From an uncultured Lachnospiraceae bacterium (GTDB lineage: Bacteria; Bacillota; Clostridia; Lachnospirales; Lachnospiraceae), in the NCBI GenBank assembly GCA_947039785.1, contig CAMQZX010000003.1:1-45262 (forward strand): a stretch of 45,262 nt of DNA, read 5' to 3'. The position numbers and the translations under genes are program-made. Every line of letters starts with the position of its first letter. The first letter of the stretch is position 1. The notes under the pieces were generated by a model. It ran no database searches. It saw only the letters and a list, made by a program, of their open reading frames with translations, and was not told the DNA's origin. This document shows positions 1 to 45,262 of the stretch, one piece after another.

Positions 1-27
1 GCCCTACCGTCAGGGGCTGTTTTTTGT
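1..27 (+). terminator. Possible intrinsic terminator of a gene left of the window
   Basis: On the plus strand GCCCT and AGGGGC flank a short loop and are followed by a run of six T. The window edge cuts the left arm, so the full stem cannot be judged. It would end a plus-strand gene lying before position 1. The 28-117 stretch after it shows no gene. Confidence 0.4.
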
Positions 28-117
28 TTGAAACTGATGTCATCTGACAATCTTTCCGCAGGCAAAGAGCCCTTTGGGGAATGCAGGCTGCCTTACTACT
101 GTTTTGTAAGATTCTTA

Positions 118-1113
118 TTATGCCTGAATGGCTTTGCTGCTATATTTGATGATCAGAAGCTCCACGCTTAAAGTATCGCCCAGCTTTCCTGTTTTGACAG
201 CTTCCTCAGAATTCATACAGTCTTCCATTGCCTGACGCAATTCCTTAAAAGAGTATTTTCTGGCACAGTTTACTGTATTTTTCACAGCAAAGGGCGGCAA
301 TCCCAGAATTTTGCTCATCTCTGCCTGACCATGCCCGTTGGATGCCAACTCCTTCACCTGCAAAAGCTGGTTAAATTGCCTTGCAAGCAAAAATAAAATC
401 CTCATGGGGGGCTCTTTCAAAGAGAGTAAGTCATAATAAAGCTGCAGCGCCCGCTCCTGCTGTCGGTCCGTTACAGCCCGCACCATATCAAAAATCTTAT
501 TGGTAATCTGAGCTGTACAGACGGTTTCTATGTCCTCTATGGTAATAATTTCCCGCCCCATGGTGTAGGACAAAAGCTTCTCCAGTTCCATAGTAATATT
601 TCCCATATCACTGCCTGCCATGGTCAGAAACAGCTCCATATCTCTCTGAGTAATCTTCTTCCCTTCCCGACCAAGCTTTCCCAGAATCCATCTGGTCAAT
701 GTCTTGATATCCTGCTGGGCAAATTCTGTCACATGGCCGCATTTTTTCACTGCCTTGTACATACGACTTCTCTTATCCACTTCCTCTTCCACAAAAATCA
801 TACAGAGGTAATCCGGCAATCCACCGGACACATAATCTGCCAGCTCCTCACATTTGTTTTTAAACACACCTGTATTCTGCAGCACAATTACTCTGCGGTC
901 TGCAAAAAACGGCATAGTTTCCGCCAAATCAATAATTTCCCTAGGATTGATGCCTTTGCCTTCGTAAAAGGCAGTGTTCATGGTATCTCCCTCTGTTGTC
1001 AGCGCTGTCAAAAGCTTCTGCCTGTACTGCTGTTTTAAATACCCCTCCTCGCCATAGAGCAGATATGCACTTTTATAAGCCTGATTGTTAATATCTTCCT
1101 GAATATTTTTCAC
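118..1113 (-). CDS. holA: DNA polymerase III subunit delta
   Basis: Delta subunit of the clamp loader, which opens the beta sliding clamp at primed sites. The 331-residue length fits the family. The N-terminal third carries the degenerate AAA+ core (LLYGEEGYLKQQY near residue 20, FADRRVIVLQN near 70-80), and the C-terminal collar domain follows (LYYDLLSLKEPPMRILFLLARQF near 225-245). The start is GTG at 1111-1113, with GGAGG eight bases upstream; no ATG fits better. It is the last gene of the comEA-to-holA operon, 41 bp after comEC, and the first copy of a hairpin repeat lies between the two genes directly upstream of the ribosome site. The comEC-holA order is common in Firmicutes. Confidence 0.95.
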   Translation of the reverse strand: MKNIQEDINNQAYKSAYLLYGEEGYLKQQYRQKLLTALTTEGDTMNTAFYEGKGINPREIIDLAETMPFFADRRVIVLQNTGVFKNKCEELADYVSGGLPDYLCMIFVEEEVDKRSRMYKAVKKCGHVTEFAQQDIKTLTRWILGKLGREGKKITQRDMELFLTMAGSDMGNITMELEKLLSYTMGREIITIEDIETVCTAQITNKIFDMVRAVTDRQQERALQLYYDLLSLKEPPMRILFLLARQFNQLLQVKELASNGHGQAEMSKILGLPPFAVKNTVNCARKYSFKELRQAMEDCMNSEEAVKTGKLGDTLSVELLIIKYSSKAIQA

Positions 1114-1124
1114 AATTTTCCTCC

Positions 1125-1206
1125 ATTCCCGCAGCCAGTGCGGGTATCAATATGTTATGCTCTGCATACCTCTATTCCCGCAGCCAGTGCGGGTATCAAT
1201 ATGTTA
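1125..1206. repeat. Tandem 33-bp hairpin repeat (two copies)
   Basis: Two identical 33-base copies lie at 1125-1157 and 1174-1206, separated by 16 bases. Each holds a perfect 6-bp stem (CCCGCA, loop CTGGC, TGCGGG). The right copy is translated as part of the ComEC C-terminus; the comEC stop codon lies at the edge of the left copy (1155-1157), which ends just before the holA ribosome binding site. Two copies only, so not a CRISPR array. Confidence 0.9.
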
Positions 1207-3698
1207 CCATCATTTTTCTGACTTATCAAGTCAAGGGGATATTCGCAATCTGCTTTATAAGTTAAAAAACTTTGGACTTGGATCTGATGGCTGCGGATGG
1301 TCAGAGTTGTGGCTCCCCTGTCTTTGGTACACCAAATATGGCTCTGGCTGCTATTCAGACGAGCCAGAGTATCCGGGTGGGGATGTCCGTAGCGATTAGT
1401 GCTGCTGCAGGAAATCACTGCAATTTCCGGTCTTGTCTTCTTTAAGAATAACTCTCCTGTGGAATTTTTCGAACCATGATGGGCTACCTTGAGAAAATCC
1501 ACATCCTCCAGTTTTCCAGCAATCTTCTCTTCTGTATCCATGCCAATATCTCCTGTGAACATACCCTGAAATTCCCCATACTCCAACTGCACCACCAGAG
1601 AAGATTCATTCACATCTTCTCCTTCATTCTCACCAGGAGACAACACCTTCCAGCTCACCTCCCGCTCCCTTAATCCATCGCCTTCCATGAGAAAACAGAC
1701 CTTTACATCAGCCTCTTCTGCCAGATGTACCAACTCCTCATAAGCCTCCGGTCTCTGCCTCCAGTCCGGCATAAGCAGATGAACAATTTCCACTGACAGG
1801 CGATGTTCCTTCTGTAATTGCAGCATTTCCAAAATCCCACTGATGTGATCTGAATCTGTATGGCTCACCCACACATAATCCAAACGGGAAATCCCCTGAC
1901 TTTTTAAAAAGGGCAGAATTCGATATCGTCCCACATTCTGCACATTACTGCTTCCCCCGTCAATCAGATGATGATGTCCCTCCGGAGTGCTCACTGCAAT
2001 ACAGTCTCCCTGCCCCACATCCAGACAGGTGATGGACAATCGCTCTGTCCCCCTCCAGCCCAAAATCCCCACGGCCAGTGCTACCCAAATCACAAAAAAT
2101 ACTCCCCGCCGGGAAATCTTCCATGTCTCCAGCAATTTCTCCCGGGTGACAACTTTCAGTGCAATCGCCAATATCAGATAATAGGCAATCACCTGCCACA
2201 GCTTGGGCTGGCCTGCCACCCAGGTAGTCATTGGAAGCTGCTGCGCCAATGTCCCCATAAGGTCATACACCCACAGCAACACGTTTCCGGGAAGCACCAG
2301 CCAGGTTCCCAACGCACCAAAGGTTCCACCTAACACACCCGATACCAAAACTGCCGATAATGCCGGAATGGCTACCAGATTCAACAAGATTCCATACATG
2401 GGAAATTCAAAAAAGAAATAAAGGGTAATGGGCAGAGTTGCAAATTGTATGGAAAGACTGCCGGCTAAAGCGTTTGACAACGCCACCTTCCAACTCCACT
2501 CCCTGGGATTTTGCTTTTTCAATGAGAAAATCTTCTCCAGGCAGGGTAAAATCAGAGCAATGCCGCAGATACACCCGAAAGACAGCTGAAATCCGCTGTA
2601 AAATAAATAATAAGGACTATCTGCCAACAGCAGCATAGCTGCCAATGACAGTGCCGACAAAAGGTCGTACGTACGCCCCAGAATCTTTGCTCCCATTGCC
2701 AGTACAAACATGCACAATGCCCGCATGGTGGCAACACCTTCCCCGGTCAGAATCCCGTAGGAAAACAGCAGAAATACGGAGATGCTTCCCGCCAGCGGAA
2801 TAGATGCACCGAACCGCTGCAAGATCCGAAAACATCCCATTCCAAGCAAAGACAAATGAAGACCTGAGATTGCCAGCATATGCAGCATCCCTGCCATCTG
2901 ATAGCGATCCTTCACCTCATCTTCCAACTGGCTTTTATCTCCCAAAAGCATGGCCTGATAGACTGGAGCATACGATCCTGTCGCCTTTTTTATCGAACGG
3001 CTGTAACGATCCCGAATCTCAGCCAGAGTCTCTCGGTAAGAATAGCGGGGCATCTGCTTGATTTCTGCCGAGGCATCCACCATACGATAGAAAATATGTT
3101 GTGTTTTATAATAGAGAACACTGTCAAATTGCCCCGGATTACTGGCTTTTGGAATCTGCTGCAATTTCCCTGTGATAACTGCACCAGCCCCGATAGGAAG
3201 AGCTTCCTGCGCTTTGGACAAATACACTTTCACATGCTCCAGGAACACAACCTGTGGCTGCTGACTGGACGATGATTGAGAATTGAATGTCTGATTTATA
3301 TTTTGATTTGAAATGAATCTAAAATTTGATTTGAAATTTTGTTTGAAAAACTGATTCAAACCAGATTGGTATTTTTGATTGGAAGCCTGATTCAGATTTG
3401 ATTGGTAACTTTGATTGGAGTTCTGATCTATTTTTTGATTTGTTTTTTGCTCTGTGATAATGTTTGACTGTACCTGCAAATAAGAATTTTTCAGATAGAC
3501 GGACTCGCCATCCGGCGTCCGCTTATAGATTTCTCCATAGATTCGCACCACCTGAGAGTGCGTATTGATATATTCCTGAATGACCGGATTATCTGAAGGT
3601 TCCCCAAGTCTTGGAACCTCCAGCAAATCCATCACCCAGATACCCATCATAAAGATCAGACATAGCAGGCACAGGGGTCTTCTTATGATATTGGTCAT
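1155..3698 (-). CDS. comEC: ComEC/Rec2-type DNA uptake channel protein
   Basis: Inner-membrane channel that carries single-stranded DNA into the cell during natural transformation. The 847 residues show an N-terminal hydrophobic segment, an OB-like region, the multi-spanning competence domain (about residues 235-530, with MLAISGLHLSLLGMG), and a C-terminal metallo-beta-lactamase-like domain (HHLIDGGSS and SHTDSDH). The start ATG directly abuts the TAA of the GerMN gene, so translation is probably coupled. Two oddities: residues about 82-149 are an Asn/Gln/Ser-rich insertion with repeated NQxYQSxLNQ units inside the OB region, and the last ~35 residues are encoded by repeat elements (1174-1206 and 1231-1257) and look like an appended tail. 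The family call is firm; the function of the insertion is unknown. Confidence 0.95.
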   Translation of the reverse strand: MTNIIRRPLCLLCLIFMMGIWVMDLLEVPRLGEPSDNPVIQEYINTHSQVVRIYGEIYKRTPDGESVYLKNSYLQVQSNIITEQKTNQKIDQNSNQSYQSNLNQASNQKYQSGLNQFFKQNFKSNFRFISNQNINQTFNSQSSSSQQPQVVFLEHVKVYLSKAQEALPIGAGAVITGKLQQIPKASNPGQFDSVLYYKTQHIFYRMVDASAEIKQMPRYSYRETLAEIRDRYSRSIKKATGSYAPVYQAMLLGDKSQLEDEVKDRYQMAGMLHMLAISGLHLSLLGMGCFRILQRFGASIPLAGSISVFLLFSYGILTGEGVATMRALCMFVLAMGAKILGRTYDLLSALSLAAMLLLADSPYYLFYSGFQLSFGCICGIALILPCLEKIFSLKKQNPREWSWKVALSNALAGSLSIQFATLPITLYFFFEFPMYGILLNLVAIPALSAVLVSGVLGGTFGALGTWLVLPGNVLLWVYDLMGTLAQQLPMTTWVAGQPKLWQVIAYYLILAIALKVVTREKLLETWKISRRGVFFVIWVALAVGILGWRGTERLSITCLDVGQGDCIAVSTPEGHHHLIDGGSSNVQNVGRYRILPFLKSQGISRLDYVWVSHTDSDHISGILEMLQLQKEHRLSVEIVHLLMPDWRQRPEAYEELVHLAEEADVKVCFLMEGDGLREREVSWKVLSPGENEGEDVNESSLVVQLEYGEFQGMFTGDIGMDTEEKIAGKLEDVDFLKVAHHGSKNSTGELFLKKTRPEIAVISCSSTNRYGHPHPDTLARLNSSQSHIWCTKDRGATTLTIRSHQIQVQSFLTYKADCEYPLDLISQKNDGNILIPALAAGIEVCRA
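1231..1257. repeat. Palindromic dispersed repeat, copy A
   Basis: Reads tcaaggggatattcgcaatc and then tgctttt-like sequence on the plus strand. It matches copy B (22977-23003) at about nine in ten positions and copy C (12665-12690) less closely. It is translated inside the ComEC tail. The inverted arms are degenerate in this copy. Confidence 0.6.
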
Positions 3699-4646
3699 TT
3701 ATTCTTTGGTCTCTTTCTGTTCTTGAATCAACTGATTATTTTTTTCAAAGAATTGATTCAGCTTCACACTTTCCCGCAGAGACACATTGGTCTCGCCATT
3801 GACAGAAATCTGCACCTTTTCCATTCGGCAGCCTTCTGCCAGGGAGTTTACGATAGAGTAAACGGGAATACTGCTGTCCTGCAAAGGCAGCACATCGCTT
3901 ACAAAAGCAGAATCCACATTCACATAACAGTCACTGCCATCTGTGGTCACTCCCATAATGTTCAGATTTGATGGAAGCGTTGCATATAATCCTTCTGTGG
4001 TTGGCCCCTTAATCAACTGCTCCACCACCACCCTCTCCAGAGGTACATTACTGTTGTAATAAACAGTCCGTTCCTCCGGAATCAAACAAGTACCGTCTGC
4101 ATTGGTGAAATACAGCTTAATGGTTGCATACTGATAGGAATTGATGTCCTCTCCTGTATATTCTACAAAAGTGTCCCCATTCATGATACTCAGCGGTATA
4201 TCATGGGAATCCACCAATTCCTGACCTTCCACTGAAAACTTCACATAATCAATATCTGCAATCTGTGCAAACAGCTTCACAATTCCAGCTCTTGTGAGAA
4301 CCTCTCTGGTATCGCTCATTTCCTCATAAGCCTGATTAAAATCAATGGTGAGAGTCCCTTCCGTAATGGAGTGGGTATTCACTGCCACTTCCGGAGGCAG
4401 AAGCGGAAGATTCCCCTCCTTTGCCTCCTCAGACTTGAGAAATTGCATCAGATCCTTTACCATAGCCTCCGGATTTTCATCCGCCGGATTATAAATATCC
4501 TGAATCAGCTCAGTCTCATCGGCACTGATATAGTACAGATGATACTTTGCCTCCTTGATCTCACGTTTCTTTTGCTCGTCCTCACATCCCACCAACACCA
4601 GGCTGACCATGAGAAGAAGCGTCATTATCGGTAAAAATTTCTTCAT
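3699..4646 (-). CDS. GerMN-domain lipoprotein (GerM-like)
   Basis: Probable membrane-anchored lipoprotein with two GerMN domains. In Bacillus GerM is needed for sporulation and germination and acts with the SpoIIIA-SpoIIQ channel; this homologue may or may not share that job. The signal peptide ends in a lipobox (VLVGC, about residue 21). Two repeats follow, the first about residues 60-160 (LTIDFNQAYEEM) and the second about 170-290 (CYVNVDSAFVSD). The ATG at 4644-4646 is chosen over an in-frame GTG one codon upstream because GGAGG lies six bases before it. It sits 14 bp after the kinase gene and abuts comEC, so it belongs to the same operon. Confidence 0.85.
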   Translation of the reverse strand: MKKFLPIMTLLLMVSLVLVGCEDEQKKREIKEAKYHLYYISADETELIQDIYNPADENPEAMVKDLMQFLKSEEAKEGNLPLLPPEVAVNTHSITEGTLTIDFNQAYEEMSDTREVLTRAGIVKLFAQIADIDYVKFSVEGQELVDSHDIPLSIMNGDTFVEYTGEDINSYQYATIKLYFTNADGTCLIPEERTVYYNSNVPLERVVVEQLIKGPTTEGLYATLPSNLNIMGVTTDGSDCYVNVDSAFVSDVLPLQDSSIPVYSIVNSLAEGCRMEKVQISVNGETNVSLRESVKLNQFFEKNNQLIQEQKETKE

Positions 4647-4663
4647 CACATTCCTCCTCTGGT

Positions 4664-6040
4664 TTATGGTACATAGATCAACGGAATACGAACAGAGAAT
4701 GTGGTTCCTTCGCCTTCCTTGCTGTAAACCTTAATGGCACCATGATGCATTACAATGGAACTTCTGGTAATGGCAAGGCCAAGACCAGTACCGCCAATTT
4801 CTCTGGAGTGTGATTTGTCCACCCGGTAAAAGCGCTCAAAAATACGCTCCAGCGAATCTTCCGGAATTCCCATACCAGAATCAGAAACAGTCACATAAAA
4901 ATACTTGTGATCTGCATCCAAAGAAACCCGTACCCATCCATCATCCACATTGTATTTGATTCCATTCTCCACCAGATTGGAGATTGCCAATGTAAACTTC
5001 ACCTCATCCACATCTGCCTCCACTGTCCGGAAGCTGTCCAGAATCAAGTCAATATTTCTCTTGTCTGCAATGGGACGAAGCCGCTTCAGAATTGTTTCCA
5101 GCAGATTGTTCATATTCATATGAGAAATATTCACATCGGTGGAAGTCTTATCCATCTTCACCAGAGACAGCAAATCGGTGATGATTTTATTCTCCCGGTC
5201 AATCTCCGCTGTAATATCCTGCATAAACTCCTGATACAATTCAATGGGCACATTATCCTGTCCCACCAGAGAATCTGCCAGCACCTTCATGGAAGTCAAT
5301 GGTGTCTTCAGCTCATGGGACACGTTGGATACAAATTCCTGTCTGGACTCATCCAGAACCTTCATACGCGCCAGCATCTTATTGAATGCATCGGTAATCA
5401 ACTCGGTCTCTGTATAATCGGCAACTGTAATCTCCCCATTCTGGTATCCATCGGTGAGAGCCTCAATAGACTTGGTGATTCTGGAGAAAGGTTTTACCAG
5501 AATTCCTGAAATAAAGTAACCCAGAATCAATACCATAGCCACAATGGCGGCTACAATCAGCATTCCCTTCTGCTGCAGCATATCAATGGTGGCTGAAATC
5601 TCACTGGCTGAAATACTCACCAGCATTACGCCCTTTGTGCCATCCTTCCCCGGATTCTCCACCGGAACCGTCAGCTGGAAGAAATCACTCTTCTTGTTAT
5701 AATGACTGCCTGACTCTCCGTGAAAACACTTAATTACATCCGGAGAAATTACCGTTTTGCCGTCGTCCAGATTATAAGTGTCCTTCACAATGCGAAAATC
5801 CCGGTCAATGACCAGAATCCTGCCAAGATAAATATTCGCCAGAAGATCCAGCTTACTGGAAATTGCCGCGGAGCTTTGATCCTCCATGTAGCCTTCCCGC
5901 GCCAGCTGCTTACAAAGAATATCGCACTGGTTCCTTACATTGCTGAGGCGTAAGGACACAGCACGATCTTCATAAGTCTTGATAACACTTTTGGATACAA
6001 TGAAACTGGGCACAATTCCCATAATCACCAGTATCACCAT
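4664..6040 (-). CDS. Membrane sensor histidine kinase (WalK/ResE-like)
   Basis: Sensor kinase partner of the response regulator directly upstream. From the ATG: first membrane segment at residues 1-20, extracytoplasmic sensor region about 21-158, second membrane segment about 160-180, HAMP 181-233, dimerisation domain with phospho-acceptor H242 (SNVSHELKTPLTS), then the HATPase domain with its N box (NLVENGIKYN) and G boxes (DSGMGIPE, GGTGLGLAI). All catalytic motifs are present. No good ribosome site precedes the ATG at 6040. The frame stays open upstream and encodes KSKFLKSLRFRI, which resembles the usual N-terminus of such kinases; an ATA codon sits one base after the regulator's stop. The true start may be 6079, by coupled reinitiation. 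Confidence 0.9.
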   Translation of the reverse strand: MVILVIMGIVPSFIVSKSVIKTYEDRAVSLRLSNVRNQCDILCKQLAREGYMEDQSSAAISSKLDLLANIYLGRILVIDRDFRIVKDTYNLDDGKTVISPDVIKCFHGESGSHYNKKSDFFQLTVPVENPGKDGTKGVMLVSISASEISATIDMLQQKGMLIVAAIVAMVLILGYFISGILVKPFSRITKSIEALTDGYQNGEITVADYTETELITDAFNKMLARMKVLDESRQEFVSNVSHELKTPLTSMKVLADSLVGQDNVPIELYQEFMQDITAEIDRENKIITDLLSLVKMDKTSTDVNISHMNMNNLLETILKRLRPIADKRNIDLILDSFRTVEADVDEVKFTLAISNLVENGIKYNVDDGWVRVSLDADHKYFYVTVSDSGMGIPEDSLERIFERFYRVDKSHSREIGGTGLGLAITRSSIVMHHGAIKVYSKEGEGTTFSVRIPLIYVP

Positions 6041-6080
6041 AATGCGAAATCGGAGGCTTTTTAAAAATTTCGACTTTATC

Positions 6081-6770
6081 TTAGGCGCTGAAATAATAAC
6101 CTACCCCCCATTTTGTATGTACATACTTCGGCTCACTTGGATTGGTTTCAATCTTCTCACGAAGCCTTCGAATATGTACATCCACTGTACGCACATCACC
6201 CGGATACTCATATCCCCATACAATGTTTAACAGATTCTCTCTGCTGTATACCTTGTTTGGGTTAAATACCAACAGCTCCAGCACGTCAAATTCCTTCGCT
6301 GTCAGATTAATCTCCTTACCTGCGATAAACACACGTCTGCTCTCACAGTCCAGACGCAGATCACCCACCTCAATGGACTTACTCTTCTCCTTGGGATCAT
6401 TGTCATGGCTGGTACGTCGCATAATGGCTTTGATTCTCGCCTTTACTTCCAGAATGTTAAAGGGCTTTGTGATATAGTCATCTGCGCCGTATTCCAGGCC
6501 CAGAATCTTATCCATATCTTCTCCCTTTGCAGTCAACATAATAATAGGCACATTGGAAAACTCCCGAATCTGCTGACATACCTCCAGCCCATCCATTTTA
6601 GGAAGCATAATGTCCAGCAAAATAGTATCATACTTATTTTCCTTGGCCTTTTCCAACGCTTCCTCGCCGTCATAGGCACAATCCACCTGCATCCCATCCT
6701 GTTCCAGTGAAAAGCGGATTCCCTTTACAATCAATTTCTCATCGTCTACCACCAGTACTCTTTTACTCAT
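6081..6770 (-). CDS. OmpR-family response regulator (WalR/PhoP-like)
   Basis: DNA-binding response regulator. The receiver domain (residues 1-120) has the acidic pair (VVDDE), the phospho-acceptor Asp in LLDIMLPKMDGL, the conserved Thr/Ser in MLTAKGE and the Lys in YITKPF. The C-terminal winged helix covers about 130-228 (LTAKEFDVLELL, VDVHIRRLREKIE). The start is placed at MSKRVLVVDDE because AAGGAG lies six bases before that ATG; an in-frame ATG 15 bases upstream overlaps the stop of the preceding gene and would add MKEKS. Target genes cannot be read from the sequence, but its own operon carries DNA-uptake genes. Confidence 0.95.
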   Translation of the reverse strand: MSKRVLVVDDEKLIVKGIRFSLEQDGMQVDCAYDGEEALEKAKENKYDTILLDIMLPKMDGLEVCQQIREFSNVPIIMLTAKGEDMDKILGLEYGADDYITKPFNILEVKARIKAIMRRTSHDNDPKEKSKSIEVGDLRLDCESRRVFIAGKEINLTAKEFDVLELLVFNPNKVYSRENLLNIVWGYEYPGDVRTVDVHIRRLREKIETNPSEPKYVHTKWGVGYYFSA

Positions 6771-6781
6771 GCTTTTCTCCT

Positions 6782-7261
6782 TCATCCTATCGAAATATCG
6801 TCTTTGATCTTACTGTATACTCCCTCTTTGATACCTTCCACATTCTTAATCTCCTCGATGCTCTGAAACGCTCCATTGGCTTGCCGGTATGAGATAATTG
6901 CCTGGGCGCGGGTTGCACCGATTCCATTCAATGTCTGAAGCGTTGCCGCATCAGCAGTGTTAATGTTTACCTTCCCTTCCTCCTTTGGAGGACTGATTAT
7001 CTGCGAAGATATACCCTCGCCGCTGACAGTTCCCTGACACCGGCAATTACAAATAACCTGTATCACCGGAGTTTCTGTCGGCTCGGGAATCTGTGTTGGC
7101 TCAGGAGTCTGTGACGTCTCCTCCTGACTCTCTGGCGCAGAACTCTCCCCCGATCTGGCGGAAACATCCAGCAAAACAGCCTCTGCCTCCTTCTTTCCAC
7201 ACCCAATACACAACATTGCAATCATTACGAATAAAATCATTTTCTTCATAGCTGTTCTCAT
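6782..7261 (-). CDS. ComEA-like helix-hairpin-helix lipoprotein
   Basis: Likely surface DNA-binding protein of the uptake machinery. The N-terminus is a lipoprotein signal (AMLCIGC, Cys 21), followed by a Ser/Glu/Pro/Thr-rich linker (about 35-75) and a C-terminal double helix-hairpin-helix domain (VNINTADAATLQTLNGIGA through IKNVEGIKEGVYSKI). It lacks the SLBB domain usual in Bacillus ComEA, and it is anchored by lipid rather than by a membrane helix. The start has AAAGGAG eight bases upstream. Its TGA overlaps an ATG in the response-regulator frame. First gene of the operon that ends with comEC and holA. Confidence 0.85.
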   Translation of the reverse strand: MRTAMKKMILFVMIAMLCIGCGKKEAEAVLLDVSARSGESSAPESQEETSQTPEPTQIPEPTETPVIQVICNCRCQGTVSGEGISSQIISPPKEEGKVNINTADAATLQTLNGIGATRAQAIISYRQANGAFQSIEEIKNVEGIKEGVYSKIKDDISIG

Positions 7262-7304
7262 AATTCTTACTCCTTTATAACGAACTTTTTATAGATACTA
7301 ATGC

Positions 7305-7318
7305 ATAACATCTGTTAT
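7305..7318. promoter_or_regulatory. 14-bp palindrome in the comEA-like leader
   Basis: ATAACA and TGTTAT flank a two-base centre, downstream of the promoter and before the first gene of the competence/two-component operon. It could be an operator for the encoded response regulator or another factor; this is inference. Confidence 0.35.
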
Positions 7319-7350
7319 AAAGTTTTCCCAGCCATGTATAACCACCTTAT

Positions 7351-7379
7351 ATTTTAACGAATTATTTCAAATATTACAA
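7351..7379 (-). promoter_or_regulatory. Sigma-A-type promoter of the comEA-like/TCS/comEC/holA operon
   Basis: On the minus strand TTGTAA (7374-7379), a 17-bp spacer and TAAAAT (7351-7356) lie about 90 bp before the first gene. Spacing and sequence fit a vegetative promoter. Confidence 0.65.
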
Positions 7380-7421
7380 TAGTAAATCAGAAGATTTGCG
7401 TGGCACTTTCTCCTTTTAATT

Positions 7422-7856
7422 CTATTTTTGCCATTTGAATATAATAATCCCCACAATGGAAATCAACATACCAATCAGCTTTCTCCATTCAAAAGGCTGC
7501 TTATCTGCTCCAAATAATCCAAAAAGCTCTATGAGATAAGCTACTGCCAACTGTGAAATAACAATCAGCATCACTGATTTTGCCGGTCCCAGCGCGCTCA
7601 TACTCTGAATCACAGTAACTGTGATAAAGGCTCCGATGACACCGCCCAGCAGTGTGTACTTATGCTCAACCTGAAAAATGGCCGTAATGCTTTCTCTCCC
7701 TGTAAAAAACCATGCCGCCACACAAACTGCCAGAGCGGTCAGCTGAACCCATCCCGTAGATACCCAAAGGCTGGTCTGCTTCGTCACCTCTGTGTTAAAT
7801 ACTCCCTGAATACTCATCAGTGCACCGGATAACAATGCAATCAAAAATCCAAACAT
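7422..7856 (-). CDS. DMT-superfamily membrane protein (YdcZ/DUF606-like)
   Basis: Small integral membrane protein of 144 residues with about five hydrophobic helices (starting MFGFLIALLSGALMSIQGVF and ending MLISIVGIIIF). This matches the DUF606/YdcZ branch of drug/metabolite transporters, whose substrates are mostly unknown. The start ATG has GGGAGG at 8-bp spacing, but that sequence forms the right arm of a strong hairpin (7865-7899). The gene lies 89 bp downstream of the ABC permease on the same strand and could be read through from it. Substrate not assignable. Confidence 0.8.
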   Translation of the reverse strand: MFGFLIALLSGALMSIQGVFNTEVTKQTSLWVSTGWVQLTALAVCVAAWFFTGRESITAIFQVEHKYTLLGGVIGAFITVTVIQSMSALGPAKSVMLIVISQLAVAYLIELFGLFGADKQPFEWRKLIGMLISIVGIIIFKWQK

Positions 7857-7899
7857 AAAAATGCCCTCCCGGATGTTTTTTACTATTCTCTCCGGAAGG
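7857..7899 (-). promoter_or_regulatory. Leader hairpin overlapping the DMT ribosome binding site
   Basis: On the minus strand CCTTCCGGA (7891-7899) pairs with TCCGGGAGG (7865-7873): nine pairs including one G-U, with a 17-base loop. The right arm contains the Shine-Dalgarno sequence, and a CATTTTT tract follows, so it could block translation, terminate upstream transcription, or both. Confidence 0.6.
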
Positions 7900-7945
7900 A
7901 CACCATTCTATACAGATAAATCAGAACTTTGCCGCCTTACTCATT

Positions 7946-9934
7946 TCATACATTTACAATCTTATCGTAGGTTCTGGCTGTAAACAGGAAAATCACACCG
8001 TATACCATCGCAAAGACGCCTGCCGTAGCCACCGTACAAACTGCAAACAGCGGCACATTGGTCAGATACATCAAAGCCATCAGACGGGAAATCAGCGGAA
8101 ATGCCATGGCAATATGAATCATTGCCATTACCAGAGGAAGAAAAAATACCATTAAAATCTGACTGCGGATGGAAGATTTAACCTCCTTTTTGCTCATTCC
8201 CACCTTTCTCATAATCTGGAATCGGTAATGGTCTTCGTAGCCTTCAGAAACCTGCTTATAGTAAATAATCAATGTGGTTCCCATCAAAAACAGACACCCC
8301 AGAAATACACCCAGAAACAGAAAACCGCCATCTATACGCTGGAACGTATCCCGGTTTGCACTTCTTCCTTCCACCATCCAGTATACCTCATCCTGATATT
8401 TGTCTCTCATCCGCTCCATCAGTTCGTCGGTGAAATCAATAAACCTGGACTCATCTCCTTCCAGGTTATACATGAAGAATGAACATACAGGGCTGCCGTA
8501 TTTGGCACCTTCCACCATTTTCCTGGCTGTATCCAGGCTATCCACTACCAAATAGTAAGTAGTGGTGGTTGGAAGATAGCTTTTCACATCAATAAAAATT
8601 TCCTCCAATTCTTCTTTTACCTGCAAGGTCTTGTCTTTGATTCGAATCTCATCCTTATTATACTCTTTTTTGGTATTCACAAACAGCAGTACCTGATTTT
8701 CCTTAAGCGTTACCTCTCTGCCGGAATACAGATTATATTCATCCAGAGGAATGTAGGCTACGCCTACCACCTTATCTGTCATCTCCGATGTATAACCTCC
8801 CTCCGGCTGAGAAACAAACCCATCTTCTTCCCGCAGCATTATTTCATTGGTAAAATGAAATCTAAGTTCATCCTCTGCCTTTAGCTCATATTCCTGCAGA
8901 AGGGTTTCACTGATTGTCTCCAAGTCTGACAGTTCCTGCTCTTCCACCTGCATCTGAATTTCCCTGGGATAACGGCCTTCCAATACACTTTCTCTTCCCA
9001 CATAAAGAGATACGGTGGTGGAAATCATCAACAACACACCTGTGGAGAGAATGCAGATATTTGCCAGTCCCACCGCATTTTGTTTCATACGATAGATCAA
9101 CCCGGATACGCTGACAAAATGCCTGGTCTTATAATAAAACTTTTTATTTTTCCTAAGAAGCTTCAGCACCACAATGCTGATGGCTGTAAACAGGCAATAG
9201 GTACCGATCATCACCAGAATTACTGCCGGAAAAAAATACGTAAGAGCTGTCAGTACCGACTCCGTGGAAATGGCAATATAATACCCGCCGCCCAGGCACA
9301 AAAGCCCCATCAGTGCCAGAAGCCAGTTGCTTTTCGGCTCCCTCTCTCCCACATGTTCGCCGCTTAGAAGATCCACCGGCTTTGCAAGATGAATCTGGCG
9401 CAGATTGTTGAGATAAGACATCAGATAAATGATGCAAAATAAGAGCACTGTATTTCCGATTACATCCACAGACACCTCAAACCCCAACGGCACTGGCATA
9501 TGAATCAATTTCAACAAAATCATAAACATCAGTTTGCTGCCCACAATTCCAAGGAAAATTCCCAACACCAGACTGACTGCTGCCACCACACAGATTTCCC
9601 AGAACAATACTCTGGCAATATGCTTCTTCTCCATGCCCAGAATGTTGTAAAGCCCAATCTCTTTCTTACGCTTCTTCATCAGAAAACCATTGGTATAAAA
9701 CAAAAAGATGACAGAAAAAATTGCAATCACCCATGTCCCCATAACAAGAATCATCTGCACATCTGCCCCATGGGGTAATTTCCCCACTCCCTTGCTGGCG
9801 TTTAAAAAATTCATGATGTAAAACATGGCAGTGGTACAAATACAAGTGAGAATGTAGGGCACATAGGTCCTGTGATGGTTTTTGATATTCTGCATAGCCA
9901 GCTTGCGATACATTCCTCTATTTCCTTTATTCAT
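7946..9934 (-). CDS. BceB-like ABC transporter permease (FtsX family)
   Basis: Large permease of the type that handles or senses antimicrobial peptides together with a BceRS two-component system. About 660 residues: one helix near residues 20-45, three helices by ~165, further helices around 200-320, then a long extracytoplasmic domain of roughly 220 residues (about 310-535), and three to four C-terminal helices. This is the BceB/YxdM plan. The start is set at the ATG of MNKGNRGMYRKLA; an in-frame GTG lies three codons upstream. The gene overlaps the end of the ATPase gene by eight bases. The substrate cannot be inferred. Confidence 0.92.
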   Translation of the reverse strand: MNKGNRGMYRKLAMQNIKNHHRTYVPYILTCICTTAMFYIMNFLNASKGVGKLPHGADVQMILVMGTWVIAIFSVIFLFYTNGFLMKKRKKEIGLYNILGMEKKHIARVLFWEICVVAAVSLVLGIFLGIVGSKLMFMILLKLIHMPVPLGFEVSVDVIGNTVLLFCIIYLMSYLNNLRQIHLAKPVDLLSGEHVGEREPKSNWLLALMGLLCLGGGYYIAISTESVLTALTYFFPAVILVMIGTYCLFTAISIVVLKLLRKNKKFYYKTRHFVSVSGLIYRMKQNAVGLANICILSTGVLLMISTTVSLYVGRESVLEGRYPREIQMQVEEQELSDLETISETLLQEYELKAEDELRFHFTNEIMLREEDGFVSQPEGGYTSEMTDKVVGVAYIPLDEYNLYSGREVTLKENQVLLFVNTKKEYNKDEIRIKDKTLQVKEELEEIFIDVKSYLPTTTTYYLVVDSLDTARKMVEGAKYGSPVCSFFMYNLEGDESRFIDFTDELMERMRDKYQDEVYWMVEGRSANRDTFQRIDGGFLFLGVFLGCLFLMGTTLIIYYKQVSEGYEDHYRFQIMRKVGMSKKEVKSSIRSQILMVFFLPLVMAMIHIAMAFPLISRLMALMYLTNVPLFAVCTVATAGVFAMVYGVIFLFTARTYDKIVNV

Positions 9935-10691
9935 AATGATCACCGCCTGTCGCCAGAAGTGTGAGAGTATCAGAAATCATGTGATACATCTCCTCATTTT
10001 CCATCTGCCCTCTGTAAATCTGATGATATACCCGGCCATCCTTGATAAATAACACCCGCTTTGCATGACTGGCTGCCATGGTACTGTGAGTAACCATCAA
10101 AACAGTCTGGCCAGCTTCATTAATCTGGCGGAACAGCTTCAGCAATTGACTTGCCGCCTTGGAATCCAAAGCTCCCGTAGGTTCATCAGCCAGAATTAGT
10201 CGGGGATTGGTAATCAATGCCCTTGCCACCGCGGTCCGCTGCTTCTGACCTCCGGAAATCTCATAGGGAAATTTCTCCAGAATATCCGAAATACCAAGCT
10301 GCTGAGCCACCGGGTGAAGCTTGCCTCTCATGGTGGTATATTCCTCCCCTGCCAGCACCAGCGGCAGCAAAATATTGTCCTTCACACTAAAGGTATCTAA
10401 CAAATTAAAATCCTGAAAGACAAACCCCAGATTTTTTCTTCGAAAAGCAGAGATTTCTTTCTCGCCAAGATGTACGATACTCTTTCCTTCCAGCAGCACA
10501 TCTCCGCCAGTAGGCTTATCCAGAGCCGCAAGAATGTTTAACAGTGTTGTCTTACCACTTCCGCTCTCCCCCATAATGGCTACATATTCGCCTTCTTCCA
10601 CATCAAAGGTTACATTGGTAAGTGCCTGAACCTGATTCCCTCCAAATCGGGTGGTGTATATTTTCTTCAAATTGTTTACTTCCAGTAACAT
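9927..10691 (-). CDS. BceA-like ABC transporter ATP-binding protein
   Basis: ATPase partner of the adjacent FtsX-type permease. It has Walker A (GESGSGKTTLL), the Q loop (VFQDFNLLD), the signature motif (ISGGQKQRTAVARAL), Walker B (LILADEPTGALD) and the switch His (MVTHS). The start is placed at MLLEVNNLKK because AGGAGG lies a few bases before it; a longer frame of ten more residues exists without that support. The next gene overlaps its stop, so translation is coupled. Candidate BceR boxes lie upstream at 10825-10858. Confidence 0.95.
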   Translation of the reverse strand: MLLEVNNLKKIYTTRFGGNQVQALTNVTFDVEEGEYVAIMGESGSGKTTLLNILAALDKPTGGDVLLEGKSIVHLGEKEISAFRRKNLGFVFQDFNLLDTFSVKDNILLPLVLAGEEYTTMRGKLHPVAQQLGISDILEKFPYEISGGQKQRTAVARALITNPRLILADEPTGALDSKAASQLLKLFRQINEAGQTVLMVTHSTMAASHAKRVLFIKDGRVYHQIYRGQMENEEMYHMISDTLTLLATGGDHYE

Positions 10692-10784
10692 TTTACTCCT
10701 CCTGTAATAACCAAATTTCATATTCCCCGATCAGCGGCAAATAATCCGGTGTACTGTCATCTGCGTCTAACTGATCATATACTC

Positions 10785-10858
10785 AGTATACTGGAAAAGG
10801 AGAAACGAAAGCCATAACTTTGGCTTACATTTCTCCCTGATAACTTACAGTTTTGAAA
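10785..10858 (-). promoter_or_regulatory. Candidate BceR-type boxes and promoter of the ABC operon
   Basis: On the minus strand TTTCA-N4-TGTAA (10845-10858) resembles the TNACA-N4-TGTAA box of Bacillus BceR-type regulators. A second TGTAA follows exactly 20 bp on (10825-10829). A TATACT -10 element lies at 10785-10790 with no good -35, as expected for an activated promoter. Confidence 0.55.
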
Positions 10859-10871
10859 GGTTGGTCTTTTC

Positions 10872-11954
10872 TTAGTCAATCATATCCAGGTGACAGGAAG
10901 ATAAATCCAGTTCCACTCTGGTTCCCACTCCCAGCCGGGAGGTAATCTGAATATCATGATGAAGGCGTTTTAATATTATTCTGGACAGATACAGCCCGAT
11001 TCCTGTAGAACGCTTATGGTTCCTTCCGTTATATCCGGTAAATCCCTTGTGGAAAATCCTCGGCAGATCCTCCGGATTGATGCCAATTCCCGTATCTTCT
11101 ATTACCAGTATCTTCTTATGGCTGTCACCGGAATGATCCCCCATATAAACAGAGATACTTCCCTCATTGGTATATTTCAGGGCATTGGATAAAAGCTGTT
11201 CCAGTACAAATACCAGCCATTTCTCATCGGTGAGGACAGTGGTCTCCACCCCTTCATAATTTAATGCCAGTTTCTTTAAAATAAACATTCGGGCATATTT
11301 CCGAATCACCTGACGAATTAAGCCATCCAGAGAATATTCCCGAATCACCATATCCTGTTCCATATAGTCGGTACGGACATAGTTCAATGCCATATCCACA
11401 TACTGCTCAATCTGAAACAACTCCATGGACAGCGCAAGATGGCTCTCCCCGGAAAGCTCCTCTCCTTTGGGCTTAGAAAAGGTCCTGTGGGCCTTTTCAG
11501 GCACACCTGGCAGCTGAAGCAGAAGACGCATAGCTGCAATGGGTGTCTTGATCTGATGCACCCACAGTGTATAATACTCCAGCATTTCCTGCCTGTTCTT
11601 TCTGCTTCGCGCATCCAGACTGTAAAAGTCACTGCACAGCTGATGAAGCATATCCTGATAAAGTTCTTCCACCTCATCTCTCGGCTCCGGAAGACGCTCC
11701 AATGCCACAGACACCCCCTCAGAAATCTGCTCCAGCTTCCGATACCGCTGCCAATATTTCCTCCAGCCATTTCCGCCTATGATTGCAATACAGACACTCG
11801 AAATAGTTATTCCATAAAAATAAGGCTCCGCAGGAAGTCCATACAGAAGAAACATACTGCCAAAAATACCGGCAACCAGAAAAAGACACATCAGAATTCT
11901 TCCATGCATCTTCAAATAGGAAAAAATCAGCATCTTCCATGGTTTTTCCGTCAT
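10872..11954 (-). CDS. BceS-like intramembrane-sensing histidine kinase
   Basis: Small sensor kinase of 360 residues with two close N-terminal helices (about 17-38 and 45-61) and almost no extracellular loop, the plan of kinases that take their signal from a partner ABC transporter. The phospho-acceptor is H133 in WVHQIKTPIAAMRLL. The ATP-binding domain has an N box (LEQLLSNALKYTN), DTGIGI and GIGLYLS. The start ATG overlaps the regulator's stop by four bases (ATGA). The adjacent BceAB-like transporter supports a role in sensing peptide antibiotics or another envelope stress. Confidence 0.92.
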   Translation of the reverse strand: MTEKPWKMLIFSYLKMHGRILMCLFLVAGIFGSMFLLYGLPAEPYFYGITISSVCIAIIGGNGWRKYWQRYRKLEQISEGVSVALERLPEPRDEVEELYQDMLHQLCSDFYSLDARSRKNRQEMLEYYTLWVHQIKTPIAAMRLLLQLPGVPEKAHRTFSKPKGEELSGESHLALSMELFQIEQYVDMALNYVRTDYMEQDMVIREYSLDGLIRQVIRKYARMFILKKLALNYEGVETTVLTDEKWLVFVLEQLLSNALKYTNEGSISVYMGDHSGDSHKKILVIEDTGIGINPEDLPRIFHKGFTGYNGRNHKRSTGIGLYLSRIILKRLHHDIQITSRLGVGTRVELDLSSCHLDMID

Positions 11955-12619
11955 ATCCGATACCCCATGCCCTTCTTGGTGACAATAAAATCCTTCAAAC
12001 CAATGGCCTCCAGCTTCTTGCGGATTCGGGTCATATTCACTGTCAGCGTATTGTCATCAATATAACTGTCGCTTTCCCACAATCGAGTCATAATAGCTTC
12101 CCGGCTCACCACCTTACCTCCATGTTCAAAAAGAACCTGCAGAATACGAAATTCATTCTTTGTCAGTTCCAGACTATTGCCCTGATAGTATACGGTGGTA
12201 TCATTGAGATTCAGCATCACGCCTGCATATTCCATCACTGCAGTCTGACCTCCCATGGAGTAGGTTCTGCGCATCAGTGCCTGAACCTTGGCAGCCAGGA
12301 TTTCCAGGTCAAAGGGCTTTGCAATAAAATCGTCTCCTCCACGGCTGATTGCCATGACAATATTCATATTGTCAGAAGCGGAAGAAATAAAAATAATGGG
12401 TACCTGAGAAACCTTTCTGATTTCTTCGCACCAGTGATACCCATTATAAAAGGGCAAGGAAATATCCATGAGCACCAGCTGAGGACCGGCACTCACGAAT
12501 TCCTGCATCACTTCCCGGAAATCGCAGACACAAATGGTGTCATATCCCCAGGAATTCATATACGTTTGAATTGAATCTGCGATGACTCTGTCATCTTCCA
12601 CAACTAAAATTTTATACAT
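11951..12619 (-). CDS. BceR-like OmpR-family response regulator
   Basis: Response regulator of 222 residues and cognate of the downstream kinase. Receiver domain with VVEDDRV, the phospho-acceptor Asp in LVLMDISLPFYNG, and the FIAKPF lysine. The winged-helix domain covers about 125-220 (LTKNEFRILQVLFEHGG, LTVNMTRIRKKLEAIG). The likely targets are the boxes before the ABC operon at 10825-10858. The ribosome site is weak. No clear promoter was found in the 149 bp upstream, which contain a copy of the palindromic repeat. Confidence 0.93.
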   Translation of the reverse strand: MYKILVVEDDRVIADSIQTYMNSWGYDTICVCDFREVMQEFVSAGPQLVLMDISLPFYNGYHWCEEIRKVSQVPIIFISSASDNMNIVMAISRGGDDFIAKPFDLEILAAKVQALMRRTYSMGGQTAVMEYAGVMLNLNDTTVYYQGNSLELTKNEFRILQVLFEHGGKVVSREAIMTRLWESDSYIDDNTLTVNMTRIRKKLEAIGLKDFIVTKKGMGYRI

Positions 12620-12664
12620 ATATTTGTCACTTGCTATTCTGTCTTATCCTGTTCTGTTGTTGTA

Positions 12665-12690
12665 TCAAAGGGATATTTTCAATCCGCTTT
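12665..12690. repeat. Palindromic dispersed repeat, copy C
   Basis: Related to copies A and B, with the pattern tcaa-ggatatt-tcaat-cgcttt on the plus strand. The arms AAAGCGGAT and ATCCCTTT pair imperfectly. It lies in the 149-bp gap upstream of the BceR-like gene; nothing else is evident in that gap. Confidence 0.4.
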
Positions 12691-12768
12691 GCCGCTTCCC
12701 AGTGTACTGCCTGGTTGGTATCTATGGTATCTGGCGCTGAATATTTCGTCAGCCTTACACCAGGGGAG

Positions 12769-13185
12769 TTAAAACAAAGAATTGATGCAGTCATATCCCT
12801 CTTTCTTCAGCGCCTCTTCCGTCTCTGCTGCGTCATCTGTATGAAGAATCACTGCTGACATTTGATTGGAGTATCCGAAGGAAGAATAAATGTAGTTGAT
12901 GTTTACATTACTATCCATCAGACTTCCCAGAATCTTATCCATCACACCCATTTCATCTTCCAGACGGATGGCGATCACATCACAAATTCTGGTAACAAAG
13001 CCTTTCTTTGTCAATTCCTCCTTTGCTTTGACAGGATTATCCACTACCATACGCAAAATACAAAACTCCGGTGTGTCATAAGAATTAAACGCATAAATGC
13101 TCACACTGTGCTCATGAAGTGCAGTGGTGACTTTCCTCAGGCTTCCCGGCTGGTTTTCCACAAATACAGCTACCTGCTTTAACAT
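12769..13185 (-). CDS. ACT-domain amino-acid-binding protein
   Basis: Small protein of 138 residues made of two ACT domains (about 1-68, starting KQVAVFVENQPGSLRKVTTAL, and about 69-138, starting RLEDEMGVMDKILGSL). ACT domains bind amino acids and usually regulate an enzyme. This protein is commonly encoded beside phenylacetate-CoA ligase in clostridia, as here (29 bp downstream of paaK), so a link to aromatic amino acid or arylacetate metabolism is likely. No catalytic domain is present. GGAGG precedes the start. No terminator was seen after it. Confidence 0.88.
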   Translation of the reverse strand: MLKQVAVFVENQPGSLRKVTTALHEHSVSIYAFNSYDTPEFCILRMVVDNPVKAKEELTKKGFVTRICDVIAIRLEDEMGVMDKILGSLMDSNVNINYIYSSFGYSNQMSAVILHTDDAAETEEALKKEGYDCINSLF

Positions 13186-13214
13186 GGCTTCTACCTCCTT
13201 TTATAATCCGTATT

Positions 13215-14525
13215 TTATAATCCATCTCCACGTAAATCGGTTACACGTTTGGCTTTGCCCTCGAATCTCTGAAGGCTCATTGGAGCCACAAGCTGAATGG
13301 TTGCATCCAGACCCAAAGCGGCTTTCAGACTCTTGCGGATACGCTTCTCCAGCTCACTTAACTTGGAATAGGAATCTAACAGCCTGTCGTCAATCAACTC
13401 TACCGTAATGGTCATAACATCCAGACGATTCTTACGCTCAACTTTAATCTCATAATGCGGTCCCAATTCAGGAATCTGAAGAATTACCTCTTCAATCTGT
13501 GTAGGGAATACATTTACACCACGGATAACCATCATATCATCAGATCTTCCGAACAGATTTTCCATACGCACTGTGGTTCTTCCGCAGGCACATGGCTCAT
13601 ACATCAGCATGGATAAATCCTTGGTGCGGTAACGAATCAGCGGCAGCGCCTCTTTCCCCAGACAGGTGATGACAAGCTCTCCCTTGGAGCCTGGAGGAAG
13701 GACTTCTCCTGTCTCCGGGTTGATGATTTCCGGAATAAACCAGTCTTCGTTGATGTGCATACCCTGAAGTTCAGGACACTCGCCCGCCACACCAGGACCG
13801 CACAGCTCACTCATACCATAGTTCTGTGTACAGAGAAAGCTGTTGCCCCATACACGGTGCATCTCATCACGCATAGGCTCTGTCATACCCTCTCCTCCGA
13901 AAAGACCAATTCTCACTTTCAGATCTTCTTCCGGATCGATTCCCATGGAACGTACCACTTCTCCCAAATGCAATGCATAAGATGGAGTCGCCACCAGCAG
14001 GGTGGTTCCCAAATCCTGCATATACATAATCTGTTTCTTTGTGTTGCCGGATGATGTAGGCATCACTGACGCGCCGATGTTCTCCAATCCGGCATGAAGT
14101 CCCAACGCGCCTGTAAACATTCCATAGCCAAAGGCAATCTGCGCCACATCCTCTTTGGAAGCGCCGCCCATACAGGCGATACGGGATACATTGTTGGTCC
14201 ACACATGCATATCATTTCTTGTATAGCCTACCACCGTAGGCTTTCCGGTGGTTCCGGAAGATGCGTGCACACGTACCAGTTCCTTTCTGGGACGGGCGAA
14301 CAGTCCCATGGGATAATTATCCCGGAAATCGGATTTATTGGTAAATGGCAATTTTTCCAAATCCTTCAAGGTCTGAATGTCTGCCGGTTTTATTCCGACA
14401 GCGTCCATTTTCTGGCGATACGCCGGTACTTTCTCATAAATGTAGGCAACGGTCTGCTTTAACTTGCGAAGCTGAATTGCCTGAATCTCTTCTCTTGAAT
14501 AAGTTTCTTCTGGTGCCCAAATCAT
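13215..14525 (-). CDS. paaK: Phenylacetate-CoA ligase
   Basis: AMP-forming ligase that makes phenylacetyl-CoA, or a related arylacetyl-CoA, from the free acid, CoA and ATP. At 436 residues it has the PaaK length. Motifs seen: the phosphate-binding loop (HASSGTTGKPTVVGYT, about residue 87), YGMSELCGPGVAGEC (about 240), and the hinge-region RTKDLS plus RSDDMMVIRGVNVFP (about 330). GGGAGG lies upstream of the ATG. It heads an operon with the ACT protein. No indolepyruvate oxidoreductase genes are nearby, so its acid substrate may come from elsewhere. Confidence 0.93.
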   Translation of the reverse strand: MIWAPEETYSREEIQAIQLRKLKQTVAYIYEKVPAYRQKMDAVGIKPADIQTLKDLEKLPFTNKSDFRDNYPMGLFARPRKELVRVHASSGTTGKPTVVGYTRNDMHVWTNNVSRIACMGGASKEDVAQIAFGYGMFTGALGLHAGLENIGASVMPTSSGNTKKQIMYMQDLGTTLLVATPSYALHLGEVVRSMGIDPEEDLKVRIGLFGGEGMTEPMRDEMHRVWGNSFLCTQNYGMSELCGPGVAGECPELQGMHINEDWFIPEIINPETGEVLPPGSKGELVITCLGKEALPLIRYRTKDLSMLMYEPCACGRTTVRMENLFGRSDDMMVIRGVNVFPTQIEEVILQIPELGPHYEIKVERKNRLDVMTITVELIDDRLLDSYSKLSELEKRIRKSLKAALGLDATIQLVAPMSLQRFEGKAKRVTDLRGDGL

Positions 14526-14628
14526 GTTTCTTTCCTCCCTGTTTTCTTGGGGTATCTGATTATCATCCTGTAACTTTCCGACAGCTCTCCCGCCAGGAAA
14601 TTAATATGTTAAATCCTCAGTATACCCA

Positions 14629-14682
14629 AGTATATCATATTTTTTTCTAATGTTGAACATTTTTCATAATTCTGTTATGAAA
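14629..14682 (-). promoter_or_regulatory. paaK promoter with overlapping palindromes
   Basis: On the minus strand TTCAAC (14652-14657), a 17-bp spacer and TATACT (14629-14634). The perfect palindrome ATGTTGAACAT (14650-14660) covers the -35. TTTCATAA/TTATGAAA arms (14662-14669 and 14675-14682, five-base loop) lie just upstream. This suggests binding by a dimeric regulator. Confidence 0.55.
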
Positions 14683-14767
14683 TTCCCATGCATTGGTTAC
14701 GGTTCACTCCGTTCCCAGCAACACGCTGCGCGATGCATTATATTATGGTAGCCTTTATGAATTTCTC

Positions 14768-14796
14768 TTGCGGCAGTCTGTAAAGTAAGATACAAT
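14768..14796 (+). promoter_or_regulatory. Promoter of the amidohydrolase gene
   Basis: TTGCGG (14768-14773), a 17-bp spacer and TACAAT (14791-14796), about 37 bp before the start codon. Confidence 0.65.
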
Positions 14797-14832
14797 AAAA
14801 ACAGTATATTTTCACGAAAGGATGAATGTATC

Positions 14833-15642
14833 ATGTTTATCGATATTCACAGTCACATCTTTCCAGACAAGGTAGCCGTTAAAGCTATCCCTAAACTGGC
14901 TGGTGTCATCAAACGGGAGCCCAGTATGGACGGAACCTACACGGGACTTCAGAAATCTATGGAGGATGGCGGTGTAGACATCAGTGTTGTATTGCCCACC
15001 GTTACCAATCCCCATCAATTTGATTCTGTAATCCGCTTTGCAGACCAGATCAACGAAGAATTCTACAAGCATCCCAACTGGGGAATCATTTCATTGGCAG
15101 GTATTCACCCCGACAATGACAATTACGCAGAAAAGCTAAAGCAGATTAAGTCCATGGGTTTTTCCGGAGTTAAGATCCATCCCGACTATCAGGGTACTCT
15201 GTTTAACGACATCAAATACAAACGAATCCTGAACAAAGCTTCTGAACTGGATCTGTTTGTGTTGACTCATGCTGGCTTTGATGTCTACTCTCCCAATAAG
15301 GTCCACTGTACCGTTCCCATGATACAGGAAGTCTTGGACGAAGTAGCTCCCACCAAGCTGGTGCTGGCACACATGGGAAATAATGAATTTTACGATGAGG
15401 TAGAACATGGAATTCTGGGGCGTGATGTCTATCTGGATACTGCTTACACCATCGATAATATTCCTCCGGACCGGCTTCGCTCCATGATCCAGAAGCATGG
15501 CGCCCATAAGGTACTCTTCGGAACAGATGCTCCATGGACCCATCAGAAAAAAGGTGTCACTACGCTGGCTGAAATGGGATTATCCGAAGAAGAACTGGCT
15601 TTGGTATCTCATAAAAATGCATTGAATTTATTAAAAATATAA
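14833..15642 (+). CDS. Amidohydrolase-family metal-dependent hydrolase (TIM barrel)
   Basis: Enzyme of the amidohydrolase-2 type, 269 residues, expected to hydrolyse or decarboxylate a small organic acid. Metal-binding motifs in order: HSH near the N-terminus (IDIHSHIFP), a His in VLTHAGFD (about residue 143), another in VLAHMGNNE (about 183) and the catalytic Asp in FGTDAPW (about 234). AAAGGA precedes the ATG. It is one of only two plus-strand genes, lies alone between two minus-strand genes, and ends at a bidirectional terminator. The substrate is unknown; the shared regulatory region with paaK hints at aromatic acid metabolism but proves nothing. Confidence 0.85.
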   Translation: MFIDIHSHIFPDKVAVKAIPKLAGVIKREPSMDGTYTGLQKSMEDGGVDISVVLPTVTNPHQFDSVIRFADQINEEFYKHPNWGIISLAGIHPDNDNYAEKLKQIKSMGFSGVKIHPDYQGTLFNDIKYKRILNKASELDLFVLTHAGFDVYSPNKVHCTVPMIQEVLDEVAPTKLVLAHMGNNEFYDEVEHGILGRDVYLDTAYTIDNIPPDRLRSMIQKHGAHKVLFGTDAPWTHQKKGVTTLAEMGLSEEELALVSHKNALNLLKI

Positions 15643-15660
15643 CCCCCAATATGGCCTTTG

Positions 15661-15707
15661 ACAGCAAAAGGCGGAGATAGGAATGTCCTTGTCTTCGCCT
15701 TTTGTCA
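15661..15707. terminator. Bidirectional terminator between convergent genes
   Basis: AAAAGGCG (15666-15673) pairs with CGCCTTTT (15696-15703), and the stem extends inward through AGGA/TCCT. A/T tracts on both sides let it serve the amidohydrolase and the symporter. Confidence 0.8.
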
Positions 15708-15747
15708 TTGAATGTTCTGCACAATCCGAATGGATATTCGCTCAAAT

Positions 15748-17289
15748 TCAGCGATTCATCTCTTTCTCAGGAAGTGCCACCTTCTTCTGTACCAACGTGG
15801 TCTCCTCATAACATTCAAAAATCTCATCTACTTCTTTGCTGTCCATCTTTGGTGTGATCAGGCTGACGATTGGTACAATAATCAAACCTGCGATCATGGC
15901 TGCAGCGCCTGCGTTAATAGGACTGGCAATAAATTTGATAAACATATTCAGTACGGTGATTCCAACACCTGCCGCAAAGCTTGCCCAGACAGCCAGAGAT
16001 GTGGTCTTCTTCCAGAAAAGTCCATAGAGGAACGGTGCCAAAAAGGCTCCTGCCAGTGCGCCCCAGGAAATACCCATTAACTGTGCAATAAAGGTAGGCG
16101 GATTCAACGCCAATACTACAGATATGACAATAAAGAATACAATCAGAATCCGCATGGTAAGAAGCTGCGCTTTCTCACTCATATCTTTTACAACATTTCC
16201 TTTGATAAAGTCCAACGTCAGGGTAGAGCTGGATGTCAGCACCAAGGATGACAGTGTGGACATGGATGCCGATAACACAAGCACAACCACAATGCCAATG
16301 AGAACATCCGGCAAGGTAGACAGCATAGACGGGATAATCGCATCATAAATCATTGAGCCGTCCTCTTTGTAAATTGCCGGACTGTCATACAATCTTGCAA
16401 ATCCGCCCAAAAAGTAACATCCGCCGGAAATTACCAGAGCAAAAAATGTGGAAATAATCGTTCCTGTCTTTACCGCTTTTTCATTCTTAATGGTGTAGAA
16501 TTTATGTACCATCTGAGGCAGTCCCCAGGTTCCCAGTGAAGTTAGGATTACCACACCTAGAAGATTCAATGGGTCCGGACCAAAGAAGGACGTAAATGCT
16601 CCCGGCTGATCCATGGTGACCGGTACATCGCTGGTAAACTGCGCCAGATCTTTCACTGCGTTAATGAAACCGCCGTTATTGTTTAACACAGCTGCAATCA
16701 CTGCCACAATGCCGCCCAACATAATCAATCCCTGAATAAAGTCGTTGATGGCAGTAGCCATATATCCTCCCATGATTACATAGACGCCCGTCAGAGTAGC
16801 CATGATCACCACACACACCACATAGGGAATATCAAACGCCATTCCGAACAGTCTGGACAGACCGTTGTACAGTGATGCTGTGTAGGGAATCAAAAATACA
16901 AAAGCAATGGCTGATGCCGCGATACGAAGTGCATTACTGTTAAATCGTTTGCCGAAAAAATCCGGCATGGTGGCTGCTTTCAGATAATTGGTCATGATTC
17001 TCGTTCTTCTTCCCAGAATCACCCATGCCATCAGACTTCCGATGACAGCATTTCCAATACCGATCCAGGTAGCCGAAAGACCATATTTCCATCCAAACTG
17101 TCCTGCATATCCTACAAACACAACAGCAGAAAAATAGGAAGTACCATAGGCAAACGCGGTAAGCCACGGCCCAACGCCACGTCCCCCCAATACAAAATCG
17201 GTGACGCTTCCGGCGTGTTTCCTGGAGTACATACCTACTGCCAGCATACTTCCGAAAAAGATAACCAGTAACAAAATCTTAATTGTCAT
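15748..17289 (-). CDS. Sodium:solute symporter (SSS family, PutP-like)
   Basis: Sodium-driven uptake transporter of 513 residues with about 13 membrane helices. Family features include YGTSYFSAVVFVGYAG in the second helix, GRRTRIMTNYLKAATMPDFF in the following loop, the GGYMATAINDFIQG stretch (about 170), and ASMSTLSSLVLTSSSTLTLD (about 340), which carries the Ser/Thr residues of the second sodium site. The C-terminus is short and charged. It is a single gene with its own consensus promoter and a shared terminator. PutP-type proline transport is possible, but SSS members vary widely in substrate. Confidence 0.9.
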   Translation of the reverse strand: MTIKILLLVIFFGSMLAVGMYSRKHAGSVTDFVLGGRGVGPWLTAFAYGTSYFSAVVFVGYAGQFGWKYGLSATWIGIGNAVIGSLMAWVILGRRTRIMTNYLKAATMPDFFGKRFNSNALRIAASAIAFVFLIPYTASLYNGLSRLFGMAFDIPYVVCVVIMATLTGVYVIMGGYMATAINDFIQGLIMLGGIVAVIAAVLNNNGGFINAVKDLAQFTSDVPVTMDQPGAFTSFFGPDPLNLLGVVILTSLGTWGLPQMVHKFYTIKNEKAVKTGTIISTFFALVISGGCYFLGGFARLYDSPAIYKEDGSMIYDAIIPSMLSTLPDVLIGIVVVLVLSASMSTLSSLVLTSSSTLTLDFIKGNVVKDMSEKAQLLTMRILIVFFIVISVVLALNPPTFIAQLMGISWGALAGAFLAPFLYGLFWKKTTSLAVWASFAAGVGITVLNMFIKFIASPINAGAAAMIAGLIIVPIVSLITPKMDSKEVDEIFECYEETTLVQKKVALPEKEMNR

Positions 17290-17358
17290 TCTCCTAACCC
17301 CCCGTTTTATACTTTATTACGTTGAAGTTTTACACTTTTAATCGCGAAACTATATAGT

Positions 17359-17387
17359 ATTATACCAAGATGATAAGAAAATGTCAA
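17359..17387 (-). promoter_or_regulatory. Consensus promoter of the symporter gene
   Basis: On the minus strand TTGACA (17382-17387), a 17-bp spacer and TATAAT (17359-17364), with a TGG just before the -10. This is an exact sigma-A consensus. Confidence 0.9.
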
Positions 17388-17440
17388 TTATTGAGAAGAT
17401 TTTACTTAAAAAAGATCCGCCGGACCTTTTCAAACACACT

Positions 17441-17483
17441 CTATATAAAAAATGCAGCTTTCCGTTGAAAAGCCGCATTTTTC
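17441..17483 (-). terminator. Intrinsic terminator of the AIM24-family gene
   Basis: Arms AAAAATGC-GCTTT and AAAGC-GCATTTTT (17448-17482), with one mismatch and a short loop, followed on the minus strand by a T-rich tract. Confidence 0.8.
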
Positions 17484-17502
17484 ATTTGTTGTGAATTTCT
17501 GT

Positions 17503-18183
17503 TTAATTTCCGGTCGGAAAATATGGTCGCAAAATTGCTGCCACATTGCTGATTGGCATGGTCTGCAGCCATACATGGCCTGGACCCGTGATTTCTGTAT
17601 TGAAAACTCCTTCTCCGCCAAAAAGTATGTTCTTCACTCCGGGAACGCTTACGATTTCCATGGAGCAGGAAGCACTCATAGCTGCCAGGTGTCCGGTATC
17701 TACTACAATCTTCTGTCCCGGCTGCAATTCATATTCCACCACGTGACCATCAAATTCTGCAAAAAGTGTTCCATGACCGGAAAATCTCTGCATGATAAAG
17801 CCTTCACCGCCAAAGAGACCGGAACTGAATTTTCGGCTGATATGAACGGAGTAATCCACAGTGGCTTCACTGGCAAGAAATGCAGATTTTTGGGCTATGA
17901 TCTCTCTGCCCGGCTCAATCTCAAAGGCTTTGATGGAACCAGGAAAGCTGGATGCAAAGGCAATCATGCCGCTACCGCCCATGGCTGTGTAAATATTCTG
18001 GAACAAAGCTTCTCCGGAAAACATTCTTCCAAATACTTTGCCCAATCCTCCGTTGGAGGTAGTCTCCATTTTCATATTAGGGGACATCCATGACATGCCT
18101 CCTCCCTCTGTGATTACTTTCTCTCCACCCTCCAGATAGCAGATGACTACCGGTAACGTATCACCTTTAATTTCATATCTCAT
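17503..18183 (-). CDS. AIM24/TIGR00266-family protein
   Basis: Protein of 226 residues in the TIGR00266/AIM24 family, recognised by its start (MRYEIKGDTLPVVICYLEGG) and the internal repeat of Gly-rich beta strands (GGGMSWMSPNMKM, GLFGGEGFIMQRFSGHGTLF, FGGEGVFNTEITGPGHVWLQT). The fold resembles the TRAP-like beta barrel. The bacterial role is not settled. It is transcribed in the same direction as the MoxR operon upstream, 167 bp after it, and has its own terminator. A weak promoter (TAGACA-18-TAGAAT) can be drawn in the gap, along with a small TCAGC/GCTGA stem at 18205-18220 before the start. Confidence 0.85.
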   Translation of the reverse strand: MRYEIKGDTLPVVICYLEGGEKVITEGGGMSWMSPNMKMETTSNGGLGKVFGRMFSGEALFQNIYTAMGGSGMIAFASSFPGSIKAFEIEPGREIIAQKSAFLASEATVDYSVHISRKFSSGLFGGEGFIMQRFSGHGTLFAEFDGHVVEYELQPGQKIVVDTGHLAAMSASCSMEIVSVPGVKNILFGGEGVFNTEITGPGHVWLQTMPISNVAAILRPYFPTGN

Positions 18184-18350
18184 ATGTTGTCCTTTCTGCC
18201 GATTTCAGCATTTTCGCTGATTCGGACTTTGATGTCAATTCACTGGCTGCAAATAGTGATTACAGAATCTGGCAAAACTCCATTCCTTCACTCATTCTAT
18301 CACACCCATAATTTTCCTGTCTACATTATCTCAGTAGGAGTTTTCCTATT

Positions 18351-19874
18351 TTAAAGTGTCATACACTCTTCCAGACAAGCCTGTTTTAACTCCTCCTCCC
18401 GTTTCCGGTACAAAAGTGACTCACTAAACCGCAGAAACTCTTCACAGCCATGAACACTTATAAACTCCATCGCCTGTTCATTTCGGGTCAGTCCCGACAC
18501 AAACAGCACCATTTCCTGCCCATCCCCAAAGGAATCCTCCAGGAAATGAAAAGCCATTTGCAGCTGTCGTCCAATATTTTCCACCGTCTGACGGCGAAGC
18601 TCTATTTCCTCCCTGAACATCTGACGCACCCTGTCAAAGCCCTCTTCCTTTTTTGTCACATGTTCTTTACGCAAGACAAGACGATAGGCATCTAACTTTT
18701 TCAGCACCCAATTTTCCCGGATTCTCTCCTTCTCTGAAATCAGTTCTGCCTGCACTTTCACAGCCAGACTGTCACGCCGTTTCCCAATGAATCCTTCCAT
18801 ACAATCCATGTCTGTCTGACCAGCCAGAAAAGTCTTAAAATACTTCAATGCCTCATGGAGAAGAACCAGATTGCCGTCGCTTCTGCCATAGTCGGCAAAC
18901 AGACCATTGAAATAAGCCAGCACCAGATTCACCACTGTGAAACGCTCCTCAAAGGATCCCCGCTGCGCCATGGACAATTTCTCCTCATAAGCTTCCGGCT
19001 CCAGCTTTTGCTCTACAATATCGGGAATTCCGTAATCGGTGCCGTACTTACCATACAACTGATAATAAGCGGCGAAATCTCTGGCAATCTCCTCCTTCTG
19101 AAGAAATTGCACCACCAAAGCCTCCGTCACCGTAACCTGTAGTGCCTCATAGCTTTTGAGGATCTCCGACAAGTCTTCCCATCCTCTGGCAGTTACAAAA
19201 AATTTCCCGTCTACCGTGTTTTCCACCAGATAAAAATTTTCCTTCTTAATGCTCAGATAAGATAAAATTGCTCCGTGAATCTGATGCTTCCAGGCGTATT
19301 CCATCCACACATCACAGTCCACATCAATCTCAATTTTCCTCACACGGTCCAGCGTCACAATGTCAAATTCCCGAACGGATTTATTATACTCCGGAGGATT
19401 TCCCGCTGCCACAATCATCCAGCCGTCGGGAACTTTATGGCTGCCGAAGGTCTTATTCTGCAAAAACTGCAGCATGGTAGGCGCCAAAGTCTCTGATACA
19501 CAGTTGATCTCGTCGATAAATAAAATCCCCTCTTTTTTCCCAGTGCGCTCCACACAGTCATAGACCGATGCAATAATCTCACTTAACGTATACTCTGTAA
19601 CACTCACCGGCTTACCTCCGTAGGTTCGCTCCTCAATACGTGGCAGACCGATGGCACTTTGACGGGTATGATGGGTGATGGTATAGGCCACCAGCCCCAC
19701 ATTACACTCCTGGCTGACCTGCTCCATAATGGCGGTTTTTCCGATTCCCGGCGGTCCCATAAGCAGGATGGGTCTCTGGCGAACCAGCGGATACAGGTAA
19801 TTTCCTTCCTCATCCTTGCGATGATACGCACGCAGTGTATTACTGATCTCTATCTTCGCCTCTTTGATATTCAT
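18351..19874 (-). CDS. MoxR-type AAA+ ATPase
   Basis: ATPase of about 507 residues. Walker A (MGPPGIGKTA, about residues 39-48), Walker B (ILFIDEINCV) and sensor 1 (IVAAGNPPEYN) are intact, and a C-terminal extension of roughly 250 residues is mostly helical. MoxR ATPases usually act with a VWA-domain partner to remodel or mature proteins, and that partner is encoded directly upstream. The start is placed at MNIKEAKIEI, with AAGGAG about ten bases upstream. A longer frame of 20 Arg-rich residues overlaps the previous gene and is unlikely. The client is unknown. Confidence 0.88.
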   Translation of the reverse strand: MNIKEAKIEISNTLRAYHRKDEEGNYLYPLVRQRPILLMGPPGIGKTAIMEQVSQECNVGLVAYTITHHTRQSAIGLPRIEERTYGGKPVSVTEYTLSEIIASVYDCVERTGKKEGILFIDEINCVSETLAPTMLQFLQNKTFGSHKVPDGWMIVAAGNPPEYNKSVREFDIVTLDRVRKIEIDVDCDVWMEYAWKHQIHGAILSYLSIKKENFYLVENTVDGKFFVTARGWEDLSEILKSYEALQVTVTEALVVQFLQKEEIARDFAAYYQLYGKYGTDYGIPDIVEQKLEPEAYEEKLSMAQRGSFEERFTVVNLVLAYFNGLFADYGRSDGNLVLLHEALKYFKTFLAGQTDMDCMEGFIGKRRDSLAVKVQAELISEKERIRENWVLKKLDAYRLVLRKEHVTKKEEGFDRVRQMFREEIELRRQTVENIGRQLQMAFHFLEDSFGDGQEMVLFVSGLTRNEQAMEFISVHGCEEFLRFSESLLYRKREEELKQACLEECMTL

Positions 19875-19906
19875 GCCATTTCTTCTCCTTTTCCTGTGTA
19901 AAACTC

Positions 19907-21214
19907 TCACCCGGCAAACAGACGCAAGGCCCACGCCGGAACCATATCCATTTTGGCAGTCTCCCGCAGAAATACAAAGGCAGTCTCATACTCCGGCTTA
20001 CATCTGGGATAAATGCCGTCTCCATCGGTAAAATAAATCAAAGCTTTCAGATTCCGAATTTCCTTCTTCTCCTGCTGTTCCTTCACAAATCGAAACACCG
20101 GACGGAAATCGGTGCCGCCTCTGCCTTGAATCTTAATATCCTTGCTGTAGTTTTTCCACTCTTCTTCTGAGCCAATCACAGCTACCTCCTGCACATAGCA
20201 ATCACATTGGAGCAAATACACCTTCATTTTTCGGAAAAAATTTTCCTTCTCACTTAAGATACCATAGGTTTCTTCCAGGAATTGCTGCACGGTCTCTTTG
20301 GAGCAGGAACCGGAGGTATCGATGGCAATTACCAACTCCTCCAGACGATTCACTTCCTTATATTCCAGTGGCTCAATAAGAGGCATATTTTTATAATATT
20401 CCATACCATAGTGGTAAAAAATGTAATCGAAGCTTTCCGTATCCAGTTCCACTTCCTCTCTGGGAATGGCAAATTGCTTAAGAAATTTTCGATAATCGTA
20501 TTTACTTTTGTGTACGATTTCCGCTTCTTCCTCCCGAAAGCCCCGCTTTCTACCAGCGCGGCGCTTTTGTTCCTGCTTGTTCTGCCCGGTGTAAGCCAAA
20601 ATCTTCTCCCATTTTCGCTTTGTCCTGGCAATTTTCACAGGATCGCTCTGCTCATCCCACAGACTGTGACTGTCAAAAGCAAAGGCTTCCGTCATCTCTT
20701 CCTCGGTAAACGGAAATCTGCCATGTTCCAGCATACCGTAAATCTGCTCTGCAGAAAGACTTTTATTTCCCAGGATTTGGAAGCATTTTTCCCGGATTCT
20801 GTGGGATGGCAGACGAAGATTGGAAAGCTCTTCTCTCTCTATAATCTGCTCCACTGCCATATCACAGGCCAGGTTCCATTTCACTCTCTCATATCGGCGC
20901 TCCCGAAACAGATGCAGATAGAGGCAGTGAAGCAATATATGAAGATATCCCCGGCGAACCATGGCTGAATCTGACAGATACCTTCTCATAAGAAAATCAG
21001 GGGAAAAGAAAAGGTATTCTCCCTCTGTTCCGATGCTGCCCGCCTCAGGATCCGCTCTGTAAATAAGGCTGGCAAAGGCACCGTCCAGATATGGAAAAAA
21101 ACTGTACAGCTCATTCCTGCAATTTTGCAGAATCTGAATTCCAAGGCCTGCCTGTCTGGTAAATTGCTGGGAATCTGCTGTGGATTTGTTATTCTCCTGC
21201 ATGTTTGTATCCAA
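19907..21214 (-). CDS. VWA-like / DUF2201-type metallopeptidase-like protein
   Basis: Partner of the MoxR ATPase, 435 residues. The N-terminal half resembles the DUF2201 putative metallopeptidase domain, with a histidine pair (H92 and H96 in LHILLHCLYLH) but no canonical Glu before the second His. A charged linker (about 195-245) follows. The C-terminal half is a VWA domain with an intact metal site: DTSGS at 299-303, the Thr in GGTDF at 366-370 and TDGDG at 396-400. The start is TTG with GGGAG four bases before it; an ATG four codons later is the alternative. The MoxR start is 32 bp downstream. Confidence 0.82.
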   Translation of the reverse strand: MDTNMQENNKSTADSQQFTRQAGLGIQILQNCRNELYSFFPYLDGAFASLIYRADPEAGSIGTEGEYLFFSPDFLMRRYLSDSAMVRRGYLHILLHCLYLHLFRERRYERVKWNLACDMAVEQIIEREELSNLRLPSHRIREKCFQILGNKSLSAEQIYGMLEHGRFPFTEEEMTEAFAFDSHSLWDEQSDPVKIARTKRKWEKILAYTGQNKQEQKRRAGRKRGFREEEAEIVHKSKYDYRKFLKQFAIPREEVELDTESFDYIFYHYGMEYYKNMPLIEPLEYKEVNRLEELVIAIDTSGSCSKETVQQFLEETYGILSEKENFFRKMKVYLLQCDCYVQEVAVIGSEEEWKNYSKDIKIQGRGGTDFRPVFRFVKEQQEKKEIRNLKALIYFTDGDGIYPRCKPEYETAFVFLRETAKMDMVPAWALRLFAG

Positions 21215-21244
21215 TGTTCTCCCTCTCTTTGTAAAATCCTCATG

Positions 21245-21325
21245 TTTAGAAAAATCTGCCGTACCTTTTCACGCATGCTTGCCAACTCAGAAACAGTCCG
21301 ACAGACCTTTTCACACATACTTAAT
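21245..21325. repeat. Imperfect 42-bp direct repeat upstream of the VWA gene
   Basis: Two related stretches sharing ccttttcac-catrctt (21264-21280 and 21306-21322) recur at a 42-bp period, in the 113-bp gap between the small protein gene and the VWA gene. The period equals 14 codons. Confidence 0.55.
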
Positions 21326-21327
21326 AA

Positions 21328-21759
21328 CTAAAGTGAAAAATCTTTGTCCTGATACTGATATTTTTCCTGTTTCAGATGGAGCAGCCAGACAAGAGCAGCA
21401 GACTTCTTCCTCTCTCTCGCTATTTTAATAAAGCCTTCCAGAGGCTTTTCCCCAAACCAGCCAAGCTCCTCCAACTGTTGGATTTTCTCTACGGCTTCTT
21501 CTTCAATCAGCTGTTCCACGGCAGGACGGATTCTACCTTTCAAATAGGCTCCAAAGGCATCTCGCTGCTCCTTGTTCACTCCTTCTTCCAGAAAAAAACC
21601 TCGCAAAGCCACTGCCAGCCGCACTGGCTCCTGCTTTGTCTCTGTAAATTTCTGATATAGCTTCTGTCCCTCTAAAACGGCATCCTCCCTGCCGGCTCTG
21701 CGTGCCAACACCTGTGCCACAGTTTCCACATCCTGTTGAAAGCGATTTTTCTCACTCAT
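21328..21759 (-). CDS. Hypothetical protein, first gene of the MoxR-VWA operon
   Basis: Unrecognised soluble protein of 143 residues, charged and predicted mostly helical, without signal peptide, membrane helix or known motif. The C-terminus is Lys/Gln/Asp-rich (KQEKYQYQDKDF). The ATG at 21757-21759 has GGAG at 8-bp spacing; a GTG three codons upstream is in frame. It lies 113 bp before the VWA gene, with the imperfect repeat between. Its place beside a MoxR-VWA pair suggests an accessory or client role; this is inference from position only. Confidence 0.7.
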   Translation of the reverse strand: MSEKNRFQQDVETVAQVLARRAGREDAVLEGQKLYQKFTETKQEPVRLAVALRGFFLEEGVNKEQRDAFGAYLKGRIRPAVEQLIEEEAVEKIQQLEELGWFGEKPLEGFIKIARERKKSAALVWLLHLKQEKYQYQDKDFSL

Positions 21760-21789
21760 GTATTTCACTCCATTGCGTTTTATATCATC

Positions 21790-21836
21790 TGAAAATAGAA
21801 AAGAGCCTCTTAATCTGTCTCCAGATCATCGGCTCT
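21790..21836 (-). terminator. Intrinsic terminator after the small hypothetical gene
   Basis: AGAGCC (minus strand, 21831-21836) pairs with GGCTCT (21802-21807). Inside it ATCTG-GAGA-CAGAT forms a second stem. A T-rich tract follows. Confidence 0.65.
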
Positions 21837-21888
21837 CTCATCACCGCAGCCTGCATCACAGTACGGCAAATCTGTTCCTTACCACATT

Positions 21889-22239
21889 CTATCCAACGGT
21901 AATTTTAACACTCTCAATCTGCAGATTATTGTTGTTAAAATAGTATTCCTGATCTTTATAATAGACAATCAACCGGTTCCTGCAAATTGTCACGCACATT
22001 CCTCTCGAAAAGTTCCGCGTTACATAGCTTTTAAATTCTTCAAATTCTTCTTCCTCTTCCAGAAATGCATTATGGAAATACTGAGTATCCACATCGATCA
22101 CAGTGGAATAAATCTTAATCTCGCTCAGCTCCAGATGCAATGCCTGCAATCCAATGGCAGCGCTCTGGATGTCTCCGATAATCACATCCCCATCTTGTGC
22201 ATACATGGTGTAAGTATTGTTATCAAGATACGCCTTCAT
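21889..22239 (-). CDS. Hypothetical protein
   Basis: Unrecognised 116-residue protein. It begins MKAYLDNNTYTMYAQDGDVI and has an acidic run (EEEEEFEEF, about residues 60-68), then a basic/aromatic region (VTRNFSRGMCVTICRNRL, YYKDQEYYF) ending in strand-like sequence. No signal peptide or membrane helix. The ATG at 22237-22239 has GGGGAG upstream; a longer frame lacks a ribosome site. It has its own promoter and terminator, so it is a single-gene unit. An inverted repeat lies just before the ribosome site. Confidence 0.7.
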   Translation of the reverse strand: MKAYLDNNTYTMYAQDGDVIIGDIQSAAIGLQALHLELSEIKIYSTVIDVDTQYFHNAFLEEEEEFEEFKSYVTRNFSRGMCVTICRNRLIVYYKDQEYYFNNNNLQIESVKITVG

Positions 22240-22254
22240 ACACTCTCCCCTTAA

Positions 22255-22342
22255 TTCAAATTTCCATTTGAAGATGTCCAAAATCACTCACGTATCTTTA
22301 GACACCCTTCCCAGTATATCATATCGTTCCAGTTTTTTACAA
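22255..22342 (-). promoter_or_regulatory. Promoter and leader dyad of the 116-residue hypothetical gene
   Basis: On the minus strand TTGTAA (22337-22342), an 18-bp spacer and TATACT (22313-22318). A perfect 7-bp inverted repeat, TTCAAAT/ATTTGAA with a four-base centre (22255-22272), sits just upstream of the ribosome site. Confidence 0.6.
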
Positions 22343-22376
22343 CATTTCCTTAAGAATTATTGGAAATTACGATTGA

Positions 22377-22429
22377 AAAAACCACCCCAAAATCCAGTTT
22401 ATGCAAACGGACTTCTTGAGGTGGTTTTT
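22377..22429. terminator. Strong terminator after the flavin reductase gene
   Basis: AAAAACCACC (22377-22386) pairs perfectly with GGTGGTTTTT (22420-22429) and can work in both directions. Confidence 0.85.
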
Positions 22430-22439
22430 CTACACTCCT

Positions 22440-22949
22440 CTATTCCTGAACATAAGCCTTCACGATTTCAGCCATATACATGGTGTGGTAGTCTTTGTCA
22501 GGATACCATTTTTTGATTTCTTCCATTCCCAGGAAGCAATCTTCTTTCATTTCCTGGGCGTATAATTTCCTGCAGATAAGAACCAGCGTTGCCTCCTCAA
22601 AGGTTGGCTGTCCTTCCAGACTGGTTACATGCAAATCTGTCTTGGAGATTTTTTCCGGCTCATTTTTGCCGGATACACTTCCAAGATAACCCATGGCTTT
22701 TTTATGCTCTCCTCCGAAAAAAGACAGCGTAAAATATTCGTTGCTGTCTACAAATTCTTTGGTATATCTCTGAGGGCGGATGTATGCAGTTGCCACAGTC
22801 TTACCCCACATAATTCCTATTCCTCCCCAGGAAGCAGTCATCGTATTTACTTTTCCCTCCTTCTCTGCGGTGATCAGCATCCACTCGTCGCCAATCATTG
22901 CAAAGGGATTTTTCTTCAATTCTTTCACATTAATTTCCTGAAATTTCAT
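22440..22949 (-). CDS. Flavin reductase-like FMN-binding protein
   Basis: Protein of 169 residues in the flavin-reductase-like (split-barrel FMN-binding) family. It begins with the typical core INVKELKKNPFAMIGDEWML, followed by NTMTASWGGIGIMWGK, AYIRPQRYTKEFV and FTLSFFGG, the conserved FMN-phosphate and substrate segments. It probably transfers electrons between NAD(P)H or a small reductant and a flavin; members of this clostridial branch are rarely characterised. AAGGAG lies upstream. The palindromic repeat copy B is in the leader. It ends at a strong terminator, so it is likely a single-gene unit. Confidence 0.85.
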   Translation of the reverse strand: MKFQEINVKELKKNPFAMIGDEWMLITAEKEGKVNTMTASWGGIGIMWGKTVATAYIRPQRYTKEFVDSNEYFTLSFFGGEHKKAMGYLGSVSGKNEPEKISKTDLHVTSLEGQPTFEEATLVLICRKLYAQEMKEDCFLGMEEIKKWYPDKDYHTMYMAEIVKAYVQE

Positions 22950-22976
22950 AATTGTTTTCTCCTTTATTTTATGCCG

Positions 22977-23003
22977 TCAAGCAGATATTCACAATCTGCT
23001 TTG
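22977..23003. repeat. Palindromic dispersed repeat, copy B
   Basis: The most symmetrical copy: AAGCAGAT (22979-22986), a 7-base centre and ATCTGCTT (22994-23001) form a perfect 8-bp inverted repeat. It sits in the leader of the flavin reductase gene. Confidence 0.65.
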
Positions 23004-23044
23004 CTTGCTTTACTTAATGAGTTAAAATAAACTTTCTACTCTAT

Positions 23045-23581
23045 TTACAAAATCACCACAGTTGCCTCATGGTCCACTGCCGGCAGAAATTTCTTCATCA
23101 GATCTTCCACTGTCAACTTAAGACTGGAGGTATTTACACAAGGGTGACAAGCCACATACTCATGTTTCAACACGTCTTCATCAATGAGAAGTCTCACCCG
23201 ATGCTCCTTATCATTCATAAGTCCCATCACACTGACAGCTCCCGGCGTAATGTCCAGAAACTCTTCCATATATTCTACCTGAGCAAAAGAAAGACGGGCC
23301 ACTCCCAATTGATGAGATAAATCCTTTGTTTTAAACGTTTTCGTACCCGGCAGCATCAACAGATAAAAATCCGTCTTCTGTCGGTTGCACAAAAATAAAT
23401 TTTTACAGATCTCCACATCTAAAATTTTATCCACCTCATCACAGGCATCAATGGTAGCCAACGGCTCATGATCCACCCGCTGAAATGGGATCTGAAGCTG
23501 ATTCAGCAGATCATATGTGCGAATCTCCTTCTCCAGACGGCCCTCCTCCCCGTCGGGTCTGCCCCAAACTAATTCTTTCAT
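23045..23581 (-). CDS. Prolyl-tRNA deacylase-like protein (YbaK/ProX domain)
   Basis: Freestanding editing-domain protein of 178 residues in the YbaK/EbsC superfamily, PrdX/ProXp type, which clears mischarged tRNA (typically Ala-tRNA-Pro). Features include DHEPLATIDACDEV (about 35-50), the conserved Lys in ICKNLFLCNRQK, the LMLPGTKTFKTKDLS stretch and GAVSVMGLMND with the following Gly-Pro-like loop. The ATG at 23579-23581 is preferred because GAGGAG lies seven bases upstream; an in-frame GTG is five codons earlier. It follows the LpdD-like gene by 91 bp on the same strand and may share its transcript. Confidence 0.85.
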   Translation of the reverse strand: MKELVWGRPDGEEGRLEKEIRTYDLLNQLQIPFQRVDHEPLATIDACDEVDKILDVEICKNLFLCNRQKTDFYLLMLPGTKTFKTKDLSHQLGVARLSFAQVEYMEEFLDITPGAVSVMGLMNDKEHRVRLLIDEDVLKHEYVACHPCVNTSSLKLTVEDLMKKFLPAVDHEATVVIL

Positions 23582-23672
23582 CTGTAATCTCCTCACTTTA
23601 TCGCTATGTAGTTTGCTTTAGATTATATGCGAAACAGTATTATTTTAGCACTGAATAGCCCAATTGTCTATC

Positions 23673-24080
23673 TCATTGGCCAGACTCCCGGCAAAAACTA
23701 TTTCTCCAGCCAACAACTCTTCCGACAATTTTCCTGGGGCAATTGGCAATCATATTCATCTGCTCTGAAGATATATGATCAAAATGAATTCCACAGGAAA
23801 CAGTAACCACACAATTACACGCAGCAGATACCAACCGTGCTACCTCAGTGCCGATCGCATCATCTTTATGTCCTGTCACATTGATTACAGAGACCGTTGC
23901 GCTGATACTTCCATCCCCTGTAAGACTCTCTCTTGGCACAGCCAGCGCCACACACCCCACGTGGGGCTTATCTCCTCCACAAATGGTAATTCCCAGATCT
24001 CTTCCCATAATTTCAGCTGATACATCCAGGACAATCTCATGTTCCAAAGTCACCTTCTCCTGAAACTTCTGATTCTGCAC
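23673..24080 (-). CDS. LpdD-like protein (prenylated-flavin chaperone-like domain)
   Basis: Protein of 135 residues. The GRDLGITICGGDKPHVG segment (about residues 27-43) and IHFDHISSEQM near the C-terminus resemble LpdD, the small subunit D of gallate decarboxylase, whose domain is described as a prenylated-FMN chaperone-like fold. The resemblance is from memory of the family and is moderate. No UbiX- or UbiD-type gene lies in the window, so a decarboxylase role is not supported by context. The start is GTG with GGAGG six bases upstream. It lies 25 bp after the racemase gene and is probably co-transcribed with it. Confidence 0.6.
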   Translation of the reverse strand: MQNQKFQEKVTLEHEIVLDVSAEIMGRDLGITICGGDKPHVGCVALAVPRESLTGDGSISATVSVINVTGHKDDAIGTEVARLVSAACNCVVTVSCGIHFDHISSEQMNMIANCPRKIVGRVVGWRNSFCRESGQ

Positions 24081-24105
24081 ACTCTTCCTCCATTTCCATT
24101 ACAAT

Positions 24106-24951
24106 TTATATCCAGACATCTCCCACACATTCTGTCCGAATTAGTCCCCCCAGTTCTACCATAAGGTCATCTCCCGATTGCTTATAGGTGACATACAGAT
24201 CTCCTCCCGGTTGTTTGATCAGCATCTTCTCTACTTCTTCCCCCAATGTATGAAATATGTAAGCCGCAATTCCCACACTTCCGCTGCCGCAGCTGCTCTC
24301 AAAGACCAGACTCTCTACTTCTTTTACATACACTGCCGGTGTGACAAAATGCTTCTCTTCATCGTAAAACATAAATCCAATGGCATCTGGAAGGTCTTGA
24401 TGTCGCTTTGCTCTGTCTTTGTAAATCTTATAAATACTTTCTCTGATCTGCTCCTCAGATAACATAACATTCTGCAAAATCAGATGCAAAATGCCCTCGA
24501 AAAACACACCGATAGCCGGCTGGCTGATCCCCGCACACGTCACCGGTTCCAATTTCAGAGCCTGAGGCATACTGCTTGTGATCATGGCTGATTCCTGCCG
24601 ATAATCTTCTACCTTTACCATCATTACATCCGGGCTTCCGGAAATCTCCAGAGGCACCACACAATCTGTGCCTTTCCACACAATCCCCTCTGTCTTATGA
24701 TCACAGAGCAGCTTGGCAAAACATCTGGTGGCATTTCCGCAAAATTCTCCTCCCATCATCTGAAGTCTTCCCACAGAACCTTCCCTGGTAGGCTGTTCCC
24801 AATATCCTACCTGCTCTACTGCCAAACGATTTTTCCCCATCAGATCTGCCGCCAACGCGGCATAGCCCTCCCGGGGCAGTTTCCCATCCCTGTTGTCAAT
24901 GACGGCGGTTGTGTTTCCGCTTGGGTTCAATTTCGCAAATTTTAATTTCAT
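24106..24951 (-). CDS. DapF-fold amino acid racemase, CntK-like
   Basis: Cofactor-independent two-cysteine racemase or epimerase of the diaminopimelate epimerase fold, 281 residues. Both catalytic cysteines are present: GGEFCGNATRC (about residue 73) and SSCGSGSVG (about 220). Several segments fit CntK, the histidine racemase of staphylopine synthesis, better than classical DapF: KLNPSGNTTAVI at the N-terminus, VEQVGY, ESSCGSGS and KQPGGDLYVTYK. DapF usually starts with a KMHGAGND-type motif instead. The start is placed at MKLKFAKLNPSGN, 23 bp after the sensor gene. No CntL or CntM homologue is nearby, so the product may simply be a D-amino acid. Confidence 0.75.
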   Translation of the reverse strand: MKLKFAKLNPSGNTTAVIDNRDGKLPREGYAALAADLMGKNRLAVEQVGYWEQPTREGSVGRLQMMGGEFCGNATRCFAKLLCDHKTEGIVWKGTDCVVPLEISGSPDVMMVKVEDYRQESAMITSSMPQALKLEPVTCAGISQPAIGVFFEGILHLILQNVMLSEEQIRESIYKIYKDRAKRHQDLPDAIGFMFYDEEKHFVTPAVYVKEVESLVFESSCGSGSVGIAAYIFHTLGEEVEKMLIKQPGGDLYVTYKQSGDDLMVELGGLIRTECVGDVWI

Positions 24952-24974
24952 TGATTCAACCTTATTCCTCTCTA

Positions 24975-26291
24975 TCAGATCTTCAGTAAAATAGAAGCTG
25001 TGAATACTCCATCCTTCCATGTAAACCGGCACATGCCATCATACTGGCCAGCAGCTTCTCTCACAGCAGGTATACCGCTTCCTTCCCCTTCTTTCTTGGA
25101 AGACAGCAGCTGTCCCTCATCTTCCTGAATCTCCTGTTCATAGCTATTTTCCACCACAATAGCAAGCATCCCTCCCACCACTGAGGTCTTCACCTGAATA
25201 AAACGCTGACCTTCGTTCTGACGCTCACAGGCTTCCATGGCGTTTTCCAGCAGATTTCCAAAAAGAACCCCAAATACCGAATCGGGAATGCGGCTCTGAT
25301 CAGGAATGTCCAAAGAAAACTCCATATGAATCTCCTTTTTTCTTCCCCTGGACAGATAGTGCTGAGCAATGGCATTGACCTCATGATTTTCACACAGCTC
25401 CACATTTTCATCGGATTGGGTTATCTTCAAATGTTCCTCCAGATACATCAAAATCCCTTCACAGTCCTGCTGTTTTGCCAGCTTCTGAATCTCCAGAAAT
25501 TCCTGTCTGGAGCCTTTACGCAGATTTCTGGATTTCTCAATATAATTTTTCATATTTTCATGCTGTTCCATCTGATACTTGGACTGCAGCTTGTGAACGC
25601 GCTGTGTCTCGTGTAATTCTCCCGCCTCAGATATCTCGATCGCCATTTTTACTACGGTCGTGTATAAGAAAAAAACGCCTAAAATCCATAATACAGGCAT
25701 AAGTATCTTCCAATCCACTTCCGAGGCGGACAATTGTCCAACTTCAATCTGATAACTGCCGGCTCCATAGAGAATCAAGGGAATCAACCAGATGTAATTC
25801 CAGAATTTCATATTTTCTGTCTTGGAAATCATCTTCCGGACACCCTTCTTCATAAAAATCCAGATCAGCCACACACTGAACAGAAGAGAGAGGATATACC
25901 ACATCAGAAAACTGTTCTTCTCTGACATTTCACGATAAAATTTCCAAAATACCAGCTGCAGGATTCTGGCACTGGTAAAAACCGCCTGAGTATAACATCG
26001 AATCAAAAAGTACACAAAGATGGCTTCCGTCAAAGCACAGCGAAACATAATTTTACAAAACAAAAATGAAAGTACTCCGCAGACTGCTGCAAAGCATAAC
26101 ATCCCCCACCGCAGATCCCCGGCTTTCAGAAAAAGAATCTCAGCAGCGTAAATCACTCCAATATATACCAGAAACCACACCAGAGCCTTCCATCCATGTA
26201 TTCGAATCCTCTCTTTGAAGGCAGAACATAACAAAAATGCTGCCAAAATCAAAGGGATCAGCAAACTTCCCATCAAAATAAACTGACTCAT
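24975..26291 (-). CDS. AgrC-type sensor with degenerate phospho-acceptor site
   Basis: Membrane protein of 438 residues with six or seven N-terminal helices (to about 210), a coiled linker, and a C-terminal GHKL ATPase domain with its N box (FGNLLENAMEAC) and Gly-rich box (EGEGSGIPAVREAAGQYDG). This is the AgrC/quorum-sensor plan. The usual RHDxxHH-type phospho-acceptor motif is replaced by RKGSRQE at residues 258-264, so His is Lys 259. No response regulator lies next to it. It heads the operon with the racemase and LpdD-like genes. It may act as a pseudokinase or partner another kinase. Confidence 0.82.
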   Translation of the reverse strand: MSQFILMGSLLIPLILAAFLLCSAFKERIRIHGWKALVWFLVYIGVIYAAEILFLKAGDLRWGMLCFAAVCGVLSFLFCKIMFRCALTEAIFVYFLIRCYTQAVFTSARILQLVFWKFYREMSEKNSFLMWYILSLLFSVWLIWIFMKKGVRKMISKTENMKFWNYIWLIPLILYGAGSYQIEVGQLSASEVDWKILMPVLWILGVFFLYTTVVKMAIEISEAGELHETQRVHKLQSKYQMEQHENMKNYIEKSRNLRKGSRQEFLEIQKLAKQQDCEGILMYLEEHLKITQSDENVELCENHEVNAIAQHYLSRGRKKEIHMEFSLDIPDQSRIPDSVFGVLFGNLLENAMEACERQNEGQRFIQVKTSVVGGMLAIVVENSYEQEIQEDEGQLLSSKKEGEGSGIPAVREAAGQYDGMCRFTWKDGVFTASILLKI

Positions 26292-26334
26292 TCAAGTAAC
26301 TCCCTTACTTACAAAACAAAACATCCCAGAAAAA

Positions 26335-26353
26335 ATTATAACATTCCATGGAA
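26335..26353 (-). promoter_or_regulatory. Promoter -10 and palindrome before the AgrC-like gene
   Basis: On the minus strand TATAAT lies at 26335-26340, and the perfect palindrome TTCCATGGAA (26344-26353) occupies the spacer where a repressor would sit. The -35 is weak. Confidence 0.5.
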
Positions 26354-26430
26354 AAAATATCTACTGCCTCATTTATCACAAACGTGCCTTAAAATCTTAA
26401 AAAAGAATAAAACTCCAAAAACAAACTTAA

Positions 26431-26494
26431 TCACAAAAATACGGAAGCACGGCCACAGAACTCGTAACATCCCATGAACAGAACTCCCGTATTT
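26431..26494 (-). terminator. Probable aspS terminator with long loop
   Basis: AAATACGG (minus strand, from 26494) pairs with CCGTATTT (to 26437), followed by further T. The loop is about 42 bases and contains GAGTTCTGT twice. Confidence 0.6.
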
Positions 26495-26525
26495 ACAAAA
26501 TTTATTTGTTTATCATATTTCCAGC

Positions 26526-28277
26526 TTACTGTCTCACTTTGATGTGAACCTCACGAAGCTGCATTTCTGTTACTTCATTTGGTGCACCGCACATCAGATC
26601 CTGAGCATTACCATTCATTGGGAATGGGATGATCTCACGGATGTTTTCCTCATTGCGAAGCAGCATGATCATACGGTCTACACCAGGAGCCATTCCTGCA
26701 TGAGGCGGGGCACCGTACTGGAATGCGTTGTACAGAGCTCCGAATTTCTGCTGCAGATCTTCCTCTGTGTAACCGGCAATCTCAAATGCTTTCACCATGA
26801 TGTCCAGGTTGTGATTTCTCACGGCACCGGAGGACAGCTCTACACCGTTGCAGACAATGTCATACTGATATGCCAGAATATCTGCCGGGTCTTTGGTATT
26901 CAGCGCTTCCAGACCGCCCTGCGGCATGGAGAATGGATTGTGAGTAAAAATATATTTCTTCTCTTCCTTGTCGTACTCGTACATTGGGAAGTCATTGATG
27001 AAGCAGAAGCGATATGCATTCTTCTCACAGAGATCCAGGCGATTTGCCAGCTCGGTACGAATCTGTCCTGCATAAAGGGCGGCTCTCTCTTCCTTATCTG
27101 CAATGAAGAAAATAGTATCTCCAGTTTCCAGACCTGCCAGCTGGGCAATCTCACCCTTCATATCTTCCGGAATGAATTTGTCGATTGGTCCCTTGTAGGT
27201 CTTATCTTCCTTTACTTCCAGATATCCAAGGCCGCCCATACCGATGGACTGAGCAAACTTCAGCAGTTTCTCATGGAAACCTTTGGACATGTTGGCATGT
27301 ACCTTGATGGCACGTACGGTCTTACCATGGAATGGCTTGAAGGTACATCTCTGGAAAAAATCTGTGGCATCTACGATGCGCAGCGGATTGCGAAGGTCCG
27401 GCTTGTCTGTACCAAACTCCAGCATAGCCTGCTTGTAGCTGATCACCGGATACGGAGCTGCAGTAACCTGTGCGCCTTCGGGAGCAAATTTCTCAAATGT
27501 GGCCGTCAGCACTTCTTCACCTGCACGGAAGACATCTTCCTGTGTTGCAAAGCTCATCTCAAAATCAAGCTGATAAAACTCTCCCGGAGAGCGGTCTGCA
27601 CGGGCATCCTCATCGCGGAAGCAGGGTGCAATCTGGAAATATTTATCAAATCCGGACACCATCAAAAGCTGCTTATACTGCTGCGGAGCCTGGGGCAATG
27701 CGTAAAATTTTCCCTTGAATTTACGAGACGGAACAATGTAATCTCTGGCTCCCTCCGGGGAAGAAGCACACAGAATTGGAGTCTGAATCTCCAAAAATCC
27801 CATCTCTGTCATTTTCTGTCTCAAAAAGCTGATAACCTGAGAACGGAAAATCATATTGTCTCTTACTTTCTTATTACGCAGATCCAGGTATCTGTATTTC
27901 AGACGCAGGTCCTCACGGATCTCTCTGGATGTGGTCACGTCAAAGGGAAGCTGTTTGTAAACTTTTCCAAGCATCTCCACCTTGTGAGCCTCCAGCTCGA
28001 TGGTTCCTGTTGGAATCTTCGGGTTATAGGTCTCCTCGTCGCGGTGCTGGATAACACCTTCGATGGAAATACAATCTTCCTTGTTGATACCGTTCAAAAG
28101 ACTGGTATCACGCATAACTACCTGCAATACGCCGTACATATCTCTCAGATCGATAAAGGAAACGCCGCCGTGGTCACGGATATTCTCTACCCAGCCAGCA
28201 ACCTTCAATGTGGCATCTACATCGCTCTCACCAATCTGATCTAACGTTCTGTTACGATAAAATTCTGATGTGTTCAT
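26526..28277 (-). CDS. aspS: Aspartyl-tRNA synthetase
   Basis: Class II synthetase that charges tRNA-Asp, and in many bacteria also tRNA-Asn, with aspartate. At 583 residues with a GAD insertion it is the bacterial type. N-terminal OB anticodon domain (VAGWVENIRDHGGVSFIDLRD), motif 2 (FRDEDARADRSPGEFYQLDFEMSF) and motif 3 (APPHAGMAPGVDRMIMLL) are all intact. The start is at MNTSEFYRN with AGGAGG five bases upstream. A T-box leader precedes it. The specifier reads AAC, which raises the possibility that this is a non-discriminating enzyme feeding tRNA-dependent Asn synthesis. Confidence 0.97.
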   Translation of the reverse strand: MNTSEFYRNRTLDQIGESDVDATLKVAGWVENIRDHGGVSFIDLRDMYGVLQVVMRDTSLLNGINKEDCISIEGVIQHRDEETYNPKIPTGTIELEAHKVEMLGKVYKQLPFDVTTSREIREDLRLKYRYLDLRNKKVRDNMIFRSQVISFLRQKMTEMGFLEIQTPILCASSPEGARDYIVPSRKFKGKFYALPQAPQQYKQLLMVSGFDKYFQIAPCFRDEDARADRSPGEFYQLDFEMSFATQEDVFRAGEEVLTATFEKFAPEGAQVTAAPYPVISYKQAMLEFGTDKPDLRNPLRIVDATDFFQRCTFKPFHGKTVRAIKVHANMSKGFHEKLLKFAQSIGMGGLGYLEVKEDKTYKGPIDKFIPEDMKGEIAQLAGLETGDTIFFIADKEERAALYAGQIRTELANRLDLCEKNAYRFCFINDFPMYEYDKEEKKYIFTHNPFSMPQGGLEALNTKDPADILAYQYDIVCNGVELSSGAVRNHNLDIMVKAFEIAGYTEEDLQQKFGALYNAFQYGAPPHAGMAPGVDRMIMLLRNEENIREIIPFPMNGNAQDLMCGAPNEVTEMQLREVHIKVRQ

Positions 28278-28669
28278 AATCTCCTCCTGTTTTTTTATTT
28301 TGTCAGATAGCAGCTGCACCATCCGACGAATCTAAACCATCACTTTGCCCGGATGGTATTTTTACTCATACTTGGTCAAAAAAAATGTCCATCCTAAGCT
28401 ATGCTCAGGACGAACAGTATCATGTCCGCGGTACCACCTGAATTACTGCGTTGCAGTCACTCACCGGTTCTAACAACCTGCTGTTTGTCGCACAGTCTGC
28501 GGCGCACCTACTGATATCTGGCAAAAAACAGATACGTTCAGATTGCGGCTGGTAAAGTGTTATTCACACAAATTCACTCTATGGAGCTTCCACCGACCTC
28601 CACTCGCTGTAAGCGATAATCTGCGCTACTTCTCTTCGTCATCGCCTTGTCATTATATAATCCTATACC
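28278..28669 (-). promoter_or_regulatory. T-box riboswitch leader of aspS
   Basis: tRNA-sensing leader. The T-box sequence AGGTGGTACCGCG is at 28427-28439 (minus strand). The terminator is a GTCC/GGAC-bounded hairpin followed by eight T (28378-28411). The 5' part shows Stem I signatures: GAAGAGAAGTAG, an AG bulge and a TGGAG/CTCCA apical stem with GGTGGAA loop. In the 3' strand of the specifier loop the sequence TGAATAACA places AAC at 28559-28561, followed by A as usual; no GAC or GAT is found there. Uncharged tRNA binding would favour readthrough into aspS. Confidence 0.9.
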
Positions 28670-28675
28670 TGATAA

Positions 28676-28704
28676 AGTATATAATATCGAAAAAAGCTTG
28701 TCAA
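28676..28704 (-). promoter_or_regulatory. Promoter of the aspS T-box transcript
   Basis: On the minus strand TTGACA (28699-28704), a 17-bp spacer and TATACT (28676-28681). Confidence 0.85.
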
Positions 28705-28747
28705 CGCATATTTGGAAAAGCTTTGAGAAAAAGTAAGGCAGCTTTGA

Positions 28748-28806
28748 TTGCAGTCATAAACCATCATATGTTATAATGAGCTTGTCAACGTAAATATATA
28801 ATTACG
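28748..28806 (+). promoter_or_regulatory. tetR promoter with operator-like dyad
   Basis: TTGCAG (28748-28753), an 18-bp spacer and TATAAT (28772-28777). An 18-bp near-palindrome (16 of 18 symmetric, CGTAA...TTACG) at 28789-28806 covers the expected transcription start. This is consistent with autorepression by a TetR dimer. Confidence 0.6.
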
Positions 28807-28825
28807 ATATTGCAAGGAGACTTCT

Positions 28826-29404
28826 ATGAATCATGAGATACAAGACGAGAGATATTATGTCGCCGATGAAGCCATTTACGATGCTTTTTTTCTGATTCTC
28901 AAGGAAAAGGAATTGGATAAGATCACCGTGTCCGATGTGGTCAAAAGAGCCGGGATCGTGCGAAGCACCTTCTACAATCACTATGAAAATATCCCGGACC
29001 TGGTAACCGCCATCGAAGACAAGACTATTCACGATATGTTTGTCCTCATGGAAAGATTCCATCCCAAAAATGACCGGGAAATGTGTAAGTCCTATTTTCT
29101 GACCATCTGTGACTACACCAGGACCAATCCCTTTCTGGCAAATCTGCTCAGAAACCCCAGGGGAGATGCCTTCTTTGAGAAAGCGATCACCATGCTTCAC
29201 CGCTATGTCACAAAGGTGATGCAGAATAATACTCCCACCCACCACAGTAAGGAAGAATATTCTTATATGATTGCCTGCACCATAGGCAGTACCATTGGTG
29301 TTCTCCACAAATGGAGCAAAGAAGATTTCAAAACTCCCCCAGAGTTCGTCGCCGATATTTTAACTAAGGCTTTTATTACAGGTATGCTTCCTTCTATACT
29401 GTAG
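28826..29404 (+). CDS. TetR/AcrR-family transcriptional regulator
   Basis: Repressor-type regulator of 192 residues. The N-terminal helix-turn-helix is clear (LDKITVSDVVKRAGIVRSTFYNHYENI, about residues 30-57). The C-terminal ligand domain resembles the TetR C-terminal domain common in clostridia (GVLHKWSKEDFKTPPEFVADIL). AAGGAG lies upstream of the ATG. It converges on, and overlaps by 11 bp, the AMP-dependent ligase gene, so antisense interference is possible. The adjoining ligase/ACP/condensation genes are the likely targets, but its own promoter carries the only good dyad. Confidence 0.9.
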   Translation: MNHEIQDERYYVADEAIYDAFFLILKEKELDKITVSDVVKRAGIVRSTFYNHYENIPDLVTAIEDKTIHDMFVLMERFHPKNDREMCKSYFLTICDYTRTNPFLANLLRNPRGDAFFEKAITMLHRYVTKVMQNNTPTHHSKEEYSYMIACTIGSTIGVLHKWSKEDFKTPPEFVADILTKAFITGMLPSIL

Positions 29405-30953
29405 GCAGCGCCTCGTCGATCATGGCTTCCTGTCTTTTGATTTTCTTTGTTGCGCTTCTGATAAACGGATGTTTTCTCACGACCAGCCCAGTAATCTGAC
29501 GATAAGTGGGCTGGTTCTTATTATATTGATCCAAAAACGCCTGAAGCTCTGCCTGTATCATCGCTTCATCTAAGCCCTTCGCTTCCACAAGCTCCTGTTC
29601 CGGATAAATTCTGGCAGTCAGTCCATTATTTTCTCCTGTCACAATGACCTCTCCTACCAATTCACCCAGCGCCAGTTTATTCTCGATTTCCTCCGGTGAA
29701 ATGTTTTCTCCGTTGGACAGAATGATCAGATTCTTCACTCGTCCATTGATAAACAAAAACCCATCCTCATCCAGGTAGCCTTTATCTCCTGTGTGCAGCC
29801 AGCCGCCCTTTAAGGTTTCAGCTGTCTCCTGCGGCATTTTATAGTATCCCTTCATAACACTGCTGCTCTTTACCAGGATTTCTCCGTTGTCAAAAGAAAT
29901 CTCGACGTTAGAAAGCGGTCTTCCGATGGATCCGATCTTGTGGTCATCTGGTGTGTTGGAACTGATGACCGGAGAGCATTCGGACATACCATAACCTTCT
30001 AAAACATCCACTCCATACTCAGCAAATTTATCAATATAATACGAGTCCAGATGCGCACCGCCGGTAAAGATGATCCTGAGATTTCGGCCAAATACCTTTG
30101 TTCCCAACATTTTCTTAGGGATGGCAGGGTCTGCACTGGCAAGCCTTTTATAAATGGTCTCAATCATCATTGGAACCATCAGCATGATACTTGGCTCAAA
30201 GATATTCATGTTTCTCACCATGTGTAACAAGGAGTCGTTGATAGCCAAAGTCAACCCCAGGGAAAAGCCCTTCAGCCAGTCCATAACCAGGCAAAATGCA
30301 TGGTGGATGGGAAGCACGCTGAGCACTACACTTCCAGGCTCCGCTGTAAATTCAACGGCCGCCACGTTGGTCGCCAGGTTGTTCTGAGTCAGCATAACTC
30401 CCTTGCTTTTACCCGTTGTTCCGGAGGTGAAAATGATGGTTGCTACATCGTCTGCCTTTGGGCGCTGTGCATCTGAGTCCGTCTTTTCAGAAGCAGTCTT
30501 CAGGTCAGCCAAGGATGCCACCTTCTTATCTGTACCTTCCACGGCTTCCTCCTGCAGCATCCAGATTTTCTCAAGCTTGGGGCATGCTGCCAGAATCTCG
30601 TCCAGAAGCGCCTTGTTTTTCGGTCCCAGAAAGAGTGCTTCGGAATCGGAGCGATTGATCAGATCAACCAAATCCTCTCCCGGAAGTCCTGCATCCAAGG
30701 GAACTGCAACCGTCTTTCCTGTGATGATTCCAAGATAACTCTCAATCCACTCCGCAGAGCTGGTTCCAATCAGGGCGATGTGTTTTCCGCTAAAGCCTTC
30801 TGCCAGAAGTCCTTTTCGCACTTTCTCCACCTGTTCCATCATCTCAGAATAGCTTCTGACGAATACTTCCTTTTTCTTCAGCCATTGTATGGCTGTAATC
30901 TCTGCATATTTTCTGCTGCTTTCTTCTATTACGTCCCGAATAAGAATTCCCAT
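29394..30953 (-). CDS. AMP-dependent synthetase/ligase (acyl-activating)
   Basis: Adenylating enzyme of about 519 residues that should activate a carboxylic acid and load it onto CoA or the carrier protein encoded directly upstream. It has the P-loop (IIFTSGTTGKSKGVMLTQ), LEGYGMSECSPVISSN, GWLHTGDKGYLDEDGFLFINGR, and a C-terminal catalytic Lys region (FIRSATKKIKRQEAM). The overall form is that of long-chain acyl-CoA/ACP ligases. The start is placed at MGILIRDVIEESS, 19 bp after the ACP gene; a longer frame overlaps ACP. The substrate is unknown. Confidence 0.88.
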   Translation of the reverse strand: MGILIRDVIEESSRKYAEITAIQWLKKKEVFVRSYSEMMEQVEKVRKGLLAEGFSGKHIALIGTSSAEWIESYLGIITGKTVAVPLDAGLPGEDLVDLINRSDSEALFLGPKNKALLDEILAACPKLEKIWMLQEEAVEGTDKKVASLADLKTASEKTDSDAQRPKADDVATIIFTSGTTGKSKGVMLTQNNLATNVAAVEFTAEPGSVVLSVLPIHHAFCLVMDWLKGFSLGLTLAINDSLLHMVRNMNIFEPSIMLMVPMMIETIYKRLASADPAIPKKMLGTKVFGRNLRIIFTGGAHLDSYYIDKFAEYGVDVLEGYGMSECSPVISSNTPDDHKIGSIGRPLSNVEISFDNGEILVKSSSVMKGYYKMPQETAETLKGGWLHTGDKGYLDEDGFLFINGRVKNLIILSNGENISPEEIENKLALGELVGEVIVTGENNGLTARIYPEQELVEAKGLDEAMIQAELQAFLDQYNKNQPTYRQITGLVVRKHPFIRSATKKIKRQEAMIDEALPTV

Positions 30954-30972
30954 ATTTTTCTCACACTTTCTT

Positions 30973-31200
30973 TTATAATCTCTCCAGCAGTTCCAAGGCT
31001 TCCTCAACTGTCAGCACTTTCAGTACGTCTTCCTCTTCCAGCTCCAGATCAAAGGTGTCCTCCAGCTCCCCCAAAAATGACATAAAATCAAGGGAGCTGA
31101 AGCCAAGATCCTCTCTGAATCTCATACTGTTTGTCATTTCCTCCGGTGTTACCTTACAATACTGTGCTACGATCGTTTTAAACTGCATTTCCTGTGTCAT
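30973..31200 (-). CDS. Stand-alone acyl/peptidyl carrier protein
   Basis: Carrier protein of 75 residues with the phosphopantetheine site in DLGFSSLDF (Ser 36). It is acidic at the C-terminus, as carriers are. It is unlikely to be the housekeeping fatty acid ACP, because it sits between a condensation-domain gene and an adenylating ligase and not in a fab operon. The start is at MTQEMQFK with AAGGAAGG upstream. It should shuttle the acyl or aminoacyl group from the ligase to the condensation enzyme; this is inference from order and domains. Confidence 0.9.
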   Translation of the reverse strand: MTQEMQFKTIVAQYCKVTPEEMTNSMRFREDLGFSSLDFMSFLGELEDTFDLELEEEDVLKVLTVEEALELLERL

Positions 31201-31285
31201 ACGTTTTTCCTTCCTTTTGTCTATTCCATTCATCTATGTTTTTACGTTTCCTGTTTCTCTGTTCCTAAGCTTTCTCGCATCGGCC

Positions 31286-32671
31286 CTACACCAATCTCAT
31301 AATTTCCCCAATGCTCATATCCGGCTCTGCAATTCCCTTGAAGAGAATCCGCATCATATAATAATATAGAAGCTCCATATCATGCTCCTCCAGATGAGCG
31401 GTCTGATAATGGTAGGAGAAGTTCATTCCTCCCTCTTCTGTGTGAGATACGGTCAGATACATTTTCTTCGTCGCCGCACCGTTTGCAAACCATTTGGAGT
31501 GCTGTTGGAGATTCACCAGATGTGGATTTTCCATTTTTACAGGCATGGGCTGATAAGTCAGATAGCAGCTCTCATACGTTGTGTGCTCCGGTGTGTGGTA
31601 ACGTCTTCTCATTTCTTTCTCAATCAATTCCGGGTCGTAGTTGCTGTGCATATAAATCCTGTTTTGTACATTCTGAATCTCATAGGCAGCCGATATAAAA
31701 TCTGTATCCGGGGAAATCACCGTTCTGCATGGGAACATAATGGTTCTGCTTCCGCCGGATGTCCACTCATCATGGGTGGAACGTCTTGAGATAAAGTTCT
31801 CAATGGTAATGTCTTCCTGCCCGTTATTGACCTTGGAAAGATAGGTCCGAATTCCAAGGAGCAAAAGATTGGTCATGGAAAGCTGATGATTCATGCAGAA
31901 ATCCATCAGGTTCTTCGTCGGCTCCGGCTCCAGATAATAGTCCTTTACCTGTACGAACAGGTTTTCCAGTTCTATATCTGCCGCTCTCAGATTTTCCATA
32001 CCGTGACGCTTTCTGGCCTCGTCCAGAACGGAAGGGCCCTGGATGTCTGAATAGAGCGGCTCTCCCAGGGCATCTAGCTGATCATCCCAAAACTTTTTGT
32101 CTTTGGCAAAACGTTTCTCGTTACTTGCCCGCTTCAAATCCTTCGCAAGGACGGTCTCAAAATCTGCCAGGTCATCCGGATAGCTTGACTGAAATCTATA
32201 ATGTGTATAAAGCTCCATCAGGTCATTGATCATAACCACCAGGCCGCAGGAGTCGATCAGTCTGTGATCCATATGAATAAAAAATCCATGAAAGCCTTCC
32301 GGAAGTTTTACCATACACACATCACACATAGGGATATCGTCCCCGTCGAATGTCTCATAGGCCCACTGCTGCATCAGCTGGTCGGCTTCTGCCAGACTCA
32401 TGTTGGACAGATCCTTCAGCGGAATATCTCTGGTATCTTTTTCTACGATATACTGTTTTACTTCACCGTCCTTGTCCGGCCTTGTAAAACGAACTCTCAT
32501 ACATCCATAACGTTCAAATTCCAATTGAATACATTTCTTTAAAAGTCCAAAATCCAGCGGTGACTTCAAGGATGCCACTACGCTGACTCCTGATACCTGT
32601 TGTGTTTTATATGTTTTAATCCAGTTATGGTGCATTTTCTGCGCTGCTGTTAACGGATAATATTCTTTCAT
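31286..32671 (-). CDS. Stand-alone condensation-domain acyltransferase
   Basis: Protein of 461 residues with the two-lobed chloramphenicol-acetyltransferase-like fold of NRPS condensation enzymes. The first core motif is YPLTAAQKMHHNW at the N-terminus. The catalytic motif is HRLIDSCG (H136 to D140), keeping the HxxxD pair while the preceding His of the HHxxxDG form is Asp. The start is at MKEYYPLTAAQ with AGGAGG upstream; a longer frame of 18 residues lacks a ribosome site. It is the first gene of the trio with ACP and ligase and probably transfers the carrier-bound acyl group onto an amine or alcohol. Confidence 0.82.
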   Translation of the reverse strand: MKEYYPLTAAQKMHHNWIKTYKTQQVSGVSVVASLKSPLDFGLLKKCIQLEFERYGCMRVRFTRPDKDGEVKQYIVEKDTRDIPLKDLSNMSLAEADQLMQQWAYETFDGDDIPMCDVCMVKLPEGFHGFFIHMDHRLIDSCGLVVMINDLMELYTHYRFQSSYPDDLADFETVLAKDLKRASNEKRFAKDKKFWDDQLDALGEPLYSDIQGPSVLDEARKRHGMENLRAADIELENLFVQVKDYYLEPEPTKNLMDFCMNHQLSMTNLLLLGIRTYLSKVNNGQEDITIENFISRRSTHDEWTSGGSRTIMFPCRTVISPDTDFISAAYEIQNVQNRIYMHSNYDPELIEKEMRRRYHTPEHTTYESCYLTYQPMPVKMENPHLVNLQQHSKWFANGAATKKMYLTVSHTEEGGMNFSYHYQTAHLEEHDMELLYYYMMRILFKGIAEPDMSIGEIMRLV

Positions 32672-32691
32672 GGGTACCTCCTGTTTTGCTT

Positions 32692-32743
32692 CGTCTTCTG
32701 AGACGTTAACACATTTCACTTCCAATTGCTATCCCCCTGGGGA
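32692..32743 (-). promoter_or_regulatory. Leader palindromes before the condensation gene
   Basis: Two perfect dyads lie in the leader: CGTCT-TCTG-AGACG (32692-32705) and TCCCC-CT-GGGGA (32732-32743). No strong promoter could be fixed; a TTGAAA lies further upstream at about 32780. Confidence 0.4.
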
Positions 32744-32782
32744 CTTAACAAACAGTTTACCCAGAATTGACCGAGACCTTTC

Positions 32783-32817
32783 AAAATATAAAAAGCACCT
32801 GCCATAAAACAGATGCT
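32783..32817 (-). terminator. Intrinsic terminator after the hydrolase gene
   Basis: On the minus strand AGCATCTG and CAGGTGCT pair with one G-U (32794-32817), followed by TTTTTATATTTT. It separates the trmO-hydrolase unit from the condensation operon. Confidence 0.75.
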
Positions 32818-32825
32818 AAATCAGT

Positions 32826-33791
32826 TCAATCATATTTTTCAAAAAATTCCAACAGCTTTTCTCTATACAACTGTGGGTTTTCGTATGCGCAGCACAGATG
32901 TCTTGCCTCTGGTTCTAGGATCAGCTCTTTAGGGGCGTGGCACAGTGCATAGTTGTATTGGGTGTTTTTGGGTTCCACGTAAGTGTCCTTCATACCGTGG
33001 AAAAACAGGATTGGCCGTTTGTTTGTTTTCATCGCATTTGTGGTGTCAGCTTCTTTCATGGAAAATCCTGCCAGGAGCCTGCAAAACAAATCCACCCGGA
33101 ACAAGAGAAGCTCCACCCAATGTATATGAAACCAGTTGGCTGCGATATCCTGAAGCTGTCTTTTCATCGAGCAAAAACCACAGTCTGCAATCAGACCTCT
33201 CACCATGCCCGGCAGGTCATGTCCCGACGCCATCAGAACTGCCGCCGCTCCCATAGATTCTCCGTACAGATAGATGGGAAGATGGTTTTTGTTTCTCCTG
33301 GCAATGTAGTATGCCCAGCCCTGTACATCATACTGCTCCCTGGCTCCAAAGGTGATAAATTCCCCCTGACTGGCTCCGCAGCACCGCTGGTCGATAAACA
33401 GCAGGTTGCACTCATTCTCGTGCAGGAATCTGGCCATACATGCAAAATCTCCGAATCCGCTGCCCTTATAGCCGTGGCTTAGCAGGACAAATCTTCTGGC
33501 GTTTCTGGCTGGCAGATAATAGGCGTGCAGAAGCAATCCGTCCTCACTTCGCATATAGCAGTCCTGCATCTTCTGCTGTCTGCACCACTCCTTACCTTCC
33601 TCATATTCCTGCTCAAATTTGTATCTGGGGTGATTCACTTTCGTGTGGGACAGGCCATACCACTTCTTTTTGACTGTCTTCTTTCTCTCTTTGCAGCGAA
33701 CCATCATTTCGAAAAAGGGAAGCCCAAGTGCCAGAAATGCACTGCCTGCCGCCCATACCGCTCCTAATGTTTTCAACACTTTATTTTTCAT
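32826..33791 (-). CDS. Alpha/beta hydrolase, membrane-anchored
   Basis: Serine hydrolase of 321 residues. An N-terminal hydrophobic helix (about 8-30) probably anchors it. The catalytic triad is visible: nucleophile Ser 179 in YGESMGAAAVL, Asp in FHGMKDTYVEP and His in PEARHLCCAY. The oxyanion segment is LLSHGYKGSG. This is the BAAT/FSH-like family often annotated as lysophospholipase or esterase. Its start codon overlaps the trmO stop by four bases. A terminator follows, so any link to the condensation cluster downstream is only positional. The substrate is unknown. Confidence 0.85.
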   Translation of the reverse strand: MKNKVLKTLGAVWAAGSAFLALGLPFFEMMVRCKERKKTVKKKWYGLSHTKVNHPRYKFEQEYEEGKEWCRQQKMQDCYMRSEDGLLLHAYYLPARNARRFVLLSHGYKGSGFGDFACMARFLHENECNLLFIDQRCCGASQGEFITFGAREQYDVQGWAYYIARRNKNHLPIYLYGESMGAAAVLMASGHDLPGMVRGLIADCGFCSMKRQLQDIAANWFHIHWVELLLFRVDLFCRLLAGFSMKEADTTNAMKTNKRPILFFHGMKDTYVEPKNTQYNYALCHAPKELILEPEARHLCCAYENPQLYREKLLEFFEKYD

Positions 33792-34480
33792 CCTATCGCT
33801 TCGACCACCTCACGCACTGTGATCACATCCTCCTCTACAGAAAACTTTATTTCCAGGTTGTTATATCGCATTCCATAGACCCGGTCTGGATCATTTTGAT
33901 AAGACGGCCGTGGGTCCTGAGCCAAAATCTCTTCCAGTATCTCCCAATCCTCTAAGGGCACCTTCTCCTTCCATTGTGCAGGAAATTCCACCTTAAGCTG
34001 ATATCCTCTCACCTGGTCTGCAAAGCCCCCGGAAGCCTGGGGATGGCTGTCCACATAGGGCAGATAGGGCTTAATGTCAAAAATGGGAGTCCCATCCATC
34101 AAATCTGCTCCTGTCACATGCAGCACCGGGCCGTAAGCATTACTGATTTCTATCTTGTCCAATTTCACGCTGGATAATCCAATGGGATTTGGACGAAACG
34201 GGGATCTGGTCGCAAACACGCCCACACGCTTATTTCCACCCAGCCGGGGCGGGCGCACCGTCGGTGACCATTCCGCCCGCTTAGACTCTGAGAATTCCCA
34301 TAGTAGCCACAGATAAGAATACTCCTCCAATCCCCGGACTGCGTAAGGATTTCTGTACTCTTTCTCAAATATAATCTTCGCCCTGGTATCTACCAGTCCG
34401 CTCTGCCGGGGAATCCCGAACTTCGCAGGAAAATCGCTGTGGATTCGGGCGATGACCTTCATCTCCACTGTCTGTTCCAT
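33788..34480 (-). CDS. trmO: tRNA (N6-threonylcarbamoyladenosine37-N6)-methyltransferase TrmO
   Basis: S-adenosylmethionine-dependent methyltransferase that methylates t6A at position 37 of certain threonine tRNAs. The YaeB/TsaA beta-barrel core is clear: VIARIHSDFPAKFGIPRQ, then the hallmark run RPPRLGGNKRVGVFATRSPFRPNPIGLS (about 77-104, of which RSPFRPNPIG is the family signature), and LMDGTPIFDIKPYLPYVD. 230 residues is normal. GGAGG lies upstream of the ATG. It is co-transcribed with the hydrolase, which overlaps its stop. Confidence 0.92.
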   Translation of the reverse strand: MEQTVEMKVIARIHSDFPAKFGIPRQSGLVDTRAKIIFEKEYRNPYAVRGLEEYSYLWLLWEFSESKRAEWSPTVRPPRLGGNKRVGVFATRSPFRPNPIGLSSVKLDKIEISNAYGPVLHVTGADLMDGTPIFDIKPYLPYVDSHPQASGGFADQVRGYQLKVEFPAQWKEKVPLEDWEILEEILAQDPRPSYQNDPDRVYGMRYNNLEIKFSVEEDVITVREVVEAIG

Positions 34481-34560
34481 ACTACCTCCGTCCTGTCTAT
34501 GTCAATGATATCACTGCTGTTTTTTACAAACTACTTGCCTCTTTGCGCTCAAACAGCTTC

Positions 34561-34566
34561 ATTATA
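34561..34566 (-). promoter_or_regulatory. Possible -10 element upstream of trmO
   Basis: TATAAT on the minus strand about 80 bp before trmO, in the 138-bp gap after asnB. No convincing -35 was found. Confidence 0.35.
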
Positions 34567-34618
34567 ACTCAGATCGCTGATTTGCGCCAGAACCAGCCGC
34601 AGATATTTTCCCATTTTC

Positions 34619-36469
34619 TCATTTCAGAGAGATATGGTAATGCTCCAGCCAGTAATTCACCTGCAGAAGATACGCCAAAAGCTGCGGCCCTGCCATCAGC
34701 TGACCATAGAAAGGTCTTCCATAATCCGACGGACATTTCATATAATTTTCCACCTTTTTCTTGTCAACCAACGTATTCAGCGGTGCATTGCCATCCTCCA
34801 GGACCTCTGTAAGTTTCTGCTTTAACAGTTGTTCATAGTTTGGGTCGTAGGTCTTGGGATAGGGACTCTTCCTCCGGTAGAGCACATCATAAGGCAAATG
34901 CTTCTCTCCCGCCGCCCGCAGCAATCCCTTCACAATTTTGTTGTGACACTTCATCTCCCAGGGCACGTTCCACACATACTCAATGATCCGATGGTCTGCC
35001 AGAGGTACCCTCGCCTCAAGCCCGGTGTGCATACTGGTCCGATCCATCCGATCCAGCAGCGTCTGCATAAACCACTTCAGATTCAGATAGGAAATCTCCC
35101 GCCGCCGCTTCTCCTCCGGGGCTTCTCCCGATAGTATCGGCGTCTCCTCCACTGTTTTTCGATAGGCTGCCCTGGCATATTCCTCCAACGGAAGCTCCCG
35201 AATCACCTCATCCTTCAAAAGCATGGTCCTGGGGCCAAAATCCATGGACCAGGGGAAGCAGTCTGCCTCAAAGCATTCCTTCTTATGAAACCAGGGATAC
35301 CCGCCGAAAATCTCATCGGCACACTCCCCGGTCAATGTCACCTTGTGATGCTTTGCCACCTTCCGGCAAAAATAGAGCATGGAGGATTCCACATCTGCCA
35401 TACAGGGTAAATCGCGGGCGTCCACTGCCTCAAACAGATAGTCATATAACTCTTCGTTGCAGCACTCCAGATAACGATGCCTGGTCCCTGCAAATTCTAC
35501 CATCTGCTCCACCCAGGGGCGGTCCTGGGAGGGCTGAAAAGCATTTGCCTGGAAATTCACATCATTTCCCCGGAAATCAAAGGAATAGGTATCGAGCACT
35601 TTCCCCTGCTTTCTCAGCTCCTCACTGCAAATGGCAGTCACAAAGCTGCTGTCCACGCCGCCAGACAAGAAGGTACAGATGGGAACGTCGGAGATCATCT
35701 GCTTTTTGATGGCATCGGTCACGAGAAAGCTGGTCTTTTCCACCGTCTCCTCAAAGGAATCCTCGTGGGGCTGACTCGTAAGCTCCCAATACGTGCAATC
35801 CCGGATTCCTGCCTTTCCCACCTCCAGAAAATGTCCCGGCAGCACCTCCTTCACATTCTGGAACACGCCTTTTCCGTAGGTTTTGGCAGGGCCAAGTCCA
35901 AACACCTCACAGAGACCTTCCCGGTCCACCGCCGCCTGCATAGAAGGATAGCTCAAGATTCCCTTAATCTCGGAGGAAAACAAGAAGGTGTCACAGTGCA
36001 TGGCATAAAACAGCGGCTTTACCCCTGCCCGGTCACGAAACAAAAACAGCTTTCCAATCCGCTCATCCCAGATGGCATAGGCAAAAATGCCGTTTAAACG
36101 TTTTACAAACTCCCTTCCGTGGAGCATATAGCCGGCCAGCAGCACCTCGGTATCCGAAGTAGTAAAAAAGGTCATACCTTCTGCCGCCAATTCCGCCCGC
36201 AGCTCTCTCATATTGTATATCTCTCCATTATAAACGATGGTACAGCGGAGATTTCCAATCTGCCTGGTCATAGGCTGATGCCCCGTTTCCAGGTCAATGA
36301 TGGACAGACGCACCTGGGACAGTCCGCAATGGGAGGACAGATAAGTCCCCTCATCGTCCGGTCCCCTGTGCTTTTGCGCCTGGTTCATCTTCTCCAGAAT
36401 CCTGGCCCATTTTTCCGGTTCTTCTTTATAATTTATGGAAAAGTTACTAAATCCTGCAATTCCACACAT
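34619..36469 (-). CDS. asnB: Asparagine synthase (glutamine-hydrolysing)
   Basis: Makes asparagine from aspartate, glutamine and ATP. At 616 residues it is full length: N-terminal glutaminase with nucleophile Cys 2 (MCGIAGF), the GPDDEG loop and IVYNGEIYN, then the synthetase domain with the ATP pyrophosphatase loop (FLSGGVDSS) and GECADEIFGGYPW. It lies 43 bp after dpaB and might be co-transcribed with the sporulation genes, or have its own promoter. Together with the AAC specifier on aspS, it raises the question of how this organism divides asparagine supply between free Asn and tRNA-bound Asn. Confidence 0.96.
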   Translation of the reverse strand: MCGIAGFSNFSINYKEEPEKWARILEKMNQAQKHRGPDDEGTYLSSHCGLSQVRLSIIDLETGHQPMTRQIGNLRCTIVYNGEIYNMRELRAELAAEGMTFFTTSDTEVLLAGYMLHGREFVKRLNGIFAYAIWDERIGKLFLFRDRAGVKPLFYAMHCDTFLFSSEIKGILSYPSMQAAVDREGLCEVFGLGPAKTYGKGVFQNVKEVLPGHFLEVGKAGIRDCTYWELTSQPHEDSFEETVEKTSFLVTDAIKKQMISDVPICTFLSGGVDSSFVTAICSEELRKQGKVLDTYSFDFRGNDVNFQANAFQPSQDRPWVEQMVEFAGTRHRYLECCNEELYDYLFEAVDARDLPCMADVESSMLYFCRKVAKHHKVTLTGECADEIFGGYPWFHKKECFEADCFPWSMDFGPRTMLLKDEVIRELPLEEYARAAYRKTVEETPILSGEAPEEKRRREISYLNLKWFMQTLLDRMDRTSMHTGLEARVPLADHRIIEYVWNVPWEMKCHNKIVKGLLRAAGEKHLPYDVLYRRKSPYPKTYDPNYEQLLKQKLTEVLEDGNAPLNTLVDKKKVENYMKCPSDYGRPFYGQLMAGPQLLAYLLQVNYWLEHYHISLK

Positions 36470-36512
36470 ATCACAACTTCCTTTATATTTATTTGATTTT
36501 CCATGACATTCC

Positions 36513-37103
36513 TTAAAAAGACTGTAAAATAGGCTGAATCTGCTTATGCTCCAATGCCAGCTCCAAAGTCGGAAGCAGCTGGTCGGTATGGGCGATAAGA
36601 GAATTGGGCTTTTTCATCGGACTGTCCTGGCCGAAGGGAAGGAAGTAAATATTCTTGGAATTTAAAAGCACTCCGATATTCTTCATGTTCATCCCCAGTC
36701 CGTCGTTGGTGGAAATGGAAATCAAAAGCGGCTTTCCGTTCCGCAAATGGGCCTTAGCTCCCATAAGCACCGGAGTATCGGTGATGCCGTTGGCAAGCTT
36801 CGCCGCCGTGTTGCCTGTACAGGGGAAAATCACCAGTGCATCCAGATACGCCTTAGGGCCAATAGGTTCCGCCTCCGCTATGGTAAAAATCGGTTCTCTG
36901 CCTGTAATCTCTTTCGCCTTTTTCCTGTATTCCTCCGGTGTTCCAAAGCGACTGGTGATGGTCTGGGACGCCCCGGAAAAAATGGTGTAGACATCTGCTC
37001 CCGCGTCCACCAGCTTTTGCAGCTCTATAAATATCTTTTCAAAAGTACAAAAAGAGCCGGTTAATGCGACTCCGATTTTTTTGCCTTTTAATTTCGATTC
37101 CAT
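36513..37103 (-). CDS. dpaB: Dipicolinate synthase subunit B
   Basis: Flavoprotein-fold subunit that with DpaA makes dipicolinic acid, the calcium-binding compound of the spore core. About 196 residues; typical features are KKIGVALTGSFCTFEKIF at the N-terminus, ALVIFPCTGNTAAKLANGITDTPVLMGAKAHLRN and NMKNIGVLL. The ATG at 37101-37103 is preferred with GGAG eight bases upstream; an in-frame GTG three codons earlier is possible. It lies 15 bp after dpaA. This is strong evidence that the organism makes spores and uses the DpaAB route. Confidence 0.95.
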   Translation of the reverse strand: MESKLKGKKIGVALTGSFCTFEKIFIELQKLVDAGADVYTIFSGASQTITSRFGTPEEYRKKAKEITGREPIFTIAEAEPIGPKAYLDALVIFPCTGNTAAKLANGITDTPVLMGAKAHLRNGKPLLISISTNDGLGMNMKNIGVLLNSKNIYFLPFGQDSPMKKPNSLIAHTDQLLPTLELALEHKQIQPILQSF

Positions 37104-37118
37104 ATGACTCACTCCAAT

Positions 37119-38030
37119 TCAATCATTCCGTTCTGCTGCCCTGATATCCCAGTTTGCGCCGTTTTGGCTGGCAAACACGGTTCTTACCACAAAGTCTGCC
37201 AGACTCTCCCCGGATATTTTGGCTGCATATTTGCCTGGAAGTCCGAGACAATGTAAGGCCCGGATATTTTCCACCTGGGCAGTCTCATAGTCCACTCCGC
37301 CCTTTCCCGATGCCAGGTCTATGACAATGGCATCCTTTCGAATCTCCCCCAAAAGCTTTCCATCCAGCATAAGCGCCGGAATCGTATTGTAGATATATTC
37401 ATACAGATGAATTACCTTTGGCAAATCCTTTAGGAGAATCGTTCTCAGGCCGCAGGCATTGCCATAGGCCAAATCTCTCTCCTTCCTGCAGCACAGAGTC
37501 ACAGATGCATCAAGACCTTTTAATTTCTCGCACAGGACTCTGCCGCACCTGCCGTAGCCCAGCACCAGGCTCTGGCTGCCGTGAATGTTGGTCTCCTGAT
37601 TTCGGATGGCCTCCAAAATGGCACCTTCCGCAGTGGCAATGGCGTTAAACACTGCCATCGGCTCATCTTCCATAAAATCATAGCAGGCAACCTGTTTCTC
37701 CCGGCATTTTTCCCTGAATTCTCTGGGAATGACTCCGGCAAAGATTTTCTGCCCTGATCTCAGTAAACGAAGAAAAGATTCTATACTTAAATCCGGAAGC
37801 TGTTTCTCCGAATAAATGCAATTGCCCTTGAAAAAGGGGATTCCTCCCACAATGACATCTGCCTTTTCCACTGCCTCTGCCAGAGAAAAGACATATTTTC
37901 CACAATTTCCATACTCTGAAAGTTCACAAGCGCCGTACACAAAAACAGAGTATCCCTTTTGTTCCAGGCAGGGAACCATATAAGCAGTACGCTTATCTCC
38001 TCCCACAACCACAAGATTTCTATCATTCAT
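37119..38030 (-). CDS. dpaA: Dipicolinate synthase subunit A
   Basis: NAD(P)-binding subunit of dipicolinate synthase, 303 residues from MNDRNLVVVGGDKRTAYM. Two Rossmann-type segments are visible: the N-terminal one and LVLGYGRCGRVLCEKLKGL (about residue 155). The start follows GAGGAGAG; an 82-residue in-frame extension upstream runs through the terminator and promoter and is not real. In Bacillus this operon is transcribed by sigma-K in the mother cell, and a sigma-K-like sequence lies just upstream (38054-38081). Confidence 0.94.
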   Translation of the reverse strand: MNDRNLVVVGGDKRTAYMVPCLEQKGYSVFVYGACELSEYGNCGKYVFSLAEAVEKADVIVGGIPFFKGNCIYSEKQLPDLSIESFLRLLRSGQKIFAGVIPREFREKCREKQVACYDFMEDEPMAVFNAIATAEGAILEAIRNQETNIHGSQSLVLGYGRCGRVLCEKLKGLDASVTLCCRKERDLAYGNACGLRTILLKDLPKVIHLYEYIYNTIPALMLDGKLLGEIRKDAIVIDLASGKGGVDYETAQVENIRALHCLGLPGKYAAKISGESLADFVVRTVFASQNGANWDIRAAERND

Positions 38031-38053
38031 ACTTTTTCTCTCCTCTATAACCT

Positions 38054-38081
38054 TATTAGTATGTAAAAAGTATTTTTTTGT
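38054..38081 (-). promoter_or_regulatory. Sigma-K-like promoter of dpaAB
   Basis: On the minus strand AC (38080-38081), a 16-bp spacer and CATACTAATA (38054-38063) resemble the AC / CATANNNTA consensus with one extra base in the -10. Position and gene identity support it. Confidence 0.5.
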
Positions 38082-38087
38082 GCACAT

Positions 38088-38124
38088 AAAAAATGCCGCC
38101 ATGTTCCACATGCCAGCATTTTTT
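38088..38124. terminator. Terminator between pxpA and dpaA
   Basis: AAAAAATGC (38088-38096) pairs perfectly with GCATTTTTT (38116-38124), and the stem is extended by CATG/CATG pairs. It ends the hydroxyacid dehydrogenase-pxpA transcript. Confidence 0.85.
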
Positions 38125-38187
38125 ATAAAAACCTTTCCTTCTTTGCCAAAAGCGCAAAAGCTTATTCTTTCGAACATCGATTCTTTC

Positions 38188-38937
38188 TTATTCGAAAGCC
38201 TTGATTTCAATCCCTTCCTGCGCAAATACCTCTCTGATTTTCTTGACAAACGCAAGAGCCTTCGGGCCGTCGCCATGTACGCAGAGTGTATCGCCCTGAA
38301 TCTCCAACTCCTTGCCGCTCAATGCAGTGACCTTTCCCTCTTTGACCATACGCACACAACGCTCAATGGCAAAGTCCTCATCTGTGATCATAGAACCCTC
38401 CATCTTTCTCGGTACCAAAGATAAATCATCCATATATGCACGGTCTGCAAAAATCTCAGATGCAGTTCTAAGTCCCATCTCGTCTGCAACCTTACCTAAA
38501 ACAGAACCTGCAATGTTATAAACGATGATAGATGGATCCAACTCATAAACTGCCTGGCAGATTGCGCGGCAACTCTCTTCATCATACTGGTTGATTGCTC
38601 CGTGAGGCGCCATATGATGCAGCTTCATTCCTTCGCTCTGTACAAATGCATTCAAAGCTCCCATCTGATATTTGATATAATTTTTCATCTCATCAAAGGA
38701 CAGCGCCATTTTTCTGCGTCCAAATCCCATTCTATCCGGATATCCAGGATGCGCACCCACTAACACACCATTTTCCTTGGCCATCTTTACGGTCTTAGCC
38801 ATTACCATGGGATCACCTGCATGCCATCCGCAGGCCACATTTGCTGCTGTTACACATTTGATGATTTCCTCATCTCCGCCAATTTTATAAGCACCATAGC
38901 TCTCGCCCAGATCACTGTTCAAATCTACACTGTACAT
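38188..38937 (-). CDS. pxpA: 5-oxoprolinase subunit A (LamB/YcsF family)
   Basis: Subunit of the ATP-dependent enzyme that opens 5-oxoproline (pyroglutamate) to glutamate. The 249-residue sequence has the family hallmarks DLNSDLGESYGAYKIGGDEEI at the N-terminus, ANVACGWHAGDP, GAHPGYPDRMGFGRR and HHMAPHGA. The partner subunits PxpB and PxpC are not in the window. It follows the D-2-hydroxyacid dehydrogenase gene by 46 bp with GGAGGG upstream, and ends at a strong terminator. A glutamate link fits the nearby gdhA and symporter genes. Confidence 0.9.
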   Translation of the reverse strand: MYSVDLNSDLGESYGAYKIGGDEEIIKCVTAANVACGWHAGDPMVMAKTVKMAKENGVLVGAHPGYPDRMGFGRRKMALSFDEMKNYIKYQMGALNAFVQSEGMKLHHMAPHGAINQYDEESCRAICQAVYELDPSIIVYNIAGSVLGKVADEMGLRTASEIFADRAYMDDLSLVPRKMEGSMITDEDFAIERCVRMVKEGKVTALSGKELEIQGDTLCVHGDGPKALAFVKKIREVFAQEGIEIKAFE

Positions 38938-38983
38938 AACAATACCCTCCGATTATCTTTTATTTTTTATCCTCAACACATTC

Positions 38984-39949
38984 TTATTTATTAACGATAT
39001 TTACAGGAGCACCTTCGATGAATGCCTTCACATTATCGGCAGTGATATCCATGATTCTCTGACGGGATGCCTGTGCAGCCCAGGAAATATGAGGAGTGAT
39101 GAAGCAGTTCTTTGCCTGAAGCAAAGGATTGTCCTCTTTGATCGGCTCTGTGGATACCACATCCAAACCTGCTGCATATACTTTACCGCTGTTCAATGCC
39201 TCTGCCAGATCCTGTTCAACCACAAGCTGGCCGCGGCTGTTGTTGATGATGATCACACCATCTTTCATCTTGGCGATATTGTCTTTGTTGATGATACCTT
39301 CTGTCTCAGGGAACAGTGGGCAGTGCAGGAAAATCACGTCAGACTCAGCCAACAGTGTATCCAGTTCCACATATTCAGCCAGCTTCTTTCCAGCCTCGCT
39401 CTGGAATGCGTCGTAGGCAATTACCTTCATATCCAGTGCGTTCAAAATCTTGGCAGTTGCCTGTCCGATACGTCCCAATCCGATGATACCGGCAGTCTTT
39501 CCATACAGTTCGATCATTGGATAGTCCCAATAGCACCAGTCTGCGTTGTTGGCCCACTTGCCTTCCTTAACAGTCTTGTCATGATGTCCATAATGAGAGC
39601 AGATTTCCAGAAGAAGTCCCACTGCATACTGTCCTACAATCTGTGTTCCATAGGTAGGTACGTTGGCGACAGGAATCCCCTTTTCCTTGGCATACTCATA
39701 ATCTACCACGTTATATCCGGTAGCCAAAACAGCGATCAGCTTCATGTTCGGACATTTGTCAATGGTCTCTTTTGTAATCGGGGTTTTGTTGATGACTACG
39801 ATCTCAGCATCTCCGATTCTCTCTGCGATCAGAAGAGAATCCACATAAGAGGTTCTGTCATATACAGTTACCTCACCAAATGCTTCCAGGGGCGCCCAGC
39901 TCAAATCGCCAGGGTTTTCCGTATAACCATCCAATACTACAATTTTCAT
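38984..39949 (-). CDS. D-2-hydroxyacid dehydrogenase (hydroxypyruvate/glycerate type)
   Basis: NAD-dependent oxidoreductase of 321 residues that interconverts a 2-hydroxyacid and a 2-oxoacid. It has the NAD-binding loop (IIGLGRIGQATAKIL), the catalytic Arg in NNSRGQLV, the Glu region following LDVVSTEP and the catalytic His in TPHISWA. The closest form is glycerate/hydroxypyruvate dehydrogenase. Its place between a decayed lysR and pxpA, near gdhA, leaves 2-hydroxyglutarate chemistry open, but the sequence cannot decide. AGGAGG lies upstream, and an extended -10 promoter lies at 40005-40013. Confidence 0.9.
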   Translation of the reverse strand: MKIVVLDGYTENPGDLSWAPLEAFGEVTVYDRTSYVDSLLIAERIGDAEIVVINKTPITKETIDKCPNMKLIAVLATGYNVVDYEYAKEKGIPVANVPTYGTQIVGQYAVGLLLEICSHYGHHDKTVKEGKWANNADWCYWDYPMIELYGKTAGIIGLGRIGQATAKILNALDMKVIAYDAFQSEAGKKLAEYVELDTLLAESDVIFLHCPLFPETEGIINKDNIAKMKDGVIIINNSRGQLVVEQDLAEALNSGKVYAAGLDVVSTEPIKEDNPLLQAKNCFITPHISWAAQASRQRIMDITADNVKAFIEGAPVNIVNK

Positions 39950-40004
39950 CCTTACTTCCTCCTTTGGGGTAAATATTTTCCGTGCTTAAAAGTTTTCTAA
40001 AACT

Positions 40005-40013
40005 ATTATACCA
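40005..40013 (-). promoter_or_regulatory. Extended -10 promoter of the hydroxyacid dehydrogenase gene
   Basis: TG-N-TATAAT on the minus strand about 55 bp before the start; the -35 is A/T-rich and poor. An 8-bp palindrome TTCATGAA lies upstream at about 40062-40069. Confidence 0.6.
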
Positions 40014-40042
40014 TGGAGGATATCTATATAAAAATGAATTAT

Positions 40043-40174
40043 TTATCTATAATATATAAATTTCATGAATGATTCAGCTGTTTGTTTTCTACCACCGCCG
40101 TAAAACATTGGGGTACCATCCCATCCTCCTGCCAAAATAAAGCTGTCTATGTGTCCATTTGGCATCACGGTCAT
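40043..40174 (-). CDS. Possible small ORF (43 residues)
   Basis: An open frame starting ATG at 40172-40174, with AGGAAG three bases upstream, ends in TAA at 40043-40045. The product begins MTVMPNGHIDSFILAGGWDG and is not recognised. It follows the truncated lysR by 8 bp. It may be chance or a remnant; there is no independent support. Confidence 0.2.
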   Translation of the reverse strand: MTVMPNGHIDSFILAGGWDGTPMFYGGGRKQTAESFMKFIYYR

Positions 40175-40181
40175 ATTCTTC

Positions 40182-40937
40182 CTATCTGTTTTCCACTTGA
40201 GAATACTCCTGTACATACCTTACAAACTTTTCAGAGGTGGGCGAAAGCATCTGACCCTTTTGTATAGCAAGTCCCAGAACGCGGGAATAATGTTTTGTAA
40301 AATGGCGAACCTCCACATTCTGCCAAACTTCGATTCCCTCCAAAATCACTTTAGAAAAAATGCCGATTCCAAATCCCTTTTCCACCAATTTTAAAGCACT
40401 GACAGCATCCGTGCTTCGCATGGCAATATCAGGTCTGATGTTATGTTCTTCAAAGATTTTGTTTAAATCATGCTCTTCTTCTCCAGACACCAGAATCATT
40501 CTCTCGCTTTTGATCTCCTCTATGTCAAGTTCTTCTTTTTGAGATAATGCACGTCCCCTGGGGATAAGAACAACAAATTCGTCTTCCCACAGAGGGATAA
40601 ATTCCAATTCATTATTCTTCACAAAAGAAGACAAAAATCCACAGTCAATCATTCCATCGCTGATCCCGTTTTGCACAGTCTCATATGTGCAGGGAAAGCA
40701 TTCATATTCTACCTGAGGATATAATTTCAAAAATCCTTTTAAAATATCCGGCAAATAGCTGATGCCGACGCTTGAAATCACTCCCAGACTAAGCTTGCTC
40801 TCCTCCAATCCGACAATCGACTTGGCAATTCTCTGAATACGTGCTTCTTCCTGTGCGATAATCTGAAAGGAAGGAAGCACCTTCTCCCCTTCTTTCGTCA
40901 AGACAACTCCTGTCCGCAGCCTTTTAAACAAAGGAAC
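40182..40937 (-). pseudogene. LysR-family regulator lacking its DNA-binding domain
   Basis: The frame opens at VPLFKRLRTGVVLTKEGEKVL, which is the end of a LysR helix-turn-helix, and then continues through a complete effector-binding domain (LGVISSVGISYLPDILKGF to the C-terminus, about 249 residues). The first ~45 residues that form the DNA-binding domain are absent: an in-frame stop lies just before VPLF, and other sequence lies upstream. Translation could begin only at a TTG (40929-40931). A deletion joining two genes best explains it. It lies upstream of the hydroxyacid dehydrogenase-pxpA pair, which it may once have controlled. Confidence 0.85.
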
Positions 40938-41198
40938 TTATTCTGTAAATGGCAGGATCTGGGAGCTATCCGCCGGATTGCAAGTGTTGGAAACACATAC
41001 AGCACGATCATAACAAAAGGAATACATACGGCAATCTGCAGATAGTGAAAGATCTGAGAACTCATTTGCGGCATGGTGGGAATAATCTGGCTCTCCATAT
41101 AAAACACCCCTGCCAGAAGCAGCATAAGTATCCACAATATGATGGACTGCCGAAAATTTTACCGAAAGCTTTGAAAGAAATCTTTCCACGGACTGCAT
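40898..41198 (-). pseudogene. Frameshifted N-terminal fragment of a membrane protein
   Basis: A frame starting MQSVERFLSKLSVKF changes at an AAAATTTT run; the neighbouring frame then reads FRQSIILWILMLLLAGVFY and a second helix (IAVCIPFVMIVLYVFP). Removing one T joins them into a two-helix N-terminal piece of a membrane protein. It then runs into the truncated lysR. The parent family could not be assigned. The frameshift and loss of the C-terminus mark it as decayed. Confidence 0.65.
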
Positions 41199-41264
41199 TC
41201 TCTGTTTTTATGCAATTTTAATGTGCAGTAATACATTATGGGAGCTCTGCAGGAAATTCAGGCA

Positions 41265-41299
41265 CAAAAAACCGCCCAAGATCTTAAAACCTTGGACGG
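41265..41299 (-). terminator. gdhA terminator
   Basis: On the minus strand CCGTCCAAG and CTTGGGCGG pair with one G-U (41272-41299), followed by six T. Confidence 0.85.
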
Positions 41300-41330
41300 G
41301 AAATATAAAGTTTGTAATGAAAAAATCATA

Positions 41331-42605
41331 TTAACCCAGAGAAATCGGACCTCCGCGCAGTTTTCCAGCGGTGGTGATTCTCTTGATGGCTACCATGTAT
41401 GCAGCCATACGCATCGGTACTTCTTTTTCTTTGCTCAGCTCAGCTACTTCGTTGAATGCAGTCAGCATAATCTTGTTGAGAGTTCTGTTAACTTCCTCCA
41501 GATCCCAGGTAAGGCTCTGGATGTTCTGTACCCATTCGAAATAGGATACTACTACACCGCCGGCATTGGAGAGGATATCCGGACAGACGATTACGTTCTT
41601 CTTGTTTAAGATTTCATCCGCTTCCACAGTTGTCGGTCCGTTGGCTGCCTCCACAATAATCTTTGCCTGAATTGCCTCGGCATTATCTGCTGTAATCTGA
41701 TTTTCCAGAGCAGCCGGAATCAGAACATCACATTTACAGGTAATCAGCTCATCGTTGGTGATATGAGTTACTTTGTCATTCTGATAATCGTTCAGTGTGT
41801 TTCCGCCAGCCAGGAATGCACGAATCTCATTGATTGGCAGCCCCTCTTCGCAATATACACCGCCTGTGTAATCGCTGACAGCAACTACCTTCTGACCATT
41901 GTTATAGAAAATGTCAGCAGCCGTTCCGCCCACATTGCCCATACCCTGGATAGCGATTGCTACAGAACTGGCATCCATGTCGTTGACCTTCAGGCACTCA
42001 TATGTAATAATCGTAACGCCACGTCCGGTAGCTTCCACACGGCCTACAGAACCTCCGATTTCTACAGGCTTACCAGTTACAACACCTGGTACACAGTGTC
42101 CCTGGAACATGCTGTAAGTATCCATAATCCATGCCATTACCTCTCCGTTTGTATTTACATCGGGAGCAGGAATATCTTTGTCTGGTCCGATAATTGGAAG
42201 GATACGTGTGGTATAACGTCTTGTCAGACGAATCAGCTCATCTCTTGACAGCTTGGAAGGATCTACTTTGATGCCGCCCTTAGCGCCGCCGTAAGGAATG
42301 TTTACCACAGCACATTTAAAGGACATCCAGGCAGCCAATGCCTTTACCTCATCCATGTTCGCATCCTGATGGAAACGGATTCCACCCTTGCAGGGTCCTC
42401 TTGCACTGGAATGCTGTACACGGTATCCCTCAAATACCTTTACCTTACCGTCATCCATTTTGATGGGAATGGATACTTTCAATTCACGTTCCGGATAGCA
42501 AAGTGTTGCATAGTCGTCTGGATCAAGTCCCAGCTTTTCTGCGGATTGTTTCAGAACAGCAAGCATGTTTTCATAAGGATTATATTCTTTCTGGCTCATG
42601 TTCAT
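41331..42605 (-). CDS. gdhA: Glutamate dehydrogenase
   Basis: Interconverts glutamate and 2-oxoglutarate with ammonia. At 424 residues it is the hexameric class common in clostridia, usually NAD-linked. The substrate site is intact: the Lys-rich motif KGGIRFH, SFKCAVVNIPYGGAKGGIK (family signature), then APDVNTNGEVMAWIMD and the nucleotide-binding loop (AIQGMGNVGGTAADIF). A LysR regulator is encoded 105 bp upstream, and a perfect dyad lies in the promoter. The downstream symporter and pxpA suggest glutamate catabolism. Own terminator. Confidence 0.95.
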   Translation of the reverse strand: MNMSQKEYNPYENMLAVLKQSAEKLGLDPDDYATLCYPERELKVSIPIKMDDGKVKVFEGYRVQHSSARGPCKGGIRFHQDANMDEVKALAAWMSFKCAVVNIPYGGAKGGIKVDPSKLSRDELIRLTRRYTTRILPIIGPDKDIPAPDVNTNGEVMAWIMDTYSMFQGHCVPGVVTGKPVEIGGSVGRVEATGRGVTIITYECLKVNDMDASSVAIAIQGMGNVGGTAADIFYNNGQKVVAVSDYTGGVYCEEGLPINEIRAFLAGGNTLNDYQNDKVTHITNDELITCKCDVLIPAALENQITADNAEAIQAKIIVEAANGPTTVEADEILNKKNVIVCPDILSNAGGVVVSYFEWVQNIQSLTWDLEEVNRTLNKIMLTAFNEVAELSKEKEVPMRMAAYMVAIKRITTAGKLRGGPISLG

Positions 42606-42631
42606 CTCTCCTCTTCAAATTTGATGAGTTC

Positions 42632-42665
42632 ATTATAACAAGCCCGTATGTTTGTGATTACGGAA
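42632..42665 (-). promoter_or_regulatory. gdhA promoter with LysR-type dyad
   Basis: TATAAT at 42632-42637 (minus strand). The perfect dyad CCGTA-N10-TACGG (42644-42663) covers the -35 region. The octamer TTCCGTAA at its upstream edge also occurs in the promoter of the adjacent lysR gene. Confidence 0.6.
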
Positions 42666-42710
42666 AAACCGAAAGGTCTATAGCGGATTTCCGGGAAAGC
42701 AAAAAAGCAA

Positions 42711-43619
42711 TCACAGGGAATCATCCTGAATCTTATCTGACAGCTTCTTAGATACCTGAATAAGCGCCGGGATGGAAGGCATGATCCACTCCTTTTTCAT
42801 AAAAACAATCTGGGCATAAGCCTCCCACTTCTCTCCTGCCCAGTCAAGCACCACAAGCCTTCCTGCTTCCACATCCTCTTTCATAATGCTGTAAGGCAAA
42901 AGAGTGATTCCCGATCCGGAACAGACATACTTTTTAATCAGGCTTCCGCTGTCCAACTCCAGCTTGTTTTTTATTTTTACCTGGTTTTCAAAAAGCATGT
43001 TTTCAATTTTCCGGGAATAATAGCAGTCCTTCTGAGCCATCACCAGCATCTGATGCTGGAAATCCTTTGGTTTCACTTTCTCTTTTTTCGCCAGAGGATG
43101 ATTAGGAGCTGCTGCAAAGCACAAGGGTTCCTTAAACAGAACCATTGTCTCAATATCCGACCTCTGAACCGGCTCCATTTCATAGAGATAGGCCATATCG
43201 ATCTCATCATTTCTCAACTTATCATAAATAGCATTACAATTGCCAATACTGATGGAAAGGGTCACATCCGGATATTTTGTCATAAACTGGGTAAACACAG
43301 GAGCCATGCTGTAAAGCCCCAGTGATTCCACAGTCATTACCCGAAGCGTACCCTTAATGGCATTCAGAGAAGACATATCCTTGCAGGCAGTTTTATAGAT
43401 TTCCATTATCTTCCTGGCGTATTGAAGAAATTGCTCTCCGCCTTTCGTCAAAACGGTTCTTTTTCCCTTGCTCTCCACCAGCTTAACACCCAGTTCGTTT
43501 TCCAGAGAAAGAATATGCTCTGCCAGAGTAGACGGTGCATAATTTAATTTAAAAGAAGCTTTCAGATAAGATTTTTCCTCTGAAAACGTAATAAACGTAA
43601 TCAAGTGTTTTGTATCCAT
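42711..43619 (-). CDS. LysR-family transcriptional regulator
   Basis: Full-length LysR regulator of 302 residues. The N-terminal winged helix-turn-helix covers about 1-65 (FSEEKSYLKASFKLNYAPSTLAEHILSLENELG), a linker helix follows, and the effector domain starts near 90 (GTLRVMTVESLGLYSM). It lies directly upstream of gdhA in the same direction, so it probably regulates gdhA, with glutamate or 2-oxoglutarate as a possible effector. Its own promoter shares the TTCCGTAA motif, which suggests autoregulation. GGAGG lies upstream of the ATG. Confidence 0.92.
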   Translation of the reverse strand: MDTKHLITFITFSEEKSYLKASFKLNYAPSTLAEHILSLENELGVKLVESKGKRTVLTKGGEQFLQYARKIMEIYKTACKDMSSLNAIKGTLRVMTVESLGLYSMAPVFTQFMTKYPDVTLSISIGNCNAIYDKLRNDEIDMAYLYEMEPVQRSDIETMVLFKEPLCFAAAPNHPLAKKEKVKPKDFQHQMLVMAQKDCYYSRKIENMLFENQVKIKNKLELDSGSLIKKYVCSGSGITLLPYSIMKEDVEAGRLVVLDWAGEKWEAYAQIVFMKKEWIMPSIPALIQVSKKLSDKIQDDSL

Positions 43620-43660
43620 GTTCCATGTTCCTCCTGAAAATTACGCCGGAGCGCACTTTT

Positions 43661-43689
43661 ATTATACATGATTTTTACAATTTACGGAA
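43661..43689 (-). promoter_or_regulatory. lysR promoter with TTCCGTAA motif
   Basis: TATAAT at 43661-43666 (minus strand), with TTCCGTAA at 43682-43689 in the -35 position. Confidence 0.55.
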
Positions 43690-43746
43690 TTTTTATGAAA
43701 AAAAACCAGAAAAGCCCCCCAACCGTTCCCCCATATCCGGTAAGTC

Positions 43747-43777
43747 AAAAAGGGCACCTCCACTCTGGAGATGCCCT
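43747..43777 (-). terminator. Symporter gene terminator
   Basis: On the minus strand GGGCATCTCCA and TGGAGGTGCCC pair around a three-base loop, followed by TTTTT. Confidence 0.88.
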
Positions 43778-43821
43778 CATACTGCCAACGGCAAATTATG
43801 TATTGAATCAAGCTCGATTTA

Positions 43822-45168
43822 TCAGCTGTTGTAAATATCTTTGTTCAGCTCGCCTTCTTTTGCATTAACGATAACGTTTGTTGCAGCATCACCGATAACG
43901 TTCAGAGGAAGCAGAGCCATCTCAACCGGACGGTTAACAGCTACAACCAGTGCGTAACCAATCAGACAAAGATCTGTTGTCCATCCCATACCAGACAGAA
44001 CAGTGAAGATCATAGTTGTTCCCGCAATCGGAATGGCTGGTGTTCCCGCTGCTGCACAGATGGACAGGAAAGCCATAACTACCATGTTTGCAGGTGTGAC
44101 ATCGATACCTGCTGCTGTTGCAATGAAAGTAACCGCGAACATATGCATTACAGTAGTACCGTTCATGTTGATTGTCATACCTGTAGGAAGTACGAAGCTG
44201 GTAACTTCTTCGCTACATCCCAGCTCGTCGATACAGGTTCTTGTATTCAACGGCAGACAAGCTGCAGAGGAGTTTGTAGAGAAGCCAAATACTCCGACTT
44301 TGGCAATCTTCTTCAAAAACTTGAATGGATTCAGTCTTGTTGTCAGATAAATACCAGCTGGATACAGTGTAACAACCAGTAAGAACAATGTCAGCATCGC
44401 TGCCACAACGTAAGCTGCAACCGGTGCCAGATACTCAACACCGTAAACAGCAAATGTTCTGGAAATCAGACAGAAAATTGCTATGGGGCCAACTTTGTTG
44501 ATCAGGAATGTCAAATATAACTGAATAACTTCGTTACCACTCTCCAACAGGGCTTTCAAGGGAGCACCTTTCTCTCCCAGCTGATTCAGGCAAAGACCGA
44601 TGATAATCGCAACTACTACAACTGCCAGAATACTGTTGTTGGTACTGAAAGCGCCTGTGATGTTACTTGGAACTGCATTCAGAATAACACCAAGGGGGTT
44701 GAACGCTTCGATGGTTGATGCCTCTGCCACACCGTCACTTGGAAGTGTTACATTGAATAATCCCAGAGATTTTACTCCATATGCAACGGCACATCCCAAA
44801 AATGCTCCACATACATAAAAAGCAAAGAATCCAATCAATGTACGTCCGGCGATACGTCCCAGCTTTGTGGAATTGGAAATACTACACATAGCCAAGCTCA
44901 GAGATACCAGAACCAAAGGTACGATAGCAAGCTGCAGACCACGCATAAAAAGCTGACCAATGATGTAGAATAAACCGATGGATTTTACACCTTCTGCAAC
45001 CGTGATGTCCTGGAACAGGAGCATGTTGATTGTATTCCATATACCTTCCTGACCTGAGCTAATCAGTGATTCTCTCAGAAACAGACACGCAATACCTACT
45101 ACAAGACCACCAACCAGGGCTATCATCATTTTTTTGACGATTGTCATTTCTTTTTTCTTTTCTTTCAT
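43822..45168 (-). CDS. Dicarboxylate/amino acid:cation symporter (DAACS)
   Basis: Sodium- or proton-coupled transporter of the glutamate/aspartate symporter family, about 448 residues with eight helices and two re-entrant loops. The Ser-rich loop is FSTNSSAACLPLNTRTC (about 285). The conserved helix-7 motif reads INMNGTT here, whereas the usual form is NMDGT with a sodium-binding Asp. The start is placed at MKEKKKEMTIVKK with AAGGG upstream; in-frame TTG (45204) and ATG (45189) starts are also possible. Glutamate or aspartate uptake would feed the nearby gdhA. A -10 TATACT lies at 45252-45257; the -35 is off the window. Confidence 0.9.
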   Translation of the reverse strand: MKEKKKEMTIVKKMMIALVGGLVVGIACLFLRESLISSGQEGIWNTINMLLFQDITVAEGVKSIGLFYIIGQLFMRGLQLAIVPLVLVSLSLAMCSISNSTKLGRIAGRTLIGFFAFYVCGAFLGCAVAYGVKSLGLFNVTLPSDGVAEASTIEAFNPLGVILNAVPSNITGAFSTNNSILAVVVVAIIIGLCLNQLGEKGAPLKALLESGNEVIQLYLTFLINKVGPIAIFCLISRTFAVYGVEYLAPVAAYVVAAMLTLFLLVVTLYPAGIYLTTRLNPFKFLKKIAKVGVFGFSTNSSAACLPLNTRTCIDELGCSEEVTSFVLPTGMTINMNGTTVMHMFAVTFIATAAGIDVTPANMVVMAFLSICAAAGTPAIPIAGTTMIFTVLSGMGWTTDLCLIGYALVVAVNRPVEMALLPLNVIGDAATNVIVNAKEGELNKDIYNS

Positions 45169-45251
45169 AGCACCCTTATCCTCTCGCATATTTTCATAAC
45201 TCAAAACTTTATTAAATTTTCAATCCGGATTTCTTTAAGTAAGTTTTCTAA

Positions 45252-45257
45252 AGTATA
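45252..45257 (-). promoter_or_regulatory. Symporter promoter -10 element at the window edge
   Basis: TATACT on the minus strand about 85 bp before the chosen start; the -35 would fall beyond position 45262. Confidence 0.45.
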
Positions 45258-45262
45258 ACATA

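Follow-up and report, generated by a model that had tools for sequence, protein, structure and literature searches.

The locus raises two questions: what do three consecutive genes, encoding a stand-alone condensation enzyme (C), an acyl carrier protein (T) and an adenylate-forming ligase (A), produce, and what determines when they do so? An original prediction, made from the letters of the window (the whole stretch of 45,262 nucleotides analysed here), read them as an NRPS-like module split into separate proteins, in which an acid is activated, loaded on the carrier and transferred to an amine or alcohol to give a product of unknown nature. We argue below that they are very probably a copy of a known operon, predicted to make a fatty acid amide, and that the TetR regulator encoded next to it probably turns it on through an element before C.

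Identity of the trio

The four genes lie where the original prediction had placed them (Table 1), with Pfam matches to the families it had named. The GFSSLDF carrier site, which we take to hold the attachment serine, and the DHRLIDSCG motif of C are both present in the window sequence. An internal ATG at 31200 (MTQEMQ...) may be an alternative carrier start, as suggested by where some relatives begin. The ligase gene and tetR are convergent and share 11 bp at their 3' ends (29394-29404).

Table 1. Positions, strands and supporting evidence of features at the C-T-A locus
Feature	Position	Strand	Evidence
tetR, TetR-family regulator (TetR_N + TetR_C_8)	28826..29404	+	Pfam; linkage
A, adenylate-forming ligase	29394..30953	-	PF00501 (E 2e-61) + PF23562; 75% identity to B. 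wexlerae copy L069
T, acyl carrier protein	30973..31233	-	PF00550, E 1.6e-11
C, stand-alone condensation enzyme, DHRLIDSCG	31286..32671	-	PF00668, E 8e-37, nearly full length
-10-like box TAACGT behind TGTG-T (predicted)	32703..32708	-	TGTGnTA-type box, same offset in 59/72 relatives
-35-like box TAGCAA, poor match to TTGACA (predicted)	32726..32731	-	10 bp behind core in 61/72 relatives
Conserved 36-bp element, predicted TetR site	32742..32777	-	>10 bits in 73/81 upstream regions (matrix trained on the same loci)
Imperfect palindrome CAATTC-TGGGT-AAACTG within element	32753..32769		best inverted repeat of family matrix
Terminator-like hairpin between hydrolase and C	32794..32817	-	weak
Alpha/beta hydrolase (Hydrolase_4)	32826..33791	-	Pfam; linked to operon

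Conservation of the trio as a neighbourhood, proposed at the outset as a check, was borne out. Among the best 80 of 175 C relatives, T was found in 77 and A in 75, and in every locus missing either gene, L035 excepted, the contig stops shortly after C or T. The pattern xHxxxDxCG was matched by C in 77 of the 80, while the outer flanking genes, aspS and trmO, are common to none of them. The close type is patchily distributed (5 of 150 family genomes), and two other genomes of the same genus carry only a C at 38-39% identity. The genome itself holds two ACPS-type transferase genes, and an Rfam search at gathering scores returned no match.

These genes are almost certainly a further instance of the 'CTA' operon for fatty acid amides known from gut Clostridia (Lachnospiraceae), and the system is as such not new. 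C matches OaaC (PDB 12KH) at E 2e-186, with 251 of 459 positions identical (55%), and the next solved structure, PvdL, at only 1.6e-4. C, T and A are free-standing with T in the middle, and C carries DHRLIDS, a form of the (D/H)HxxxDS (or DA) motif expected of CTA operons; DHxxxDS is the form given for the OaaC clade (PMC13142362). The published CTA cut-off requires at least 70% identity of C and A over 80% to catalogued CTA proteins (PMC13060934); applied here against the Blautia wexlerae copy (L069), it is exceeded by C (82% over 462 positions) and A (75% over 514). T, tetR and the hydrolase discussed below are 79%, 62% and 61% identical to their counterparts there. Two other assignments were rejected, as the original prediction had also concluded: a canonical NRPS, which is multidomain with an acceptor carrier and HHxxxDG, is at odds with one domain per protein and DHxxxDS, and a dlt operon with the lack of a DltB-type membrane O-acyltransferase among the seven neighbouring proteins scanned.

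Predicted product

The proposed route from acid to carrier to amine has been published for relatives (PMC13142362, PMC13060934). Amides have been formed in vitro with OaaA, OaaACP and OaaC. OaaC has been reconstituted and crystallised (PDB 12KH), and forms a dimer which opens with holo- or acyl-carrier (PMC13142362). CTA-positive Blautia in culture yield acyl amines, including oleoyl dopamine, and B. wexlerae is a reported producer; lower amounts also came from some CTA-negative isolates (PMC13060934). Because relatives make fatty acid amides, the product class can no longer be called 'of unknown nature', and an ester was rejected as first choice on the same grounds. We infer that the window copy does the same chemistry as its published relatives. 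A would activate a fatty acid with ATP and is predicted to load it on T, from which C would pass the acyl group to a free small amine, the predicted product being an N-acyl amine or fatty acid amide, a hormone-like lipid.

Regulator and upstream element

The convergent TetR gene, mentioned in passing in the original prediction, has good support as a true partner of the operon, in that 60 of the 63 relatives with space for it carry it at the locus and it shares its losses with an upstream element. It lies convergent directly behind A in 58 of these relatives, and it remains next to the operon whether the arrangement is convergent, divergent or codirectional. Its product belongs to the TetR family by a TetR_N match barely above the Pfam cut-off (PF00440, 24.5 bits against 24) and a clearer one to TetR_C_8 (PF14278, 39.3 bits against 26.1). 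DhaS activator types are among its nearest named relatives in both sequence and fold; the fold matches are weak and unspecific, the best being Bacillus FadR, a fatty-acid regulator (E 2e-5).

Upstream of C we noted a conserved 36-bp element whose shuffled controls score at most -4 and whose palindrome score was reached by 3 of 500 column permutations. In both G002 and G112 it was recovered independently ahead of C, and core identity is 0.69-0.76 before C as opposed to 0.28 in front of tetR. An operator before tetR was rejected, the best of 67 loci scoring 9.1 bits (L061, in which the divergent region is shared) and the next -6.2. The element is single-copy in its own genome, with one match at E <= 0.1 under stricter filters which may lose weak matches, and a regulon with further sites in that genome was rejected on the basis of this single match.

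The regulator and the element also tend to occur together. By a matrix trained on the same loci in which matches were counted, all 66 readable tetR-bearing regions contain a site above 0 bits and 62 one above 10 bits. Only two genomes (L057 and L077), both metagenome bins of unknown completeness, lack tetR, which is missing from the whole genome in each, and neither has the element; they fall in different branches, that of L077 being moderately supported (90/80). In L076 the element is present and a tetR (71%) lies elsewhere in the genome, while a more distant close-type genome (G058) has a tetR at 39% and no site above 0 bits.

The element precedes a predicted weak promoter of C at a constant distance, ending 10 bp before the -35-like box, which a 17-bp spacer separates from the -10-like box. 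A scan for ordinary promoters found 9 relative to 9.7 expected in shuffles, nothing above background.

Upstream hydrolase

The original statement that there is no thioesterase overlooks a linked alpha/beta hydrolase of thioesterase-type fold, whose linkage weakens the view that the locus includes nothing of the kind. It is the first gene upstream of C, at a distance of 154 bp; of the 71 relatives with space for it, 62 have it linked and 9 lack it. Its Ser178, Asp268 and His297 are invariant in 30 aligned copies, and an N-terminal membrane anchor is predicted by eye. The loci without it speak against a shared role, as does the terminator-like hairpin between hydrolase and C, itself weakly supported, since 6 such sites were found and 4.9 expected in shuffles. 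We consider it reasonably likely that the hydrolase works in the same pathway as the trio, where it may release fatty acids for amide formation or act on the amide to recycle it.

Operons of a sister branch, in which C is 34-39% identical and carries an xHxxxDA motif, have the hydrolase directly before C-T-A in all 19 loci. They add an SCP2 lipid-binding gene (16/19) and a divergently oriented gene for a TetR from a different subfamily (14/19), and none of the 11 loci scanned contains the element.

Proposed control and alternatives

As tetR and the conserved site accompany the operon across genomes, the regulator is likely to switch it on. TetR probably acts on the 36-bp element, which it would bind, and would do so in response to a fatty acid or a derivative. 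Activation is the mode we lean towards, given the position of the element ahead of a poor -35 box and the presence of DhaS activators among the closest named regulators.

TetR proteins usually act as repressors. A CTA operon repressed by TetR at the upstream element, and released by a fatty acid or derivative, is a less likely alternative, and the best fold match, FadR, would suit it. The relief of fatty acid toxicity to the bacterium by amines (PMC13060934) fits induction, though under either mode. Such a repressor would have to work from an element which ends short of the -35-like box, leaving the promoter boxes free, and at a -35 box whose poverty suits activation.

It is also conceivable, if rather improbable, that TetR and hydrolase merely accompany the trio as parts of one cassette, with an unrelated factor binding the element. 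The patchy close type and the weakly similar C in the two congeneric genomes would suit block transfer. However, the genes stay together while their orders and orientations vary, tetR and the element are jointly missing in two branches and jointly present when tetR lies elsewhere, and a global factor would hardly be expected to have a single site per genome. Finally, the ligase may make acyl-CoA, the trio serving another reaction such as formation of an ester or membrane lipid. In NCBIfam the ligase indeed matches acyl-CoA ligases best, all listed ones below cut-offs. Nevertheless, almost every locus has T together with C and A, and OaaC, to which the window C is close, forms amides together with OaaA and OaaACP and gave no product with oleoyl-CoA (PMC13142362), so that we attach very little weight to this reading.

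Returning to the activator, we tentatively propose, at slightly less than even confidence, that C-T-A belongs to an inducible circuit for lipid disposal. Its private TetR activator, acting at a single operator, would sense a fatty acid, either free or as the carrier or CoA ester, and a membrane-anchored hydrolase would deliver the fatty acid; in the sister branch, SCP2 as a lipid carrier and another type of TetR would join in. If this is true, the bacterium would produce host-active amides in response to the arrival of dietary fat.

Human GPCRs respond to fatty acid amides from gut Clostridia, and a 2026 preprint reports that the Blautia amides raise GLP-1 (PMC13060934). Neither PMC13142362 nor PMC13060934 gives an account of transcriptional control of the CTA operon or mentions the regulator or hydrolase; nor does PMC13142362 mention the element, or PMC13060934 a promoter. 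With a linked regulator, a conserved single operator and a hydrolase, the timing and lipid source of the amides become directly testable.

Comparison with known systems

SczA is another activator of the DhaS kind. The window TetR is itself not a DhaS, scoring 42.7 bits against a cut-off of 129 for DhaS-type activators (TIGR02366; PDB 2IU5, 4MK6). Culture data come from Blautia and Coprococcus only. OaaA, OaaACP and OaaC of Coprococcus eutactus are likewise three free-standing proteins (A, ACP and C). The window C aligns without a gap across the helix insertion of OaaC (Gln214-His224) and shares its DHxxxDS; the amines used by OaaC are 5-aminovalerate and GABA (PMC13142362). The CTA operon of B. 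wexlerae (PMC13060934) has the same C-T-A order, and L069 has tetR and hydrolase in the same places as well as the upstream element, at 53.8 bits.

Gene content and distribution of the operon

The original prediction held that a stand-alone condensation protein (C), a carrier protein (T) and an adenylating ligase (A) are encoded here side by side, with a TetR gene converging upon them. All four genes are present with Pfam support over the curated cut-offs, and tetR and A do converge, their 3' ends overlapping by 11 bp.

Features of the C, T and A locus in the window
Feature	Coordinates	Strand	Evidence
T-box leader before aspS	28403-28651	-	84.9 bits, E 5.8e-19; below the Rfam gathering score of 93
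TetR gene	28826-29404	+	TetR_N 24.5 bits, just above the cut-off of 24; TetR_C_8 39.3 bits against 26.1, clear
Ligase A	29394-30953	-	Pfam match above curated cut-off
Carrier T	30973-31233	-	Pfam match above curated cut-off; carries GFSSLDF
Condensation protein C	31286-32671	-	Pfam match above curated cut-off; carries DHRLIDSCG
Element	32742-32777	-	36-bp block before C

A scan of genome contigs returned 175 relatives of C, the best 80 of which (L006-L085; best-segment identity 77-90%) were kept as close loci. Among these best 80 of 175 the anticipated grouping was borne out: T accompanies C in 77/80 and A in 75/80, and contig ends explain the missing genes in every locus except L035. There, tetR directly follows C, and T and A are absent without an intervening contig end, through either deletion or misassembly. 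Another locus, L048, is assigned to Alistipes (Bacteroidota) and carries a Lachnospiraceae-type cluster; a mis-binned contig is more likely than transfer.

Two further genes accompany the trio. Sixty-three loci have an almost complete A and extend 900 bp or more beyond it; in these, tetR lies convergently behind A in 58, occupies another place in the locus in two (L061, L081), and was not found in the locus in three (L057, L076, L077). An alpha/beta hydrolase gene occupies the same strand within 600 bp upstream of C in 53 of the 71 loci whose sequence extends 1.7 kb or more ahead of C, lies elsewhere in the locus in nine, and was not found in the other nine. Because aspS and trmO, the outer flanks in the window, occur in 0/80 loci (reach at most 6 kb per side, many shorter), these linkages are not general synteny.

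Within a sample of 150 genomes from the family, 25 contain a C relative at E ≤ 1e-60. Five of these are close (58-100% identity): G000, the organism's own genome, G010, G112, G002 and G058. The other 20 have only a 34-42% C, at 21 places, G149 having two. In a class-level sample, relatives occur in 14/291 genomes, 12 of them outside the family, with 29-50% identity. The close type is patchy in its distribution, since of the three genomes of the genus examined the two besides G000 have only a 38-39% C. All five close genomes have tetR by the operon, convergent in G000, G112 and G058, divergent in G010 and codirectional in G002; G010 and L061 are one case, with the same intergenic sequence reversed. 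At E ≤ 1e-60 the hydrolase was found, among these five, solely in G000, G002 and G010, always at the operon locus. Two further genomes (G046, G071), neither with a close C, contain a tetR relative at 37-41% identity.

A conserved element and its association with TetR

The 36-bp element scores above 10 bits in 73/81 regions upstream of C, a count that is not independent, as the matrix was trained on the same loci; simple shuffles score at most -4. It is weaker (3.8-9.1 bits) in L056, L061, L065 and L079, no element precedes C in L057 (-22 bits) or L077 (-19 bits), and the upstream regions of L029 and L048 are unreadable for it. Matches at E ≤ 0.1 occur in 34/150 genomes. Save for those in G000, G002 and G112, they have E 0.009 or worse and are taken as chance; G010 and G058, though close, are not among the genomes matched at this threshold. 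The matches in G002 (E 1.1e-6) and G112 (E 2.6e-6), apparently outside the 80-locus list, both lie before C, and a search of the own genome with stricter filters gave the element as its sole match at E ≤ 0.1.

Across 72 loci, mean pairwise identity is 0.69-0.76 in the core and 0.28-0.39 in the preceding 60 bp; in the stretch before tetR it is 0.28 (65 loci). A -35-like box begins 10 bp after the core in 61/72 loci, and a TGTGnTA-type box stands at offset 28 in 59/72, the spacer between the two being 17 bp. The best inverted repeat, CAATTT-N5-AAAGTG (CAATTC-TGGGT-AAACTG in the window), was matched by 3/500 column permutations. Four loci (L006, L041, L068, L082) have a second, weaker element exactly 33 bp, or about three helical turns, before the first. 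The leader of L026, from element to C start, contains, directly behind the promoter, a long perfect-looking inverted repeat with a T run after it, and is attenuator-like.

Does TetR go with the element? A site above 0 bits is present in 66/66 readable upstream regions of tetR-bearing loci, the window counted, and exceeds 10 bits in 62; ten more element-bearing loci stop before the tetR position becomes visible. Among the three roomy loci without tetR, the element is missing in L057 and L077 and present in L076, whose genome has a 71% tetR relative away from the operon. Whole-genome searches for L057 and L077 gave no tetR relative at E ≤ 1e-10, an absence that is not proof. In the C tree, the partner of L057 (100/90) is L070, a locus with both tetR and the element, and L077 groups with L056, L058 and L065 (90/80); tetR and a weak site occur in L056 and L065, a strong site on a cut contig in L058. 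As L057 and L077 thus sit in different groups with tetR- or element-bearing relatives, they probably represent two separate losses. Counting against the association is G058, a distant genome of the close type, whose tetR is 39% identical, yet which has no site above 0 bits.

The position of the element upstream of a poor -35 box suits an activator role for TetR, which would then switch the operon on, perhaps in response to a ligand of fatty-acid type. Activators of the DhaS type are among its nearest named relatives, under the DhaS cut-off. The top fold match of the TetR model (mean pLDDT 82) is Bacillus FadR, at a weak E of 2.3e-5; because TetR folds are alike, this does not settle the ligand.

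The sister branch, the hydrolase and SCP2

All 21 places with a 34-42% C relative were retrieved. Two, L090 and L094, are lone C genes (40-42% identical) without adjoining T or A. The remaining 19 (L091-L093, L095-L110), the sister branch, have an xHxxxDA motif with D (14), N (3) or H (2) in first position. In 19/19 a hydrolase gene lies directly before C, followed by T and A (A of L091 being cut by a contig end), and in seven (L091, L098-L102, L105) the hydrolase and C frames overlap by 4 bp. An SCP2 lipid-binding gene precedes the hydrolase in 16/19, and 14/19 have a divergent TetR of another subfamily; L091 ends short of both positions, and the Pfam scan of this branch was a ten-protein sample. 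The element matrix, whose run covered L086-L096, found no site above 2 bits in five sister-branch loci (L091-L093, L095, L096).

Because the sister-branch loci have a hydrolase directly before C, the enzyme is likely an old partner of the pathway, perhaps as a supplier or recycler, although the hydrolases of the two branches match only distantly (130-167 bits) and two more hydrolase relatives (28% and 26%) occur in the own genome. The hydrolase model (mean pLDDT 89.5) is nearest to the Pf2001 esterase, then to peptidases and human monoglyceride lipase, a range of structures that does not fix the substrate. The own genome has two ACPS-type transferase genes and no match to SCP2. It also contains a real multidomain NRPS region (G000:C12:3646-14868; three condensation domains in open frames 2621 and 1440 aa long), near which lies an ACPS-type transferase.

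Comparison with known fatty acid amide systems

The best solved-structure match of C is 12KH (E 2e-186), the runner-up, PvdL, reaching only 1.6e-4. PMC13142362 identifies 12KH as OaaC of Coprococcus eutactus, to which C is 55% identical (251/459 aligned positions). In that paper, A, ACP and C as separate proteins form fatty acid amides in vitro, from a fatty acid, ATP and the carrier and then a free amine; oleoyl-CoA gave no product. The C motif is there (D/H)HxxxDS, with serine (42%), alanine (36%) or glycine (17%) at the final position in 127 sequences. Alongside the anatomy, family, linkage and element observed at this locus, we propose that its trio may run the same reaction.

In PMC13060934 the same three genes are named the CTA operon and reported from 36 species, Lachnospiraceae without exception. 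Two CTA-positive Blautia species had higher acyl ethanolamines than two CTA-negative ones, and a CTA-positive Coprococcus catus isolate had more of them than a negative isolate; when supplied with oleic acid plus dopamine, two CTA-positive Blautia yielded oleoyl dopamine. Dopamine, serotonin and ethanolamine rescued B. wexlerae from oleic acid (PMC13060934). Each of the two papers refers to Chang et al. 2021 (Nat Microbiol). For the terms searched, the available text of PMC13142362 and PMC13060934 contained no mention of the regulator, hydrolase or SCP2 gene, the word "regulator" occurring in the former in another sense only. Nor was a paper on these CTA-associated genes found in the open literature, subscription journals being mostly outside that scope. 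The trio is known, and the absence of such reports does not amount to a claim that its companions are unpublished.

To our knowledge, the closest species with culture data is B. wexlerae. Its copy (L069) is 82% (C), 75% (A) and 79% (T) identical to that of the window. On sequence grounds, these identities and the match to 12KH/OaaC place the trio within an already known kind, the CTA operon.
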